Shown here in pieces: positions 1 through 64,000 of a stretch of DNA of 64,000 nt. Positions within the stretch are counted from its first letter, which is position 1. Each line of letters begins with the position of its first letter. The position numbers and the translations under genes are program-made. Source of the DNA: Laspinema sp. D2d (GTDB lineage Bacteria > Cyanobacteriota > Cyanobacteriia > Cyanobacteriales > Laspinemataceae); contig NZ_JAMXFC010000010.1 in assembly GCF_025370755.1 (NCBI RefSeq), positions 1 through 64,000 of the forward strand. Direction: 5' to 3'. The notes below the pieces were generated by a model, which saw only the letters and a list, made by a program, of their open reading frames with translations, ran no database searches and was not told the DNA's origin.

Positions 1-90
1 AGGATGGGGGAGATGGGGAGGATGGGGGAGATGGGGAGGATGGGGGAGATGGGGAGGATGGGGAGGATGGGGAGGATGGGGGGAATTATC
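1..90. repeat. Purine-rich minisatellite upstream of pyrR
   Basis: Tandem array of 9-bp units of the type AGGATGGGG, alternating with AGATGGGGG near the window edge. The plus strand is almost purely purine with runs of four to six G. It probably continues beyond the left edge. The same unit recurs downstream of pyrR at 786-892. Confidence 0.9.
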
Positions 91-243
91 TGTGTTTGTA
101 GTAATGACTGAAGTCGGTCTTCAGTGGATTGATATACCTTGTGCAACGACCTTTAGATTCCTAATGTCCCAAATCTGCGGCAACCTCTAACCAAATCTTG
201 CAATCTGCGCTATCAATAATAAATTCTCCCATTCAGACTAGAT

Positions 244-783
244 ATGAATGCTAACGTGATTGAAATCCTATCCGCAGAAGAACTGCGGCGGACTGTAACC
301 CGACTGGCGTCCCAGATTGTGGAACGATCGAATGATTTGTCAGAATTAGTGCTGATCGGCATTTACACCCGAGGGGTGCCCTTCGCCCATCTGTTGGCGA
401 GTCAGATTGAACTCCTAGAACAGATTCAGGTGCCAGTCGGTGCTTTAGATATTACATTTTATCGAGATGATTTGGACAATATGGGGATGCGAACTCCGGC
501 AAAAACGGAAATGCCGTTTGATTTGACGGGGAAAGAGGTGATGTTGGTGGATGATGTGATTTTCAAGGGTCGCACGATTCGCGCTGCCTTGGATGCGATC
601 GCCGATTATGGCAGACCCTCTCTGATTCGCTTGGCAGTTCTGGTCGATCGCGGTCATCGGGAGGTTCCCATTCATCCCGATTTCATCGGCAAAACCCTCC
701 CCACGGCCAAGGAGGAACAGGTTAAGGTTTATTTCAATGAAGTAGACGATCGCGATCGGGTGGAACTGATTAAGGTGATTTGA
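244..783 (+). CDS. pyrR: PyrR bifunctional regulator / uracil phosphoribosyltransferase
   Basis: The 179-residue length is normal for PyrR. A type I phosphoribosyltransferase fold is indicated by the PRPP loop at about residues 99-111 ([13 protein letters not shown]), preceded by a PyrR-like ITFYRDDL segment near residue 70. The family converts uracil and PRPP to UMP; in Bacillus it also binds pyr mRNA to attenuate transcription. No other pyrimidine gene lies beside it here, so whether it regulates RNA in this organism cannot be judged. The gene stands alone between two purine-rich minisatellites. The ATG at 244 follows an AT-rich leader with no strong Shine-Dalgarno sequence. Confidence 0.93.
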
Positions 784-785
784 CT

Positions 786-1027
786 GAGGGAGATGGGGGA
801 GATGGGGGAGATGGGGAGGATAGGGAGGATAGGGAGGATGGGGAGGATGGGGAGGATGGGGAGGATGGGGAGGATAGGGAGGAGGAATTAGTAACGACAG
901 TTTGTAGTAACGACTTGCTATCCTTATACCCTATCTCCCCTATCTCCCCCATCCCCCCCATCTTCCCTATCTCCCCTATCTCCCCCATCTCCCCCATCTC
1001 CCCCATCCTCCCCATCCCCCCAATCTC
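786..1027. repeat. G-rich array facing a C-rich array: long imperfect inverted repeat
   Basis: From about 786 to 892 the plus strand is a GGGGAGGAT/GGGGGAGAT array. After a spacer of about 40 bases, 930-1027 is the complementary type (ATCTCCCC, CCATCCCC). RNA made through pyrR towards fni could fold into a stem approaching 100 bp, and the G-rich side could form G-quadruplexes. The spacer holds two GTAACGAC words. Open frames crossing this region encode only Gly/Asp/Glu or Pro/Ile/Ser low-complexity strings and are not genes. Confidence 0.85.
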
Positions 1028-1081
1028 CCTAATCGTGAGAAACTATCTACAGAGTCTCTATATCCTGGCTAATTGTCTGAA

Positions 1082-2158
1082 ATGTCAACAACGGTTAACT
1101 CACCTTTAAACTCTGGGGAAGAAACCCAATCTCGGAAGGCGGAACATATTCGGGTCTGCCTAGAAGATGATGTACAATTTCGGTTGAATGGGACGGGTTT
1201 GGACCGTTATCGATTCACCCATTGTTGTTTGCCGGAACTGGATTGGCAGGATATTGATCTGACGACGCGGTTTCTAGGAAAATCCCTCGGTGCTCCTTTG
1301 TTGATTTCTTCGATGACGGGGGGGACTGAGGAGGCGAAGCGGATTAATTCTCGGTTGGCGGTGGTGGCGGAACAGTTTCAGATTGCGATGGGGGTGGGTT
1401 CCCAGCGGGTGGCGGTGGAAAAACCGGAGGTGGGAGATACCTTTGCGGTGCGATCGCTGGCACCGAATATCCTGTTATTTGCGAATTTAGGGGCGGTACA
1501 ATTGAACTATGGTTATGGGGTGGATCAATGTCGCAAGGCCGTCGATTTGCTGGAAGCGGATGCGTTAATTCTTCACCTCAATCCCTTGCAAGAAGCGGTT
1601 CAAACCCGGGGAGATAAAAATTTTCGAGGATTGCTTGACAAAATCCATGAATTATGCAATGTATTACCCGTGCCGGTGATTGCGAAAGAGGTGGGCAATG
1701 GTATTTCGGCAAAGATGGCCCAAAAATTGATTGAGGCAGGGGTTGGGGCAGTCGATGTGGCCGGGACTGGGGGGACTTCTTGGGCGAAGGTGGAAGGAGA
1801 ACGGGCGAAGGATTCCCGACAACGCCGATTAGGGACAACCTTTGCAGAGTGGGGTTTACCTACAGCGGATTGTATCACGTCAATTCGGGCGATCGCCCCG
1901 GAGATTCCTTTAATTGCCTCGGGGGGATTGCGAACAGGGTTGGATGTCGCGAAGGCGATCGCCTTGGGTGCGGACCTTGCGGGTTTAGCATGGCCCTTTC
2001 TCCAAGCAGCAGCGGAATCCGAGGCGGCGATTCAGACCCTGGTGGAACATTTACTCGCAGAAATTTCTACAGTTCTGTTCTGTACTGGCAATGCCACCCT
2101 CACCCAACTCAAAGCGTCTAAGGCCCTTCAACCTTTACATTCCCCAGGGCGTCCATAA
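1082..2158 (+). CDS. fni: Isopentenyl-diphosphate delta-isomerase, type 2 (FMN-dependent)
   Basis: This enzyme interconverts isopentenyl and dimethylallyl diphosphate at the end of the MEP isoprenoid pathway, feeding carotenoids, the chlorophyll phytyl chain and quinones. It is a TIM-barrel flavoenzyme. Visible family segments are [10 protein letters not shown] near the start, SSMTGG (about 77-82), AMGVGSQR, the [11 protein letters not shown] phosphate/flavin loop and [18 protein letters not shown] near the C-terminus. An in-frame TTG at 1073 would add three residues; the ATG at 1082 is preferred and gives 358 residues, the usual length. The gene follows the large purine/pyrimidine inverted repeat, which probably separates its transcription from pyrR. 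Confidence 0.93.
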
Positions 2159-2173
2159 CCGACAGGGAAGATC

Positions 2174-2238
2174 ACCGGGTTTCTGCATGAAATAATAGCT
2201 TGCTTTGTCCGAAAATCGGGTAAAGAAACCCGGTTTCT
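2174..2238. repeat. Inverted repeat ending in a 15-mer palindrome
   Basis: ACCGGGTTTCT at 2174-2184 pairs perfectly with AGAAACCCGGT at 2224-2234, with a 39-base loop. The right end, AGAAACCCGGTTTCT (2224-2238), is itself palindromic. It lies in the fni-sppA gap with no T-run, so it is more like a dispersed palindrome than a terminator. Confidence 0.65.
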
Positions 2239-2362
2239 AACCAATCCTGTATCACCGTCCGAGAAGGATTAACATAGAAGAGATAAGCGATCGCAACTTC
2301 GGGTCTGTTTTCAAAACACCGACGCCGGAAGCAGCGCAGATAACATAAAGGACCGTTGCAAA

Positions 2363-4192
2363 ATGCGAGATTTTTTCAAATACACCTTTGCTAGTATCCT
2401 CGGGACGATTGTCGGATTAGGCGTTTTAGGTGTTCTGAGTCTAGGTGGACTCTTGATTGTGATCGGGACGATCGCCACTTCCTCAAAAGATGCGGGACCG
2501 ACTGTCGAAAATAACTCCATGTTGGTGTTTGACCTTTCGATGAATATCACCGATTCTCAACCCACCTCCACCACTGCCGAAGCATTATCCCGAACCCTCT
2601 CAGAAGACTCGGAACCGAGTACAATGACCTTGCGCCAAGTGGTAGAAACTATTGATGCTGCCCGAGAGGACGATCGCATTCTCGGGATCTACCTCCACTC
2701 TACCTCTTTTGGTGGCAATAACGGATTTGCCACCCTGCGGGAAGTGCGTGAGGCCCTGGAACGCTTTCAGGACAGCGGTAAAACCATTATTGCCTATGAC
2801 CAAGATTGGAATGAAGGGGAATATTACCTCGCCTCGGTTTCTGACGAAATTCTCCTCAATCCTCTCGGAATGGTCGAAATGAATGGGTTGAGTTCAGAGA
2901 CGACTTTTTTGACGGGAGGTTTGCAGAAGTACGGCGTCGGGGTTCAGGTGACCCGGGTCGGCAAGTATAAATCCGCTGTGGAACCCTTTGTCTTAAACCA
3001 AAGTTCCCCGGAAAGTCGGCAACAGACGGAAAAACTACTGAGTGATATCTGGAGTGATTTTCTGGCAACAATCGATCGCCGTGAGAAGATTACGGCGCAA
3101 CAGGTGCAGCAGGTGGTGAATACCCGGGGAATGCTGATGGCAACGGAGGCACAACAACAGGGATTTGTCGATCGCCTCGCCTATTTTGATGAAGTGGTGG
3201 CACAACTGAAGGAACTCACGGGTAAAAAAGAGGATGACCGCACCTTTGAGCAAATTAGTTTACCCCGGTATGCGACCGTTAGTGAGGAACAAAAAGGGAA
3301 TAAGGCGCGATCGGCCCCGGAAATTGCCATAGTCTATGCCGATGGTGAGATTGTGAGTGGGGAAGGCGGTTCCACTCAGGTGGGAGGCGATCGCCTCGCT
3401 AAAGAATTGCGAGACTTACGCCGGAATGAGGATGTTAAAGCGGTTGTCTTACGGGTGAACAGTCCCGGAGGTTCTGCCACGGCATCGGAAGTGATTCAGC
3501 GTGAGGTCCAGTTGATTGCTGAAAGTAAACCGATTGTCGTCTCAATGGGCAATGTCGCCGCTTCCGGTGGATACTGGATTTCTAGCTATGGGTCGAAAAT
3601 TTTTGCTCAACCGAATACGGTGACGGGTTCCATTGGTGTATTTGGAATGCTGCTCAATGTACAAGGTTTGGGCAATCAGCAGGGGATTACCTGGGATGTA
3701 GTGAAAACCGGACCTTATGCGGATATTGATACCATTACTCGCCCAAAAACTGCCCAAGAAATGGCGATTATTCAGCAAATGGTCGATCGCATTTATGCGC
3801 GATTCTTGAACCTGATTGTTGAGTCTCGCAATCTACCGGCGCAAAAGGTAAGTGAGATTGCTCAAGGTCGAGTTTGGTCCGGTCAAGAAGCACAAAAACT
3901 GGGATTAGTGGATGAAATTGGCGGTTTGAATGATGCAATTTTGGCCGCAGCGGAATTAGCAGAACTGGGTGATACTTGGAAGGTCAATGAATATCCCCAA
4001 ACTCGCACATTTGAACAAATCCTGATTGATCGCTTACTAGGAAGTCGCCTGAAAGCATTGGTCCCCACTCCGAAACCCGACCCCCTAACCGCACAATTAC
4101 AGCAACTCTATGAGGAAGTTTCAATGGTCAAAAATTTGAATGACCCATTCCATGCTTATACTCGCCTACCCTTTACCTTCCAGATTCGTTAA
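2363..4192 (+). CDS. sppA: Signal peptide peptidase SppA, 67K (double-domain) type
   Basis: A membrane-anchored serine protease that digests signal peptides and, in cyanobacteria, is linked to light acclimation and thylakoid protein turnover. An N-terminal transmembrane segment spans about residues 8-40. The protein (609 residues) has the duplicated ClpP-like fold of the long E. coli-type enzyme. The catalytic lysine is probably Lys203 in GKYKSAVEP in the first half, and the nucleophile Ser401 in NVAASGGYW in the second half, matching the Lys/Ser dyad split between halves. Start ATG 2363 has AAGGA about 12 bases upstream. It converges with the regulator gene, only 23 bases separating the two ends. 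Confidence 0.93.
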   Translation: MRDFFKYTFASILGTIVGLGVLGVLSLGGLLIVIGTIATSSKDAGPTVENNSMLVFDLSMNITDSQPTSTTAEALSRTLSEDSEPSTMTLRQVVETIDAAREDDRILGIYLHSTSFGGNNGFATLREVREALERFQDSGKTIIAYDQDWNEGEYYLASVSDEILLNPLGMVEMNGLSSETTFLTGGLQKYGVGVQVTRVGKYKSAVEPFVLNQSSPESRQQTEKLLSDIWSDFLATIDRREKITAQQVQQVVNTRGMLMATEAQQQGFVDRLAYFDEVVAQLKELTGKKEDDRTFEQISLPRYATVSEEQKGNKARSAPEIAIVYADGEIVSGEGGSTQVGGDRLAKELRDLRRNEDVKAVVLRVNSPGGSATASEVIQREVQLIAESKPIVVSMGNVAASGGYWISSYGSKIFAQPNTVTGSIGVFGMLLNVQGLGNQQGITWDVVKTGPYADIDTITRPKTAQEMAIIQQMVDRIYARFLNLIVESRNLPAQKVSEIAQGRVWSGQEAQKLGLVDEIGGLNDAILAAAELAELGDTWKVNEYPQTRTFEQILIDRLLGSRLKALVPTPKPDPLTAQLQQLYEEVSMVKNLNDPFHAYTRLPFTFQIR

Positions 4193-4215
4193 AATGAGGT
4201 TCTGTAGGGTTGCGG

Positions 4216-4884
4216 TTAGGAATTACGGGTGATTTTATAGGCACAACGCCGATCGCCTTCCATGATATGTTCCACTCGTTCGATGGTGACGGTTGGTCCG
4301 AATAGGGTTTTAAAAACTTCCAATTCGGACCGACATAATAATCGACAAGTGCGCGCAGCTTCATCAATGGGACAGTGGTTTTCAATGAATAACCAGGACC
4401 CATCCGGTTGGGCGATCGCCTCTGCCATATATCCTTCCTTCGTCCGAATTTCTGCAAGGCGTTCCACTTGGCGATCGAGTCGGGATTCCCGTGAATTTGG
4501 AGCGTTATCCCCTTCTAAAGTGGCAAACTGAACGCGATATCCTTGAATTTGTCTCCGAGAGCGTTCCGCTAAAACTTTCTCTAATTCTGCTTCCCCTAAA
4601 ACCGACTCAAAACTATTCAGAAATTCGACCATCAAATCGGCATGAGTATTGGGAAATAGGTTGAGGGTGCGATCGGTCAATTGCCACAACTTCACAGGTC
4701 GCCCGATCGGACGTCGTTGTTCCGAGTAATCTACCAAACCCTCTCCCCGCAGTGCCTGTAAATGCTGCCGAATTGCCATCGGAGACACCTCTAACTGTTC
4801 TGCTAGGTCCGTCGCACTGGTGGCCCCTTGCATCTTTAACAGGTAGAGAATTTGCTCTTTTGCTTTTTGTTTATCATCGGTCAT
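4216..4884 (-). CDS. SufR-like winged-helix transcriptional regulator
   Basis: A 222-residue protein with an N-terminal winged helix (about residues 5-70, including VSPMAIRQHLQALRGEGLV) and a C-terminal sensor-like domain. SufR proteins repress the suf iron-sulfur assembly operon using a cluster held in a C-x12-C-x13-C-x14-C pattern. Here Cys171 and Cys184 have the x12 spacing and Cys214 is near the last site, but residue 198, expected for the third Cys, is Thr; Cys180 is extra. No suf genes are adjacent, whereas cyanobacterial sufR is normally divergent from sufBCDS. It may be a SufR paralogue with another target. The ATG at 4884 is chosen because the upstream extension (to 5046) has no family character. 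Confidence 0.75.
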   Translation of the reverse strand: MTDDKQKAKEQILYLLKMQGATSATDLAEQLEVSPMAIRQHLQALRGEGLVDYSEQRRPIGRPVKLWQLTDRTLNLFPNTHADLMVEFLNSFESVLGEAELEKVLAERSRRQIQGYRVQFATLEGDNAPNSRESRLDRQVERLAEIRTKEGYMAEAIAQPDGSWLFIENHCPIDEAARTCRLLCRSELEVFKTLFGPTVTIERVEHIMEGDRRCAYKITRNS

Positions 4885-5035
4885 TGGACATGGGAAAGAT
4901 GAAGGATCAAAGCGGAAGCATGAAGGCGGAAGCATCCAGGCAGAAGGCATTTGATTAGAACAAAAGACGGTCCCTGGTTGTCTTTCATCCCTCATCCGGT
5001 CCCCCCATTCTTCCCTTAAATCCAAATTATAACAA

Positions 5036-5281
5036 TTATAAGTCAAACCGACGCTGAAATCGAGGGTCTAAGTCAGCACTTTTGCGTTGATTGCACGGAC
5101 GGCAAAGGGTTTGCAGATTACTGATATCATTGGATCCGCCCATTGCCAGGGGAATAATATGATCGATATTCAGTTCGCTTTCTTGTTCGGTTTTGCCACA
5201 ACTTTGACACTGATGGCGATCGCGTTCCAAAACATACACTCTAACCGCTGCGGGAATACGAATTCGAGGCGTTTTAGGCAT
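5036..5281 (-). CDS. Small HNH endonuclease-type protein
   Basis: An 81-residue protein consisting almost only of an HNH domain: CQSC (residues about 25-28), the catalytic-type IDHIIPLAMGGSNDISNLQTLC stretch (DH, the N of SNDISNLQ) and CRPCNQRK. The two CxxC pairs probably bind one structural zinc. Such single-domain HNH proteins are common in cyanobacteria and mostly uncharacterised; nicking or homing-type nuclease activity is possible. It lies 151 bases upstream of the SufR-like gene on the same strand. No mobile intron or intein is visible around it. Confidence 0.85.
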   Translation of the reverse strand: MPKTPRIRIPAAVRVYVLERDRHQCQSCGKTEQESELNIDHIIPLAMGGSNDISNLQTLCRPCNQRKSADLDPRFQRRFDL

Positions 5282-5308
5282 AGATTTTTAATAGATTAAA
5301 GATACACA

Positions 5309-5431
5309 GGAGGCAGAGCCTCCAATAGTGCATGACTCGGCAGAGCCAAGTCACGAGAATTCTAATATTATATAATAGATTCTCGTGTCATGGCTCTGCC
5401 GTGACACGGGCATTTTGCGGCTCTGCCGCCT
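5309..5431. repeat. Nested palindromic element with GGCAGAGCC cores
   Basis: The element opens with the palindrome GGAGGCAGAGCCTCC and closes with GCGGCTCTGCCGC. Between them, a segment at about 5331-5364 pairs with 5376-5413 to form a stem of more than 30 bp with few mismatches around an AT-rich loop (TAATATTATATAATA). The GGCAGAGCC core or its complement occurs four times. There is no open reading frame. It resembles a MITE or REP-type foldback repeat, lying between the HNH and KGK genes. Confidence 0.85.
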
Positions 5432-5467
5432 AATAGGTTTTGGTACTATGATAAGGCAATTTTTGGC

Positions 5468-5836
5468 TCATCCCTGCATCCGCCTAATCTCATCAAGCGG
5501 TGATTCAAATTCACGGGTTTCACGTTGATTCAATGTTTGTTGGTGTTCTGGTTCGTCTGGGCAAAATTCTAAGTTAATTTTGATTCTTAGTTTCCCTTTT
5601 TTCCAGCCTGGAGAACCATATTTTAAAATTTCAACATCGACACCATCTCCCAGCCATTTTAGTTTTTCATCTGCATCGCTGCTCGCACTCAGGAAATAGC
5701 CTTTTATTACTTTTATTAATGCTCCTCTTAAATCCCCAAATTTAATCATGGGATGGTTCAGTGAGGGTATTCTTTGATTGGCTTGAGGTATAGATACTAC
5801 TTCCTCATCATTGACTGGTTCAAATTTACTACTCAT
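5468..5836 (-). CDS. KGK domain-containing protein
   Basis: A 122-residue cyanobacterial protein. The segment at about 80-95 (GWKKGKLRIKINLEFCPDEP) carries the Lys-Gly-Lys signature that names the KGK family (PF08872), whose function is unknown. No signal peptide or transmembrane segment is seen. It sits alone between a foldback repeat and the end of the dynamin-like gene, transcribed in the same direction as both neighbours. Confidence 0.82.
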   Translation of the reverse strand: MSSKFEPVNDEEVVSIPQANQRIPSLNHPMIKFGDLRGALIKVIKGYFLSASSDADEKLKWLGDGVDVEILKYGSPGWKKGKLRIKINLEFCPDEPEHQQTLNQRETREFESPLDEIRRMQG

Positions 5837-5888
5837 AGCACTGAATTTTTAACAGATTTTCCCTATATTACAACATTTGAAATACCTT

Positions 5889-5932
5889 GTCAATAGGATA
5901 AAATGTGCCGAGACACATCCTACCCTATTGAC
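5889..5932. terminator. Hairpin after the dynamin-like gene
   Basis: GTCAATAGG (5889-5897) pairs perfectly with CCTATTGAC (5924-5932), with an inner ATGTG/CACAT pairing. It is placed just beyond the stop codon of the minus-strand GTPase gene. There is no clear T-run, so termination is only inferred. Confidence 0.5.
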
Positions 5933-5942
5933 ACTAATCGCG

Positions 5943-8387
5943 TTAAATCATCTCCATCACCTCTGATAATTCCCCCTCTTCCTCCTCAACAATTTCCACT
6001 TCTGTCGCCTCTTGCAAATTAGCCAAGGGTAACTGATAGCGGTCTAAAAGCATTGCCTGTAAGCAGCTATTAATCCCAGAAACTACCTCGTTATAATCGG
6101 CAATTTTATCTTGAACTTCTTGCAAGTGGATTTGATTGCTTTCAAGTTGCTCCTGTGCTTCCCGTTCTAGGGTTTTTTCTAGGTGCGATCGCGCTCGGTT
6201 GTATTGTTGCAGAATCATCTCCTCTTGCTGCTTGACTAGCGGCAATAAATGAGTTTTCAAGGTTTGATTCACCGTTTGCCGGAAGGTGCTTTGAATCGTG
6301 TGTTTGACCTTCGGTTCAAAATCCAGTTTTAACAACTGACGAATAGCGGGTTCCGCATCTTTCATGCTGGCACAATCAAAACTTTGAGAAGTTTGTTGCA
6401 GCACTTTACGGAATTGGTAAATCGAAAACGTGCCTTCATCGTAAAAGCGAGGACTCTCCCGCACAAAGCGATCGCATTCTGTGCTTGCCGCCGCACGAAT
6501 TGCTTGCTGAACTTGCACTTGTAGATTTTTAATGGTCTGTTCTAGTCCAGCATCGCCCCCAACTAATCGGCATAATTCTCGATAATAGTCTTGACGGCGA
6601 ATTCGGTCGATTAAATAGGCAAAGTAGTTGGCAATAGTTCGTTCGGATTCTTCGGCCAAAACTGCCTCTAATTCATTGGACAAGTAATAGAAGGCCTCGA
6701 CTAAAATCGCCAGTAATGGTGCAGTCGAGTTACGAGGATGGGTGAGGGTTGCTTGCCGATATGCTTCTTCTACTGAAAAAGTATTCAACAGTTCATCCAT
6801 GCGGCAAACCATGCGGACTTTCAGTTTGCGGAAGTCTTCCTCAAAGGTGAGGCACTGATTGGTTACGACTTCATTCACTTCTTGGGTAATATGGTCATTT
6901 AAAGCCATTCCTAGGCGGCGTAAGTCATAGTTTAGTTGTTCCATTCGCCGCAATTTTAACCCTTCAATATTGACGGGTTGACTCTCTAGGTCCCGATAGT
7001 GTTGGACATAATGGCGACTTAATAGGAGGCAGATAGGCTGGAGGTCATTAGCGAGGGTTTTAAAGAGGAGGGGGCGTTTTTCCTGGGTTAGGTAGTTGGT
7101 AATGCTGGTGCGAAATTCTTCAATGCCGCTATCAGAAATAAGCTGATTCAGGAGGGATGTTCCGCATTCATTGAGAATACGGACGTAGTTTTGATTGGGG
7201 GTTTCGTAGCTGTAAACCGCTATTTTAAATTGACTGGGGGAGAGTTTCCCAGAGTTGGCGCAGTAGCGGTTAAATTCATTGACAAATTGCGGGGTGTCTT
7301 CCTGGATGCTGGTGTTTTTGACGCTTTCGGCAAAGAGGGTATCTAATCCATAGCGATCGCGTTCGCTGGTTTGTTTGATTTGACTTCCCCAAAATCCCAG
7401 CAATCCACTGGTTTTATAGAGGCGTTTGGTATCTCGGAATTGGGTGACAATTAGCTCATCCAAGCGTTGTCGAAGTTGGGTATTATACCAGGTTTCGTCA
7501 ATGCGATTGAAAACATAAAAGACGCGATCGCGAATTCCGGGATTAGACCGCATTTTTTCCAGTAACTCGGTCTCTTCCGTCGTCATATCCCCTTCAGAAG
7601 CGGGTTTGAGGACACATACCACCGCTGAGGTTTCTGGGTCTTCAATCTTGCGATAGGTGAGTTCCGCATCCCGTTTTACCGGCGCATCAATTCCCGGTAA
7701 ATCAATCAGCACATTGCCATCTTTGAGCAATGGATGATAGCAGTAATATTCAATCCGTTTCAACACTGAACTATTGCTACCCCGCCGCGCATAGCTGGCG
7801 GCTTCTTTGAGGTTAGAAAAGTTAAATTGTTCCATCGAAAATGTGTTATTATTCACCGGATGAATGCGGCTGCTATTTTCTGCAAATCCATCCAGCAATA
7901 ATATCAATGCCTTCGCTTGTTTGGCTAATTGGGATTTACTTTCACCCCCTTCTTTATTGAGAATAGTTTGAGCAATCTCCCGCAACAGTTTCAGGACTTC
8001 TGGTTCGTTAATATTCGTCGCTGCTTTGATGCCTAAACGCTCACATAAAGCGGTGATTTGGTCTTTAATCTCAATTCCACTCAAAAACGTGAGAACGACT
8101 CGCCCTTGGTCCGGTTCGGCATATTCAATATAGCACTCAGTTCCCGTGGCGTGACCTTCGGCACTGTAGAGCAATTCTCGTTCTAACAAGGCATTAATCA
8201 GCATGGATTTACCTGCACTAAAAGCCCCAGCAAAGACAATTTCAAACTTAGGGGCAATTGCCTTTTTCAACGAGGACTGGACAGCGGTGATATCTTGTTG
8301 TCGCAACGCGGGTTCTTGATGCAACAATTCGAGGATGCGATCGACCTGATTCTGTAGCTGTTGACACTGAGGCAGCAATTGAGTCAT
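5943..8387 (-). CDS. Bacterial dynamin-like GTPase
   Basis: A large GTPase (814 residues). G1 P-loop is GAFSAGKS at 54-61, G3 is DLPG at 229-232 and G4 is NRID at 294-297. The P-loop with GxxSxGKS(M/S)LINALL is typical of the dynamin superfamily. The rest is long helical sequence with a predicted coiled coil near 690-770 and an acidic C-terminal tail (EIVEEEEGE). Bacterial dynamin-like proteins bind or remodel membranes; some protect against membrane stress or phage. No second dynamin gene is adjacent, unlike the paired types. Specific role unknown. Confidence 0.85.
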   Translation of the reverse strand: MTQLLPQCQQLQNQVDRILELLHQEPALRQQDITAVQSSLKKAIAPKFEIVFAGAFSAGKSMLINALLERELLYSAEGHATGTECYIEYAEPDQGRVVLTFLSGIEIKDQITALCERLGIKAATNINEPEVLKLLREIAQTILNKEGGESKSQLAKQAKALILLLDGFAENSSRIHPVNNNTFSMEQFNFSNLKEAASYARRGSNSSVLKRIEYYCYHPLLKDGNVLIDLPGIDAPVKRDAELTYRKIEDPETSAVVCVLKPASEGDMTTEETELLEKMRSNPGIRDRVFYVFNRIDETWYNTQLRQRLDELIVTQFRDTKRLYKTSGLLGFWGSQIKQTSERDRYGLDTLFAESVKNTSIQEDTPQFVNEFNRYCANSGKLSPSQFKIAVYSYETPNQNYVRILNECGTSLLNQLISDSGIEEFRTSITNYLTQEKRPLLFKTLANDLQPICLLLSRHYVQHYRDLESQPVNIEGLKLRRMEQLNYDLRRLGMALNDHITQEVNEVVTNQCLTFEEDFRKLKVRMVCRMDELLNTFSVEEAYRQATLTHPRNSTAPLLAILVEAFYYLSNELEAVLAEESERTIANYFAYLIDRIRRQDYYRELCRLVGGDAGLEQTIKNLQVQVQQAIRAAASTECDRFVRESPRFYDEGTFSIYQFRKVLQQTSQSFDCASMKDAEPAIRQLLKLDFEPKVKHTIQSTFRQTVNQTLKTHLLPLVKQQEEMILQQYNRARSHLEKTLEREAQEQLESNQIHLQEVQDKIADYNEVVSGINSCLQAMLLDRYQLPLANLQEATEVEIVEEEEGELSEVMEMI

Positions 8388-8511
8388 AGCGGTTTTGAAG
8401 AAAGCCCAACTAAAATGGAATCCTCCTAGTATCCCATAATTGACTCCCCAGAAAAATGAGTAGAAAATCCTATTTATATCAAATCCGGTTGTTCAAAGTT
8501 GACTTTATGTA

Positions 8512-8570
8512 TGAGCCCGCGCAGGCGGGCTTTGTCCGTATAGCCCCAGGCTTCCGCCTGCGGGTTTTTA
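8512..8570. repeat. Dispersed double-hairpin repeat, copy A
   Basis: AGCCCGC (8514-8520) pairs with GCGGGCT (8525-8531), followed by TTTGTCCGTATAGCCCCAGG and a second GC-rich hairpin ending GCCTGCGGGTTTTT. A related copy with an internal insertion lies at 51478-51556. On the plus strand the T-run gives it terminator character. It lies upstream of the dynamin-like gene on the opposite strand. Confidence 0.75.
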
Positions 8571-8585
8571 TAGACATTTCCTCTC

Positions 8586-8625
8586 CATAAAAATCGGGAC
8601 AACTGTTTAGCAGTTGCCCCGATTT
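8586..8625 (-). terminator. Intrinsic terminator of the lysozyme gene
   Basis: Two 15-base arms (8591-8605 and 8611-8625) pair with one G-T wobble around a five-base loop. On the minus strand the stem runs into TTTTTAT, a standard rho-independent terminator 66 bases after the stop codon of the GH25 gene. Confidence 0.85.
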
Positions 8626-8690
8626 CTTGCCGGTTTAAATTAAATTCAGGGATGATTTAATAGTCTCAAGCTCTCACCCCCAGAAACCCA

Positions 8691-10154
8691 TTAACTGCGC
8701 CACTTGCGGGTAAACTCATCCAACACCGAATTATGAATCTGGCGTTGCAACCAATTGATCGCCTGTTGTTGATGGTTTAATCCCTGATAATATTGGCAGA
8801 CATCTACCAAAGAAATATTCCCAGCAACCGCAACTGATGACCGATTGCGCCATTGACGAGAAAACTCAGATAAGGTACTGTTAGGAATCTGACTTTGCAA
8901 CCACTGAAGCGCTTGCTTTTGGTTACTCAAGCTTTGGTAATAATTACAAACATCGACTAAATCGATATTGGTAGATTGAGCGGCCATTTGCTGATTCCCC
9001 GATCGCCACCACCGAGCAAATTCGTTTAAAATCCCACTGGAAACCTGACCCTGCAACCAATAGATCGCCTGGTCTTGCATCGGCAATCCTTGATAAAATT
9101 TTGCCACATCCACAAAATTAATCGGGGAGGATGCGGAGGCATGACCCCGCCAGCGACGGGCAAATTCTAGTAAATTTGCCTGAGATAATTGACCCTGTAA
9201 CCAGTCTAATGCTTGATTTTGATGGGAAAATCCTTGATAAAATCGACAGACATCAATCAACCGAATTACAGGAGTTGGTCCCGACTGAATCGGCGTCGGG
9301 TTAGGTACAGGAGAGGGCGTTGGCGTCGGTGTTGGGGTGGGAATATAAACCGGGGGAGGCGTCGGTTGCACTTGGGTTGGGGGTTTAATTGCACTCACCA
9401 AGGCGGTCCAAGTTTGAACGCCCACAATGCCATCCACGGTAAGATTCATCGCCCGTTGAAATGCCATCACCGTTGAGTGCATTGTTGCCCCAAATACCCC
9501 ATCAGTAGACCCGGGATTAAATCCTTTATCCCGCAGACACATTTGGATATATTTAACATGAGAGCCTTTCCCGCCTTGGCGACAGACATTAAACCAGTTG
9601 ACATCAACACCGCCGTTAATTCCGCTGACTCTACCGCTTTCGGTGTATTGCCAAAACGTCCAACCATCCCACCCTCCAGGAACCCAGGGATTGTTGGTCT
9701 GATAGTGAGCAATCCATAGGGGATAATCGCTGAAAATTGTAGGATTACCAATCCGTTCCCAAAAACTGGGAAAAGTGTAAATAATGGGGCGACGCTTGGT
9801 TTCTTTCTCGACAATTTCGATCCAAGTCGTAATATCCCGAATAATCGAACTTGCGCCAACTCCATCCGTAGATTCAATATCCAGAACCGGCGGCAAATCA
9901 TTCGCTTCTAGTTGCACGGTTTTGAGGAAAATATCCGCTTGTGCTTTGGGGTCTTGTTTAGCCCGATAAAAGTGATAAGCACCCCGTGCCATTCCTACGG
10001 ATTTGATGGCCGCCCAATTACTGCGATAGGAATCGGCCACAAACGTAGCGCCTTCGGTTGCTTTGGTAAAGGCAAACCCCATGCCATCCCCAACCACGGA
10101 ATTCCAATTTACGGGGTGTTGCCAATCGGAAACATCGATACCTTTTGCACACAT
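8691..10154 (-). CDS. GH25 lysozyme with peptidoglycan-binding domain and four novel repeats
   Basis: A 487-residue muramidase predicted to cut the MurNAc-GlcNAc bond. Residues 1-195 are the GH25 barrel, with the conserved GIDVSDWQ start and the catalytic DxE at 92-94 (LDIES). Residues 198-256 form a peptidoglycan-binding type 1 domain (DGVFGATMHSTVMAFQ, DGIVGVQTW). A Pro/Thr-rich linker follows (258-293), then four 40-residue repeats at 297-336, 345-384, 397-436 and 447-486 with consensus DVCxxYQxLxxQxQAxxWLQ...L.EFxRxWR. I do not recognise this repeat. No signal peptide is seen, either from the chosen ATG (10154) or from the upstream start at 10241. Confidence 0.9.
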   Translation of the reverse strand: MCAKGIDVSDWQHPVNWNSVVGDGMGFAFTKATEGATFVADSYRSNWAAIKSVGMARGAYHFYRAKQDPKAQADIFLKTVQLEANDLPPVLDIESTDGVGASSIIRDITTWIEIVEKETKRRPIIYTFPSFWERIGNPTIFSDYPLWIAHYQTNNPWVPGGWDGWTFWQYTESGRVSGINGGVDVNWFNVCRQGGKGSHVKYIQMCLRDKGFNPGSTDGVFGATMHSTVMAFQRAMNLTVDGIVGVQTWTALVSAIKPPTQVQPTPPPVYIPTPTPTPTPSPVPNPTPIQSGPTPVIRLIDVCRFYQGFSHQNQALDWLQGQLSQANLLEFARRWRGHASASSPINFVDVAKFYQGLPMQDQAIYWLQGQVSSGILNEFARWWRSGNQQMAAQSTNIDLVDVCNYYQSLSNQKQALQWLQSQIPNSTLSEFSRQWRNRSSVAVAGNISLVDVCQYYQGLNHQQQAINWLQRQIHNSVLDEFTRKWRS

Positions 10155-10500
10155 AATGGTAGATCTTGTTGAAAGAGTGAGGAACTGAGTGGCTTTGTTT
10201 CGGCAAAACTTCTCAAGGAAGTGACCGGATGTTTGATACAATTAGGAGGCAATTCCTCGGGTGTTAGCCCCTGCACGAGGGCCGATCGCCGCTGGTTGTG
10301 CAGAGGGGAAAGATAGACAGGAAAAAGCTTCTGCTTCTCCTACCCGTCCCCGAAAATACCCCCTTGGAGTGATAGCTAAACTATACGGATGGTGATGACT
10401 TGGATCGGGAAAGGGTCAGGATTTAACTTGATCAGGAATCGATGACTTTCATCCCATCCCGTGCCATAGTAATTGAGTAAAATTTGAGGTCAGATTGGTT
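10155..10500. other. Divergent intergenic region, lysozyme / hisA
   Basis: 346 bases between divergent genes. It holds one imperfect inverted repeat (CCCCTGCAC near 10266 with GTGCAGAGGGG near 10296). A GAGG at 10486-10489 serves as ribosome-binding site for hisA. No small gene was seen. Confidence 0.6.
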
Positions 10501-11274
10501 ATGGAAGTGATTCCAGCGATTGATTTATTAGAAGGTCGTTGTGTTCGTCTGTATCAGGGGGATTACGATCGCTCAGATGTGTTTAATGAGGACCCCGTGG
10601 CGGTTGCCAAACAATGGGTTGATGAAGGTGCGACGCGCTTGCATTTAGTGGACCTGGATGGGGCAAAAGCGGGGGAACCGCGTAATATGACAACCATTGA
10701 GGCGATCGCCCGCGCCGTATCCGTCCCAATCCAAGTCGGTGGGGGATTACGAGACTATGCCTCTGTTGCCAATTTATTATCCCTCGGGATTGATCGCGCC
10801 ATTCTCGGGACTGTGGCAGTTGAAAAACCGGAACTTGTCCAGCAACTCGCTCAAGAATTTCCGGGTCACATTGTAGTCGGAATTGATGCGCGTGATGGCA
10901 AAGTTGCGACCCGGGGTTGGTTGGAAACTTCGGAAGTGTTAGCGACGGTACTCGCACAACAAATGGTAGCGTTAGGCGTGGCGGCCATTATCTATACGGA
11001 TATTCATCGCGATGGCACATTAGCAGGACCGAATATTGCCGCATTGCGAGAACTGGCGGGGGCGGTGGATATTCCCATTGTGGCCTCTGGTGGTGTGAGT
11101 TCCCTGACGGACTTGCTGAGTTTGCTGGCCCTGGAACCTTTAGGGGTCAATAGTGTGATTGTTGGCCGATCGCTTTATACGGGGGATGTTTCCTTGAAAG
11201 AAGCAATTCAGGCGATCGGTCCTGGACGGATTCAGGATGTGCCCCCGGATTTCGGTTCCTCGACGTTTGCTTGA
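10501..11274 (+). CDS. hisA: Phosphoribosylformimino-AICAR ribotide isomerase HisA
   Basis: The fourth step of histidine biosynthesis: ProFAR to PRFAR by an Amadori rearrangement. The (beta-alpha)8 barrel is complete at 257 residues. The catalytic Asp pair is visible in [11 protein letters not shown] near the start and [10 protein letters not shown] at about 170; phosphate-binding loops are QVGGGLR and [12 protein letters not shown] at 10495 in frame would add two residues, but GAGG at 10486-10489 is better spaced for the ATG at 10501. No other his gene is nearby, usual for cyanobacteria where his genes are scattered. Confidence 0.95.
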
Positions 11275-11286
11275 AATTAACACATA

Positions 11287-11304
11287 TCCCCACCCGAGTG
11301 GGGA
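11287..11304. terminator. Short hairpin after hisA
   Basis: TCCCCAC (11287-11293) pairs with GTGGGGA (11298-11304) around CCGA, 13 bases after the hisA stop. There is no T-run, so it is a weak terminator candidate. Confidence 0.4.
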
Positions 11305-11372
11305 TGTAGGGATGGAAACAGTTTCAGTCGTTATATCAAGTCCGATGGATTAACCCTAAAAAATTCTCTTCT

Positions 11373-11416
11373 CCCCCTTCCCTTGCAGGGAAAGGGGTTG
11401 GGGGGTTAGGTTTTTA
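11373..11416. terminator. C-rich/G-rich hairpin between convergent genes
   Basis: CCCCTTCCCT pairs with AGGGAAAGGGG around TGC, followed by GGTTGGGGGGTTAGGTTTTT. It sits between the convergent hisA and histidine kinase genes and may terminate hisA. This sequence type is a common dispersed cyanobacterial repeat. Confidence 0.5.
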
Positions 11417-11497
11417 TGAACAAGCAACAAAATATAAAAAAATAAATAATATTATTCACTAAGTATCTAGCAACCCTCTTGCTTTCTGAAGTTTACT

Positions 11498-12835
11498 CTA
11501 TTCTCCGGTTGAAGGGACGCTCTTTTGTAACGGTAAGGATTTTGAGCTTGGGGTGGTGGGGAGGGTAATGATTAAAGTTGTACCAACCCCGATGGTACTC
11601 TCTACGGAGATTTCCCCGGAAAGCAAGTCTACAGATTTTTTGACGATCGCCAATCCTAAACCCGACCCAGGAACATCGGCGACATTACTGCCTCGATAAA
11701 AGATTTCAAAGAGGCGCGGGAGATCTTCTGCGGGAATTCCGAGGCCCCGATCTCGAAAGGTAAAGACTACTTCCGTATTTTTACACTGGATAAATATGTC
11801 TATTTTGCTGAATTCTGGAGTAAATTTAAAGCAATTAGAAAGAATATTTCTGATACTATGTTTTAGTAATTTAGTATTAATATTTACTGCATGATAGTCT
11901 CCACTCACTTGAAAATCAATAGAGCGCTCTCCGGGTGTATAAAGCAGCTTATATTCTTCTATTAATTTTAAACAAAATTGTTTTAAATTAAGCTGTGAAA
12001 ATTGAGTAGCACAAGAATCTTTATCTCCATTAAAAATTAAAATATCATCTAAAAGTAGGGTAATTTGCTTAAGGGTATAGCGAATTTTTTCAAAAATTGG
12101 TGTTCGTTTAGACTGTTTTACTCCATCACTATAGCGTTCTAGGAGTTGGGTACATAGATGAATGGTATTGAGTGGGGTGCGAAATTCATGGGACAGGATT
12201 TGGATAAATCGAGACTTAACTCGATGTAATTCTCGCTGTATTGCCAATTCTTGGCGATTTTTTTCAGCTTCTTTTAACTCACTAATATCGCGAATTAACC
12301 AGCGAAACCCACTAGAATTTCCGTGGATATCCTGAACGGGAGAAACAGAAATTGCAGCGGGAAATGACTCGCGATCGCGCGGGAGCATTTGTATTTCCCA
12401 TTCCGTTAACCTTCCTACGGTTCGGAGTTGGTCAAGTTGGGTCCGAAAGGCACTCCGTTCCTCCAGTTTCACAAAAACTGCTAGGGGTTTATCTATCACA
12501 AAGGGTCGATGTAAGTTAAATAACTGTTCCGCTGCTGCATTCGCTTCTTCAATCACCCCCACCGCATTTGTGATTAAATAAGGGTCCGGTGCTTCTTCAA
12601 ATAACTGTTGATAGCGCTCCCGCTGTATTTCTACTTGTTCCCGAGTCGAGAGCAGTTGTTGATTTTGCTCCTGAAGCTCTTCCGTAGCAACGTGCAATTC
12701 TTCCAATGCCTTGGAAAGTTCGCCAAACACCTCTTTTAACAAGTCCGGTGGAGGAGAGGGAGAACCCTGAGCCAGTTGTTGCATTTGCTCTAAACGCACT
12801 CTAGCTTGGTCAATTTGTCCGGTAAAATTGTCCAT
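11498..12835 (-). CDS. PAS-domain sensor histidine kinase
   Basis: A soluble kinase of 445 residues: coiled-coil N-terminus (about 1-75), one PAS domain (about 75-190), then HisKA with the phosphoacceptor His216 in LSHEFRTPLNTI, and an HATPase domain with N box NILSNCFKFTP, RDRGLGIP and GSGLGLAIVKK. No membrane segment is present, so it acts in the cytoplasm. It lies 197 bases downstream of the CheR-PAS gene on the same strand, and together they contain the parts of a CheR-PAS-kinase hybrid normally found in one polypeptide. No response regulator is adjacent. Confidence 0.9.
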   Translation of the reverse strand: MDNFTGQIDQARVRLEQMQQLAQGSPSPPPDLLKEVFGELSKALEELHVATEELQEQNQQLLSTREQVEIQRERYQQLFEEAPDPYLITNAVGVIEEANAAAEQLFNLHRPFVIDKPLAVFVKLEERSAFRTQLDQLRTVGRLTEWEIQMLPRDRESFPAAISVSPVQDIHGNSSGFRWLIRDISELKEAEKNRQELAIQRELHRVKSRFIQILSHEFRTPLNTIHLCTQLLERYSDGVKQSKRTPIFEKIRYTLKQITLLLDDILIFNGDKDSCATQFSQLNLKQFCLKLIEEYKLLYTPGERSIDFQVSGDYHAVNINTKLLKHSIRNILSNCFKFTPEFSKIDIFIQCKNTEVVFTFRDRGLGIPAEDLPRLFEIFYRGSNVADVPGSGLGLAIVKKSVDLLSGEISVESTIGVGTTLIITLPTTPSSKSLPLQKSVPSTGE

Positions 12836-13032
12836 TGTATTTCTCTAGTCTGTTTCAGTCCTCATTTTAGGATAATAGCAAATTGCCCATACATCCACTC
12901 AACAGACCAATTCATCAATAAATTAACCCCGGAGTCAGTGGGGACTCCCGGTTCATCCGGGGATTATATTTGTCAAATCGAGGCACAAATCCCAGGGGGA
13001 AGAAGAAACAAGATTCCAAAAGAGAACCCCGG

Positions 13033-14877
13033 TTAAACTTCTTTAATTAAAAGAATTACCCCATGAGGTTCTTTGCTTCCATCTTTGAGGGGATTAAAAC
13101 TCAGGCGGCACTGAATCGAGTCACCCTGACTATTTAACGCATCCATGAAAATTTCTTGACCCGATTGAGTTCCACTCAAGCATTGATAAAGGGGGTCCCG
13201 CAGACGTTCTAAGGGTAAGCCAATATCCAGATTAAAGAGGGATTTGTTCTTGACTTCATCAGCTTTTGGTCCCCAAATATTTTGGGCTGCTTCGTTCCAA
13301 GTTTGAACATTAAATTGACGATCTACCACAATCACGGCAGATTGTAAACTAGCAAAAATAGATTCTAAAAAAGCGTTACATAGATTCAGTTCTATGGTTT
13401 TCCGCCCGAGTTCATCATTGATGGTTTGAAGTTCCTCATTGCTGGATTGAAGTTCCTCATTCATCGTCTCTAGTTCTTCATTGGTAGACTGGAGTTCTTC
13501 GTTGGTCGTCTCCAATTCTTCATGGCTGGACTGGAGTTCTTCGTTGGTGGTCTCCAGTTCTTCATTGCTGGACTGGAGTTCTTCATTCACGGTTTCGAGT
13601 TCTTGGTTAGACCGTTCGAGTTCTTCTTGTAACTGGTGATAGCGGGTCACTTCGTTAAACGTGATACTTACACCCAGGGGATCGTTGGTATTTTGCTGTA
13701 AGAGGGAGATTTCGATATCCAAATACTGAATACTGCCATCGCTCCAAGTGCGAATTACATCGCTAACGAGAATCGAGTTTCCCTCTTTGTAGACCCGTTC
13801 AATCTGCGATCGCAACTCCACGGGACGATAAGAAATTTCTAAATCCTGGAAGGGTCGTCCTAAGTCCTGGCGATCGATGTCAAAACGGGCGCGAGCTAAC
13901 TGATTGGCTAGGGCGAGATTGTTCTGAGAGTCCACGACAATTTGTGCCACGGGCGTCGCATTAAAAGCCTCTTCCAACAGACGGATATTTAAAGCCGAGC
14001 GCATCCCGGCTTCTTCTTTTCTATTCTGCGCTAAGAGTAGGAGGCGCTCACGCCGGTCCATTTTTGGCACTTTCTGAAAGATTCGGTGTTGTAAGTTTAA
14101 GGGACTAAATAGATCAGCGTTAGTCAGTAGCATTTCGGCTTTACCCAAAAATAAACAGCCTGTGTCTTTGAGTGCAAAATGAAAGCGACCCAGAATCTGC
14201 TTTTGGGTTTCCGCATTAAAATACATCAGGGTGTTGCGGCATACCAGCAAATCTATGCGAGAAATGGGAGCATCGTGAATCAAGTCATGACGACCAAAAA
14301 TCACCACCTGACGGAGATCCCTAGCCACCCCGAAGCGATCGCCGACTTCCTTAAAGTATCGCTGCTGAAACTCCTCCGAGAGGGACTCGATGTCTTTGGC
14401 TTTATAGCTGGCATTCCGTGCCTGTGCCAAGGCTTCCTCATCTACATCGGTGGCGTAAATTTTCACCCGGCGCAGACACTCTTCCATACCGAGGGTTTCT
14501 GCCAGTAAAATAGCCAAAGTGTAGGCTTCTTCTCCCGAGGCACAACCCGCAATCCAGAAGCGCAGGGGTTCTTCCGGGGATTTGTGTTTGATAATTTGCG
14601 GCAGGGTATGCGTCGCTAAGTATTGCCATGCCGTGAGATCTCGAAAAAAGCTGGTAACGTTAATTAAGATGGTGTTGAATAAGGCGGGGAATTCTTCTGG
14701 GTGAACTTTCAGGTATTCCAGATAATCCCCAAAGTTGTCAATATGATGCACCTGCATTCGCTTGGTGACTCGACGCTGGAGGGTAGAACGCTTATATCCG
14801 ACGAAATCAAAGCCACGCGATCGGCGCAGATACTCTAAAAGTGCTTCAAAGATTGAAGTCTGATCAGTTGCAGTCAT
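13033..14877 (-). CDS. CheR-type methyltransferase with coiled coil and PAS domains
   Basis: A 614-residue protein. Residues about 10-275 form a CheR methyltransferase: N-terminal helical part (SRGFDFVGYKRSTLQRRVTKRM), NVTSFFRD, the SAM-binding AGCASGEEAYTLA and LLVCRNTLMYF. Two PAS-like domains (about 310-410 and 505-614) flank an almost perfect Glu/Leu/Ser coiled coil (about 410-497, units like NEELQSS and NEELETT). This architecture belongs to CheB-CheR-PAS hybrid sensors, but the CheB methylesterase part is absent and the kinase part is encoded by the next gene. Receptor glutamates would be the usual substrate, yet no chemoreceptor gene is in the window. Confidence 0.9.
   Translation of the reverse strand: MTATDQTSIFEALLEYLRRSRGFDFVGYKRSTLQRRVTKRMQVHHIDNFGDYLEYLKVHPEEFPALFNTILINVTSFFRDLTAWQYLATHTLPQIIKHKSPEEPLRFWIAGCASGEEAYTLAILLAETLGMEECLRRVKIYATDVDEEALAQARNASYKAKDIESLSEEFQQRYFKEVGDRFGVARDLRQVVIFGRHDLIHDAPISRIDLLVCRNTLMYFNAETQKQILGRFHFALKDTGCLFLGKAEMLLTNADLFSPLNLQHRIFQKVPKMDRRERLLLLAQNRKEEAGMRSALNIRLLEEAFNATPVAQIVVDSQNNLALANQLARARFDIDRQDLGRPFQDLEISYRPVELRSQIERVYKEGNSILVSDVIRTWSDGSIQYLDIEISLLQQNTNDPLGVSITFNEVTRYHQLQEELERSNQELETVNEELQSSNEELETTNEELQSSHEELETTNEELQSTNEELETMNEELQSSNEELQTINDELGRKTIELNLCNAFLESIFASLQSAVIVVDRQFNVQTWNEAAQNIWGPKADEVKNKSLFNLDIGLPLERLRDPLYQCLSGTQSGQEIFMDALNSQGDSIQCRLSFNPLKDGSKEPHGVILLIKEV
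13430..13625. repeat. Minisatellite encoding the ELQSSNEE coiled coil
   Basis: Near-identical units of about 21 bases (GTTCTTCATTG/GGACTGGA on the plus strand), two making a 42-base higher-order unit, lie inside the CheR-PAS gene and encode its central coiled coil. They look able to change copy number in frame. Confidence 0.75.
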
Positions 14878-15461
14878 TGTTGATGGTTTGATGAGAACGC
14901 AGTTAAGAGAGGATATAAGAGAATCAGCGAAGGTAAGTTAATCGCAGTACAGATTTTATGTTCTCTCATAAAAGTTACTGGCGCAATAGGGGATATTCCC
15001 AATTTCGGGAGATTTTAAGGTTGCCCCTGTTAGCCTGCTGGGGTACTGCGGTGGCTCAAAATCTCCCCTCGTCAATTGGGAAGTGTATTCGTATTGTTGA
15101 GAAAAAAGTTGGGTAAGGACCTTTGATGATCACCGGGGGTAGGATAGTCCGCAGGTTAGGTCCCGGGGTATTCGCTTGGAGAGAATTGACCCGCTTGGGG
15201 GAAATAGGGAGCGCTATAATATCAAAAGCCGATGGAGTAACAAGGGGCGATCGCATTGGCGCTCTCCCGAAGATATTTTCGGCTAATGTCATTGATTAAA
15301 ACCCCGAATTATGGAGCGGGTTGAATAAATTTTAGGGGAAAATGGTTTAGGTCACTCCTGATGACCTCTGATGGTTCAATCATACCCTAATTTAATTGGT
15401 TTAGACCGGATGGATTTTATCCTTTAAAATTTAAGAGATAAATCCTCAAATTCTCAAAGCA
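14878..15461. other. Intergenic region, CheR-PAS / sipA
   Basis: 584 bases between divergent genes. The frames present (for example a 78-codon one on the minus strand at 15056-15292) have no recognisable family or ribosome-binding site. I see no clear RNA gene or repeat. It should contain the promoters of both flanking transcription units. Confidence 0.5.
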
Positions 15462-15722
15462 ATGTCAAAAGAATTCGCCCTCGGCGATCGCGTCCGGGTT
15501 GTCGCCTTACCCGCCTACCTCAAAACTGCTGAACCCATCCCCATGCTCCGTCCACCCAACGCCGTCAGCTTGGGGGAAGAAGGCACAATCATCGATCGCA
15601 AACCCGGAGGATATTGGAGCGTCCGCTTTAAAAAAGGGGCGTTTCTCATCGAAAGCCACTATATTGAACCCATACAGGATACCTTGGAAACCTCTCAGGA
15701 AGAAACCGCAGAAAATCTATGA
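15462..15722 (+). CDS. sipA: SipA, NblS-interacting regulatory protein (DUF3148)
   Basis: A small 86-residue protein matching cyanobacterial SipA/NipA: LGDRVRVVALPAYLKTAEPIP near the start, then MLRPP, EEGTI, PGGYWSVRFKKGAFLIESHYIE. In Synechococcus SipA binds the histidine kinase NblS and stimulates its autophosphorylation, affecting high-light and nutrient stress responses. The fold is a small SH3-like barrel. Its stop codon overlaps the start of the lipid-kinase-like gene (ATGA), so the two are probably translationally coupled. Confidence 0.87.
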   Translation: MSKEFALGDRVRVVALPAYLKTAEPIPMLRPPNAVSLGEEGTIIDRKPGGYWSVRFKKGAFLIESHYIEPIQDTLETSQEETAENL

Positions 15723-16618
15723 GCACCCGTTCAGCTTGCTTAATTTTTAATCCCTGTTCTGGCAAAGGCAATCCCGAGGCCGAACTCAAACAGATTTTCT
15801 CACTTTTAGAACCAGAAATTAAACTGGATATTCGCTATACGAAACCTGATTTAGACCCAAGTCAACTGGCTCATGAGGCGATCGCCCGGGGAGTTGATTT
15901 AGTGATTGCTTCCGGTGGCGATGGCACTGTTTCGGCGGTAGCTGAAGCCTTAATTACTACAGAAATTCCCCTCGGAGTGATCCCGAGAGGGACTGCCAAT
16001 GCTTTTGCCACTGCCTTGGGAATTCCCACCAATATACCCGGAGCCTGTCAGACGATTTTATCTGGATTAATTCGGGCGATCGATGGCGCAACTTGTAACG
16101 GGAAACCCTGCATTTTGCTCACAGGAGTGGGATGGGAAGCAGAAACCGTGGAACAAGCCGATCGCGAAGCCAAAAACTGGTTTGGTGCAATGGCTTATTT
16201 AGTTGCCGGAATCGAAAAACTCTGGGAGATCCAGTCCTTTAACGTTGAGCTGGAAATGGACGGAGAAATTAGCAAACTGCGGGCGATCGCCGTCACCGTT
16301 GCCAACGCTGCACCCGCCACCTCAGTCCTGGCTCAAGGACCTGGAGGCGTCATCCCCGACGATGGATTGCTCGATGTCACGATTCTATCCACCCAGACGG
16401 AAATGAGCACTTTGGGAGCCGTTTCTAGCTTAATGACGGGCGCATTACGGGGGGTCGCGTCTCAACACAATGATGTTTTATACCTGCGGACTAACCGCAT
16501 CAAAGTCACCACCAATCCCCCCCAAAAAGTGACCGTAGATGGGGAACTGCGAGGGACTACCCCGATAGAAGTGGAATGCCTTCCCTTGAGTTTAAATGTC
16601 ATGGTTCCGGATATCTAG
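15719..16618 (+). CDS. Diacylglycerol kinase-family lipid kinase (YegS/BmrU-like)
   Basis: The 299-residue length and motifs fit the DAGK catalytic family: FNPCSGKGNPEAEL at the N-terminus, the nucleotide-binding ASGGDGTVSAVAEAL at about 60-75, PRGTANAFATALGIP at about 90-105, and the C-terminal beta domain VTVDGELRG. Members phosphorylate diacylglycerol, phosphatidylglycerol or sphingoid lipids; the substrate here is unknown. It overlaps sipA by four bases, suggesting a shared transcript and perhaps a link between membrane lipid metabolism and NblS signalling. Confidence 0.88.
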   Translation: MSTRSACLIFNPCSGKGNPEAELKQIFSLLEPEIKLDIRYTKPDLDPSQLAHEAIARGVDLVIASGGDGTVSAVAEALITTEIPLGVIPRGTANAFATALGIPTNIPGACQTILSGLIRAIDGATCNGKPCILLTGVGWEAETVEQADREAKNWFGAMAYLVAGIEKLWEIQSFNVELEMDGEISKLRAIAVTVANAAPATSVLAQGPGGVIPDDGLLDVTILSTQTEMSTLGAVSSLMTGALRGVASQHNDVLYLRTNRIKVTTNPPQKVTVDGELRGTTPIEVECLPLSLNVMVPDI

Positions 16619-17272
16619 TCCCCAGAGGACAGATGAAGAATGGGGCCACTTCCGGTCCCACACACCCATCTACTCCACTCCCCTTGTTACAAAGATGATG
16701 GCTATAAATCACCCCCTCCAATCAGGGTAAAAGCCCCGCCGGTCCTCTCCCCTGTGCGTTAGGAAGGAGTCCAAGGGTGGGGGTTCGCTGATTGAATCAG
16801 GGGAAAAATCTATATTCATCAAAGCTTTGGCAAGGGTGGAGCCGGAAATTGAGGAAATAGTGGAAGGGTTCAAGAGGACCCAATCCACTGAGGCGAGTCC
16901 GTTTGAATTGGAAAAAGTCTCTATTTTATTCTAAATCTCTAATATTTTGCAGAAGTCCTCAAGTTAATGTTTTGTTTGATTGGACCTGTAATTTATAGGT
17001 CAGAATCCCAATCACCTAAACTGTTCAGGGTGAGCAGATATCTTCTAAAAAAATTCACCAAAAATAGAGAGTTGCTTTCTCAAAAATGAGTCTTAACTAT
17101 GAACAAGCTGGCAAGTTAAGTTGCCACTCATCCTAAAGGTGGTATGATGGGGTGCAGTAGCCGTTGCCATTTCAACAAAAGCCGATGTCCAAACGTCACA
17201 TTTGCCCTAATCGAAATGCCATCCTACTTGACCTCAAAAGTCCCTCCCTGCGAATCTGATAACTAAATCCTT
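16619..17272. other. Intergenic region upstream of coaD
   Basis: 654 bases with no convincing gene. A promoter-like sequence lies at 17121-17148. The rest contains C-rich and AT-rich stretches but no hairpin with a T-run that I could support. Confidence 0.5.
17121..17148 (+). promoter_or_regulatory. Candidate promoter for coaD
   Basis: TTGCCA (17121-17126) and TATGAT (17143-17148) are separated by 16 bases, close to a sigma-70 promoter. It would give a leader of roughly 115 bases before the coaD start. Confidence 0.4.
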
Positions 17273-17821
17273 GTGATTGCAATTTATCCGGGCAGCTTTG
17301 ATCCCATTACCCTAGGTCACCTTGACATCATAGAGCGAGGGTGTAAGCTGTTTGACCAGGTGATTGTGGCGGTGGTCCTTAATCCCAATAAAACCCCACT
17401 GTTTACCGTGCAAGAGCGTTTAGAACAGATTCGCCTTGCGACCCCCCATTTGTCTAATTTAGAAATAGACTGTTTTGAGGGCTTGACGGTGAACTATGCC
17501 CGAATTCGAGGGGCGAGTGTCCTGTTAAGGGGACTACGAGTGCTCTCGGACTTCGAGCTAGAACTCCAAATGGCTCATACCAACAAAACCCTAGCGACTG
17601 AAATCGAGACCGTTTTTTTAGCAACTTCTAACGAATACAGCTTTTTAAGCAGTAGTGTAGTAAAGGAAGTTGCCCGATTTGGCGGCTCCATCGATCACCT
17701 TGTTCCCCAGCACGTTGCGCTTGATATCTACCGATGTTACGCCAAGACACAGCCCGGATTGACCCAGACGACAGATCGAGTCTCCCAGAAGAATCTCCCG
17801 AGCACGAGCAGGGACTCCTAG
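17273..17821 (+). CDS. coaD: Phosphopantetheine adenylyltransferase
   Basis: Transfers AMP from ATP to 4'-phosphopantetheine, the penultimate step of coenzyme A synthesis. The nucleotidyltransferase motif [16 protein letters not shown] is at 5-20 and the second ATP motif is [13 protein letters not shown] at about 123-135. The start is GTG 17273, which gives the family's normal N-terminus (MIAIYPGSF). The enzyme core ends near residue 160; the last 20 or so residues are a Thr/Ser-rich tail whose DNA also encodes the start of the next gene in another frame. Confidence 0.95.
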
Positions 17822-18366
17822 ATATCCAGAGGGAACTAAACCGACTGGAGGAGATGATTCTCGAAAGTCCGCGCATCCCGTTTACGGGAAGGACCCTGGT
17901 GGATGAGGAGCAGTTGCTAGAGCAGCTCGATCTCCTGCGGCTGAATTTACCTGCTGCCTTTGAGGAAGTAGAGGAAATCATCCGCCACAAAGACGAAATC
18001 ATTGTCCAAGCGGAACAATATGCCCAGGAAATTTTGGAAGCTGCCGAGCAAAGGGCGGCCCAAATTCTCGATGAAATGGGAATTGTCCGACAGGCAAAGC
18101 TAGAATCAGACCATCTGCGCCAACAGGTCCAGCTTGATTGCGAATCCGCCCAGGAACAGACGATTTCGGAAATCGAACGGTTGCGACGGCAAGCGATGGA
18201 GGACCTAGAGGACATGAGGTCCCGGGCGATCGCCGAGGCGGAAGCGATCGAAAAAGGCGCGGATGATTATGCCGATCGCGTCCTCTACAACCTGGAAAGC
18301 CAACTCTCAGAAATGTTGCGCGTCATTCGCAATGGGAGATCCCAACTCGACCCCGAATCTAAGTAA
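17734..18366 (+). CDS. DivIVA-like coiled-coil protein
   Basis: A 210-residue, highly charged protein, largely alpha-helical coiled coil from about residue 55 to 195, rich in Glu, Ala, Gln and Arg. It resembles cyanobacterial proteins annotated as DivIVA-domain or ATP synthase subunit b-like; the segment EIILQAEQ-type ([29 protein letters not shown]) supports that. A role in cell shape or division is only inferred. The ATG at 17734 lies inside coaD, giving an 88-base overlap. An internal Met at about residue 40 is an alternative, but the preceding [13 protein letters not shown] looks like part of the protein. Confidence 0.75.
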
Positions 18367-18531
18367 ACCCCTACCCCTCATCTCAACCCTACCCCTAGCC
18401 GAAAGTTGAGGTTTTTGACCTCTTGTGAAATGAATACCCAGGTCCCAGCCCCCCTCCCGGGGGACTGACTCCCCTAACCCAACCAGGGGATTTGTCACCT
18501 TCAACGCTGTCCTCTTTTATCCTTTCCCTTC

Positions 18532-19989
18532 ATGGTTTCGGAAAAATTTCGCCGCCAATTACGCACAGAGGCTCGGAAATGGACAATGGAGGGCTTGATT
18601 TCCGAGGATCACTATCAAGAATTGTCCCGTCGCTATCTCTTTGAAGCGCTTGATCGCCAGAATCAGACTCGGTTTATTGCGATCCTAGTGGGGTTGGGAG
18701 CCCTGCTGATCACCAGCGGGGCGATCGCCTTAGTCCAAGCCAATTGGGATGTCTGGGACCGGGAAATCAAAACCGCTGTCCTGGCGGTAGTCTTTATTGC
18801 CGTGAATCTGTGTGCCTTCTATTTGTGGGGCGATCCACTGGGGCGATCGCATCGCTTCCCCGGATGGCAAAGCCGCACAGGTCAAGGATTATTCTTTCTG
18901 AGTTCCCTCCTCCTCGGGTTAAACATCACCCTGATTGGGGAAATTTTCCTCATGAATCCCTCGTGGGGAGAATTTTGGTTAATTTGGGGATTAGCGGTGC
19001 TGGTCATGGCTTACAGCTTGCGTTTGAGCGGCTGTGGAATTTTAGCCACTCTGTTAATTGGGGGAGGATACTGGCCCGGTTTAGCCCAAGTTTATCAAGG
19101 AGACGGATTGTTTTGGATCCGGACCGTGATCCTCCATCTGCCCCTAATTGCTGCCTTCCTCTTAGTGCCCCTCGCCTACTGGTGCCGATCGCCCTGGATT
19201 TTTGGATTGGCGACCCTGGTCCTGATTCAGTCGGTGCAAGTCAATCTAATCGTCGGGTTCAGTCTGCTGAATGTCCCAAATCATTGGCTACTGGCGATCG
19301 CCTACGCCCTACCCCCTGCCCTCCTGTGGAGTTACGATGATAAACCCTGGCAATTAACGGGGGTGTTTGATGAGGTCGAAGAACTCCCCCGATTTAGACC
19401 CATCGCCCGCACCTTTGCCCTAATCTTTCTCGCCGTCTCCTTTTATTTAATCTCCTTCCATTGGTTTTGGTCCTCAGATTCCCTGATTGGGCCTTGGGAT
19501 CCCACCATTGCCGAAATTCCCCTTCAACAAGGGTTTGCCTACCTCCTCGATATCCTCATTGTCTTGGGGAGTTGGTTGGCCTTAGCGTGGCATTTTACCA
19601 GTCCTGGAGAGAATTTCCGGCGTTTTTCTTCCCCCGATGCTTACTTAAATCATGCGATCGGTCTGGTGATTGCGATCGCCACGGGAATGCTGTTCTGGCA
19701 TTTTGGCATCCAACCCTTACCCCTGCTGGGTCCCTTACTGTTTAACATCCTGCTATTTTTGTTAGCATACGGATTGATGCGTCAGGGTCTTACCCAAGGC
19801 GATCGGCGAATTTTTTGGTGGGGTACGCTACTATTAACCTTGCAAATTCTCACCCGAGTTCTGGAGTATGAAACCGGATTAGTTTTGAAATCCATTGTCT
19901 TTGTTCTCTGTGGAATGGCTACAATTGCTATTGGCCTCACCGTAGGCACTGGGATTAAACCCATTGAAAACCAAGACTTAGGAGAATGA
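18532..19989 (+). CDS. DUF2157 integral membrane protein
   Basis: A 485-residue membrane protein. The soluble N-terminus (about 1-40) with the pattern REARKWTMEGLISEDHYQEL and the first transmembrane hairpin (FIAILVGLGALLITSGAIALVQANW) are typical of DUF2157. Around ten to twelve transmembrane segments follow. Function is unknown; these genes often sit beside GDYXXLXY-family genes, as here. It is followed after 154 bases by the GDYXXLXY-like gene on the same strand. Confidence 0.87.
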   Translation: MVSEKFRRQLRTEARKWTMEGLISEDHYQELSRRYLFEALDRQNQTRFIAILVGLGALLITSGAIALVQANWDVWDREIKTAVLAVVFIAVNLCAFYLWGDPLGRSHRFPGWQSRTGQGLFFLSSLLLGLNITLIGEIFLMNPSWGEFWLIWGLAVLVMAYSLRLSGCGILATLLIGGGYWPGLAQVYQGDGLFWIRTVILHLPLIAAFLLVPLAYWCRSPWIFGLATLVLIQSVQVNLIVGFSLLNVPNHWLLAIAYALPPALLWSYDDKPWQLTGVFDEVEELPRFRPIARTFALIFLAVSFYLISFHWFWSSDSLIGPWDPTIAEIPLQQGFAYLLDILIVLGSWLALAWHFTSPGENFRRFSSPDAYLNHAIGLVIAIATGMLFWHFGIQPLPLLGPLLFNILLFLLAYGLMRQGLTQGDRRIFWWGTLLLTLQILTRVLEYETGLVLKSIVFVLCGMATIAIGLTVGTGIKPIENQDLGE

Positions 19990-20143
19990 ATAGCCCACAC
20001 TCATGCACAGAGGTGTATAGTAATAGGTCTTTTCCTGCGCAGGTTAAGTTAAAACAAAACCCTTAGATTAAAAATCAGCATTCTTTCGTCAATTTTAATT
20101 CTGACCCTTCCCCTGATCTGCCTAGAAGGGGGTTTTATCAATT

Positions 20144-20836
20144 ATGCAAAACGAGCAGCATTCTTCCCCAGAAAAAATCAAACCCAGCTTTATATTAGGC
20201 CGATTTTTAATTCCTCTGTGCATTCAAACTGCCGCCATGCTGACCGGGGCATTTTTTGCAGTTCATACCGAAGCCAATGGAAAATTAGTGACTTTAGAAA
20301 CCGAACCTGTTAATGTGAGTAAATTTATTAGAAATTCTTCCAATCGGGTCAGTTATAACATTTCCAGCTTCAAAAAACTCGAAGAAATTCCCGGTTGGGA
20401 AGAACTGCCGGGAACTCCTGTACCTTGTCCCCGGAATAACCAACGCCGAAATCGGCAGAATCAGTGTAACCCAAACGCCAAATTGTTAGACCCGGATTTG
20501 ACCCTTTATGTAATTTTGGAACCGCCCACCAAGGAAGAAGCCGGGGAAGTGCCAACCCCTTGGGTGGCAGTGGGGCTAAGTGGCAATCGCCCCACGGAAT
20601 TAGGAGAAAATCAAGTGATGATTAAGGGGAGATCTTTAGAAGATTTGGTCGAGTATGAGGGAGAAAAATTTTACCTAATGCGATCGCAACGGGAGGAAAT
20701 TTTGGAACGCTTGGATTCGACGGCCCAGGAGGAAAAACTAGAACCCTTAATGATCCAGCTTAAAGTGAATCCGCGAGGAAAAGCCGTCCCGGTTAATTTG
20801 TGGGTCGGCGATCGCAACTATTCCCTCTCAAATTGA
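20144..20836 (+). CDS. Divergent GDYXXLXY-family membrane-anchored protein
   Basis: A 230-residue protein with one N-terminal transmembrane segment (about 21-42) and an extracytoplasmic domain. The stretch LVTLETEPVNVSKFIRNSSN then RVSYNIS corresponds to the family's PVDP...GDYxxLxY region, but the name-giving Gly-Asp-Tyr is not conserved (Ser-Asn instead), while the last Tyr is kept. The C-terminal EGEKFYLMRSQREEIL and RGKAVPVNLWVGDRNY segments also fit the family. The location after a DUF2157 gene supports the assignment. Two Cys (PCPRNNQRRNRQNQC) may form a disulfide. Confidence 0.75.
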   Translation: MQNEQHSSPEKIKPSFILGRFLIPLCIQTAAMLTGAFFAVHTEANGKLVTLETEPVNVSKFIRNSSNRVSYNISSFKKLEEIPGWEELPGTPVPCPRNNQRRNRQNQCNPNAKLLDPDLTLYVILEPPTKEEAGEVPTPWVAVGLSGNRPTELGENQVMIKGRSLEDLVEYEGEKFYLMRSQREEILERLDSTAQEEKLEPLMIQLKVNPRGKAVPVNLWVGDRNYSLSN

Positions 20837-20866
20837 ATCAAACCAGTAACTGTTAACTCTTAGAAT

Positions 20867-21394
20867 ATGAATAGTTTAGCCCAGTTGATTGTCACCAGTC
20901 TCAGCCTGTTTTTATTGGGGTGTACACCTTCGGGATTACCCCCTTCTGCCGACGCCCAACCCAATAGGGAAGTGGTGTCTTCTTCACCCATCGTCCAAAT
21001 AGAGAGGGGACAAGATTTGCCCATTACCGCACAAGCAACCATCGGCGACCAAACCATTGATTTAGAAGTGGCAACCACACCCCAACAGCAGGCGATCGGA
21101 TTGATGTACCGAAGTGAGATTGCCCCAAATCGGGGGATGTTATTTCCGTTTAATCCGCCTAGAACCGTCACCTTTTGGATGAAAAACGTTGAAATTAACC
21201 TGGATATGATATTTTTGCGGGATGGAGAAGTCCTAGCGATCGCCGCTGATGTTCCCCCCTGTACCACCAACCCTTGTCCCTTCTACGGACCGCCAAATAC
21301 CCCGGTTGATCATGTGCTGGAACTCGGAGGAGGACGCGCTGCGGAACTGGGGATACAAGTCGGCGATCGGATTGCGATCGAGTTTTTAGAGTAA
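20867..21394 (+). CDS. DUF192 lipoprotein
   Basis: A 175-residue protein with a lipoprotein signal: LFLLGC with the lipidated Cys at residue 19. The DUF192 domain covers about 50-175, with QQAIGLMYRSEIAPNRGMLFPF, TVTFWMKNVEINLDMIFL and VDHVLELGGGRAAELGIQVGD. Function of the family is unknown. It lies 30 bases after the GDYXXLXY-like gene and may share its transcript. Confidence 0.9.
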   Translation: MNSLAQLIVTSLSLFLLGCTPSGLPPSADAQPNREVVSSSPIVQIERGQDLPITAQATIGDQTIDLEVATTPQQQAIGLMYRSEIAPNRGMLFPFNPPRTVTFWMKNVEINLDMIFLRDGEVLAIAADVPPCTTNPCPFYGPPNTPVDHVLELGGGRAAELGIQVGDRIAIEFLE

Positions 21395-21426
21395 ATAGTC
21401 CGGAGAGGACAGCGCCGGATTCAAAA

Positions 21427-21456
21427 GGCTTTTGGGAGGTTAATGTCCCAAAAGCC
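21427..21456. terminator. Perfect 11-bp hairpin after the DUF192 gene
   Basis: GGCTTTTGGGA (21427-21437) pairs with TCCCAAAAGCC (21446-21456) around eight bases, 33 bases after the stop codon. There is no plus-strand T-run, but TTTTG follows on the minus strand. Probably a terminator or a processed 3' end. Confidence 0.55.
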
Positions 21457-21665
21457 CCAGGCGATCAAAAGACGTTGACTGACAAGAGACGGTAAGCTGA
21501 AGGCGATCGCCTCTACCGGAGTCACTTCAGCCAGCAGTTTTATAACTCCAGTGTTATGTTTTAAGAGAGTTTGGACTATACTAAAAGATTAGTTCAACCG
21601 CAGTGGATCGGATCCTTAATTATTGTCCGAATCGGGTAGGGTTGCGATCGCATGAGGGAAAAACA

Positions 21666-22055
21666 ATGCCAAAATGGAAAGTCACAACAGAATTCAGCTT
21701 TGACAGTGCCCACTTCATTAAAGACTACGATGGACCCTGCGGACGAATGCACGGACATACCTATCGAGTGCGCATAGAAGCCACAACCCACAAGCTGCAC
21801 TCCTCAGAATACTGCCCACACGAAGTCATGGTTGCTGACTTCAAAACCCTCCGTTGGGCAAAACGAGACGTCACCAAAGGCGGATTAGATCACTGCGTCC
21901 TCAATGACGTCATGCCACCGGAATATGAAACCACCGCAGAGATGATCGCCAAATACATTTATGACGAAACCAAGCGCCGCTTACCAGAAGGAGTACGCTT
22001 AAAAGTAGCCGTCTCAGAAACCCCCAATTCCTGGGCTGAGTATGAGGATGATTGA
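21666..22055 (+). CDS. queD: 6-carboxytetrahydropterin synthase QueD / PTPS family
   Basis: Makes 6-carboxy-5,6,7,8-tetrahydropterin from dihydroneopterin triphosphate in queuosine (preQ0) synthesis; some cyanobacterial homologues serve pterin synthesis instead. Zinc ligands are His16, His29 and His31 (AHF and MHGH), with the catalytic Cys25 in GPCGRMHGH and the closing ETPNSWAEYE motif. The ATG at 21666, preceded by GAGG at about 21652, gives 129 residues; an upstream start at 21603 would add an unrelated extension. No other que gene is adjacent. Confidence 0.9.
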   Translation: MPKWKVTTEFSFDSAHFIKDYDGPCGRMHGHTYRVRIEATTHKLHSSEYCPHEVMVADFKTLRWAKRDVTKGGLDHCVLNDVMPPEYETTAEMIAKYIYDETKRRLPEGVRLKVAVSETPNSWAEYEDD

Positions 22056-22068
22056 GGGGAAAAAATAG

Positions 22069-22098
22069 AAAAGCAGCCTTTGTGAAAGCTGCTTTTTG
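22069..22098 (+). terminator. Intrinsic terminator of queD
   Basis: AAAAGCAGC (22069-22077) pairs with GCTGCTTTT (22088-22096) around ten bases, ending in TTTTTG on the plus strand, 14 bases after the queD stop. Confidence 0.85.
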
Positions 22099-22141
22099 TG
22101 GGGAATTGCCCCGATGTAGCGGGTTGTAAAAATTGCTGAAT

Positions 22142-22465
22142 TCATCCAGATTTCCCAGGAGAATAAACAGAACGAGCAAACTCTAAAACTTCCTGTTGAC
22201 GTTCCTCCGATAAACGGGAAAGCACAGCCCCCAGTCGCTCAGATACGGAAAACCAACTCTTCGTGTTCGCCTTCCAAACCACGATAAACGCTTCCGAGGA
22301 GAGGGTACATAACGCCAAAGTTTCTCCCTCTTCATTGGCAAACTCCACCTCATACTCACCTTCGGCAAAACACTCCACAATCGCGCCCTGACTTCCGGCT
22401 GACAGATGAGAATTTGGTAAATCGACTAACAGTTCAATGATATCAAATAATTGAGGGTCCTCCAT
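22142..22465 (-). CDS. DUF4926 protein with DUF2281-like tail
   Basis: A 107-residue protein. Residues about 1-65 match DUF4926 (IIELLVDLP, GSQGAIVECFAEGEYEVEFANEEGET). The tail (ERLGAVLSRLSEERQQEVLEFARSVY) resembles the helical motif of DUF2281 proteins, which often act as antitoxins. Both families are common beside toxin genes in cyanobacteria, and a toxin-antitoxin neighbourhood follows. No toxin is directly paired with it, so the function is open. Confidence 0.75.
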   Translation of the reverse strand: MEDPQLFDIIELLVDLPNSHLSAGSQGAIVECFAEGEYEVEFANEEGETLALCTLSSEAFIVVWKANTKSWFSVSERLGAVLSRLSEERQQEVLEFARSVYSPGKSG

Positions 22466-22533
22466 AGTCTTTTTCTAACATATAGGGTTACTAATTTAGC
22501 GGCATCACTTTCCAATTCTACTATCCACCCCCT

Positions 22534-22612
22534 GCGATCGCCCTCTCCCCACCCATCCCATTGACAATCTGTAATAGCCAGTTGATTTATCCCAGGAGCG
22601 ATCGCCCCCAAC
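22534..22612. repeat. Direct repeat, left copy (toxin-antitoxin flank)
   Basis: About 79 bases beginning GCGATCGCC, with CTCCCCACC, ATCCCATTGACAATCT, AGTTGA and TTATCCCA, repeated with few changes at 23412-23490. It ends some 50 bases before the UPF0175 start, so it may carry promoter or operator sequence. Confidence 0.85.
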
Positions 22613-22663
22613 TCCCTGCTTTATCCGGTAAGATGACAGTAGCCAGTTGAGAAACCCCGAATC

Positions 22664-22912
22664 ATGAGCGTTACCATTCCCGATGAAATCCTGGAAGCGG
22701 CACAAATAACTGAGGCCGAGTTAAAGCAGGAAATTGCCATGCTGCTTTTCCAACAACAAAAGCTCTCTTTGGTCCAAGCCAGCCAATTAGCTGGGATGCC
22801 AAGAATTGGGTTTGAGAAGTTGCTGATTTCTCGCAATATTCCCCCGTATTTTTATGAAATAGAAGATTATGAATTGGATATTAAAAATCTCAAGGAATTG
22901 GGGGATTTGTGA
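22664..22912 (+). CDS. UPF0175 family antitoxin-like protein
   Basis: An 82-residue protein of the UPF0175 family: an N-terminal MSVTIPDEILEAAQITEAELKQEIAMLLFQQQKLSLVQASQLAGM region with a small helix-turn-helix-like segment (LVQASQLAGMPRIGFEKLL). In cyanobacteria and archaea these proteins are encoded directly before DUF3368 PIN-domain toxins and are taken as antitoxins. Here the stop overlaps the GTG start of the toxin (GTGA at 22909-22912), which fits a coupled pair. Confidence 0.88.
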   Translation: MSVTIPDEILEAAQITEAELKQEIAMLLFQQQKLSLVQASQLAGMPRIGFEKLLISRNIPPYFYEIEDYELDIKNLKELGDL

Positions 22913-23397
22913 CAGTCGTTAGCAACACTTCACCCATTACCAATCTGGCGGCCATTCGCCAGCTAGACCTACTGCAACAACTTTATACTCAGATTGTTAT
23001 TCCTGAAGCGGTTTACAACGAGCTAACTGGGGTGGAGACTCCCGTCCCTGGTACGAGGGAAGTGCAGGATTTAGATTGGATTTAAGTTCGTCCGGTGGTT
23101 AACCCTTCTTTCGTGATAGCACTGCAACAAGAACCGTTAGATCCAGGGGAAGCAGAAGCGATCGCCTTAGCCCGAGAATTAAACGCGGATCGGCTCTTAA
23201 TTGATGAACGGAAAGGTCGAGCCGTTGCTTCTCGCCTGGGAATAAAACTCACGGGGGTTTTAGGTATTTTGATTGTTGCTAAACGCCGGGAATTGATTAC
23301 TGAAATTAAACCTTTAATCGATGAGTTAATTGATATTTCTCGGTTTCGGGTTGGCGACGAACTATACGCTCGGGTTTTACAGGATGTTGGCGAGTAA
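22909..23397 (+). pseudogene. DUF3368 PIN-domain toxin interrupted by an in-frame stop
   Basis: Starting at GTG 22909, the frame encodes VVSNTSPITNLAAIRQLDLL and VIPEAVYNELTG, the N-terminal part of a DUF3368 PIN-like ribonuclease, then reaches TAA at 23083-23085. The same frame continues without shift through VRPVVNPSF, LDPGEAEAIALARELNADRLLIDERKGRAVA and GVLGILIVAKRRE to TGA-free TAA at 23395-23397, the C-terminal half. A family member would normally read Gln or similar at the stop, so CAA to TAA is the likeliest change. The two halves hold different acidic residues of the PIN active site, so the toxin is probably dead unless the stop is a sequencing error. Restart at GTG 23095 is possible but would give only a fragment. 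Confidence 0.87.
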
Positions 23398-23411
23398 TTG
23401 GTGTTGCAGAG

Positions 23412-23490
23412 GCGATCGCCTTCTCCCCACCTATCCCATTGACAATCTATAATCGTCAGTTGAGTTATCCCAACCCGATCGCCCCCCAGG
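23412..23490. repeat. Direct repeat, right copy (toxin-antitoxin flank)
   Basis: Second copy of the 79-base repeat at 22534-22612, same orientation, beginning 15 bases after the interrupted toxin gene. The two copies bracket the UPF0175/DUF3368 module. Confidence 0.85.
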
Positions 23491-23634
23491 GTCTTTTCCT
23501 TTGAACCAAACCGTTTCTCGCCGTCGGAGGCGATCGCCACTGCCCATCTGCAAAAGCAACTGTGGTTGACATCCGGCAAATTGCCCAATAAAATTGCATA
23601 CATAGCCTCTCTAAAATTTCTCTGGGTTATCAAT

Positions 23635-23922
23635 ATGGCCAATAAAATCAATCCAAAATTGAGGGCGCGACTAGAAGCTCAGAGCAGCCCAGAAACGAAA
23701 GCACTTATAGAAAAAGCGGCCTATCTTCAGGGACTTAGCCTTAATGATTTTATTGTCTCAACGGTTCAGGCAGAAGCTATTCGAGTGATTCAAGAGCATC
23801 AAACTCTTAAACTCAGCCAGGAGGATAGCGTAGCCTTTGCGAATTCTATTCTTAATCCTCCTCAGCTAAATGATAAAATTAAATCTGCATTTTCTCAATA
23901 CAAAGACGTCATAAAAAACTAA
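23635..23922 (+). CDS. DUF1778 (TacA-like) antitoxin, apparently solitary
   Basis: A 95-residue protein with the DUF1778 pattern: ARLEAQSSPETKALIEKAAYLQGLSLNDFIVSTVQAEAIRVIQEHQ (about 11-60), a ribbon-helix-helix DNA-binding region, then QEDSVAFANSILNPPQLNDKIKSAF, the usual C-terminal toxin-neutralising type. DUF1778 proteins are normally followed at once by a GNAT acetyltransferase toxin (TacT), but the next 350 bases hold none. The ATG at 23635 gives the family N-terminus; the open frame extends 23 codons further upstream without support. Confidence 0.85.
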   Translation: MANKINPKLRARLEAQSSPETKALIEKAAYLQGLSLNDFIVSTVQAEAIRVIQEHQTLKLSQEDSVAFANSILNPPQLNDKIKSAFSQYKDVIKN

Positions 23923-24272
23923 TTGAAACTTGCTCAGATTTCCGGAATTCAAACCCCCAAAAATGATGCGATTTTTTACTAAAAAATCGATTTAATTCTC
24001 TGAATCAAGATGGATTCGGGGCTTGACAGCGCAGTTGGGTGTGATTGGTGAGGGAATCAGCGAATTGGATATCAAATCATCACGGATTCCTTGCCACTCT
24101 GCCAGAAACCAGAGGTCCCCAGGCTCAAGGGGCCTACCCTGTGCTGATTATACTTTCATTCTCCATCGCGCCTGGGGGGAGAGTGGATCCAAAAACTTGG
24201 GGTCTGGACTGCTGAACCTCAAACCAGAATAAGATAAAGTAATCAAATACTAAATCTTATCTTGATGTTGCT
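23923..24272. other. Intergenic region, DUF1778 gene / metH
   Basis: 350 bases. Near the left end CGATTTTTT (23969-23977) pairs with AAAAAATCG (23981-23989), a weak hairpin. Near metH, AAGATAA (24231-24237) pairs with TTATCTT (24257-24263). I looked for a cobalamin riboswitch (B12 box) because metH needs B12 and did not find a convincing one. Confidence 0.5.
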
Positions 24273-27200
24273 ATGACCCCTGCTTTTCTTCAACGTCTGC
24301 ATAGTCCCGATCGCCCGGTTATTGTCTTTGATGGCGCGATGGGTACGAGTCTGCAATTTCAGAACCTGACTGCTGATGACTTTGGCGGCAAGGATTTGGA
24401 AGGTTGTAACGAATATCTCGTCTATACGAAGCCGGAAGCGGTGAAAATTGTCCATCGTGGGTTCCTGGAAGCGGGTGCCGATGTGATTGAAACTGACACC
24501 TTTGGCGGGACTTCCATTGTGTTGGCGGAATATGATCTGGGCGATCGCGCTTATGAACTCAATAAAATGGCGGCGGAATTAGCTAAAAGCGTGGCTGCGG
24601 AATATTCTACCCCGGAAAAGCCTCGGTTTGTCGCCGGTTCAATGGGTCCGGGGACGAAATTACCCACCTTGGGACATATTGAGTTTGATACGCTGAAAAA
24701 TGCTTTTAGTGAACAAGCTGAGGGGTTGATTGATGGCGGGGTTGATTTATTAATTGTGGAAACTTGTCAGGATGTGTTGCAAATTAAGGCGGCATTGAAT
24801 GGCATTGAAGCGGTTTTTGAAAAAAGAGGTCAGCGATTACCCTTGATGGTTTCCATCACGATGGAAGTCATGGGAACGATGTTAGTCGGTTCTGATATTA
24901 GTGCAGCTTTGGCAATTTTAGAACCCTATCCCATTGATATTTTGGGTCTCAATTGTGCCACGGGTCCCGCTCAAATGAAGGAACATATCCGGTATTTAAC
25001 TGAAAATTCCCCGTTTGTGGTGTCCTGTATTCCCAATGCTGGGTTACCTGAAAATATTGGGGGACAGGCGCATTACAAGTTGACGCCGATGGAGTTGCGG
25101 ATGGCGTTGATGCACTTTGTAGAAGATTTGGGAGTGCAGGTGATTGGCGGGTGTTGTGGGACGCAAGCGCCTCACATTGCTCAGTTAGCGGAATTGTCGA
25201 AGAGTTTGAAGCCGAAGGAGCGATCGGTGCGGGTTTGGGGGGAAAATGGCACTCCTGCGCCTCGCAATTTGTTCCAATATACTCCGGCTGCGGCTTCGAT
25301 TTATAGTGCGCAACCCTATGAACAGGATAATTCGTTTCTGATTGTCGGGGAACGGCTGAATGCCAGCGGTTCTAAGAAGTGCCGGGAGATGCTGAATGCG
25401 GAAGATTGGGATGGATTAGTAGCCCTGGGACGGGAACAAGTGCGAGAAGGCGCTCACATTTTGGATGTGAACGTAGACTATGTGGGACGGGATGGGGTGC
25501 GGGATATGCACGAGTTGGTGTCCCGGTTGGTGACAAATGTAACCCTACCTCTGATGCTGGATTCCACGGAATGGGAGAAGATGGAGGCGGGGTTGAAAGT
25601 TGCCGGGGGTAAGTGTTTGATGAACTCCACCAACTTTGAAGATGGGGAACCCCGATTCTACAAAGTGCTAGATTTGGCGAAGCAGTATGGGGCGGGGGTG
25701 GTTGTGGGTACGATTGATGAGGAGGGGATGGCGCGGACGGCGGAACGCAAGTTTGAAATTGCCAAGCGTGCATATAATGCGGCGATCGCCTATGGTGTCC
25801 CCGCCCATGAATTGTTTTTTGATACCCTAGCATTACCGATTTCTACCGGGATTGAAGAAGATCGGGAGAATGGAAAAGCGACAATTGAATCAATTCGCCG
25901 GATCCGGGAAGAACTGCCCGGTTGTCACATTTTGTTAGGGGTTTCTAATATTTCCTTTGGCTTGAATCCAGCAGCGCGACAAGTGCTGAATTCGGTGTTT
26001 TTACATGAAGCAATGCAGGTGGGGTTGGATAGCGCCATTGTCAGCGCCAGCAAGATTTTACCTTTGGCTAAAATTGACTCAGAACAGCAAGAAGTCTGCC
26101 GGGATTTGATTTACGATCGCCGTCGGTTTGAGGGGGATGTTTGTGTTTATGACCCCCTGGCGAAAGTCACGGAATTTTTCCAAGGGAAAACTACGAAACG
26201 GGACCGCTCAATTGATGCCAGTTTGCCCATTGAACAACGGCTCAAAAATCATATTATTGATGGCGAACGGATTGGGTTGACGGAAGCCCTCGCCGTGGCA
26301 TTAGAAACCTATCCGCCTCTGGAAATTATTAATCAATATCTGTTGGATGGGATGAAGGTGGTTGGGGAATTGTTCGGTTCGGGACAAATGCAATTACCCT
26401 TTGTATTGCAATCGGCAGAAACCATGAAAGCAGCGGTGGCTTATTTGGAACCTTTTATGGAAAAAGAAGGGTCTGAAGATAATGCCAAAGGGACGGTGAT
26501 TATTGCCACAGTGAAAGGCGATGTTCACGATATTGGTAAAAATTTGGTGGATATTATTCTCACGAATAATGGCTATCGGGTGATTAATTTAGGAATTAAG
26601 CAGCCGGTAGAGAATATTATCCAAGCCTACGAGGAACATCGGGCAGATTGTATTGCCATGAGTGGACTGTTGGTGAAGTCTACTGCGTTTATGAAGGAAA
26701 ATCTGGAGGTGTTTAACGAACGGGGAATCAGTGTCCCGGTGATTTTGGGGGGTGCGGCACTAACTCCGAAGTTTGTCCATGAGGATTGTCAGAATACTTA
26801 CAAAGGTCAAGTCATTTATGGGAAAGATGCCTTTTCCGACTTGCATTTTATGGATAAATTGATGCCTGCCAAGGCGGCGCAAAATTGGGATGATTTAACC
26901 GGGTTCTTGGATGAGGCGGAGGCGAAAGAAAGTGCAGGATTAGCAACGACTGAGAATGGGGAAAAGGTCGAAAAGGCAACTCCAAAATCTCAAGAACCGG
27001 CGGAAGTGGATACCCGCCGTTCTGATGCCGTGGCGATTGATATTGAGCGCCCTACGCCGCCATTTTGGGGAACGAAGGTGCTGCAACCCGAGGATATTCC
27101 TTTGGAGGAAGTGTTCGAGTATATGGATTTGCAAGCGCTGTTTGTGGGACAATGGCAATTCCGCAAGCCCCAAGGTCAATCTCGGGAAGAGTATGATGCC

Positions 27201-27866
27201 TTTTTGGCGGAAACGGTGCATCCAATTTTAGAGACTTGGAAGGAACGGATATTTTCGGAAAAATTGTTACATCCCCAGGCAGTTTATGGCTATTTTCCTT
27301 GTCAGGCTGAGGGGAATTGTTTGCTAGTTTATCAGCCGGAGGAAGGGGAAAAAGGTGCGGTAACGGAACCTATTACTACCTTTGATTTTCCTCGACAAAA
27401 GTCGATGCGGCGGTTATGTATCGCGGACTTTTTTGCACCGAAAGAAACGGGTCATATTGATGTATTTCCCATGCACGCGGTGACGGTGGGAGAAGTAGCG
27501 ACGGAGTACGCCAAACAGTTATTTGATGGCGATCGCTATACGGATTATTTGTATTTTCATGGGATTGCGGTGCAAACAGCGGAGGCGATCGCCGAATGGT
27601 TACACGCCCGAATTCGCCGGGAGTTGGGATTTGCCAGTGAGGAACCGGATAATATTCGGGAAATTTTGCAGCAACGTTATCGCGGTTCTCGGTATAGTTT
27701 TGGCTATCCCGCTTGTCCGAATATGCAGGACCAGTATAAGCAATTGGATTTGTTAGGCAGCGATCGCATTAACTTGTATATGGATGAAAGTGAACAGCTT
27801 TATCCGGAACAATCCACCACGGCGATCGTGACTTATCATCCGGTTGCGAAATACTTTAGCGCCTAA
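24273..27866 (+). CDS. metH: Methionine synthase, cobalamin-dependent
   Basis: Transfers the methyl group of 5-methyltetrahydrofolate to homocysteine through methylcobalamin. All four modules are present in 1197 residues: homocysteine domain (zinc ligands about Cys228 in GLNCATG and Cys293-Cys294 in GGCCGT), pterin-binding domain (about 350-630, [20 protein letters not shown]), cobalamin domain with the DxHxxG ligand motif GDVHDIGKN at about 750, and the AdoMet activation domain with [16 protein letters not shown] at about 1135. A Lys/Glu/Pro-rich linker (about 885-925) precedes the activation domain. The gene appears to be monocistronic, with AT-rich flanks on both sides. Confidence 0.96.
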
Positions 27867-28302
27867 TCTCTTCCGGGGCGGAATGCTGCCTCAAATCAAG
27901 AGATAAATGCGATCATTCAGGATTGATTCCCCTTTCCCCCCTTGAGTCCCTCCCGTCCCCCTTGGATCCCCCTCTCCCTTTTTAAAGGGGAAGCCCGAGG
28001 CAGAAATCTTGGATTCACGGGGGGCTTTTTGTTTACCCTGAAGGGCTCAGATAGGGAGACTCAATAATTGAGATAGGGGAAATTCATGAATTGACTTGCC
28101 CTTCTCAGAAGGGCTTTTAAAGATTCAATCCCATCAGCCTTTTTAGATGAGTATCTATAAGCGAGACTGCGTAAACTACCCCAAAAATTTTTATGATTTT
28201 TTTCCAGTAGGATATTCCAATCTCTCTCTAATTATTGTAAGCTCATTACATTAAATCGTTCCTTGAGCGTAACCCGTCCTCCTTACCCTGTCCACCCTTG
28301 CC
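27867..28302. other. Intergenic region, metH / Mrp operon
   Basis: 436 bases. A C-rich stretch (about 27925-27985) of the dispersed CCCCCTT type precedes a terminator candidate. The right half is AT-rich and probably contains the antiporter promoter. No gene is supported. Confidence 0.5.
27991..28032 (+). terminator. Candidate terminator of metH
   Basis: AAGCCC (27991-27996) pairs with GGGCTT (28022-28027), followed by TTTTTG. The short stem and 25-base loop make it only moderate. Confidence 0.45.
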
Positions 28303-28644
28303 GTGTTAGAAGCTTTTGTTGTTGCAACCATTTTATGCGGATTCTTTGGAATTCTTTTTAAAAAGAACCTAGTGATGAAAATTGTCTCAATGGATATCAT
28401 GAGTACAGGGGTAATTGCCTATTATGTATTCGTGGCATCCCGAGGGGGTGTCGTGAGCCCGATTGTCGCCGCTGATGGGGTTGACAACGTAGCCTACGCT
28501 GATCCAGTTCCCCAAGCCGTGATTTTAACGGCGATTGTGATTGGGTTTTCAATTCAGGCTGTAATGTTAGTTGGGGTCATGAAATTAGCCCGGGATAATC
28601 CAACTTTAGAACTCTCCGAAATAGAAAAAAATAATACCCCATGA
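28303..28644 (+). CDS. mrpC: Mrp-type antiporter subunit C (NuoK-like)
   Basis: A 113-residue membrane protein with three transmembrane helices, homologous to MrpC/MnhC and NuoK. The first gene of a seven-gene operon whose members overlap or nearly touch. Mrp complexes exchange Na+ or Li+ for H+ across the plasma membrane; in cyanobacteria related clusters respond to carbon, salt or pH. The start is GTG 28303. Its TGA overlaps the next ATG (ATGA). The loop between helices 2 and 3 (VVSPIVAADGVDNVAYADPVPQAV) is of the family type. Confidence 0.85.
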   Translation: MLEAFVVATILCGFFGILFKKNLVMKIVSMDIMSTGVIAYYVFVASRGGVVSPIVAADGVDNVAYADPVPQAVILTAIVIGFSIQAVMLVGVMKLARDNPTLELSEIEKNNTP

Positions 28645-30083
28645 ATATCCTGACGATCGCCTGGATGGCCCTGCCCTTTTTGGCTGGCTTCACTATTTTT
28701 ATCATTCCCCAACTGGATCGCTCCCTCGCGACCTTCACGGCGGTGGCTTCTGCTGTATTTGCCGTCAAGGTGTTTTTAATGGAATCGCCCCTGGCTTTGC
28801 AATTACTTGATTCAGCGGGGGTGACGTTATTCATTGATCAAGTAAGCGGTTACTTTATTTTAACCAATGCCTTGGTCACCGCTGCGGTAATTTTTTACTG
28901 CTGGGAAACGGAGAAAACTGCTTTCTTTTACGCCCAAATGATTGTGCTGCATGGCAGCCTGAATGCCGCCTTTATTTGCACCGATTTCATGAGCTTATAT
29001 GTGGCGCTAGAGGTGAGCGGAATTGCGGCTTCGTTGCTGGTGAGCTATTCGAGAAGCGATCGCTCAATTTGGGTGGCGTTGCGCTATCTATTTGTTAGCA
29101 ATATCGCCATGTTATTTTATCTCGTGGGGGCCGTTCTGGTTTATAAAGCGCATCATTCTTTTAGTTTTGAAGGATTGCGCGGTGCACCCCCAGAAGCCTT
29201 GGCTTTAATTTTCATGGCATTGTTAACCAAGGCGGGAATTTTTGTATCGGGATTATGGTTACCCTTAACCCATTCAGAATCAGAAACCCCGGTTTCGGCC
29301 CTGTTGTCGGGAATTGTCGTCAAAGCCGGTGCGTATCCTTTAGTTCGTTGTGCTCTAATTTTAGAGGAAGTTAGTCCCATTGTTAGAATTTTTGGGGTAG
29401 GAACAGCGATTTTAGGGGTGAGTTATGCGTTGTTTGAAAAAGATACAAAACGCCTCTTAGCCTTTAGTACAGTTTCCCAGTTAGGGTGGATTATTTCCGC
29501 CCCAGAAGTGGCAGGGTTTTATACCCTCACCCACGGATTAGTGAAATCGAGTTTGTTTCTAATTGCCGGGAATTTGCCAAGTCGCGACTTCAAAACCCTG
29601 CAAACCAATCCCATGAATACTGCATTATGGGTTCCCCTGGGATTAGCCAGTTTATCTATTTCTGGGTTTCCTTTAATGGCGGGATTTGAAGCCAAGATGT
29701 TAACCTTACAACATTTGCTTTCTTGGCAAAGTATTCCCATGAATTTGGCAGCGGTGGGAACTGTCATGTGTTTTGGCAAATTTATGTTTCTCCCTCATGG
29801 CAACACGGAACCTAAACAACCAATGCGGATGGGCTTTTGGTTGGCGATCGGGCTGTTGTTGGGAGGATTAGTTTTTGCCAATGCGGTTCATTATCAACTC
29901 TATACGGTTGCCAATATTCTCAAAGCAATTGGGATTGTGGTAGTGGGGGCCGTGATTTACCTAGCGATTATTCAACGGTGGGTTTTGAATTTACCCCGAA
30001 AATTCGAGGAATTTGAGCATTTGACTGGGGTGATGAGTCTGATTGCCGTTCTGCTGTTCTGGTTGGCCTGGAGGGGGCATTAA
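28641..30083 (+). CDS. mrpD: Mrp-type antiporter subunit D (NuoN/NdhD-like)
   Basis: A 480-residue polytopic protein with about 14 transmembrane segments of the proton-translocating NuoL/M/N family; these proteins in cyanobacteria are often labelled NdhD5/NdhD6. The core region (about 105-400) includes SLYVALEVSGIAASLLVSY, the Lys-bearing helix LLTKAGIFVSGLWLPLTHSES and KDTKRLLAFSTVSQLG. It is the only large proton-channel subunit in this operon. It overlaps mrpC by four bases and is two bases from mrpE. Confidence 0.88.
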   Translation: MNILTIAWMALPFLAGFTIFIIPQLDRSLATFTAVASAVFAVKVFLMESPLALQLLDSAGVTLFIDQVSGYFILTNALVTAAVIFYCWETEKTAFFYAQMIVLHGSLNAAFICTDFMSLYVALEVSGIAASLLVSYSRSDRSIWVALRYLFVSNIAMLFYLVGAVLVYKAHHSFSFEGLRGAPPEALALIFMALLTKAGIFVSGLWLPLTHSESETPVSALLSGIVVKAGAYPLVRCALILEEVSPIVRIFGVGTAILGVSYALFEKDTKRLLAFSTVSQLGWIISAPEVAGFYTLTHGLVKSSLFLIAGNLPSRDFKTLQTNPMNTALWVPLGLASLSISGFPLMAGFEAKMLTLQHLLSWQSIPMNLAAVGTVMCFGKFMFLPHGNTEPKQPMRMGFWLAIGLLLGGLVFANAVHYQLYTVANILKAIGIVVVGAVIYLAIIQRWVLNLPRKFEEFEHLTGVMSLIAVLLFWLAWRGH

Positions 30084-30085
30084 TT

Positions 30086-30472
30086 ATGATAGGATATCTC
30101 AATTTAATCCTACGATTGATCATCTGGTTTCTGTTGACTTCGGATCTGAGTTTACCGAATATCCTAATCGGAGTCACGATTTCCCTACTGTTACCTCACA
30201 ACCATAAAACTAGGGGGCAGATTCAAGATTGGATGCGAGCTTTGTGGGAGATTGTCGTGGCCGTTCCGATCGCCTATAAGGAAGCCTTTGAAATCATCTT
30301 GTTCCCTCATCGGTTTGAAGAGATCACGATGGAACAAGCCCCCCCTCGTCGTTCCGCCGGATTAATCTTTTTAGATATCTTTTTGATTACCTTTACCCCC
30401 AAGACGATTGTTTCGAGATATCACGAAGAAGGCTGGTATGAAGTCCATCGTTTGCGCCGGAGAAGCCCCTAA
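30086..30472 (+). CDS. mrpE: Mrp-type antiporter subunit E
   Basis: A 128-residue protein of the MnhE/MrpE family, with N-terminal transmembrane helices (LNLILRLIIWFLLTSDLSLPNILIGVTISLLL) and a cytoplasmic tail containing the family-type segment SLIFLDIFLITFTPKTIVSRYHEEGWYEVH. Needed for complex assembly in other bacteria. It ends in TAATG, sharing one base with the next start. Confidence 0.85.
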   Translation: MIGYLNLILRLIIWFLLTSDLSLPNILIGVTISLLLPHNHKTRGQIQDWMRALWEIVVAVPIAYKEAFEIILFPHRFEEITMEQAPPRRSAGLIFLDIFLITFTPKTIVSRYHEEGWYEVHRLRRRSP

Positions 30473-30735
30473 TGAATTTAGCAATGAATGGGATACTGTT
30501 TGCCATGATTTTGGCGCTGTTAATTCCCATGTATGAAGCCTGGAAAGATGATGATGTTTGGCAAAAAATGGTAGCTTTTGCCAGTAGTGCCACGAAAACT
30601 TCCATCATGATTTTAGTCGTTTCTGTGTTTCGCGATGATTGGAATATCGGGGTCACAGCCGTGATTATTCTCAGCGTTGGAAATGCCGGTTTAATGTTGC
30701 TTGCTCACATTTTGAAACGCTTGAATGAAGTATGA
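30472..30735 (+). CDS. mrpF: Mrp-type antiporter subunit F-like
   Basis: An 87-residue protein with two or three transmembrane helices, in the F position between mrpE and mrpG. The sequence itself (FAMILALLIPMYEAWKDDDVWQKM, IMILVVSVFRDDWNIGVTAVIILSVGNAGLMLLAHIL) is divergent from typical MrpF, so the call rests partly on order. It overlaps the next gene by four bases (ATGA). Confidence 0.7.
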   Translation: MNLAMNGILFAMILALLIPMYEAWKDDDVWQKMVAFASSATKTSIMILVVSVFRDDWNIGVTAVIILSVGNAGLMLLAHILKRLNEV

Positions 30736-31010
30736 TTGACATCTTGAGTTATGGTTGTATCGGTGTCGGAATTTTCTTCTGGTTTTGGGGGACTTTTCCC
30801 TTACTAGGGGAGCGATCGGTGTTATATAAGCTCCATGCTCTTTCGGTGGCGGATACCCTGGGTTCTATGGCTATTACCATTGGATTGCTGCTGAAAATCC
30901 CGAGGGAATGGCCTTTAATTCTGCTGGCCCTGATTTCTTTAGCCATTTGGAATACAATTTTGGGATATGTTTTAGCCTATTGTTCCAGTGCACAGGAGTC
31001 TCATGACTGA
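30732..31010 (+). CDS. mrpG: Mrp-type antiporter subunit G
   Basis: A 92-residue protein of the MnhG/PhaG family with three transmembrane helices: LSYGCIGVGIFFWFWGTFPLL, then the family's LYKLHALSVADTLGSMAITIGLLL, then a final helix. It overlaps both neighbours, so the operon is translationally coupled here. Confidence 0.83.
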   Translation: MIDILSYGCIGVGIFFWFWGTFPLLGERSVLYKLHALSVADTLGSMAITIGLLLKIPREWPLILLALISLAIWNTILGYVLAYCSSAQESHD

Positions 31011-31599
31011 ATTTTATATCTATGCGATCGTGGCGCTGTTGCCGTTATCGGCTTGTATGTTAGTGGTGCAAACCGATCCCTTTCATGCCCTCATTATTCG
31101 GGGGATATTAGGGGCCGTGGCAGCTTTGGTTTATGCCCTGTTGGGGGCCCCAGATGTGGCCTTAACGGAAGCGTTAATGGGAACCTTGCTGGCGGTTACT
31201 CTATCCGCTGTGGCGGTGCGTTCCTCAATGGTGATGCGCCTGGGGTTTATTGAAGGGGAATATCCAGAAGGCGATCGCCCTGCCGGAAAACCCATCGAGG
31301 ATTTACGAGCGGTTTTGGCTAAACGGTATATGCGCCTTGAATTAGTTCCGTATCCCGATGAATTAGCTTTGAATCAAGCCTTTAAAGAAAGAGAAATTCA
31401 TGCCATTTATGTGAAGCCAACCCTGGTGGAACATGGCGATCTCACCTTCACAACTACCTTAGAAAAAGTAACCGCATATCAAACCACCACGCGGATTAAG
31501 CGTCTTTATGAAATCATGAAAGATGAGCTGCCATCGGAGACCCAGGTTACTTATTTCAATCCTTTAATGAGTCAGTTAACTTCATCGGAGCAGCATTAA
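31003..31599 (+). CDS. DUF4040 antiporter subunit (MrpA C-terminal/MbhD-like) with soluble tail
   Basis: A 198-residue protein. Residues about 1-80 are three transmembrane helices of the DUF4040 type (DPFHALIIRGILGAVAALVYALLGAPDVALTEALMGTLLAVTLSAVAV), which in MrpA is fused to the large NuoL-like part but here stands alone. The remaining 115 residues are a predicted cytoplasmic domain that I do not recognise. Start ATG 31003 has CAGGAG upstream; the longer frame from 30988 is less likely. It shares one base with the next start (TAATG). Confidence 0.8.
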   Translation: MTEFYIYAIVALLPLSACMLVVQTDPFHALIIRGILGAVAALVYALLGAPDVALTEALMGTLLAVTLSAVAVRSSMVMRLGFIEGEYPEGDRPAGKPIEDLRAVLAKRYMRLELVPYPDELALNQAFKEREIHAIYVKPTLVEHGDLTFTTTLEKVTAYQTTTRIKRLYEIMKDELPSETQVTYFNPLMSQLTSSEQH

Positions 31600-32264
31600 T
31601 GAAATGGATTTATGTTCTGGCGGGAATCGCTCTTTGTCTGAAAATTTTATTCACCTCTAATTCTATCCTAACCGATGAAAGTACCTTAGAAATTGTGCAA
31701 TCGGTGATTCGGGAGAGTGGTGTACCTAATACCGTATCGGCCATTATTTTGAGAAATCGGTTGTACGATACTATCTTTGAAGTTGTGGTTTTTTCAATTG
31801 CCATTTTTGGAGTAAAATATTTACTGGCTAATGAAAAACCCATAGCTCATGTACATCAATTCAACGATCCACCCTCCATTGTTTTAGCCCGCTTAGGCGC
31901 AACGATCGCCGCATTAGTGGGCGTCGAACTGGCACTTCGCGGCCATTTAAGTCCTGGGGGAGGGTTTGCTGCCGGGGTAGCAGGAGGGACGGCGATCGGG
32001 TTAATCGCTATTACTTCATCAATGGAAGTGATGCAGTCTATTTATAAGCGGTGGCATACCGCGACTTGGGAGAAGATTTCGGTCATCACTTTCATCTGTT
32101 TATCCATGTTTACCCTAGCGGGAATTGAGTTACCTCACGGTCAACTGGGTGCGTTGCTGAGTGGGGGAATGTTGCCCATTTTAAACATTCTGGTTGCTAT
32201 CAAAGTAGCCTTGGGTTCATGGGCGGTAATTCTACTCTTTATTCGCTATCGTGGCTTGCTGTGA
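31599..32264 (+). CDS. mrpB: Mrp-type antiporter subunit B (MnhB domain)
   Basis: A 221-residue protein with a short hydrophobic N-terminal part (MbhE-like, about 1-90) and the MnhB domain (about 90-221) marked by LRGHLSPGGGFAAGVAGGTAIGL. It is the last gene of the operon. In a complete Mrp cluster the N-terminal part is the end of MrpA, so the MrpA C-terminal pieces seem distributed between this and the preceding gene, while the large NuoL-like MrpA part is absent. Confidence 0.83.
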   Translation: MKWIYVLAGIALCLKILFTSNSILTDESTLEIVQSVIRESGVPNTVSAIILRNRLYDTIFEVVVFSIAIFGVKYLLANEKPIAHVHQFNDPPSIVLARLGATIAALVGVELALRGHLSPGGGFAAGVAGGTAIGLIAITSSMEVMQSIYKRWHTATWEKISVITFICLSMFTLAGIELPHGQLGALLSGGMLPILNILVAIKVALGSWAVILLFIRYRGLL

Positions 32265-32336
32265 GGGTTCGAGTTTGTTTAAAATTCGCCTACAGTTTAG
32301 GTCATCCCATTGAGGCGGCAAAACCATTCCTAATCT

Positions 32337-32369
32337 AGTCCCCTTCCCCTTGGCATTGGGAAAGGGACT
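32337..32369. terminator. Bidirectional hairpin between mrpB and the SWIM gene
   Basis: Twelve-base arms (32337-32348 and 32358-32369) pair with one G-T wobble around nine bases, between convergent genes. Probably terminates both. Confidence 0.65.
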
Positions 32370-32373
32370 GGAC

Positions 32374-33213
32374 TTACAAGACTTCTTTATTTTTGGTTTT
32401 GACACGAGTGTAAAAGTCGGACATCACCTCCAGGAAGGAAATATCTTTGTGCCAAAAGGGAGGAAAATCTCCGGCTTTTTTAATCAGAATAGCGGGAACG
32501 ATCGCTGGTTGGGGGGGTGGCGGTGGCGGTGGGAGTCGTTTGGAACCCATCCAAAACTCTTTTAAATCGGCGGTGGCATTCAGGGGGACTCGTTCCGGTT
32601 GGGTGTAATAGGATTCCGAGGGTTCTGGGGCGATCGCCGTTTCATGTAAGGAGGCAGAAAGCGCTTCTCCTAATGGGGTTTTTGCCAGTTCAGTTTGCAA
32701 ATCTTCCCGAGACAGTCCCCGCAATTCAAAGAGTAAAAACGGGTCAGAATCTAATTGCGCCGCCACTAAATAATAAACCCCAGCAATATGTTTACAAGGG
32801 TTGGCATAATCGGGACAAGAACAACTGGTTTTGAAGTCTGTCCGACTGTCCGGAAGTAAATGCAGTTTCAAGTCAGAAAAGGCGGAATCAATATTATCCG
32901 GCACTTCATTCATTAACAGTTTGGAGACAAAACTGGCATTAGACGCAATAGTTTTAATGGCTTTAGACCATTGCGCTGAGGAAATCGGAGTGATTTCAAT
33001 TTTGGTCGTATAAAGGGGTTCTTTGTAGACCCCAAAATAGGGATTAACCGAACCCCGAACTTTAGCGGTAATTTGGTTATTGATAATCCGATACTCTTTA
33101 ATTTTGCCATTATTCGCGTAGGACCGGCCCCTTCCCAGTCGGCTGGAATCGGTAAAGTCTTCTAATGCTTCAATAAAGCGTTTTCCCCACCAGGTTCTAC
33201 TAAATTTTGCCAT
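32374..33213 (-). CDS. SWIM zinc-finger protein
   Basis: A 279-residue protein. The SWIM motif CxCx(n)CxH is Cys131-Cys133-Cys140-His142 in SCSCPDYANPCKHIAG. SWIM domains bind DNA or proteins and are often encoded next to SNF2-type helicases. The C-terminal 90 residues are Pro-rich (PPPPPPPQP). It starts five bases after the SNF2 gene stop on the same strand, so the two form an operon, the SNF2 gene first. Confidence 0.88.
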   Translation of the reverse strand: MAKFSRTWWGKRFIEALEDFTDSSRLGRGRSYANNGKIKEYRIINNQITAKVRGSVNPYFGVYKEPLYTTKIEITPISSAQWSKAIKTIASNASFVSKLLMNEVPDNIDSAFSDLKLHLLPDSRTDFKTSCSCPDYANPCKHIAGVYYLVAAQLDSDPFLLFELRGLSREDLQTELAKTPLGEALSASLHETAIAPEPSESYYTQPERVPLNATADLKEFWMGSKRLPPPPPPPQPAIVPAILIKKAGDFPPFWHKDISFLEVMSDFYTRVKTKNKEVL

Positions 33214-33218
33214 GATTT

Positions 33219-36200
33219 TTACTCCAAAATTGCTTGTTTATTTAAGGCAATCAGTTTTTTAAAACTGTCGTTATCCAGTTCCGTTAGCCAGGATTCATCA
33301 TTGCCGACGATCGCCGAGGAGAGGCGCTTTTTATCTTCCAGGGTGCGATCAATCCGTTCTTCCAGGGTTCCGATCGCAATAAATTTATGAACAAATACAT
33401 TTTTTTCTTGCCCAATTCGGAAGGCGCGATCGGTGGCTTGATCTTCAACTGCCGGGTTCCACCAGCGATCAAAGTGGAAAACATGATTGGCTTTCGTCAG
33501 GGTAATCCCCACCCCACCGGCTTTTAAGGACAGAATAAAGATGGAAGGTTCGGTTTCGGGGTCTTGAAACTCCGCAATCATTTTTTCCCGTTTTTCACGC
33601 GGGGTTCCCCCATGTAGATAGTGGGTTTTGTAATAGCAGGTTTGTTTGAGGTATTTCTCTAATGCCTCACAAATTTGGGTGAATTGGCTGAAAATTAGCA
33701 GGCTTTCTCCTTCGGCGATCACTTCCTCTACCATCTCCAAAAGTCGTTCCAATTTGTGCGATCGCGAAGGTAAAAACTCACTGTTATCTTGTAAAAATTG
33801 CGCCGGATGGTTACAAACTTGTTTCAGTTTCATCAGCGTGGATAAAATCAAGCCTTTGCGCTGAATTCCTTCCGCTTGTTCTAACTGTTCTGCGACATCT
33901 TTAACCACCGCTTCATATAAAGAAGCCTGTTCTTTGGTGAGGTTACAATATTGTTTCTGTTCGACTTTATCGGGCAAATCCTTAATAATCGAACGGTCAG
34001 TTTTCACCCGACGCAGGATAAAAGGTTCTACCAATCGTTTTAATGTCGTGGATTTAATCGGGTCATTGTCTTTTTGAATGGGCATTTCAAACCCTTTGCG
34101 AAACTGGGCTTCTTTCCCTAAATATCCCGGATTCAAGAAATTGAAAATCGACCATAAATCTAACAGACGGTTTTCAATGGGGGTTCCCGTTAAGGCGAGG
34201 CGATGGGTAGAGGGAAGTTTGGCGATCGCCTTGGTTTGTGCCGCTTGCGGATTCTTGATATTTTGCGCTTCATCCACGACAACCCGATGCCACTTTACCC
34301 CCTTAAATAGTTTTTCATCTTTGCGGGCTAAAGTAAACGAAGTAATCACCACATCATATTTTAAACTTTCCGCTTTGAATTCTTCCTCATCTTTGAGGCG
34401 ATCGCTGCCATGATGCACCATTGAAGTAATATGAGGCGCAAACCGTTCAATCTCCCTTTGCCAGTTGCCAATCACTGAAGTGGGTGCAATTAATAGCGTG
34501 GGTAACGGTTTCTCTCCTCCCTCTCTTTCTAACACCAAACAGGCAATTACTTGTAATGATTTTCCCAACCCCATATCATCAGCAAGGCAGCCATTGAGTC
34601 CCAACTGTTCCAAATATTGGACCCAGGCAACCCCGCGTTTTTGATACTCTCTCAACATTCCTTGTAATTGCGCTGGATTTTCAATGGGTTCCAGACGACT
34701 ACTATCTCGAAGTTTAGCCATCATTTCCGCTAAAACTTCATCCTGGTCAACTTCAATTTCATCGGAGGCATCGCTGATTTTCTGCATAAACTCTTGTAAG
34801 GACATTTCCGGCTGTTCATCTTTATGAGACTGCCAAAATTCCAGCATTTGTTGCATTTTTTTTGCGTCCAACTCAATCCATTCTCCCCGAAATTGGACTA
34901 AGGGAGTTTTCGCCTCCACCAGTTGCTGCCATTCCTGTTCACTCACCGGCTGTCCAGCGATAGAAAGCTCATATTTATATTGAATAATCTGCTGTAAACT
35001 AAATAGCCCTTTGTTCCCTTGTCCTGCGGATTTCTTTTTAGAAGAAGCTTTCAGGCGCAGGGTTGCACGTCGGCGTCCTTCCGGTGTCCACCAAGCGGGA
35101 ACGATCACTTTATAACCGGAATCTTCTAAAATCCAGGCACTTTCTTTGAGAAACTCAAAGGCTTCCGCCAAAGTTAACTCTAACCCCGTCGGGCGGTCCG
35201 TTTCTAACCCTTTTGAGAGTAACGGATACATCCGGGCGGCATAGCCCAAATTTAACAGTAGATTTTTTTCAAAGTCTGCCCCAAAGTTTTTGTAAAATGT
35301 TTTTTTCTCCGTTTTGCTTAAACTCCAATACTCCTCTAATGGAAGTTTCAAAGAAGGGTCTTTTTTAGAAGAGGCTATAAAATTAATTTGCCACTGTTCG
35401 GGCTGGTCTGCGGTTCCTTCTTGGAGTTGAAAACAGAGGTAAAAGGGGGCGGTTAATTGTGCGCCGGATAATCGTTCTTTCCAACTAGACCATTGCTGGT
35501 AAGTCTCTCGGGAAATATCTGGCCTTCTTGGGTTACTGTGACAGGTGTAGATAAAAGAGTCATTAAACTGTTTAGAGACGGTTTGGGGAATAGGAGTCTC
35601 GCCAACCAAATTATTTAATAAACATTCTGAAAAATGCCGCAGCAAACTGGACTTTTCGTAAAACTCTAAAGGTTGGGGGATGGCAGAAAACCCAGCAACA
35701 CAAGCCAAGGGCATGGCCTCGCTATACTGCTGAATATCGGTTTCATATTGTGCGGATAAAATTTCCCAAGTCGAGTAATATTCGTCAGTTTGAACCGTTT
35801 TTGATTTTTTCCCTTTTCCAGTGGTGGAGCTTAGGGTGGCATATTTTAAAGCTGGAATGTATTGGTCTTTGAGAATAATTTGTTTAAAGACTTGACTGTA
35901 CTGATACCAAAACATTAAATCTGCGCCTAGCTGAACCTCTGCTAAATTATTGATGGCGATAAAATGTAAATCATTTAAGGTTTTAGTGACCGATTTTACC
36001 GTGTCGCACTTGACAATATCTTCGACATGATAGCAATCAATCTCCCAAGGATGAAATTCATAAGTTTCTGGGGGTTCATCTTCGAGGTAGCGAAATAGTT
36101 CTACGGAAGGTAAGGGGTGATTCCCCGTGGTGGGAAGAATAAAATATTGAGATGAAATCCGCTTTTTAATCCCATTTTCCCGGAGTTCAGGAATTCCCAA

Positions 36201-36371
36201 ATTAGACCGCAAAAATTCCGCCAACTCCGCTTTTTCTAAATGGGCGGGATGGCGTAAACTGGGCTTTTGACGGCTGGGTTTAGGAATCGTTTCAACCCAG
36301 AGGTAAAATTGACCCTGACGAATGAACTCGCTGGTGTTATCTGGGATCCAGGTGCCATGAAGGATTTTCAT
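33219..36371 (-). CDS. SNF2-family DEAD/DEAH helicase-like ATPase
   Basis: A 1050-residue Swi2/Snf2 ATPase. The first 560 or so residues are the SNF2-associated N-terminal part seen in bacterial HepA-like proteins. Motif I is DDMGLGKS (about 600), motif II is DEAQ (about 700), motif III LTGTPIEN, and motifs V-VI LKAGGVGITLTKAN...DRWWNP...DRAFRIGQ. Such proteins translocate on duplex DNA or remodel nucleoprotein; in bacteria roles include transcription recycling and phage defence. The ATG at 36371 is preferred over a longer frame from 36476 because MKILHGTWIPD is the family N-terminus. Confidence 0.9.
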   Translation of the reverse strand: MKILHGTWIPDNTSEFIRQGQFYLWVETIPKPSRQKPSLRHPAHLEKAELAEFLRSNLGIPELRENGIKKRISSQYFILPTTGNHPLPSVELFRYLEDEPPETYEFHPWEIDCYHVEDIVKCDTVKSVTKTLNDLHFIAINNLAEVQLGADLMFWYQYSQVFKQIILKDQYIPALKYATLSSTTGKGKKSKTVQTDEYYSTWEILSAQYETDIQQYSEAMPLACVAGFSAIPQPLEFYEKSSLLRHFSECLLNNLVGETPIPQTVSKQFNDSFIYTCHSNPRRPDISRETYQQWSSWKERLSGAQLTAPFYLCFQLQEGTADQPEQWQINFIASSKKDPSLKLPLEEYWSLSKTEKKTFYKNFGADFEKNLLLNLGYAARMYPLLSKGLETDRPTGLELTLAEAFEFLKESAWILEDSGYKVIVPAWWTPEGRRRATLRLKASSKKKSAGQGNKGLFSLQQIIQYKYELSIAGQPVSEQEWQQLVEAKTPLVQFRGEWIELDAKKMQQMLEFWQSHKDEQPEMSLQEFMQKISDASDEIEVDQDEVLAEMMAKLRDSSRLEPIENPAQLQGMLREYQKRGVAWVQYLEQLGLNGCLADDMGLGKSLQVIACLVLEREGGEKPLPTLLIAPTSVIGNWQREIERFAPHITSMVHHGSDRLKDEEEFKAESLKYDVVITSFTLARKDEKLFKGVKWHRVVVDEAQNIKNPQAAQTKAIAKLPSTHRLALTGTPIENRLLDLWSIFNFLNPGYLGKEAQFRKGFEMPIQKDNDPIKSTTLKRLVEPFILRRVKTDRSIIKDLPDKVEQKQYCNLTKEQASLYEAVVKDVAEQLEQAEGIQRKGLILSTLMKLKQVCNHPAQFLQDNSEFLPSRSHKLERLLEMVEEVIAEGESLLIFSQFTQICEALEKYLKQTCYYKTHYLHGGTPREKREKMIAEFQDPETEPSIFILSLKAGGVGITLTKANHVFHFDRWWNPAVEDQATDRAFRIGQEKNVFVHKFIAIGTLEERIDRTLEDKKRLSSAIVGNDESWLTELDNDSFKKLIALNKQAILE

Positions 36372-36779
36372 ACACAAATCGCAAGGTTGAGAGGTTAGGG
36401 GATGTCCTCCGGCAAGGCAGCCGAGGAGAGATGCAACAGATGCCCCTGATGATTGGGGTAGTTTATAGAGTACCATAATCCCTTATCGCGCAAGGGGCGA
36501 TCGCGCTTCGGTGACTAATCTAAGTTCAGGAACCCTAGATTGCCAGTCCCCAACTGAAAATCACGGACAACCCTGAAAGAGATTTCACTGGGAAAGAATC
36601 TCTTGATTCGTATCTTGGGTTACATTTTAGTTGGTATTAAGCCGTATCATGATAGTAGGGACTCAAAGAAATTTGTTACATTTTTTAATAAAATTTGGGT
36701 TAAAACGGTATAAATTCACGCAGTAACTGTATAGAAAACGGGGTTCAATCTTTAACAGACCTTTAAAGAAAACATTGCT
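36372..36779. other. Divergent intergenic region, SNF2 / Cys-rich gene
   Basis: 408 bases between divergent genes. The right half is AT-rich with a TATAAA-like hexamer near 36707, a possible -10 element for the Cys-rich gene. No hairpin with a T-run and no small gene was seen. Confidence 0.45.
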
Positions 36780-37043
36780 ATGAACCCCTTAAATTCTTTA
36801 ACTTCTTGCTGTCGAAATTGTCGGTACTATGAGCCGGAAGGAAGACGGGGTGGGGCTTGCCAACAACTTAACGTTCCCGTTCAAGCCACCTGGAAATCCT
36901 GTTCTCTCGCTAGTCCCGCCTTTACGCCCTCTTGGAAAGCCCTGCAAGATCTAATCCAATGGGAACAGGAAAACCTGGATCGTACAACCGCAGCCAGTCT
37001 GACTACCCCAGAGCATTCCAAAGCTGAAGTGAATCGCCGCTAG
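36780..37043 (+). CDS. Small Cys-rich protein of unknown function
   Basis: An 87-residue protein. The N-terminal half has a CxxC (Cys11, Cys14, with Cys10 adjacent), Cys27 and Cys41, spaced like a small metal-binding knuckle: CCRNCRYYEPEGRRGGACQQLNVPVQ then WKSC. The C-terminal half is a charged helix. The sequence looks like a conserved cyanobacterial family, but I cannot name it. No signal peptide. It precedes the coiled-coil gene by 81 bases. Confidence 0.7.
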   Translation: MNPLNSLTSCCRNCRYYEPEGRRGGACQQLNVPVQATWKSCSLASPAFTPSWKALQDLIQWEQENLDRTTAASLTTPEHSKAEVNRR

Positions 37044-37124
37044 AACCGCTTTTTTAATCCTCCGTTCAATGCATTGTTTCGGTTGTTCTGTATTCTGGAA
37101 AAAGGAATTTACCCGATCCAGGAC

Positions 37125-38201
37125 ATGACCAGCCCAAAAACCCTAGAACAGCAGTTCAATAAAATCGCCAATTTATTAGAGAAAATTCAGAATTTAGGTT
37201 TAGATTCTGAAGATGGAGAGACGAATTTTTTATCGTCTCTTCATCAATTTGAAACAGTCACCCTTCCGTTTGAATTTGTACAACAGGGAATGAAACTCTG
37301 GGAGGCCATTTTTCCCCCAGAGTTGCTGCGATCGCTGGAAACAGAGGATCCAGAGACTTTAGAATCCTTGGCGATCGCTCTGAGTCAAACCCTACAAACC
37401 CAACTGACGATTTTAAACCCGTGGTTGCCTCTACTCACCACCCCTCCCGCATTAGTCGATAAAATCCGCGATCGCACCGCCGAAATTCAGCAAATTACTA
37501 CGGAAAAAGCCGAACTTTTAGCCGCTTCGGAGACCCTATTTCATCGGGAATTAGAACTCCATCAAGCAGGGGAAACTTTACAAAAGTTAAAACAGACGCA
37601 GGCAGAACTCACAGCAATTGAACAGGAATTAACAACCACGAATTTAGAAGACTTACGGCGAGAGATTGCTAACCGAGAAACTGCCCTAGAACAGGATCGC
37701 AATCAGCTAGAAACCCTCAAACGTCAACAAGCAGAAATTGAGGCGAAAATTGCGGCAATTCAAGGATTCAATCACAACATTTCCCAAGAATTAGAAAGAC
37801 TAAAACTGCGCCGTTCCACCTTACAAACCAGAACTCAACAACAAACTATCGAACTGATTACCTTAACCGAAACGGAACGACAACGCCTAGGAAGCGCGTT
37901 GCTGCCGTTGTTAGCAGAATTAGAGGAACAGCAGTTAGCCTACCAGAATGCTCAAGAAGAATTATCCCAAGCCATTACTGATTTTAATTGCTATCAACAA
38001 GAAACCCATGAATTAATTACCCATTTAAAAATTCATTATCAAACTGATGTAGAATTAGGGCAAAAATTGCCCATCAATCGCCCTAAAATTGAGGCTATAA
38101 TTGAGAAGATTCAGAAGAATTTATCTGAACTGGATCAGGAATTAAGGAGTGCTCAACAGCAACATGAGCGATCGCAGGAAAAAACCATTATCACCTTTTG
38201 A
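37125..38201 (+). CDS. Long coiled-coil protein of unknown function
   Basis: A 358-residue protein. After about 125 residues of mixed sequence, residues 130-355 are almost continuous coiled coil rich in Gln, Glu, Leu and Thr (for example AELTAIEQELTTTNLEDLRREI). There are no transmembrane or enzymatic motifs. I do not recognise a family. The ATG at 37125 is chosen; a TTG at 37074 would add 17 residues. It ends 14 bases before the convergent dehydrogenase gene. Confidence 0.65.
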   Translation: MTSPKTLEQQFNKIANLLEKIQNLGLDSEDGETNFLSSLHQFETVTLPFEFVQQGMKLWEAIFPPELLRSLETEDPETLESLAIALSQTLQTQLTILNPWLPLLTTPPALVDKIRDRTAEIQQITTEKAELLAASETLFHRELELHQAGETLQKLKQTQAELTAIEQELTTTNLEDLRREIANRETALEQDRNQLETLKRQQAEIEAKIAAIQGFNHNISQELERLKLRRSTLQTRTQQQTIELITLTETERQRLGSALLPLLAELEEQQLAYQNAQEELSQAITDFNCYQQETHELITHLKIHYQTDVELGQKLPINRPKIEAIIEKIQKNLSELDQELRSAQQQHERSQEKTIITF

Positions 38202-38215
38202 GGGAAAATCCGATT

Positions 38216-39199
38216 TCAACCCAGACGGGGTGAACCTAACCGACTCAGCAGCATTAGAGACCAAGGCAGATTAAAATTGGGAACGAGTCCAGCATAAGGT
38301 CTCAATTGAGGGACCGCAAAAGGGAGGACAAAGCGTAGGGATCGCAAGGACACTGGGGAGGTGCCATCTTCATCTACCAGTCCATACCGTTGCGCCACTT
38401 CTGCCACAATCTGCACCCGTCCGGTATGCTGCATTACCGTGGGATCCGCAGCTAAGGCAGCGATCGCCCGTCCGGTGAGGAGAGGGGTTTCCCAGTTGTA
38501 CCGTTCTCGGAATCCTGAAAATTGGCGATCGTCCGTCTCACTTACGGCCATTTGATCCACCATACTGGACATGAGTTCCGTTCCCACAATCCCCGGCCAA
38601 ATCGAGAGGGAGGTAACATTATAGGGTTTGAGTTCTACTGCCATATCTGCGGCGAGGCGATCGCAACCGGATTTACCCACCCCATAAGGCACTCCGAAAA
38701 TATAAGATAGCCCTCCCCAAGAAGAAATGGTACAAATCAGCCCCTGCTGACGCGGAGTCATCATGCGGGCCGCCAAAACGCTGGTCACATAGTGACTTCG
38801 CAGACCCACATTGTTACAAGCATCCCAAAAACTCGGTTCACTCTCCCAGAATGGGCGACCCTGACTCTTCATCAAGGTTTGCACCCCAGCATATACATTA
38901 TTTACCAACAGGTCAAGCTGTCCGAACTCCGATTGAATCCGGTCAAACAGCGATCGCACTTGGTCATCATCACTGTGGTCCACCTGGACGGGAATACATA
39001 GCCCGCCTGCCGCTTCTACTGCCGCTTCCGTCTCTTTCAGACTCCCGGCAAGTTCCCCCTCTCCCCTCGTCGGGTCCAGACTCCGCCCAGTGATATACAC
39101 CGTCGCCCCCGCTTCCCCCAGTCCAATGGCAATCCCTTTGCCCAGGCCCCTGGTCGCCCCGGTCACAACTGCAACTTTGCCTTCTAGTGATTTAGTCAT
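38216..39199 (-). CDS. Short-chain dehydrogenase/reductase (DHRS1-like)
   Basis: A 327-residue SDR, longer than the classical 250. NAD(P) motif is TGATRGLGKG (13-22), then LVNNVYAG, the catalytic Ser in TISSWGG and YGVGK (Tyr and Lys). The insertion EGELAGSLKETEAAVEAAGGL and the C-terminal extension are typical of the DHRS1 branch. Substrate unknown. It stands alone, convergent with the coiled-coil gene and divergent from arfB. Confidence 0.88.
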   Translation of the reverse strand: MTKSLEGKVAVVTGATRGLGKGIAIGLGEAGATVYITGRSLDPTRGEGELAGSLKETEAAVEAAGGLCIPVQVDHSDDDQVRSLFDRIQSEFGQLDLLVNNVYAGVQTLMKSQGRPFWESEPSFWDACNNVGLRSHYVTSVLAARMMTPRQQGLICTISSWGGLSYIFGVPYGVGKSGCDRLAADMAVELKPYNVTSLSIWPGIVGTELMSSMVDQMAVSETDDRQFSGFRERYNWETPLLTGRAIAALAADPTVMQHTGRVQIVAEVAQRYGLVDEDGTSPVSLRSLRFVLPFAVPQLRPYAGLVPNFNLPWSLMLLSRLGSPRLG

Positions 39200-39343
39200 G
39201 ATGAATTGATGATTATTTGGGTTATGAATGTTTTAATTAATGAATCATTTTACTACAAGCATTAAGGTAGGGTGGTGATTGGTCTTGAGTCACGGGCTAT
39301 TTTTATAAGGTATCTCCGCCAACTCGCTGATTCCCCGATGGGC

Positions 39344-39349
39344 TATAAT
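39344..39349 (+). promoter_or_regulatory. Candidate -10 element for arfB
   Basis: A perfect TATAAT lies 79 bases before the arfB start. No good -35 hexamer is visible at the right distance, so support is weak. Confidence 0.3.
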
Positions 39350-39427
39350 AGAATAGCGATCGCCGCTGCCAATCCTCTAACAAGTTGCTAAACCAACCCA
39401 GTGAAATTCTCATTTTATTCTTAAATT

Positions 39428-39841
39428 ATGCTACAAATTTCCAACACCGTCAGTATCCTAGAAAACGAAATTCAAATTAGTGCGGTTCGTTCTCAAGGGG
39501 CAGGGGGGCAAAATGTAAATAAGGTGGCAACCGCGATTCATTTACGTTTTGATATTAAAGCATCCTCCCTACCGGAACGCTATAAAAATCGCCTATTGAC
39601 TCTCAGCGATCATCGGATTACCCAAGAGGGTGTCATTATTATAAAAGCCCAAGAATCTCGCAGTCAGTTAGAAAACCGTAATGAAGCCTTGATGCGCTTA
39701 CAAGAACTGATTAAAAGTGCGGTTGCTGTCCCTAAAAAGCGTTTTAAAAGCAAACCCACCCGCAGTTCTCAGCGCAAACGCCTCGATAGCAAAACAAAGC
39801 GGGGACAGATTAAAGCGATGAGACGGACGGTTATGGATTAA
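39428..39841 (+). CDS. arfB: Alternative ribosome-rescue peptidyl-tRNA hydrolase ArfB
   Basis: A 137-residue release-factor homologue. The GGQ motif (26-28) lies in QGAGGQNVNK, as in ArfB/YaeJ, and there is no codon-recognition domain. The basic C-terminal tail (KKRFKSKPTRSSQRKRLDSKTKRGQIKAMRR) is the part that enters the empty mRNA channel of stalled ribosomes. It acts as a back-up to tmRNA, hydrolysing peptidyl-tRNA. Confidence 0.92.
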   Translation: MLQISNTVSILENEIQISAVRSQGAGGQNVNKVATAIHLRFDIKASSLPERYKNRLLTLSDHRITQEGVIIIKAQESRSQLENRNEALMRLQELIKSAVAVPKKRFKSKPTRSSQRKRLDSKTKRGQIKAMRRTVMD

Positions 39842-39934
39842 TCATCCGGATTAAAACAGAGGCGAGATTGATTTTAGGTAATTTTTTTGAAACTTGATAT
39901 TGAGTGGCAAACTTATGCCACTCAACTCAAATGA

Positions 39935-40840
39935 CTATGAGCGGCTAAAACGTTGCAGTAACTCTTCCCGAGAAAGGGTTAATAACAACGGAGTTAATTC
40001 TTCATCGGATACCTGCAATGATGCCTCAATAATGGAAATCAGTTCTTCATCAATCGAACCAAATCTAAACCGTAAAATATTTTCAACTGTTTTCTTCCGG
40101 TGTTCTTCGACCCCTTGTTGGATTCCTTCCTGTAAGGTGGCTTCTCGCCACTCTAAATAAGCTGGGGATAAGTTCATAATTAACTCCCGATTTTCTTCAT
40201 CTTGATTTTGCCTGAGTTGTACGTTGATGCGCCAGTTTGAGAGAATTTCTAACAAGTTGCGCCGAAATGGATGTCCCTGGGGTAGAGAGAGTAATTCATT
40301 CACGGCTTGTTGTTGGGTGGTCCCTCTTCCTAAGACTCGCAACCATAGGGTATTGAGGTTGGCGGGGAGTTGGTCGATCGCCACCAGTGCGGTCTTCTCA
40401 AATTCTGGCATAAAATAAATACCCCGTATCCAATTTCCTGACTGATCCAGTTGGGCACCAAATCCGTTCACCAGTCTTTCGGAACAGGAGGGGGACAATA
40501 CCCAGAGTCGCGGTAAGTCGGATTCATCGAGGGAGTTCTTCTCTCGTCGCGCTTGTCGCAAGAGGTCTCCTTGTAGGGAGTAGAGTTTGAGTTTGCAGGT
40601 TCTAATCTCAACGGGGGTGGGTGGGTTTCTAAAAACTTCAAACAAGCCGGTTGTAGCTGCCATTTGTCCCAAAACTCCCAGGGTTTCTGGTGCAGTGGAG
40701 GGAGTAGCAGCCGGAACGAAATAGACATCGATTTGTCGCACTTCACTGGGAACATCACGACTGGTTTGGACTTGTCCCAGATAGGCTAATAATTCCTCTA
40801 AATATTGTTTCGCAAATTGGTCATGAGCAGTTCGGGTCAT
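39935..40840 (-). CDS. Rpn/PD-(D/E)XK nuclease-like protein with DUF4351
   Basis: A 301-residue protein of the large cyanobacterial group annotated as Rpn-family or putative transposase. The N-terminus (TAHDQFAKQYLEELLAYLG, VRQIDVYFVP, VEIRTCKLKLYS) has the acidic and Lys positions of a PD-(D/E)XK fold. The C-terminal 60 residues (NILRFRFGSIDEELISIIEASLQVSDEELTPLLLTL) are DUF4351. These multicopy genes promote recombination in E. coli; here the role is unknown. The ATG at 40840 is preferred over a longer frame to 40924. Confidence 0.75.
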   Translation of the reverse strand: MTRTAHDQFAKQYLEELLAYLGQVQTSRDVPSEVRQIDVYFVPAATPSTAPETLGVLGQMAATTGLFEVFRNPPTPVEIRTCKLKLYSLQGDLLRQARREKNSLDESDLPRLWVLSPSCSERLVNGFGAQLDQSGNWIRGIYFMPEFEKTALVAIDQLPANLNTLWLRVLGRGTTQQQAVNELLSLPQGHPFRRNLLEILSNWRINVQLRQNQDEENRELIMNLSPAYLEWREATLQEGIQQGVEEHRKKTVENILRFRFGSIDEELISIIEASLQVSDEELTPLLLTLSREELLQRFSRS

Positions 40841-40935
40841 GATTTGGTTTAATTGCGGATATCCCTGATATTGAAAATAGGAGTGGTTTGGCAAAGCCTG
40901 TACACTCCTATTATTATAAATCAATTTTTTGTCGG

Positions 40936-41577
40936 TTATGAGAAATTTAAACCGATGCCTTTGTGATTGAATTCTTCTACGGTTTGTTGCGAGAGTTCGT
41001 GGGAGGAAATGGCTCTCAACATGGCGAGGGGTAATGTTAAGTGATGCGCCCCGGCTTGTAAGGAGGCGGCGGCTTCTTCTGGGGATTTAATACTGGCGGC
41101 GAGAATTTCTACATCGCTGCCTTTTAAAATATCAGCCATCGATCGCACTAAGGCAATGCCATCCCCTAATAATCGGGTAGCGCGATTGACATAGGCGATC
41201 GCCATTTTTGCCCCCGCTTCCTTAGCGACGGCGGCTTGGGCGGCACTATAAATGGCGGTGACGGAACAAGGTATGTCTGGAGATAGATGCGCGACGACTT
41301 CAAACCCAATGGGTGTAGCGGGAACTTTTAAAATAGTGCGATCGCCGATAATATCCCGCGCTTTTTGGCCTTCTTTGACCATGCCCTGAAAATCCGATGC
41401 TGTAAGCTGGTAAAATAAGGGTCCCGATGTGAGGGTTACCAATGTTTTCAACGTCTCCTCGGGAGATAACTCACTGGTTGCCAATAAGGTTGGATTGGTG
41501 GTGATGCCTTTCACCCAGCCCATTTTTTGGGCCAGTTCGGCTTCTGCGGCGATCGCTGAATCTAAATAAATTGCCAT
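40936..41577 (-). CDS. Transaldolase / fructose-6-phosphate aldolase family protein
   Basis: A 213-residue aldolase of the FSA/TalC group. The Schiff-base Lys84 is in ILKVPATPIG; other family segments are GITTNPTLLA at 24-33 and GAHHLTLPLAML near the end. It is the short type, too small for a classical transaldolase. It would split or form fructose-6-phosphate, or act as a transaldolase. Start ATG 41577 removes a 19-residue extension without homology. It diverges from the radical SAM gene, 56 bases between starts. Confidence 0.87.
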   Translation of the reverse strand: MAIYLDSAIAAEAELAQKMGWVKGITTNPTLLATSELSPEETLKTLVTLTSGPLFYQLTASDFQGMVKEGQKARDIIGDRTILKVPATPIGFEVVAHLSPDIPCSVTAIYSAAQAAVAKEAGAKMAIAYVNRATRLLGDGIALVRSMADILKGSDVEILAASIKSPEEAAASLQAGAHHLTLPLAMLRAISSHELSQQTVEEFNHKGIGLNFS

Positions 41578-41633
41578 GATTTTTTCCCGTTCAGTTCCAT
41601 CCCAAAAATACGGGAAATTGGCATATCTTGACA

Positions 41634-42260
41634 ATGGACCCTATTCCAACCCTTAACCCCATGACCTTACTGAACTTGGCCGAACTTTGTCCCATTACCC
41701 GTACTCTCGGTCCGGGTCAGCGGTTTGCAATTTGGGTGCAAGGCTGTTGTTTTAACTGTTCCGGTTGTATCTCTCCAGATTGGATTCCCCAGGTGTCGGG
41801 GACTTGGGTGGAACCGGGACGGTTGGCGGAGATGATTTTATCGGTCCCGGGAACGGAAGGATTAACGGTTTCTGGGGGAGAACCGATGTTACAAGCGCAG
41901 GCACTCAGTGAATTATTTGCACGTTTGGCCGGGGTGGATTGTTCGATTATCTGCTATACCGGGTTTACATTAGAACAGTTACAGGCCAAATCTGACCCAG
42001 CGATCGCCCGGGTATTATCCCAAATTGATGTGTTAATTGATGGACTTTATAGACCTGAACTCAACGATAACCAAGGGTGGCGCGGTTCTGCTAATCAACG
42101 GGTGCATTTTCTCACCCCTCGGTTGTTAGGTGAAGCGCCTGCATTTTCTTCTCGTCTGCGGGATGTGGAAATTCACCTGAGAAATGATTCCGCGTTGATG
42201 GTGGGTGTACCGCCTCGCCATTTCTCTGATACCTTTAAACAGGTGATTGATAACCGTTGA
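41634..42260 (+). CDS. NrdG-like radical SAM activating enzyme
   Basis: A 208-residue protein. The radical SAM cluster motif CxxxCxxC is Cys38-Cys42-Cys45 in QGCCFNCSGC, and the SAM-binding LTVSGGEPMLQ follows at about 80-90. It resembles the activase of anaerobic ribonucleotide reductase, but no nrdD is in the window, so its glycyl-radical or other target is unknown. The start could also be TTG 41628 or the internal ATG at residue 10. It ends 11 bases before the SDR gene. Confidence 0.85.
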   Translation: MDPIPTLNPMTLLNLAELCPITRTLGPGQRFAIWVQGCCFNCSGCISPDWIPQVSGTWVEPGRLAEMILSVPGTEGLTVSGGEPMLQAQALSELFARLAGVDCSIICYTGFTLEQLQAKSDPAIARVLSQIDVLIDGLYRPELNDNQGWRGSANQRVHFLTPRLLGEAPAFSSRLRDVEIHLRNDSALMVGVPPRHFSDTFKQVIDNR

Positions 42261-42271
42261 TAGCAAGAATT

Positions 42272-43045
42272 ATGGTGTCCCTCAAGGGTAAAATTGTTTT
42301 AATTACAGGTGCAAGTAGTGGGATTGGGGCCGCTTGCGCCCAATTGTTGGCCCAGGCGGGTGCTAACTTAATTTTAGCGGCGCGGCGTTTGGAACGGGTG
42401 CAGGCATTAGGGACTCAACTGGCGCAACAGTATCAGATTCAGACTCATGTTTTGGGGTTGGATGTCTGCGATCGCCAAGCAGTTGACGCTACCTTATCCA
42501 ATCTTCCCAACCCTTGGAATCAGATTGATATTTTAGTCAATAATGCCGGTTTGAGTCGGGGATTATCCAAACTCCATGAAGGCAATATTGATGACTGGGA
42601 GGAAATGCTGGATACCAATGTCAAAGGATTGCTCTATGTGACTCGCGCAGTGGTACCCGGGATGGTGGAACGGCAAGCGGGTCATGTGGTGAATATAGGC
42701 TCGATCGCTGGTCGGGTGGCCTATCCGGGTGGGAATGTGTACTGTGCCTCAAAAGCCGCTGTCCGGGCGATTTCCGACGGTTTGAAGCAAGATTTAATCG
42801 GGACTCCGGTGCGGGTGACGGAAATTGAACCGGGTTTAGTTGAAACAGAATTCAGTCTCGTCCGCTTTCATGGCGATCGCGATCGCGCCGACAAGGTATA
42901 TCAAGATTTAACGCCCCTCACTGGGGAGGATATTGCGGATTTAGTGCTGTTTTCTGTCACTCGACCCCCCCATGTGAATATTAGCGAAATGTTAGTTGTC
43001 CCGGTGGATCAGGCGAATGCGACCCTTGTTCATCGCCGACGCTAA
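42272..43045 (+). CDS. SDR-family NAD(P)-dependent oxidoreductase (YdfG-like)
   Basis: A 257-residue classical SDR. The cofactor motif is TGASSGIG at about 12-19, NNAGLSRG follows, and the catalytic Ser-Tyr-Lys is in NIGSIAG and YCASK. The C-terminal IEPGLVETEFSLVRFHGD matches serine/3-hydroxy acid dehydrogenases such as YdfG. It is probably co-transcribed with the preceding radical SAM gene. A TTG start overlapping that gene (42257) is possible; the ATG at 42272 is preferred. Confidence 0.88.
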   Translation: MVSLKGKIVLITGASSGIGAACAQLLAQAGANLILAARRLERVQALGTQLAQQYQIQTHVLGLDVCDRQAVDATLSNLPNPWNQIDILVNNAGLSRGLSKLHEGNIDDWEEMLDTNVKGLLYVTRAVVPGMVERQAGHVVNIGSIAGRVAYPGGNVYCASKAAVRAISDGLKQDLIGTPVRVTEIEPGLVETEFSLVRFHGDRDRADKVYQDLTPLTGEDIADLVLFSVTRPPHVNISEMLVVPVDQANATLVHRRR

Positions 43046-43102
43046 ACTGAATGAAAGATGCGCATGAAGGACAGACTACAGATGCAATTTAGGACTCAGG
43101 GT

Positions 43103-43312
43103 GAAGGGTTAACCCGAAACTTCTTACAGAGTTCTCAAAAGCCCCCCTTCTTAAGGGGGGTTGGGGGGATCAATCCAGACTTTTCCAACACCTCTAATCG
43201 CCCAACAGGGTTAACTAGAAACGTTTCGCAGAACCCTCAAAAGCCCCCCTTCTTAAGGGGGGTTGGGGGGATCAATCCAGACTTTTCCAACACCTCTAAT
43301 CCCCCAATTCAG
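43103..43312. repeat. 102-bp tandem duplication carrying a GCCCCCC/GGGGGG foldback
   Basis: Two copies with period 102 bases, each containing AAAAGCCCCCCTTCTTAAGG GGGGTTGGGG-type foldback sequence followed by a conserved CAATCCAGACTTTTCCAAC tail. Since 102 is a multiple of three, a frame runs through both copies and looks like a repeated protein, but it is repeat DNA. A related shorter foldback lies near 49133-49166. Confidence 0.88.
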
Positions 43313-43401
43313 GGCAATATTCCCGGCAAACCGACTCTCAACTTAGCGAGGGTTGAGGGTTGGGGTGATTTGTGCTGTACCAGATCTTGGGGAATAGCAT
43401 C

Positions 43402-44880
43402 ATGACACTGGCAAAGCTCAAAGCACAAGCGAAACAAGGCGATTTGCGGGCGATCGCTGCCTTGATTGATGAGAGTTTAACCCCCCACGGCATGAGAGCA
43501 CAGGTGCGTTTGCATCAGGGTTTATTGTCCGTCAGTGTTCATGCGCCGACTCCCAAACATCGGCAACGGTGCGTTTCTACGATTCGGGAACTATTGACCA
43601 AGCTGAAAATTCCGGCAATCGCGCGGGTCCGGATTTTGGGCAAAAATCGCGATCGCTCAGTGATTTGGAGTGAAGAATTTGCCCTCGGCAATGGAACTGA
43701 TGTGCGAAACGGTGCTACCCGGCGGCGCAAACCGCAAAATAACCACAAAACAGATGCTTTTGTAGGGGGATTATCCCGAGTTACCCCTCGGTCCTCCTCC
43801 GGTGATCGGATACAACGGAGGCGATCGCGCCCTGCCAAACTCCAAAAAGACCCGTGGTTAGCGGTTAATTTATCCGTCTTGTTTCCCGGACTCGGACAGA
43901 TTTATGCAGGGAAAATTTTTCGCGGGTTGGGAATTATTTTGATTGAAGCCGTTTTAATTACTGTGGCAGTCATTGCGTTCTTTAGTCCCGAAGGAAATAC
44001 CCTAACCAGTTTGGGATTAGTCTTGCCCATTCTTGGCATTTATTTGGTCAATATTATCGATGCTCATCGATGTTTTAAAACCCTTTCTTTTTTACGATTG
44101 GAACGGGTTCTTAAAAATAAAAGAAATAAAAATAATCCTTGGGTTGCCGTATTTTTATCTCAATTGTTACCCGGACTAGGCCATATCTATTTAAGAAACT
44201 TTGGGCTAGGTGCAGTCTTGATGATTAGCCTAATTGTCGCCTCTAATATTGCCCGATTTCATCCGGGATGGTTGCTGGTTCCGCCGTTGCTGTATGCGAT
44301 CGCCTGTTATCATGCTTATTTTTCCTGTCCGCGATCGGCCCTCCATTCCCAGGACCCGATTGTGATGATTGTCATTTTAATTGTCGCCTTCAAGCTCACA
44401 GGGATTTTGATTCCCGCTTGGGTCGAACATGATTTTGTACAACGGTTTACGATTCCCAGTGATTCAATGATTCCCACCCTCCGTTCTGGGGACCAAATCC
44501 TTGCGCTCAAAGCTCGGGGGCGTCCTCCACAAAAGGGCGATTTGATTGTCTTCCGTGCTCCGGAATTTGCGAAAACTCTTGACCCCAATGCGGGCGATTT
44601 ATTTATCAAACGTACCATCGGGATGCCCTTAGACGTCCTCCGGCTCAAGGATGGGATTATTTATATCAATAATGATCCGCTTTCTGAGGACTATGTTGAA
44701 GGTCCGGCCCAGTATAATTTAGAACCGCAAGTAGTTCCGGCAGATAGTTATTTTGTATTAGGAGACAATCGTAACAATAGTTTTGATTCTCACGTTTGGG
44801 GCTATGTACCGAGAAATCACATTATCGGCAAGGCGTATAAAATATACTGGCCTCCAGAACGGATCGGACCATTGCGGTAA
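43402..44880 (+). CDS. lepB: Multi-domain signal peptidase I
   Basis: A 492-residue protein, more than twice the usual cyanobacterial LepB. Residues about 1-80 are a soluble domain (LAKLKAQAKQGDLRAIAALIDESL) not found in normal LepB; residues 150-325 hold four or more transmembrane segments including two LFPGLGQIYAGK/LLPGLGHIYLRN motifs, like those of TM2-type proteins. The peptidase follows: Ser355 in IPSDSMIPTL and Lys403 in LFIKRTIG, with the C-terminal GDNRNNSFDSHVWGYVP box. The catalytic pair is intact, so the protein should cut signal peptides on the periplasmic side. Confidence 0.88.
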   Translation: MTLAKLKAQAKQGDLRAIAALIDESLTPHGMRAQVRLHQGLLSVSVHAPTPKHRQRCVSTIRELLTKLKIPAIARVRILGKNRDRSVIWSEEFALGNGTDVRNGATRRRKPQNNHKTDAFVGGLSRVTPRSSSGDRIQRRRSRPAKLQKDPWLAVNLSVLFPGLGQIYAGKIFRGLGIILIEAVLITVAVIAFFSPEGNTLTSLGLVLPILGIYLVNIIDAHRCFKTLSFLRLERVLKNKRNKNNPWVAVFLSQLLPGLGHIYLRNFGLGAVLMISLIVASNIARFHPGWLLVPPLLYAIACYHAYFSCPRSALHSQDPIVMIVILIVAFKLTGILIPAWVEHDFVQRFTIPSDSMIPTLRSGDQILALKARGRPPQKGDLIVFRAPEFAKTLDPNAGDLFIKRTIGMPLDVLRLKDGIIYINNDPLSEDYVEGPAQYNLEPQVVPADSYFVLGDNRNNSFDSHVWGYVPRNHIIGKAYKIYWPPERIGPLR

Positions 44881-44891
44881 ATCCGGGTAGG

Positions 44892-44932
44892 GGAGTGTTT
44901 AGAAACCTGCCCAGCAAGTCTCTAAACACTCC
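44892..44932. terminator. Bidirectional hairpin between lepB and the beta-barrel gene
   Basis: GGAGTGTTTAGA (44892-44903) pairs perfectly with TCTAAACACTCC (44921-44932), between convergent genes. It probably terminates both. Confidence 0.65.
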
Positions 44933-44948
44933 ACCCGATCGCCCCGGC

Positions 44949-45467
44949 TTAAAATCGTAAACCGACGCCGCCTTGGACAGAAACGGCGGGTTTGCTTTCA
45001 TCGTCATAAGCATCGAGGGCAATCACCGCATTCCCAAAGACGATAAATCGGGTATTAGGAACCGCGAAATCTACCCCGGGTTGAATGGCAAAGCTGACTT
45101 TTTGACCCACGGGAGTATCCCCAGTGGCGAGGGCCGCCCCTGCACCCAAATAAATATCGGTTTGCCAGGTGAGGGGATAGTCGTAGGAAATGGTGGGAAC
45201 GACTGCGGTCCCATCGCCGCTAAAAAATGCCTGAGCGCGTAATGAAATCGGCACGGGGAGCAGTTTATAGCGGCCTGATAGTAAAAAAGCGTTTTCCCGA
45301 TCGCCATCGAGTTCGCTGATTCCAGCAGATCCACCAATCCCAATATAGCTCCCATACGCGGCTTGAGCCGATGCCGGTTGACTCCCCAGGGCTAAACTGC
45401 TGGCGATCGCGCCGGTCCCTAACATGAGTGCACCCAAAGTCGATCCAATTTTTTTCAGACGTTCCAT
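44949..45467 (-). CDS. Predicted exported beta-barrel protein
   Basis: A 172-residue protein with a clear signal peptide: positive start MERLKK, hydrophobic core, cleavage after ASA near residue 34. The remainder alternates polar and hydrophobic residues in strands (YGSYIGIGGSAGISEL, AFLLSGRYKLLPVPISLRAQAFF) and ends with Phe (GGVGLRF), as outer-membrane barrels do. Eight strands would fit the length. No family name can be given with confidence; function unknown. Confidence 0.75.
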   Translation of the reverse strand: MERLKKIGSTLGALMLGTGAIASSLALGSQPASAQAAYGSYIGIGGSAGISELDGDRENAFLLSGRYKLLPVPISLRAQAFFSGDGTAVVPTISYDYPLTWQTDIYLGAGAALATGDTPVGQKVSFAIQPGVDFAVPNTRFIVFGNAVIALDAYDDESKPAVSVQGGVGLRF

Positions 45468-45716
45468 TTCCCTACTCCTCTATCCCACTAAAAACGAATA
45501 CTTCCAATGTTCCGTCGATTCTAGCTTAAGTTGAATCGATGGAACATCACCCAGTCCGTTTCCCTATCCCCTCGGGAACGGCAAAACCCAGAGAATTCAA
45601 GGGTCTGAATCAAGGGTGAACCCGGGTTAACCCGGTTCAAAAATTTCCGTATTTCAACCCTCAAGCTGGTTTCAGGTCTGGCATTCGGAACAGAGGCCCT
45701 GGGGAAAACCCACCTT
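45468..45716. other. Intergenic region, beta-barrel / pentapeptide genes
   Basis: 249 bases. It contains a near-perfect inverted repeat, GAACCCGGGTT (45618-45628) with AACCCGGTTC (45629-45638), without a T-run. Otherwise nothing recognisable. Confidence 0.45.
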
Positions 45717-47900
45717 TTAAGGTTGGGAACACAGGGGATAAATTCCCCCTTGAGCGCAGATATAAACAATTTGTTTATTATCTAAATTTCGCGCGTTGCT
45801 AAAATCAACCCCCCGCAAAAATCCGGATGTAGCAGGGTCAGTGGATTGCAAGAGGCGATCGCCACTTTGGCTATGGGGTTTGAAAAACACGGCCCCTTGG
45901 AAATCGGCCCCTTCTACATTCGCCCCTTGAAAATTCACCGAGGTGAGATCAGTGTGGTGAAAGTTAGCATTTTGTAATTGAGCAAAACTCAAATTTGCAC
46001 CGGCCAATCGGGTCTCGCTCAAGTTAGCATTTTGAAGATTAGACTGGGTGAAATTCCCCCGACTCAAATCTGCCCCTTGCCAGTCCGATCGCGTTAAATT
46101 CGCCTTTGCCAGGGTCGCCCCCGTTGCCACCACCCGGGGGAACCGAGCACCGATAGCAAGAATGCCGCTTAAGTTCGCTTCTCCTAACTGCGCACCCACC
46201 AAGGTAGCATTGGTGAGGTCCGCCTCTCGCAAATCTGCCCCGATCGCCTGGGCACTGCTAAGGTTGGCCCCGGTGAGTTGCGCATGGGAGAGGTTCGCCC
46301 GATCGAGTTTCGCGCGACTAAGATTGCTATAGGCGAGAATAACATGACTCAAAAATGCTCCCGTCAAGTCGGCATCGGTGAGAATGCTGGCAGTCAAGTC
46401 GGCTTTTTGGTCATCCACACTTCCGAAACGGCGATCGGGTCCGGGACTGGAAAATTGACTACTTTTAAAACTGGCATGGCTTAAAATCGTCCCCCGAAAT
46501 CGAATCCCAGATAAGTCAGTTTTTTCTAACACCAAGGTGAAGGGGGCCGCTTCTGTGGTGACTTGGCCCAAATGAGTGCGGCTGAGATCGAGGGTGTCGA
46601 ACTCCGTGCTATAGAGGTGGAGGAGTTTAGCGATCGCCCGTTGGGTGGCTTGGAGTCGCAGTTGCACGACTTCCAACTGCTCCTCATTGGTGCTATAACG
46701 CAGGGAATCCAGGTCTGTGCGGGTGGATTGGTTTAATTTTTGCAAATAGGGGAGCGATCGCTCGCCACTGCTGACTAGGGCTTGCTGGAGAACATCCAAT
46801 TGAGCCGCATCGGTTTCCAAAGCCAGCATATCCGCTAAAATCTGATACTGTGCCTCGGGATTCTCGAAACTCGCTAATCCCAGAATCGCACCTTGACGTT
46901 CATCCGGTGCAAATTGCTGGACCCAAGTGAGAAACTTTTCCTGATCCCGCGCCGCTTGAGTCCGAGCATTTTCTTGGGATTGGATATAAAGTTGAGTCGT
47001 GACGAAAGTTCCCAAAATTGCCGCCAACCCCACGCCTAATGCCAGAGCTTTTTTGGCGCTACTGTGTAGGCGAATCCTATTCCATCCCTGATCGAACAAG
47101 GGTTTTGATTCCGGTATCCGTTCAAGGGGGCCGCCTGCCTCTAACTGAATCCCCGCCGGTTTTGAGTTGCTGCTGTTCATTTTTCTACTAGGTCCCGAAA
47201 CGCTGTGTCGGCTACTGCGGACCCACGTTCCAGCGAGGCGATCGTGCAGGGTGCGGGACTTGGGATCAAAGTAACTCCAGAGTCCATCCCAGGCCACCAT
47301 CAAGGCCGTTGTTACTCCTAAGATTACTAAGTCCGGTACAGCGCCGGTGATCAGCCAGATCAGATAGGCACTGGTGAGGGTTACTCCCCAGCGGCCTACA
47401 GCCTCTCGCAATAGTGCACGCCCAAAACCGGGCGCTTTTCCCGAATCCGTCACCACCTGGAGGCGCAACCAGCGCTTCGGTAAAGTCTGACCCGTGAGTC
47501 CGAGTAGATATAATTGCCAAATACTGACGGTTAAGGCAGCGATCGGGCCAATTGTCCAGAGGAAATTGACGAGGGGAGGGACCAGACGGGTGCAGCTTTG
47601 TTTTCGGGGATGGTTACAAGTTGGGGGCAGGGCCAAGGTCTGGGCGATCGCCCGTTCCAGGGTCATCAGAACCGGATTCAGGGGGACAGGTTGCACATTC
47701 AGATACCGCGTGGCGTGCCATCCCAAAGACAGGGGAACTAGGGCGCTAACAGCAATCAGCGCCAGTTCTACCGTACTCGCAGCCAACCGACGGGGGAATA
47801 GGGGTACGGGGTGGATTTTCCCCTGAGTCGGGGGTTTGCTTTTTTTAGTCGATTGGGCCTTGGGTCCAGTTCGCTTTGGGTCTTTAGATTTCCCGGTCAC
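45717..47900 (-). CDS. RDD-family membrane protein with pentapeptide repeats
   Basis: A 727-residue protein. After a Lys/Pro-rich cytoplasmic start, residues about 35-230 are an RDD domain with three or more transmembrane helices (TLPKRWLRLQVV, TLHDRLAGTWV). A further helix at about 290-310 (LGVGLAAILGTFVTTQLY) is followed by a helical linker and by pentapeptide repeats of the A(D/N)Lxx type from about 435 to 690 (ADLTGAFL, ANLSHAQL, ADLREADL). Pentapeptide repeats form a right-handed quadrilateral helix; function here is unknown. It lies six bases after the small membrane-protein gene, same strand. Confidence 0.87.
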   Translation of the reverse strand: MTGKSKDPKRTGPKAQSTKKSKPPTQGKIHPVPLFPRRLAASTVELALIAVSALVPLSLGWHATRYLNVQPVPLNPVLMTLERAIAQTLALPPTCNHPRKQSCTRLVPPLVNFLWTIGPIAALTVSIWQLYLLGLTGQTLPKRWLRLQVVTDSGKAPGFGRALLREAVGRWGVTLTSAYLIWLITGAVPDLVILGVTTALMVAWDGLWSYFDPKSRTLHDRLAGTWVRSSRHSVSGPSRKMNSSNSKPAGIQLEAGGPLERIPESKPLFDQGWNRIRLHSSAKKALALGVGLAAILGTFVTTQLYIQSQENARTQAARDQEKFLTWVQQFAPDERQGAILGLASFENPEAQYQILADMLALETDAAQLDVLQQALVSSGERSLPYLQKLNQSTRTDLDSLRYSTNEEQLEVVQLRLQATQRAIAKLLHLYSTEFDTLDLSRTHLGQVTTEAAPFTLVLEKTDLSGIRFRGTILSHASFKSSQFSSPGPDRRFGSVDDQKADLTASILTDADLTGAFLSHVILAYSNLSRAKLDRANLSHAQLTGANLSSAQAIGADLREADLTNATLVGAQLGEANLSGILAIGARFPRVVATGATLAKANLTRSDWQGADLSRGNFTQSNLQNANLSETRLAGANLSFAQLQNANFHHTDLTSVNFQGANVEGADFQGAVFFKPHSQSGDRLLQSTDPATSGFLRGVDFSNARNLDNKQIVYICAQGGIYPLCSQP

Positions 47901-47906
47901 TCTGAT

Positions 47907-48230
47907 TTATTGATTTGGGTTGGAGGATTTGGACGCTAAAAATAATTTATATCCGACAAACCCTAACACCCCAACGGCGGCCAAGGTAAAGGCTAACCGA
48001 ACCAAATTTAAGACCGTACTCACGGCAGATAAGGCAAAGACTCCCCCGACGGCGATCGCCACCACTTTCCCCCCATCAGGCAGCCCTTGATACCACAGAG
48101 TTAACTGTTGATAGACCGATTTTAAGGAGGGGGCGTCCGGGGTCGAGGTGGGCAAGGGTTGCGTTTGGTGGATTTGCGCCTCTAAATCTTCCAGTTGGCG
48201 CGTTAATTTTTGGCGTTCTTGAGGATTCAT
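47907..48230 (-). CDS. Small membrane protein of unknown function
   Basis: A 107-residue protein: N-terminal coiled coil (MNPQERQKLTRQLEDLEAQI), then two hydrophobic segments (VVAIAVGGVFALSAVSTVLNLV and FTLAAVGVLGFVGYKLFL). It probably shares an operon with the RDD-pentapeptide gene, six bases downstream. The ATG at 48230 is preferred to a longer frame to 48278. Confidence 0.7.
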   Translation of the reverse strand: MNPQERQKLTRQLEDLEAQIHQTQPLPTSTPDAPSLKSVYQQLTLWYQGLPDGGKVVAIAVGGVFALSAVSTVLNLVRLAFTLAAVGVLGFVGYKLFLASKSSNPNQ

Positions 48231-48442
48231 AAGTTTTCGATGATTCGAGGAGGATGCTATTGAACTCCAGTCCCCCATGAGACTGGGGAAGCTGCTCCTG
48301 TGATTGTAGCGAACCTCGGTCTAATCAGGCGGTTTGAACGAGATGACTCTGGAAAATTTGAGACGATTGATGGGTTTTGCCAACCCTCATGATGAAGAAA
48401 TTTAGGAGGAATTTTGGCAAAAATAGGTACATTTAACCCCTA

Positions 48443-48472
48443 GAAATCCGCACTTTGGCGGATTTCTTTCTC
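48443..48472 (+). terminator. Orphan terminator 1
   Basis: GAAATCCGC (48443-48451) pairs perfectly with GCGGATTTC (48458-48466) around six bases and runs into TTTCTC. Confidence 0.75.
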
Positions 48473-48518
48473 AAGGGTGAACAGTAGGATTGATAGAGAT
48501 TGAGAAATGTGCATGGCG

Positions 48519-48546
48519 AACCCCCAAAAATTTGGGGGTTTTTTAT
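48519..48546 (+). terminator. Orphan terminator 2
   Basis: AACCCCCAA pairs with TTGGGGGTT around a short AT loop and is followed by TTTTATT. The T-run favours the plus strand; the A-rich left side is weaker for the other direction. Confidence 0.75.
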
Positions 48547-48749
48547 TGTCGTTATCGGGTTAACTCCATCCCTCACCCTTTAAAGGCCAGGGTTTGTTTG
48601 GTGCCTGTGATTGCGATCGTAGCTACAGGTGATTAATCCCCAGAATTGAAGCGATCAAAGTTACTCAAAAGTGAGAGGGGTATCACACTACTCCCCATCT
48701 CCCTGGCGCATTATAGAAGCAACAACCCATTCACCCCCCACGAAAACTA

Positions 48750-48992
48750 ATGCACTTATCCTATCGCGGTATCTCCTATCAAACCTCTACTGCTGCCTCT
48801 GTACCTGCTACCCAATCTCCCCTCCAAGCCAAATATCGCGGACTCAGCTATTCTCTTCATTCTGAATCGGAAATTTCTGCACCCCCTGCGGTGACCCTTC
48901 AGTACCGAGGAGTTAGCTATTCCCTAGATCCGGCAGTTGGACAACCGCAAAACGCCCTTGAATCCATGCCATTACAACCGGCTTTAGTTTAA
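48750..48992 (+). CDS. DUF4278 protein with three YRG repeats
   Basis: An 80-residue protein. The DUF4278 motif L.YRG.SY occurs three times: LSYRGISY (3-10), AKYRGLSY (27-34) and LQYRGVSY (50-57). Typical DUF4278 proteins have this motif at the N-terminus and sometimes repeat it. Function unknown. No signal peptide. The ATG at 48750 gives the normal start MHLSYRG. Confidence 0.83.
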   Translation: MHLSYRGISYQTSTAASVPATQSPLQAKYRGLSYSLHSESEISAPPAVTLQYRGVSYSLDPAVGQPQNALESMPLQPALV

Positions 48993-49036
48993 ATTCCATT
49001 TAAAATCAGGCTGTTAATCCAGCGACTCTCTCCTGA

Positions 49037-49075
49037 ATAAAAAGCAAAAACCCCAGTTATTTGGTTTAACTGGGG
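49037..49075 (-). terminator. Duplicated minus-strand terminator, distal copy
   Basis: CCCCAGTTA (49051-49059) pairs with TAACTGGGG (49067-49075) around seven bases. On the minus strand it is followed by TTTTTGCTTTTT. A 37-base identical copy lies at 49201-49237. Confidence 0.75.
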
Positions 49076-49132
49076 CCATAAGGGATTTCCATAAAAAAAG
49101 TTCTGCATTAGAAGTAATGCCGAATTATTCAA

Positions 49133-49166
49133 GCCCCCCTTAAGAACGCCAATCGGTTGGGGGGAT
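49133..49166. repeat. Short CCCCCC/GGGGGG foldback
   Basis: AAGCCCCCCTTAAG followed by GGTTGGGGGGATC, a truncated relative of the foldback in the 43.1-43.3 kb tandem repeat. It lies between the two terminator copies. Confidence 0.6.
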
Positions 49167-49200
49167 CTCTGATAGAAGATTTTATTTTTTGGAGTTCCCT

Positions 49201-49237
49201 AAAAAGCAAAAACCCCAGTTATTTGGTTTAACTGGGG
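49201..49237 (-). terminator. Duplicated minus-strand terminator, proximal copy
   Basis: The same 37 bases as at 49039-49075, with arms 49213-49221 and 49229-49237. It is the first strong terminator after the stop codon of the minus-strand GTPase gene. A further GC hairpin (CCGGGAG / CTCCCGG, about 49281-49299) lies nearer to that stop. Confidence 0.75.
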
Positions 49238-49361
49238 CAGTTCCTTTCTCTATAATTGACTCTCTTAATCTGTATTATGGCCGGGAGTTTTCCTCCCGGG
49301 CATCCGCCAAATGACGGAGTTTTGTTCCGCTAAACGGCGTAACGACCCAAACCTGCACCCT

Positions 49362-51284
49362 TCAGGATATCGGTTGTTGCTCTAAATAGGATTCAAAACG
49401 CGATCGCAATTGTTCTAAGGTTAATTTCTGGGTCCAATATTCGACTAAAGCATGACCGAAAGCCCAAGCGTTGCGATCGCTGGTTCCCCGATTCTCGCGC
49501 AGCAAGGGCCACAGGGAAAGCAAATCAAACTGATAGGGTTTAGCGTCGGTATTCAACAAATTAAATAAGTCATAAGCCATTTGTAGTTTACCAATGACTA
49601 TGGGTAACTGTTCTACAGGAATTTGTTCGGCCAAGGCGTAGGCGAGGGTCGGGGACCCGGTGGAAAGGGTGGAAATAAACTGGAGGACAGGACTCTTGAG
49701 TAACGAGGTCAATCCTTGGGTAGTTGCCATCTGGAAAGTATAGCGATCAATAATTTTAGCTGCGGTCACAATCCGAGATTCGCGATCGCGCAAAAATCGG
49801 GCGAGACGCTGTTGTTTCGCCGGGTCGATCGCCTCAATCAGGGCCACCGCTAGGGTATCGGCATTCCAAGCCGTTCGCCCTTGTTGTGAGTCTTGGGTCA
49901 CAATGGGTAAAATGCGATCGCAATATTCCCCCAATTGTTCAGTGCGATACTGAGTTGCTTCCCGAATCGATTTTTCCTTCGGTTTATCTCCCCAAACCCA
50001 ATCATAAGGCGGATTCCATTCCCGAATCGGACGCAAGCGATCAACTTGAGTCACCACGGCGATCGCCGGTAAATCCGATACCTCTGCCTTGATTTCTTTG
50101 AGAAAATCCACATCCATTTGCAGGGCCGGATCCATCGCGGGGGTGACTAACAATAACAAATCGGCGGTTTTGCCATAGTCGAGCACCATTTCTCGCAAAT
50201 CAGCCCGTTTGGCTTGTTCATATCCTGGGGTATCCCATAAAATCAGGGTTTCCCCGCCCTCACTCTGCCAGTGATAGTTAGAGATTAAATCCGTACTCGG
50301 CAACAAATCTACCTCGGCGCGATCGCTATCGAACAACGTATTAATCAGACTACTTTTTCCTGCCCCTGTGCGCCCGACTAACAAGATATTCACGGGTTTT
50401 TGTGCGATCGTTTCCACAGGTTCTGCTTGGGAGATAATCTCTCGCAGGGTTTGGGTTTTGGCTTTCGGTAAAGCGGGAGTAGACAGCGGTGAAGCCGTCT
50501 CAGGTAATACAGTCCGCTTCCCATACAAAGTAGCCGCTTGCCGACTCAAATTCCGTAATGCCGCCTCTCGCAACAGTTGTCCCAAATTTACTAATAATTC
50601 TTGCGTAGCGCGATTACTAGAACCCTGGGAAGCCACTCGGGCAGCCGCTGCCGCAGGATTTACAAACCATTGTACCCAGTTCCACACTTGGAACAATTTG
50701 CGCGCCGAAGGTTCCAATTTTCGATACATTTCATAAGCTTCAAAAGCTTGTCCTACAGTGACTTGATTGAGGGCTGGGGAGAGTTGTTGCATCCAGCGGT
50801 CCATGTCATCCACAGTCCCTCGAATCAGTCCATAGGCTTGGGGAATGTAAATATTCAGCAGGGGATATTTAACTTGGGGATTATAAATTAAGGCAATGGC
50901 CGTTACGACTTCTTGACATCGCGTTCCAAAGATTTGTAAATCCTCCCAAATCGGCGGGTCAGTCCGAGAAGTTTCTAAGATTTTTTGTAAGGCAATTTCA
51001 GCTTTTTGAGTGGCTTCATCCGCAGTAGGTCCGGTGTTTTGTTGCTTAGACTCTTCGATGTCCTGATTCACCTGGGCGATCGCTGCTTCCATTTCCGCCA
51101 TCATCGGTTGAGTCCACTGCACTAATAACCATCGCCACCCGACTAAAACCAGGGTGAAAATTGCCCAAATCCAGTTCAGATTCCATTCATGAATTTGGGT
51201 TCCGGCTGCCACCAGCAAAAAGCTGACAATCGCGGCGATCGGCAAGGCTAAAACAACCCATTGCCACGTTTTTAATCTAACCAT
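49362..51284 (-). CDS. Membrane-associated GTPase
   Basis: A 640-residue protein. Two N-terminal transmembrane segments (about 9-28 and 37-55), a helical region with a small coiled coil (60-100), then an Era-like GTPase from about residue 298: G1 GRTGAGKSS, G3 DTPG and G4 TQVD. The remaining 200 residues are helical. Similar cyanobacterial proteins are annotated only as GTPase family. The membrane anchor suggests a membrane-maintenance or transport role, but no partner is adjacent. Its promoter is beyond a 351-base repeat-rich gap from desB. Confidence 0.85.
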   Translation of the reverse strand: MVRLKTWQWVVLALPIAAIVSFLLVAAGTQIHEWNLNWIWAIFTLVLVGWRWLLVQWTQPMMAEMEAAIAQVNQDIEESKQQNTGPTADEATQKAEIALQKILETSRTDPPIWEDLQIFGTRCQEVVTAIALIYNPQVKYPLLNIYIPQAYGLIRGTVDDMDRWMQQLSPALNQVTVGQAFEAYEMYRKLEPSARKLFQVWNWVQWFVNPAAAAARVASQGSSNRATQELLVNLGQLLREAALRNLSRQAATLYGKRTVLPETASPLSTPALPKAKTQTLREIISQAEPVETIAQKPVNILLVGRTGAGKSSLINTLFDSDRAEVDLLPSTDLISNYHWQSEGGETLILWDTPGYEQAKRADLREMVLDYGKTADLLLLVTPAMDPALQMDVDFLKEIKAEVSDLPAIAVVTQVDRLRPIREWNPPYDWVWGDKPKEKSIREATQYRTEQLGEYCDRILPIVTQDSQQGRTAWNADTLAVALIEAIDPAKQQRLARFLRDRESRIVTAAKIIDRYTFQMATTQGLTSLLKSPVLQFISTLSTGSPTLAYALAEQIPVEQLPIVIGKLQMAYDLFNLLNTDAKPYQFDLLSLWPLLRENRGTSDRNAWAFGHALVEYWTQKLTLEQLRSRFESYLEQQPIS

Positions 51285-51415
51285 TGATCTCTGCCTCCTG
51301 AAATAAATTGGATTTTTTAAATTGATATAGAGTGAACAGCGCCTACATTGGTCTAGTTTGACAGGATAGGTGCATCCAGTCTTCCCCCCAATTTTAGACT
51401 AAACCCAATAAAAAA

Positions 51416-51439
51416 ACCCGCAGGCTGAAGCCTGGGGGT
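51416..51439. repeat. Inverted half of the dispersed repeat
   Basis: ACCCGCAGGCT pairs with AGCCTGGGGGT with one mismatch. It matches the right-hand hairpin of the repeat at 8545-8565 in opposite orientation, flanked by A-run and T-run, so it could terminate in both directions. Confidence 0.65.
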
Positions 51440-51477
51440 TTTGATAGATCTTTGAATGCCGAATTCTATATGAGTAG

Positions 51478-51556
51478 CCCGCGCCCGCTGGCTTTGTCCA
51501 TATAGCCCCAGTCTTTCCTTACGGAACGCCACGCGAACAGCCTGCGGGTTTTTACA
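51478..51556. repeat. Dispersed double-hairpin repeat, copy B (with insertion)
   Basis: Shares AGCCCGCGC, GGCTTTGTCC, TATAGCCCCAG and GCCTGCGGGTTTTT with copy A at 8512-8570. It has about 25 extra bases (TTCCTTACGGAACGCCACGC and following) inserted in the second hairpin. Confidence 0.75.
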
Positions 51557-51565
51557 ATCCAGAAC

Positions 51566-51590
51566 AAAAAAATAGCCCGCACAGGCGGGC
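51566..51590 (-). terminator. Intrinsic terminator of desB
   Basis: GCCCGC (51575-51580) pairs with GCGGGC (51585-51590) around four bases. Reading the minus strand, it is followed by TATTTTTTT. It lies 46 bases after the desB stop. Confidence 0.85.
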
Positions 51591-51635
51591 CATTTGCCAA
51601 CGGTCCCAACTCCAAGGGATTGGGACTATTTCTAG

Positions 51636-52712
51636 TTATTTAGATTCGGTCTTCCAGGGAGATTGATAGTACACTTTAGACCCATTATTTGGCACAAAAT
51701 GACAGGACAAATAAGAGCGAATGAAGCTCTTTAAAATGGGTTCGCTAGAGGAGCGATAATAATCACCTAACAGGGGTTTAATCGCCTCAGTTGCTGTCTT
51801 TAAATGATAGTGGGGCATATTTAAGAAAATATGATGCGCCACATGAGTGCCAATATTATGATGGATGGGATTGATAAATCCATAGTCGCGATCGATGGTG
51901 GAAAGCGCACCTTTTAGAAAATACCAATCTTCTCCTCGGTACCAGGGAATATCATCTTCGGTATGATGTAAGAAGGTCACTAAGTCCAACCACATCACGA
52001 AAATGATGTAGGGTACGAGGTAATATTTAACCAAAAACACCCACCCAAATTGATAGGTGAGTACCCCGAGAAATCCGACCATCATCACCCACAGGACCGA
52101 ACTGGTCACAATATCCCATTTTTCCGAGGGACGGAACAGGGGACTGCTGGGGAGAAAATGGGAACCGTCGCGATCGGGCGATCGCTTGAACAGATAAAGC
52201 GGATAGGCGAGTAAGGGTAAATAAAAGCGGAATAGCTTTTCATACCAAGGCATCCGATTATATTTTTCCTCAGATACCGGATACCAGCTTTCGTCTGTGT
52301 CCAAATTTCCCGTGTTCCCATGATGGGTCCGATGACTAATCCGCCAACCGTGGTAAGGCACTAAAATGGGAATATGAGACAAATGTCCGATTAGGTTATT
52401 CAACCATTTGAGCTTAGAAAAAGAGCCATGACCACAGTCATGACCCACTACAAACAATGCCCAAAACATCGTCCCTTGCATCACCCAGAAAATGGGGAAA
52501 AAGAACCAGGAATCCAGATTGTATGCGATCGCATACAGTCCCGCAATAATCCCAATATCCAGAAAAAAGTAACTCAGCGACTTGAATATCGAGGGTTCAA
52601 AACACTCGGCAGGAATTGCCGCCTTCACATCCTGAAGAGTAAAGGGTAACTCTTGGGTTGGTGTCTGTGAAACTGTACCCGTCGTCTGATTAAAAACTGT
52701 GTTTGCTTGCAC
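51636..52712 (-). CDS. desB: Omega-3 (delta-15) acyl-lipid desaturase
   Basis: A 358-residue membrane di-iron desaturase. Three His boxes are HDCGH (91-95), HRTHH (127-131) and HVAHH (about 289-293), the set of omega-3 DesB. It inserts the omega-3 double bond into membrane glycerolipids using ferredoxin electrons; desB is usually cold-induced. Four transmembrane helices are visible. The long leader upstream (more than 200 AT-rich bases) is compatible with cold regulation, but no element can be named. Confidence 0.92.
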   Translation of the reverse strand: MQANTVFNQTTGTVSQTPTQELPFTLQDVKAAIPAECFEPSIFKSLSYFFLDIGIIAGLYAIAYNLDSWFFFPIFWVMQGTMFWALFVVGHDCGHGSFSKLKWLNNLIGHLSHIPILVPYHGWRISHRTHHGNTGNLDTDESWYPVSEEKYNRMPWYEKLFRFYLPLLAYPLYLFKRSPDRDGSHFLPSSPLFRPSEKWDIVTSSVLWVMMVGFLGVLTYQFGWVFLVKYYLVPYIIFVMWLDLVTFLHHTEDDIPWYRGEDWYFLKGALSTIDRDYGFINPIHHNIGTHVAHHIFLNMPHYHLKTATEAIKPLLGDYYRSSSEPILKSFIRSYLSCHFVPNNGSKVYYQSPWKTESK

Positions 52713-53531
52713 GAAATTTCCGCTTTTACCTGATTTTCAAACCGGCCTTTCACCTTTCACCCGTCCCTTTCAGCCTGGAAAGGCTTCAAAGTCTTTTCCC
52801 AAGGAGACCCTCGTTATTCAGTCCATTCATGTCCCCGATGCGGTTCTCCTCATGATCTAACGGATTGAACCCCACGGGTCTGAAAACCCTCAGAACTCCC
52901 TGACGCTTTATAAAAAACTTCCGGGAGACGGAAGATGAAAAACGCAGCCGATAAACGGAATTCATTTTAACCCGTTTTGAGCTGAATTGTTAAGAAACAT
53001 TTCAAAATTATGAATTATTCTGCCTAAAACTCATAACCTCTGCCTATTTCTGCCTCGGGATACCCGATCGCAGTCATAAAAAAGATTTCTAGTTGGCAAT
53101 AGGTAATTTGATAAAAAGAAATTGGTTAAAGGTATTGACTGGTATCACTCATAACCAATCACTCATCATCAATCACCTGAACTCATTAAGCCACCTTAGC
53201 AGTTACGGCTACAGCAGACAATGCCTCCTGACCTTGAAATTCACTAAATTGCATCAACCCTGATTAATCCTAATGAGGGTAACAACACTTGGCGATCGCC
53301 CTATTCTAAAATATTGTTGTCAGACCAAAAAGTTTGAGGAAACCAACGGATACAGGAGTAAAGTTCGCACTATTTAGCACTGTTTATCGAAGGGTTAATG
53401 GGCAGTGGTTTTGAATGTAAGGAGTGTCTCAAACTTTGGGCCTGCGATCGCCGCTTTCCCTTTTTTTTAGTAACCCCTTCAGTTGTTGTTTCATGTTCGT
53501 AGTAACGACGGAACTACGAACATGAGAAACA
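52713..53531. other. Long intergenic region, desB / Calx-beta gene
   Basis: 819 bases without a supported gene. Near desB a short hairpin (CCTTTC / GGAAAGG, about 52763-52781) lies in the probable leader. The middle is AT-rich. A T-run (53461-53468) and a perfect 12-bp hairpin (53491-53525) are near the other end. Confidence 0.55.
53491..53525. repeat. Perfect 12-bp hairpin containing GTAGTAACGAC
   Basis: TCATGTTCGTAG (53491-53502) pairs with CTACGAACATGA (53514-53525) around an 11-base loop, just after the stop of the Calx-beta gene. The GTAGTAACGAC word recurs near pyrR and, changed, near 59762. Confidence 0.8.
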
Positions 53532-56471
53532 TTATCCGAGGAGAATATCATCTAGGATAAGCTTGTTGGGAACACTGCCGAAACTAACTGAACGGGCGAC
53601 TCCGGCAAAGGGAAGGGTTACTTGCTCAAATTCTCCATATACATGAGGTAAGGAACCGGCGGCAGTGGTGGATAAGGGAATGGATGCCAAGATGTTGCCA
53701 GATGCGCCTAATCCATCATAGAGAGTGACGGTGTGACTGGTGAAGGGGGAGGCATAGAAGAAGGAGAGTTGATTGTCAAATCCTCCTTCTACGTTCATGA
53801 CGATCGCCCCCTCTTCTCCATAAGTGAGGGCAGTTGTACCGCTGGGGGGAGGGGCAAAATTACCGCCGAATTCATCGGGAAATCCCAAGGCATCTAAGGC
53901 ATCGTTACTCATGATTCCCAAGGCGTTGCCAGAAAAAGATATCCCGCGATCGCCATAAAATCCGCTTACAGGGTCTAAATTTCTCACCCCTTCAAAGTTG
54001 AGTAAGGCCGGTAGATCGTTGCGGGAAATGACGAGGTTGGCACTGCTTTGGGTACCGATTTCTACCCCGGGGGTGGGATTGACTAAGGCCAGATTGAGGG
54101 TTTCTGGGACTTCGGCGATCGCATCAGGGACAATTGGAAGGGTCACGGTTTGCACGGTTTCTCCCGGTGCAAAGGTGACGGGAATTGGGGTATTATCATA
54201 ATCCAATGGTGCTGTGGCGGTCCCATCCCCTAAAACTAGGGTGACACCGGCAGGGAGATGGAGTCCTCCCGCGCGGGTGACGGTGACCGCGATAATTTCG
54301 GTGCCATCTTCTGCGACGATGAAGGTGGGCGCACTAAATTCTACGCGGATATCATTGTCTAAAACCGCCAAAGTTGCTGCATTTTGCGGGCCAATTCGTG
54401 ACCCTGTGCTGGGATTAGTGAGGGTTAATTGGAGGGTTTCGTTGAGTTCGCTTTCGGTGTCATTAACAATGGGAACGGCAACGGTTTGGACGGTTTCTCC
54501 GGGGGCGAAATTGACAAGAATTGGGGTATTATTGTAATCCAAGGGAGCAGTCGCCGTGGCATCGGTGAGGGTGACTGCGGCGGAAAAGGCGCTCTCCAGT
54601 CGGCCTTCCCGGGTGAGGGTTACGGGTGCGATCGCTGTGCCATCTTCATTGACCACAAAGTTCCCTGTACTAAACTGCAATAGCACATCATTATCAACAA
54701 TCGTGAATACTGCCGTATTCGGTTCGGTCAGGGTTGCCTCGCCGGTGGGATTCAGTAAGGCTAGATTGAGGGTTTCATCCGGTTCTAGGATGTCATCATC
54801 CACTGGGGGAAGTTCTACGGTTTGGAGGGTTTCCCCCGGTGCAAACTCTACAGAAATTGGGGTGGGGTCGTAATCCAAGGGGGCGGTAGCCGTAGCATCA
54901 CGTAATCCAATGGTAACCCCAGTGGGGATTCCTGTAAACCCGATGCGCTGAACTTGAACGGGTTGGATGGGGGTACCGTCCTCGACGGCACTAAAATCGG
55001 GGCGAGTAAACTGCAACGCCGCATCATTATCAAGGATAGTAAATGTGGCGGTATTCGGGGTTCCCAGGGTTGCGCCTCCGGTGGGATTAACTAACGTGAG
55101 GGCTAAGGTTTCATCAGGTTCTAAACTGCTATCATTGATGATAGGAAGTGAGGCAGTTTGGATCGTTTCTCCCGGGGCAAAAGTTACGGAAATCGGGGTA
55201 TTATTGAAATCCGCCGGTGCAGTTGCAGTCTCCCCGGCGAGGGCAAGGGTTACGGTAACGGGACGATTGAGAGAACCTGTGCGGGTTACGGTGACGGGAA
55301 CAAGGGGGATACCATCTTCCCCACTTTGAAAGTTGGTTTGATTGAACTGTATGCTAACGGGATTGACCGTATTATCGATCAGGGTGAAAGTGGCGGTATT
55401 TGTTGTGCCTAGGGTTGTGCCTCCGGTGGGAGAGGTGAGGGTCAAACTGAGGGTTTCGACCCCTGCGGCAATCAGTTCATTGACGAGGGGAATCGTGATA
55501 GTTTGTGCGGTGACTCCCGGGGCAAAGTTGAGGGGAATCTGCCGGGTATTGAGATCATTGAGAGGGATAGGGATATCGGGAGAGAGATTGAGGGTTGCAC
55601 CGACTGTACCCTCTACTATCCCACTGCGGAGGACTGTGATCGTGGCGATCGCCTCACCTTGGTCATTTTGGGTAAAGGTTTGCTCACCCAACGAGAGTGC
55701 TATATCATTATCTAAAACCGTGATGGTGGATTGCGATCGCCCTCCAACTCCCAGATTCTCTGTGGGATTGACTAAGCTCAAATTGAAGGTTTCCGTCGGT
55801 TCCACAATCTGATCATCAATGATTGGCAGGGTCACCACCGCCTGAGATTGTCCGGGGACAAAGGTGACTACCCGAGAACCGGGGATGTAATCGGCTGAGG
55901 CGATCGCCGTTCCATCGGTTAGCAGAATCGTCACGCTGGCCGCCTCACTTAGGTTTCCCGTGCGAAGTAACCTCACTTCTACACTGGGAACCCCTTCCTG
56001 AACTGTAAAATTGGCCGCACTCAACTCCACGATACTGGAGAGGGGGTCTAGGGTTTCATTTAAAAAATCCGTAGCATCCAAATTAATCGACCCGAATACC
56101 TCCCCAATCACCTGGCGATCGCCATTTTGGAAGACGATCAATTGAGTGGCGATCGCCACCGCATTCGGATTCCGATTGTCCGTTGGATCAAAAATTGGTT
56201 CGAGGCGAATTTGTGCGGATCTTAAGGTGCGAGAAACGGCCAGTCTATCTACCCCTTTTTCAAAATCAACAATTCTATCTGTGCCCAATCCTAAGACAAA
56301 AATATCCGCCCCGGGACCGCCAATTAGGGTATCTTCCCCCACCCCTCCAAAGAGAATATCTTCTCCACCATTGCCCAGGATAGAATCATTCCCGTCACCG
56401 CCAATGATAGTATCTTCACTATCCGGACCTATTAAAGTATTCCCTTGATTATCCCCAAAAATGAACGTCAT
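53532..56471 (-). CDS. RTX and Calx-beta repeat protein (adhesin-like)
   Basis: A 979-residue, acidic, Cys-free protein. Residues about 5-70 hold RTX-type nonapeptides that bind Ca2+ (GGDGNDSIL, GNGGEDILFGG, GGPGADIFV). Six Calx-beta domains follow (about 145-830), each with E(D/G)G...V...R near the start, a TA.A..DY segment, FAPGET and a closing (L/I)xDND. A non-repetitive C-terminal domain (about 830-979) begins LLNFEGVRNLDPVSGFYGDRGI, similar to PEP-type exosortase-era beta domains. Type I secretion is usual for RTX proteins, but their signal is C-terminal while the RTX block here is N-terminal. No transporter is adjacent. Role in adhesion or surface coating is inferred. Confidence 0.85.
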   Translation of the reverse strand: MTFIFGDNQGNTLIGPDSEDTIIGGDGNDSILGNGGEDILFGGVGEDTLIGGPGADIFVLGLGTDRIVDFEKGVDRLAVSRTLRSAQIRLEPIFDPTDNRNPNAVAIATQLIVFQNGDRQVIGEVFGSINLDATDFLNETLDPLSSIVELSAANFTVQEGVPSVEVRLLRTGNLSEAASVTILLTDGTAIASADYIPGSRVVTFVPGQSQAVVTLPIIDDQIVEPTETFNLSLVNPTENLGVGGRSQSTITVLDNDIALSLGEQTFTQNDQGEAIATITVLRSGIVEGTVGATLNLSPDIPIPLNDLNTRQIPLNFAPGVTAQTITIPLVNELIAAGVETLSLTLTSPTGGTTLGTTNTATFTLIDNTVNPVSIQFNQTNFQSGEDGIPLVPVTVTRTGSLNRPVTVTLALAGETATAPADFNNTPISVTFAPGETIQTASLPIINDSSLEPDETLALTLVNPTGGATLGTPNTATFTILDNDAALQFTRPDFSAVEDGTPIQPVQVQRIGFTGIPTGVTIGLRDATATAPLDYDPTPISVEFAPGETLQTVELPPVDDDILEPDETLNLALLNPTGEATLTEPNTAVFTIVDNDVLLQFSTGNFVVNEDGTAIAPVTLTREGRLESAFSAAVTLTDATATAPLDYNNTPILVNFAPGETVQTVAVPIVNDTESELNETLQLTLTNPSTGSRIGPQNAATLAVLDNDIRVEFSAPTFIVAEDGTEIIAVTVTRAGGLHLPAGVTLVLGDGTATAPLDYDNTPIPVTFAPGETVQTVTLPIVPDAIAEVPETLNLALVNPTPGVEIGTQSSANLVISRNDLPALLNFEGVRNLDPVSGFYGDRGISFSGNALGIMSNDALDALGFPDEFGGNFAPPPSGTTALTYGEEGAIVMNVEGGFDNQLSFFYASPFTSHTVTLYDGLGASGNILASIPLSTTAAGSLPHVYGEFEQVTLPFAGVARSVSFGSVPNKLILDDILLG

Positions 56472-57132
56472 CCGTTAATCCTCCTATTAACCCGTTGTGC
56501 TTGCCCCAATGCACCCTAATGCATCTGATCGCGAAGCGGGGCGTCGGCACGATCTGGCATTTAAAATCAATGGAAATTGCCCTGCAAAATGACGGATTCC
56601 CATCTTCCTAAATTTTCTCGGACCCTCCCCAAGGGACAGCCGAAAATATGAATCTTTGATTTTCTTAAATAGGTGAAGAGTTTAATGCTACACCCATCGG
56701 TTCTTTCCCCATTTAAAGACCTCTTCAAATCATCCGGCAGTTGATGCCAGCAATTTGCTGCCGATCCAGTTGCCTGTCGATGCCACATCGAGACCCAACT
56801 GTAAGCGTTTTCGATATAGCATCTGACGTATTTTCAGCGTCCAGATGCTCCCTGATGGTAAAATTCCTGGTAAAAATAGTAGCATAAGGGCGGGGGTAAG
56901 GGATGAGAAGCATCCCCTCAAATGGGGGTAGCGGGTCAGGTTAGGAACCCAGTTTTTTGAGAAAATTGGGGGCAGTTGGCAAGGGATTAGGGCCAGACAG
57001 CCGATCGCTTCTCCCGGGGTTCTCATCCTGCCTCAGACGCCACCGGCAGCAACCGGGGGTCTCCAAATTTCCTCAAGAGTATGTCAAAATATCGATGCAA
57101 ACGCGATCGAGCAATTGAGTAGGAGATTTGTC
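56472..57132. other. Intergenic region, Calx-beta gene / leuS
   Basis: 661 bases between divergent genes. Several minus-strand frames (for example 56730-57026) show no family similarity. The region should hold both promoters. The only clear signal is AGGAGA at 57121-57126, the leuS ribosome-binding site. Confidence 0.5.
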
Positions 57133-59697
57133 GTGGAATCCCGTTACAATCCCGCATCCCTTGAGGAAAAGTGGCAACAAACTTGGACAGAACGCCAGTT
57201 ATACCAAACCCCAGAAACCCGCGATCGGCCTAAATTTTATGCCCTGTCCATGTTTCCCTATCCCTCGGGCAACCTGCACATGGGTCATGTCCGAGTTTAC
57301 ACCATCACCGACGTGATTGGCCGCCTCAAGCGGATGCAAGGGTATCGCGTCCTGAATCCGATGGGATGGGATGCCTTTGGACTCCCGGCAGAAAATGCCG
57401 CCATTGAACGGGGGATTCATCCGGCGAAGTGGACCTATCAAAATATTGCCCAGATGAAACAGCAACTCGAACGCCTGGGAATTGCCTTCGATTGGACTAG
57501 AGAAGTTGCCACCTGTTCCCCCGACTATTACAAGTGGACTCAATGGATATTTTTGCAGTTTTTTAATGCCGGACTCGCCTATCAAAAAGAAGCGGCGGTT
57601 AACTGGGACCCCATTGACCAAACGGTGCTCGCTAATGAACAAGTAGATAATGAGGGTCGGTCCTGGCGATCGGGGGCTAAAGTTGAGCGGAAATTGCTGA
57701 AACAATGGTTTTTTAAAATTACCGATTATGCTGAACAATTACTCAATGATTTAGACCAATTAACGGGATGGCCGGAACGGGTTAAACTAATGCAAGCCAA
57801 CTGGATTGGTAAATCCATCGGCGCTTATTTAGAATTCCCCATTGTTAACAGTACGGAAAAAGTTGCCGTCTTTACCACTCGTCCCGATACGGTTTATGGG
57901 GTAACTTATGTTGTCTTAGCCCCAGAACATCCTTTAACTCGACAAGTTACCACGCCAGACCAATTAGCAGCGGTTGAATCTTTCATCCAAGAAGTTAGCA
58001 ATCAAAGTGAATTAGAACGCACTGCGGACGATAAACCCAAGCGGGGAATTCCTACGGGAGGAACAGCAATTAATCCTTTTAACGGGGAAGAAATTCCGAT
58101 TTGGATTGCAGATTATGTCCTCTATGAATATGGAACTGGGGCAGTTATGGGAGTTCCTGCCCATGATGTCCGGGATTTTAAATTTGCCCGAGAACAGAAC
58201 TTACCCATTAAACAGGTGATTGTTCGCGCCGATGCAGCGGATGAAAAAGCCGAGTTAAAAGAGGCATATACCGAACCCGGAATAGTAATTAATTCCGACC
58301 TGTTCAATGGTATGGAATCGACCACAGCCAAAGGGGAAATTATTGCCCATGCCGAAAGGCAAAAATGGGGGAAGGCGCGAGTCCAATATCGCCTCAGAGA
58401 TTGGCTGATTTCTCGTCAACGCTATTGGGGTGCTCCCATTCCCGTGATTCACTGTCCCAGTTGCGGGGCCGTCCCCGTTCCCGATGAAGATTTGCCTGTC
58501 CAATTACCAGAAGATGTCGCCTTTTCTGGACGAGGATTATCTCCCTTATCTCAATTAGAAAGTTGGGTGAATGTGCCTTGTCCCAGTTGTGGAGAACCGG
58601 CAAAACGGGAAACCGATACGATGGATACCTTTATCGATTCATCATGGTATTTCTTGCGCTATCCTGATGCTCAAAATGCGGACAAAGCCTTTGATAGTCA
58701 ACAGGTGAATGATTGGTTGCCCGTGGATCAATATGTGGGCGGAATTGAACACGCAATTTTGCATTTACTATATTCTCGATTCTTTACCAAAGTATTGCGC
58801 GATCGGGGATTATTCAAGTTTGATGAACCCTTCCAACGCCTGCTGACTCAGGGGATGGTCCAGGGATTAACTTACAAAAATCCGCAAACTGGGAAATACA
58901 TTCCTTCCGCCCAAGTGAATGCCAGTGACCCGAAAGATCCGGAAACGGGAGAACCCTTACAAGTCTTCTATGAGAAGATGTCCAAATCCAAATATAACGG
59001 CGTTGACCCCTTAGAAGTATTGGCAAAATATGGGGCAGATACGGCGCGGATGTTTATTCTATTTAAAGCGCCACCGGAGAAAGATTTAGAATGGGAAGAT
59101 GCGGACGTAGAGGGACAATTCCGCTTTTTAAATCGCGTCTGGCGGTTGGTGACGGAATATGCCGAAACAACTCCCGCCAAAGAGGTCAAAGGGGATTTGA
59201 GTAAATCTGAAAAAGAATTGCGACGGGCGATTCATACAGCAATTAAAGAAATTACCGAGGATTTAGACGGGGAGTATCAGTTTAATACCGCAGTTTCGGA
59301 GTTGATGAAACTCAGTAATGCCTTAAACGATGCCGACTGTAAAAACTCAGCAATTTATACCGAAGGCATCAAAACCCTGTTGATTTTGTTGGCCCCCTTT
59401 GCACCCCATATTGCTGAAGAATTGTGGCAGGGAATTGGCAATCCAACCTCAGTTCATGAGCAATCTTGGCCTGGGGTAGATTTGGATGCGTTGGTGGTGG
59501 ATGAAATCACCTTAGTGATTCAAATTAGTGGCAAAACCCGGGGAACAATTCAGGTTCCTGCACAAGCAACTCGCGAGGAGTTAGAACAATATGCGCGGGA
59601 GTCAGAAGTGGCCCAGAAGTATATTACCGGACAGGAGATTAAAAAGGCGATCGTGGTTCCGGGTAAGTTGGTGAATTTTGTACTCGGGAAATCTTAA
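57133..59697 (+). CDS. leuS: Leucyl-tRNA synthetase
   Basis: Class I aminoacyl-tRNA synthetase of 854 residues. The HIGH motif is HMGH in [17 protein letters not shown] (about 38-54), the CP1 editing domain occupies about 225-420 ([20 protein letters not shown]), zinc-type CPSCG pairs lie in and near it, and the KMSKS loop is [10 protein letters not shown] at about 617. The C-terminal anticodon-binding region is complete. GTG 57133 is chosen: AGGAG lies seven bases upstream and the protein then begins [14 protein letters not shown] as in the family; a TTG at 57115 has no such support. Confidence 0.96.
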
Positions 59698-59719
59698 TAT
59701 GGAGAGGAGTTAGCAATAG

Positions 59720-59759
59720 GGGAAGATAGGGGCAATTTATAAATGACTTCTATCTTCCC
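59720..59759 (+). terminator. Hairpin after leuS
   Basis: GGGAAGATAG (59720-59729) pairs perfectly with CTATCTTCCC (59750-59759) around 20 bases, followed by GTTTGTAGTAAG, part of the dispersed GTAGTAACGAC-type repeat. There is no strong T-run. Confidence 0.5.
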
Positions 59760-59889
59760 GTTTGTAGTAAGAACAGAAGTCGGTAGTGGAGGCGTTGGTT
59801 AGAATGAGAGAGCACCGATCGCCGGTGAAACTGCGATCGCCTCTAGTGCGTCTAGTTGCACCAACTGTTTAGAACCTCTCAAATTAATC

Positions 59890-60939
59890 ATGTTTAGAAA
59901 ACCTAAAATAATTGCAATGATTGTCCTGGCATTCGCGATCGCAGTGGCGGTCCATTGGATTGGGTTCGATCGCCCGAACTTTGCCCAATCTCCGATGCCA
60001 GAAACGACCCTTGCTGCTAATTCCCTGCAATTAGCCCCTCCGATTGACTGTACTTTAGACGAGGATTGTTTTATTTTGTTATATCCCGATCGCGACCCTG
60101 GACCGGGAGAAGTGGATTTTGGGTGTGGGAGGCAAACCTATGATGGTCACAAAGGGACCGATTTTGGCATTGCCAACACCGATAAAATGAATGCTGGGGT
60201 GGCGGTGATTGCGTCGGCCCCCGGTAAGGTGTTGCGGGTCCGGGATGGGGTCAACGATCGCCTGATTACGGACCCGCAGCAAGTAGAGGCATTAGACGGG
60301 CGAGAATGTGGCAATGGGGTGTTTATTGAACATGGCAATGGGTGGGAAACTCAATACTGTCATCTGCGCAATGGGAGTGTTGCAGTCCGTCCCGGAATGG
60401 AGGTGGAGACGGGGACGGTTTTAGGCATGGTTGGCGCTTCTGGGGCCGCATCGTTCCCTCACGTTCATATTACGGCGTTGTATCAAGGGCAGGTGGTTGA
60501 TCCGTTTGTGGGACCGGAAGCGGGTCCCGGTTGTCAGGTATCGCGGAGTCCACTTTGGACAGTTCCCCTAGATTATACACCCACGGGGGCGATCGATGCA
60601 GGTTTTGCGGATACACCTCCGGAAATAAAGGATTTGTGGGAAGGGGGTTTTCCTCAAAATGAGCTATCTAAAGATATTCCGGCCCTGTTGTTCTGGGTAC
60701 ACACTTATGGGGTGTTACCGGGGGATAGTTATCAGTTTAAGTTGATTGCACCGAATGGACAGGCGATCGCGGAAGACAGGAAGGAAATTACGTCCCCGAG
60801 TAAAACTTGGATGGGTTATGTGGGTAAACGCAACAATCCCGATCGCCCGATATTACCGGGGGTATGGCGCGGGGAATATCAACTGACCCGAGGGGGTGAG
60901 GTCCTGGTGGATCTTGTCCGGGAAATTGAGGTGAGATAA
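59890..60939 (+). CDS. M23-family peptidase (LytM-like), membrane-anchored or secreted
   Basis: A 349-residue protein with an N-terminal hydrophobic segment (about 8-24), either a signal peptide or an anchor. The M23 metallopeptidase domain has zinc ligands His87 and Asp91 (HKGTDFG) and the HxH motif His191-Val-His193; a likely catalytic His is at 158 (QYCHL). It is an unusual variant with insertions. The C-terminal 120 residues form a beta-rich domain of unknown type. It should cut peptidoglycan cross-links or related peptides in the periplasm. Confidence 0.87.
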   Translation: MFRKPKIIAMIVLAFAIAVAVHWIGFDRPNFAQSPMPETTLAANSLQLAPPIDCTLDEDCFILLYPDRDPGPGEVDFGCGRQTYDGHKGTDFGIANTDKMNAGVAVIASAPGKVLRVRDGVNDRLITDPQQVEALDGRECGNGVFIEHGNGWETQYCHLRNGSVAVRPGMEVETGTVLGMVGASGAASFPHVHITALYQGQVVDPFVGPEAGPGCQVSRSPLWTVPLDYTPTGAIDAGFADTPPEIKDLWEGGFPQNELSKDIPALLFWVHTYGVLPGDSYQFKLIAPNGQAIAEDRKEITSPSKTWMGYVGKRNNPDRPILPGVWRGEYQLTRGGEVLVDLVREIEVR

Positions 60940-60983
60940 ACGACAATTCCGGTGGGGGATTTATCTCCTGCCGGATGTTGCCA

Positions 60984-63900
60984 CTATTTTTCGGTCATAG
61001 CTTCTATTCCGGCCCAGTCTTGCGGAACCCCTTGTTGAATATACTTCTCACAACGCTGTAAATACAGAAGCGCTGCCCGATCGCTGGGGTTAAGGGTGAC
61101 AATTTGCTGAAAGAGGGTTTGAGAGGTCTCAAAATTGCCTTCTTTGTAAGCGGCGATCGCCATTTCAAAGTTAGCGAGGGTTTTGTTTTTGAGTTCGATG
61201 CGATCGGGGGATTCAGAATCGTAAATTTCAAAGACTGAGATGCTGGCTTTTTTTCCTTTGACTTGCACTCGGTCTAAAAATCGATAGTGATGATGATTTC
61301 GGTTGGTCAGTTGATTGAGGGTATCTTCACTAATTAGAATTTCTGCCCCATAAAGTTTGGTTAATCCTTCCAAGCGAGAGGCTAAGTTTACGGCATCGGA
61401 AATGACGGTACTTTCCATCCGGTCTTGTTCGCCAATCGTTCCTAACATTAAACTTCCGGTATGTAAACCAATGCCGATTTGAATGGGGACTTTGCCCAGT
61501 TGTTGTCGCTGTTCGTTGAATAATTGGACTTGTTGTTGCATGGCGATCGCCCCGGCCACTGCATCATCAGCAGAGTCAGGAAATAAGGCCATAATCGCAT
61601 CGCCTATATATTTATCGATAAATCCATTATGTTCAGGAATCACAGGACTGACGCGACTTAAATAGCTATTAATAAAATTAAAGGTTTCTTCCGGAGACAT
61701 GGTTTCCGAAAGGCTGGTAAATTGTCGAATATCAGAAAATAAAATGGTCATTTCTTTTTTGATGTGGTTGCCCAATTTCACATCGACGATGCTTTCTTGA
61801 CCTAAGAATTCTAAAAAGTCATGAGGAACAAATCTACCATAAGCGGCATTGATTTTAGCGAGGCGAATATGGGTTTTAATCCGGGTCAGTAGTTCATTTT
61901 TATTAAAGGGTTTCATTAGATAATCATTCGCCCCGGCATTAAACCCTTCTACAAGGTCCGAGACTTGATTTTTAGCCGTAAGCATGACGATGGGGAGGTC
62001 GATCGCCGGAAATTGTTGGCGAATTTTTTCGCAGACTTCATATCCCGTCATGCGAGGCATCATGACATCCAGCAGGATTAAGTCGGGCTTAAATCCATTT
62101 TCAATAATTTCTAAGGCTTTTGGACCATTTGCGGCGCGGGTAATGGCGTAATTTTGCAGGGAGAGAGTATTGGCGAGAACTTGCAGATTAATCGGTTCAT
62201 CATCGACAATTAAAATTTTGAATTCTGCACCTTCAGCAATGTGAATTTCGGTGGCAAGAACAGGGGGATTTGTCGATTGCAGTTGACTCGCGGGGGTCGA
62301 GGTACGGATGAGGGTTTCGCGATGAACAACGGGGGGTTTTGCAGGGGTGAGGGGGGCGGTTGTTCGGGGTAAGGTAAAGGTAAAGCGTGACCCTTTGCCG
62401 ACTTCGGATTCAACCTCAATCGTTCCCTGATGTAATTCAATCAGTTGCTTGGCGATCGCCAATCCCAATCCAGTTCCGCCATATTCTCGGGCGGTGGAAC
62501 CATCCGCTTGTTCAAAGGATTCAAAAATGCGACTGATTTTGTCGTGGGGAATGCCAATTCCAGTATCCGTGACGGTAATGGCAACAAAATCTTCTACAAT
62601 TTTAGCTGAAACTTCGACGAAGCCGGATTCAGTAAATTTGATGCCATTTCCCACTAAGTTATGTAGGATTTGCTGAACGCGATTTTCATCGGCATTGACC
62701 CCGGAAAAATCCGGGGGAATGGCATTGATTAATTCTAGGGTTTTATCCCCAATTAGGGGTTTACTCAGGTTAAGGACGACTTGGGCGATCGCCCGCAAAT
62801 CCAAGGGTTTGAGTTGCAGTTCAATATTTTTATGTTTGAGTTGAGAAAAATCTAGGATATCATTAACTAAATGAGATAACCGGCGACCGCTGCTGGTGAT
62901 GGTTTCTAAGTTAAAAATAGTCGGTTCTGATAAAGGTCCGGTTACGCCATCAATTAAGGAATCGGCAATGCCAATAATGCCATTGAGGGGGGTTCGCAGT
63001 TCATGGGAGGTATTGGCTAGAAATTCATCTTTGAGTCCATCCAGCCGTTTGAGTTCTTGATTTTTTTCTTCTAAAGTTTTGGCATAGTCTGCTAATTGCT
63101 GATAGGATAATTTAAGATTACTCCAAAGCGTGTAACCGATACTCAATACTCCCGCACTGATGAGGGCTAAGACAGGGGTGAAAACGGGAATTAACCAACC
63201 GAATAGAAAGGCACTATAAGAACTCCCAATGATGACTCCAGCCCCGAGGAGAATTCCGGGTCCAGACCAGCGGGTTTTCAGCCAGAGGGAACCGAGGAGG
63301 GCGCTATATCCAGAACTCAGAAAAATTAACCCCCATTTGAAGGGTTTGGGGGTGGCATAAAGCATCGGACGATTATCGAGGGCACTACTTAAAATTTGGC
63401 TGGTTAAATTGGCATGAATGACCACTCCCGGCATTAATTCGGGATTGCCCAAAAGGGTATTGGTATAGGGGGTTTGAAAGGAATCATTCAGACTGGGGGC
63501 TTGGGCACCGATGAAGATGATGCGATCGCGGAAAAAATCCGGGGGAATGCGATTTTCCAGCACTTCGGTGAGGGAAATGTGAGGAAAGCGGTCGAGTCCC
63601 CCGCGATAGTTGACTAATATTTGATAGCCACCCCCGTCTCGTTTACTATATTCTCCCTCCTTGCCGGTGAGGGGAATAAATTTAGCTTGACCCAATTGAT
63701 AAATAGACTGGGATTCATCAGCAACGGTCAATTCAATGCCATCGGTTTCTAAATATTTTAACGCTAAAAGGGTGGCAATTCCTTCAATTAATGTTCCATC
63801 CGGTTTACCGACTAACACCATGCCCCGGCGGATTTTGCCATCGCGATCAAGTAACATATCGTTAGAGGCTACTTGCCCGAGTTCGGCTAATCGGGGGGGA

Positions 63901-64000
63901 GGCGCAATCGGATTTCCGGCCACTTTTTCCACCCCAATTAGATTAGGGGTGATTTGAAAGAGGGCATTTAATTGGTCATGACCCGGTTCTACGGGCAAAT
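60984..64000 (-). CDS. CHASE2-histidine kinase-receiver-adenylate cyclase hybrid (5' end outside window)
   Basis: At least 1004 residues; the frame is still open at the window edge, and the apparent TTG start at 63998 is internal. Order: extracytoplasmic CHASE2 sensor domain (about 1-215), three transmembrane helices (220-300), HisKA with H-box TSHELRTPLNGI (His about 332), HATPase (DTGIGIPHDKI, GTGLGLAIAKQL), receiver with the phosphorylated Asp in DLILLDVMMPRMTG (about 640), then a class III cyclase (ILFSDIRQFTSLSE at about 756, GDAIMALFPD, IGIGLHTGSLMLGTIGE). A TPR-like tail closes the protein. It probably turns an external signal into cAMP through internal phosphotransfer. Confidence 0.9.
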   Translation of the reverse strand, partial: LPVEPGHDQLNALFQITPNLIGVEKVAGNPIAPPPRLAELGQVASNDMLLDRDGKIRRGMVLVGKPDGTLIEGIATLLALKYLETDGIELTVADESQSIYQLGQAKFIPLTGKEGEYSKRDGGGYQILVNYRGGLDRFPHISLTEVLENRIPPDFFRDRIIFIGAQAPSLNDSFQTPYTNTLLGNPELMPGVVIHANLTSQILSSALDNRPMLYATPKPFKWGLIFLSSGYSALLGSLWLKTRWSGPGILLGAGVIIGSSYSAFLFGWLIPVFTPVLALISAGVLSIGYTLWSNLKLSYQQLADYAKTLEEKNQELKRLDGLKDEFLANTSHELRTPLNGIIGIADSLIDGVTGPLSEPTIFNLETITSSGRRLSHLVNDILDFSQLKHKNIELQLKPLDLRAIAQVVLNLSKPLIGDKTLELINAIPPDFSGVNADENRVQQILHNLVGNGIKFTESGFVEVSAKIVEDFVAITVTDTGIGIPHDKISRIFESFEQADGSTAREYGGTGLGLAIAKQLIELHQGTIEVESEVGKGSRFTFTLPRTTAPLTPAKPPVVHRETLIRTSTPASQLQSTNPPVLATEIHIAEGAEFKILIVDDEPINLQVLANTLSLQNYAITRAANGPKALEIIENGFKPDLILLDVMMPRMTGYEVCEKIRQQFPAIDLPIVMLTAKNQVSDLVEGFNAGANDYLMKPFNKNELLTRIKTHIRLAKINAAYGRFVPHDFLEFLGQESIVDVKLGNHIKKEMTILFSDIRQFTSLSETMSPEETFNFINSYLSRVSPVIPEHNGFIDKYIGDAIMALFPDSADDAVAGAIAMQQQVQLFNEQRQQLGKVPIQIGIGLHTGSLMLGTIGEQDRMESTVISDAVNLASRLEGLTKLYGAEILISEDTLNQLTNRNHHHYRFLDRVQVKGKKASISVFEIYDSESPDRIELKNKTLANFEMAIAAYKEGNFETSQTLFQQIVTLNPSDRAALLYLQRCEKYIQQGVPQDWAGIEAMTEK

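Follow-up and report, generated by a model that had tools for sequence, protein, structure and literature searches.

A candidate wall-binding domain shared by cyanobacterial wall enzymes and cyanophage lysins

A stretch of 64,000 nucleotides from Laspinema sp. D2d (contig NZ_JAMXFC010000010.1, positions 1 to 64,000; hereafter the window) encodes a GH25 lysozyme that ends in four tandem copies of a short repeat. A first-pass annotation of this DNA took the repeat for an unrecognised domain and suggested that it may bind the wall or the sheath. The locus thus raises the question of what the repeat is, and what it does for the enzyme that carries it. The features of the gene are listed below; the four-copy HMM behind the E-values of the units was built from these same four copies.

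8691..10154, minus strand: GH25 lysozyme with four C-terminal repeats, 487 aa (stop-free translation)
9618..10139, minus strand: GH25 catalytic domain, residues 6-179 (PF01183, E 1.4e-49)
9399..9566, minus strand: PG_binding_1 domain, residues 197-252 (PF01471, E 2e-15)
9273..9398, minus strand: Pro/Thr-rich linker, residues 253-294 (sequence)
9138..9272, minus strand: repeat unit 1 (four-copy HMM E 1.1e-27; copy-4 search E 5.7e-12)
8994..9128, minus strand: repeat unit 2 (four-copy HMM E 7.3e-28; copy-4 search E 1.8e-10)
8838..8972, minus strand: repeat unit 3 (four-copy HMM E 1.3e-27; copy-4 search E 1.1e-14)
8694..8822, minus strand: repeat unit 4, the C-terminal end of the protein (four-copy HMM E 8.4e-28; query of the copy-4 search)

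The frame runs uninterrupted from an ATG at 10154 to a stop at 8691, and the Pfam matches confirm that the repeats follow a GH25 lysozyme domain and a PG_binding_1 domain, as first described. The Glyco_hydro_25 score is 169.3 bits against a curated cut-off of 27. Among 16 aligned sequences D92, E94 and D184 are invariant and D7 nearly so; we take these residues (early Asp, DxE, late Asp) to be the GH25 catalytic acids. The window protein is a GH25 lysozyme, and muramidase activity is predicted from the domain and the retained acidic residues. Judged from its sequence, it has no evident signal peptide. A window-type gene adjoins hisA in 7 of the 35 loci from the strict-pattern genome scan described below, in several genera, which marks it as an apparently settled chromosomal gene and disfavours a prophage origin. 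A large ORF with a GxxxxGKS motif, presumably a dynamin-like GTPase, also adjoins the lysozyme gene (5943-8387, minus strand), and this neighbour recurs at loci L068-L070.

The four repeats, originally placed at residues 297-336, 345-384, 397-436 and 447-486, are recovered by the profile at 295-339, 343-387, 395-439 and 445-487 (converted from an ORF numbering that begins 29 residues earlier), with a unit length of about 43 residues. Copies 2-4 share 49-51% identity with copy 1, and 18 of 45 columns are invariant. Used as the sole query against the whole 6.6-Mb genome, copy 4 recovers its three sister copies at E 1.1e-14, 5.7e-12 and 1.8e-10, so their similarity is not a matter of chance; a fifth match, on another contig, has E 2.5e-4. 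The motif DVCxxYQxLxxQxQAxxWLQ, proposed as common to the copies, stands as a description of the repeat and fails as a strict signature: copy 2 has DVA, and across 75 diverse units Q18 and L25 alone are invariant, with Y12, A21, F37 and R42 nearly so. The duplication appears to be an old one, because no DNA direct repeat was found to span the copies at the window gene, and a recent DNA duplication was rejected on this ground. In seven four-copy proteins the mean identity is 56.9% between copies at the same position across species, 50.1% between copies at different positions and 52.2% among the copies of a single protein; the first two values suggest that the four-copy array predates the split of these lineages.

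The hydrophobic columns of the unit (5/8/9/12, 21/22/25/29 and 34/37/38/41, from column hydropathy) show helical spacing, and for this reason we propose that the unit is probably a three-helix mini-bundle with a PHQ turn. Aromatic residues occupy further columns (Y11, W22/W24, W/Y41), and those at 11, 22 and 24 could serve sugar binding. A longer variant of the unit, extended by about six residues ahead of helix 3, forms the N-terminus of C39 and C39+GH19 proteins, among them the products of two adjacent genes in the window's own genome. The latter pair (L036, contig C82, 60000-75000) comprises adjacent ORFs of 301 and 516 aa, each starting with the longer variant, with a C39-like part after the unit in both and an additional GH19-like part in the 516-aa ORF; a similar gene pair is present in L047-L052.

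A known domain was sought in Pfam, NCBIfam and the PDB with the 75 diverse units and no significant match emerged, in agreement with the initial view of the repeat as unrecognised. For the window protein itself, nothing in Pfam or NCBIfam rises above its curated cut-off across the repeats, and neither PHROGs nor the PDB gives a credible match to them; HolB_lid (E 0.0053) and RE_Eco47II (E 0.0095), which fall over the repeats, lie below the Pfam cut-off, are unrelated to one another and were rejected. For the 75 units Pfam returns scattered weak matches, the best, at E 0.0017 (8 of 75), being to an unrelated coiled coil; NCBIfam has none under 0.05, and the unit profile A5 finds no PDB chain below E 1 (best E 1.1). 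Searched singly against PHROGs, 74 of 75 have no match at E <= 0.01, and the remaining one matches phrog_1034, a family with no annotation, at E 7.9e-4. Other PHROG models overlie phage proteins discussed below: phrog_10051 aligns to residues 5-219 of the S-CBP2 protein, unit included, phrog_7 covers residues 1-382 of S-CBS2 and phrog_181 aligns to the WH11-B lysin from residue 32 onwards. These three are whole-endolysin models in which the unit is not set out as a separate domain. Our literature searches, including the portions consulted of PMC5017753, PMC4478636 and PMC8790148, yielded no recognisable description of this repeat domain.

The unit behaves as a mobile domain, present in one to five copies per protein at N-terminal, internal or C-terminal positions. 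In cyanobacteria it is carried by GH25, amidase, GH24, C39+GH19, M15/VanY and PG_binding_1 proteins. Among the 77 non-redundant unit ORFs of the fetched genome loci, 63 are joined to a partner that acts on or binds peptidoglycan, labelled with our own reference domains (most checked by Pfam): GH25 with PG_binding_1 (22), PG_binding_1 alone (14), amidase with or without PG_binding_1 (8; this label pools two families), C39+GH19 (6), C39 (6), C39+GH24 (3), and one each of GH24, M15, VanY with PG_binding_1 and an L,D-transpeptidase-like domain (L053, a weak label). Some carriers, such as L371, consist of PG_binding_1 and one unit in about 140 aa, so that wall-binding parts are all that was found there. 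By a crude hydropathy test, 63 of 73 genome unit ORFs lack an obvious signal peptide.

The other 14 ORFs have no peptidoglycan-related partner: four are trypsin-like, three have a part of about 170 aa outside Pfam, and seven are unlabelled, five of these being 153 aa or shorter. Trypsin-like proteases with two C-terminal units (L037, L041, L092-L100) form the main partner class outside the wall hydrolases; their middle part is Pilin_GH (by Pfam, run on L037), and those tested have signal-like N-termini. Proteins of about 250 aa with an N-terminal unit (L044, L045, L386) are alike in their remaining 170 or so residues, for which Pfam holds no family (L045 tested). Three Microcoleus loci (L075, L079, L081) have three units in ORFs of 206-265 aa, too short for the GH25 domain of their relatives, possibly through a frameshift or a broken gene.

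Phages carry the same unit. A tblastn search of 50,697 phage records with the unit only (E limit 1) retrieved 17 records from 12 phages, all of them Synechococcus phages; some matches, taken singly, are weak (E up to 0.9), and nine of the 12 phages were inspected. The P60 unit as query finds all 17 records and the S-EIVl unit 16, a subset of them. Under the match, 15 of the 17 records are annotated as endolysin, lysozyme or lytic transglycosylase, and the other two are of lysis type by Pfam (S-EIVl, Glucosaminidase and C39_2; B23, YkuD and GH19, the latter below cut-off). The inspected proteins are built as follows.

WH11-B, P60, S-CBP42: unit, GH19-like (PHROGs for WH11-B, below Pfam cut-off, and for P60, unreported by Pfam, where PDB endolysins add support; annotation and visible similarity for S-CBP42)
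S-EIVl: unit, GH73, C39 (above Pfam cut-off)
S-CRES2: GH73, unit, C39 (above Pfam cut-off)
S-CBS2: GH24, unit, C39 (above Pfam cut-off)
S-CBP2, S-CRES3: unit, C39-like (PHROG for S-CBP2; annotation and visible similarity for S-CRES3)
B23: YkuD, unit, GH19-like (YkuD above Pfam cut-off; GH19 by PHROGs)

The build of S-CBS2 is shared by proteins of small cyanobacterial genomes (L378, L379, L381 and L385, the last labelled GH24 only), which may be prophage or taken-over phage lysins.

IMG/VR viral contigs were scanned with a partner-blind DNA pattern for YYxxxPHQxxAW. Of 81 stretches, 78 lie in frame in ORFs of at least 40 aa; the remainder are out of frame (L303) or have the unit in frames of 30-31 aa at a contig end (L323, L329). 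A significant unit match (E <= 1.6e-4) was obtained for 75 of the 78 with profile A2, used for this count because pattern contigs supplied 17 of the 75 rows of A5, and the other three, terminase-like and devoid of such a match, were dropped. Every one of the 73 ORFs that reach 60 aa is joined to a wall-hydrolase domain, and the remaining two are truncated, at 40 and 51 aa. By the reference domains used above, these 73 ORFs and three further ones on the same contigs are labelled GH19 (26), C39+GH73 (19), GH73 (12), C39 (8), GH73+M15 (6), GH24 (3) and C39+GH24 (2). Extra unit-bearing ORFs stand beside the pattern match in L295, L329 and L341, and in L295 and L329 these are GH24 lysozymes with a diverged C-terminal unit.

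The viral unit is mostly N-terminal, that is, it begins no more than 60 residues into the stop-to-stop frame: this holds for 67 of the 75 partner-blind ORFs and for 98 of 104 ORFs in a second set, fetched by way of endolysins, in which 102 have one copy. Since the second set is biased to endolysins, what we say of phage partners rests on the unit-only tblastn and the partner-blind pattern. A strongly hydrophobic N-terminal stretch is missing from 81 of 82 viral unit ORFs by the crude test. Compared directly, the four-copy window profile can be aligned with a profile of nine phage units across 40 columns (hhalign probability 98.5%, E 2.9e-15), and by these independent profiles the window repeats and the phage units are homologous. 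Profiles A2 and A5 include phage units, which match them by construction; six phages outside A2 (L060-L065) match at E 5.7e-12 to 1.9e-7.

Within the cyanobacteria the four-repeat window profile matches 44 of 99 genomes, the window's own counted, and the broad profile A5 matches at least 39 of 386 genomes across the phylum, possibly an underestimate, as up to 18 first-look candidates per genome were scored. In the order of genome G436, which we infer, partly from its phage-like lysins, to comprise small unicellular cyanobacteria infected by such phages, 16 of 399 genomes match A5 and 383 do not. A strict pattern, the means by which genomes outside the cyanobacteria were covered, was run over 84,980 species genomes; 35 of 66 stretches were confirmed, and all 35 carry cyanobacterial titles. 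Plasmids contribute three records with the unit among 72,556, all three cyanobacterial. Beyond what was first noted for this gene, the unit is therefore widespread yet patchy in cyanobacteria and cyanophages.

We consider it likely that the repeat is an undescribed, mobile domain of about 43 residues, probably three-helical, that binds the cyanobacterial wall. Its ligand would be peptidoglycan or something fixed to peptidoglycan. Cyanobacteria would add one to five units to wall-cutting enzymes and so hold the enzyme on its substrate; in the window protein, four units would join PG_binding_1 behind a GH25 muramidase, presumably for higher avidity. For the same purpose cyanophages would add usually one unit, mostly N-terminal, to lysis enzymes of differing chemistry (GH19, GH73, GH24, C39 peptidase-like, L,D-transpeptidase-like with GH19). 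This reading is the best available because the unit is mostly terminal, repeatable, independent of the enzyme and common to host and phage lysis enzymes. It is recurrently fused to chemically different wall hydrolases in hosts (63/77) and phages (73/73), and absence from the domain libraries searched together with these partners indicates that it is probably an undescribed family within the known functional class of wall-binding domains. The early guess of wall binding is thus supported by the partners, and above all by the cyanophage endolysins, whose use of the unit is the strongest functional hint that the sequences provide. The sheath, named as the other candidate target, is less likely than the wall, because in phages of unicellular Synechococcus the unit sits on lysis enzymes, which act on peptidoglycan from inside. 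Several observations stand against wall binding: a minority of partners are not peptidoglycan-related (14/77), and the reading does not account for the trypsin-like and non-Pfam ones; most host unit proteins are leaderless (63/73, crude test), and it provides them with no route to the wall; the spread of the unit is patchy; and one cyanophage lysozyme, which may or may not carry the unit, did no better than T4 lysozyme on Synechocystis (PMC4478636).

An unlikely alternative is that the unit binds no ligand and acts as a protein-protein or oligomerisation module, clustering wall hydrolases with one another or on an envelope scaffold. Small tandem helical units with the aromatic columns described above could form such interfaces, and the occurrence of the unit on trypsin-like proteases would fit, but a single copy on phage endolysins of unrelated catalytic type does not. 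Moreover, as no match to the unit is seen in 383 of the 399 genomes from the order of G436, a host partner shared by the phages would have to be another, conserved protein. If the hosts of these phages belong to that order, retention of the unit by the phages argues for a wall ligand rather than a unit-encoding partner, and makes a second unit, or a protein encoded alongside it, an unlikely target.

We give still less credence to an export or injection tag, by which the unit would take leaderless wall enzymes across the cytoplasmic membrane instead of gripping the wall. The dearth of hydrophobic N-terminal stretches (63/73 genome and 81/82 viral ORFs, crude test) and the near-N-terminal unit of most viral ORFs speak for it; yet phage endolysins normally exit through holins, the trypsin-like proteins have signal-like N-termini that would make a tag needless, and both the position of the unit and its copy number vary. 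A general helical linker or spacer with no specific partner, the prospect raised when the repeat was first described, is highly improbable: the column pattern is helix-like, and in a few phage lysins, such as those of S-CBS2 and S-CRES2, the unit has a catalytic domain on either side, whereas it is mostly terminal (98/104 and 67/75 viral ORFs, and the very end of the window protein), strongly conserved at Q18, L25, F37, R42, Y12 and A21 over the 75 diverse units, and restricted in partners and hosts.

Returning to wall binding, a narrower form of it is possible, if doubtful: the unit may recognise a wall feature confined to cyanobacteria, such as a modified glycan or a polysaccharide fixed to peptidoglycan, and may have passed between these bacteria and their phages. 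The unit would then grip walls in a phylum-specific manner, and its ligand would be a hallmark of the cyanobacterial wall that phages exploit. Cyanobacterial peptidoglycan is described, in the part of PMC4478636 consulted, as exceeding that of other species in thickness and in degree of cross-linking. Pfam models were the tool of a 2016 survey of cyanophage endolysins (PMC5017753, in excerpt), and as the unit has none it would have gone uncounted there. No named wall-binding domain for cyanophage lysins was found in those portions of the literature that were searched. Should the unit bind walls, it would give many cyanophage lysins and dozens of host proteins an annotation for their non-catalytic part, provide a label for cyanobacterial sacculi, and make the anchoring of cyanophage lysins testable with a 43-residue protein.

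Known wall-binding domains offer points of comparison for the unit. PG_binding_1 (PF01471) is likewise a small non-catalytic domain on wall hydrolases, and both occur in the window protein, but its model has 57 positions and different conserved columns. A relationship of the unit to this neighbour was rejected: profile comparison (hhalign) gives a probability of 0.3% over one aligned column, and none of the 75 units matches PF01471 at E <= 0.1. CW_7, the wall-binding repeat of the Cpl-7 phage lysozyme, has three helices. Its 40-position Pfam model (PF08230), compared here at the sequence level, offers an analogy in how the unit may work; identity with CW_7 was rejected at that level, as 0 of 75 units match at E <= 0.1, and the CW_7 model has no match in the window's genome, while a control in Lactococcus lactis was positive. 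SLH domains, which match none of the 75 units (Pfam, E <= 0.1), resemble the unit as envelope-anchoring modules; they work in trimers and bind peptidoglycan-linked polymers, according to the consulted part of PMC6081394. The lysins of phages of Pseudomonas and Salmonella, as far as the excerpt of PMC3352856 extends, have an N-terminal wall-binding domain and a C-terminal catalytic domain; unit-bearing cyanophage lysins differ from them in their hosts and resemble them in layout, with the putative binding domain N-terminal.
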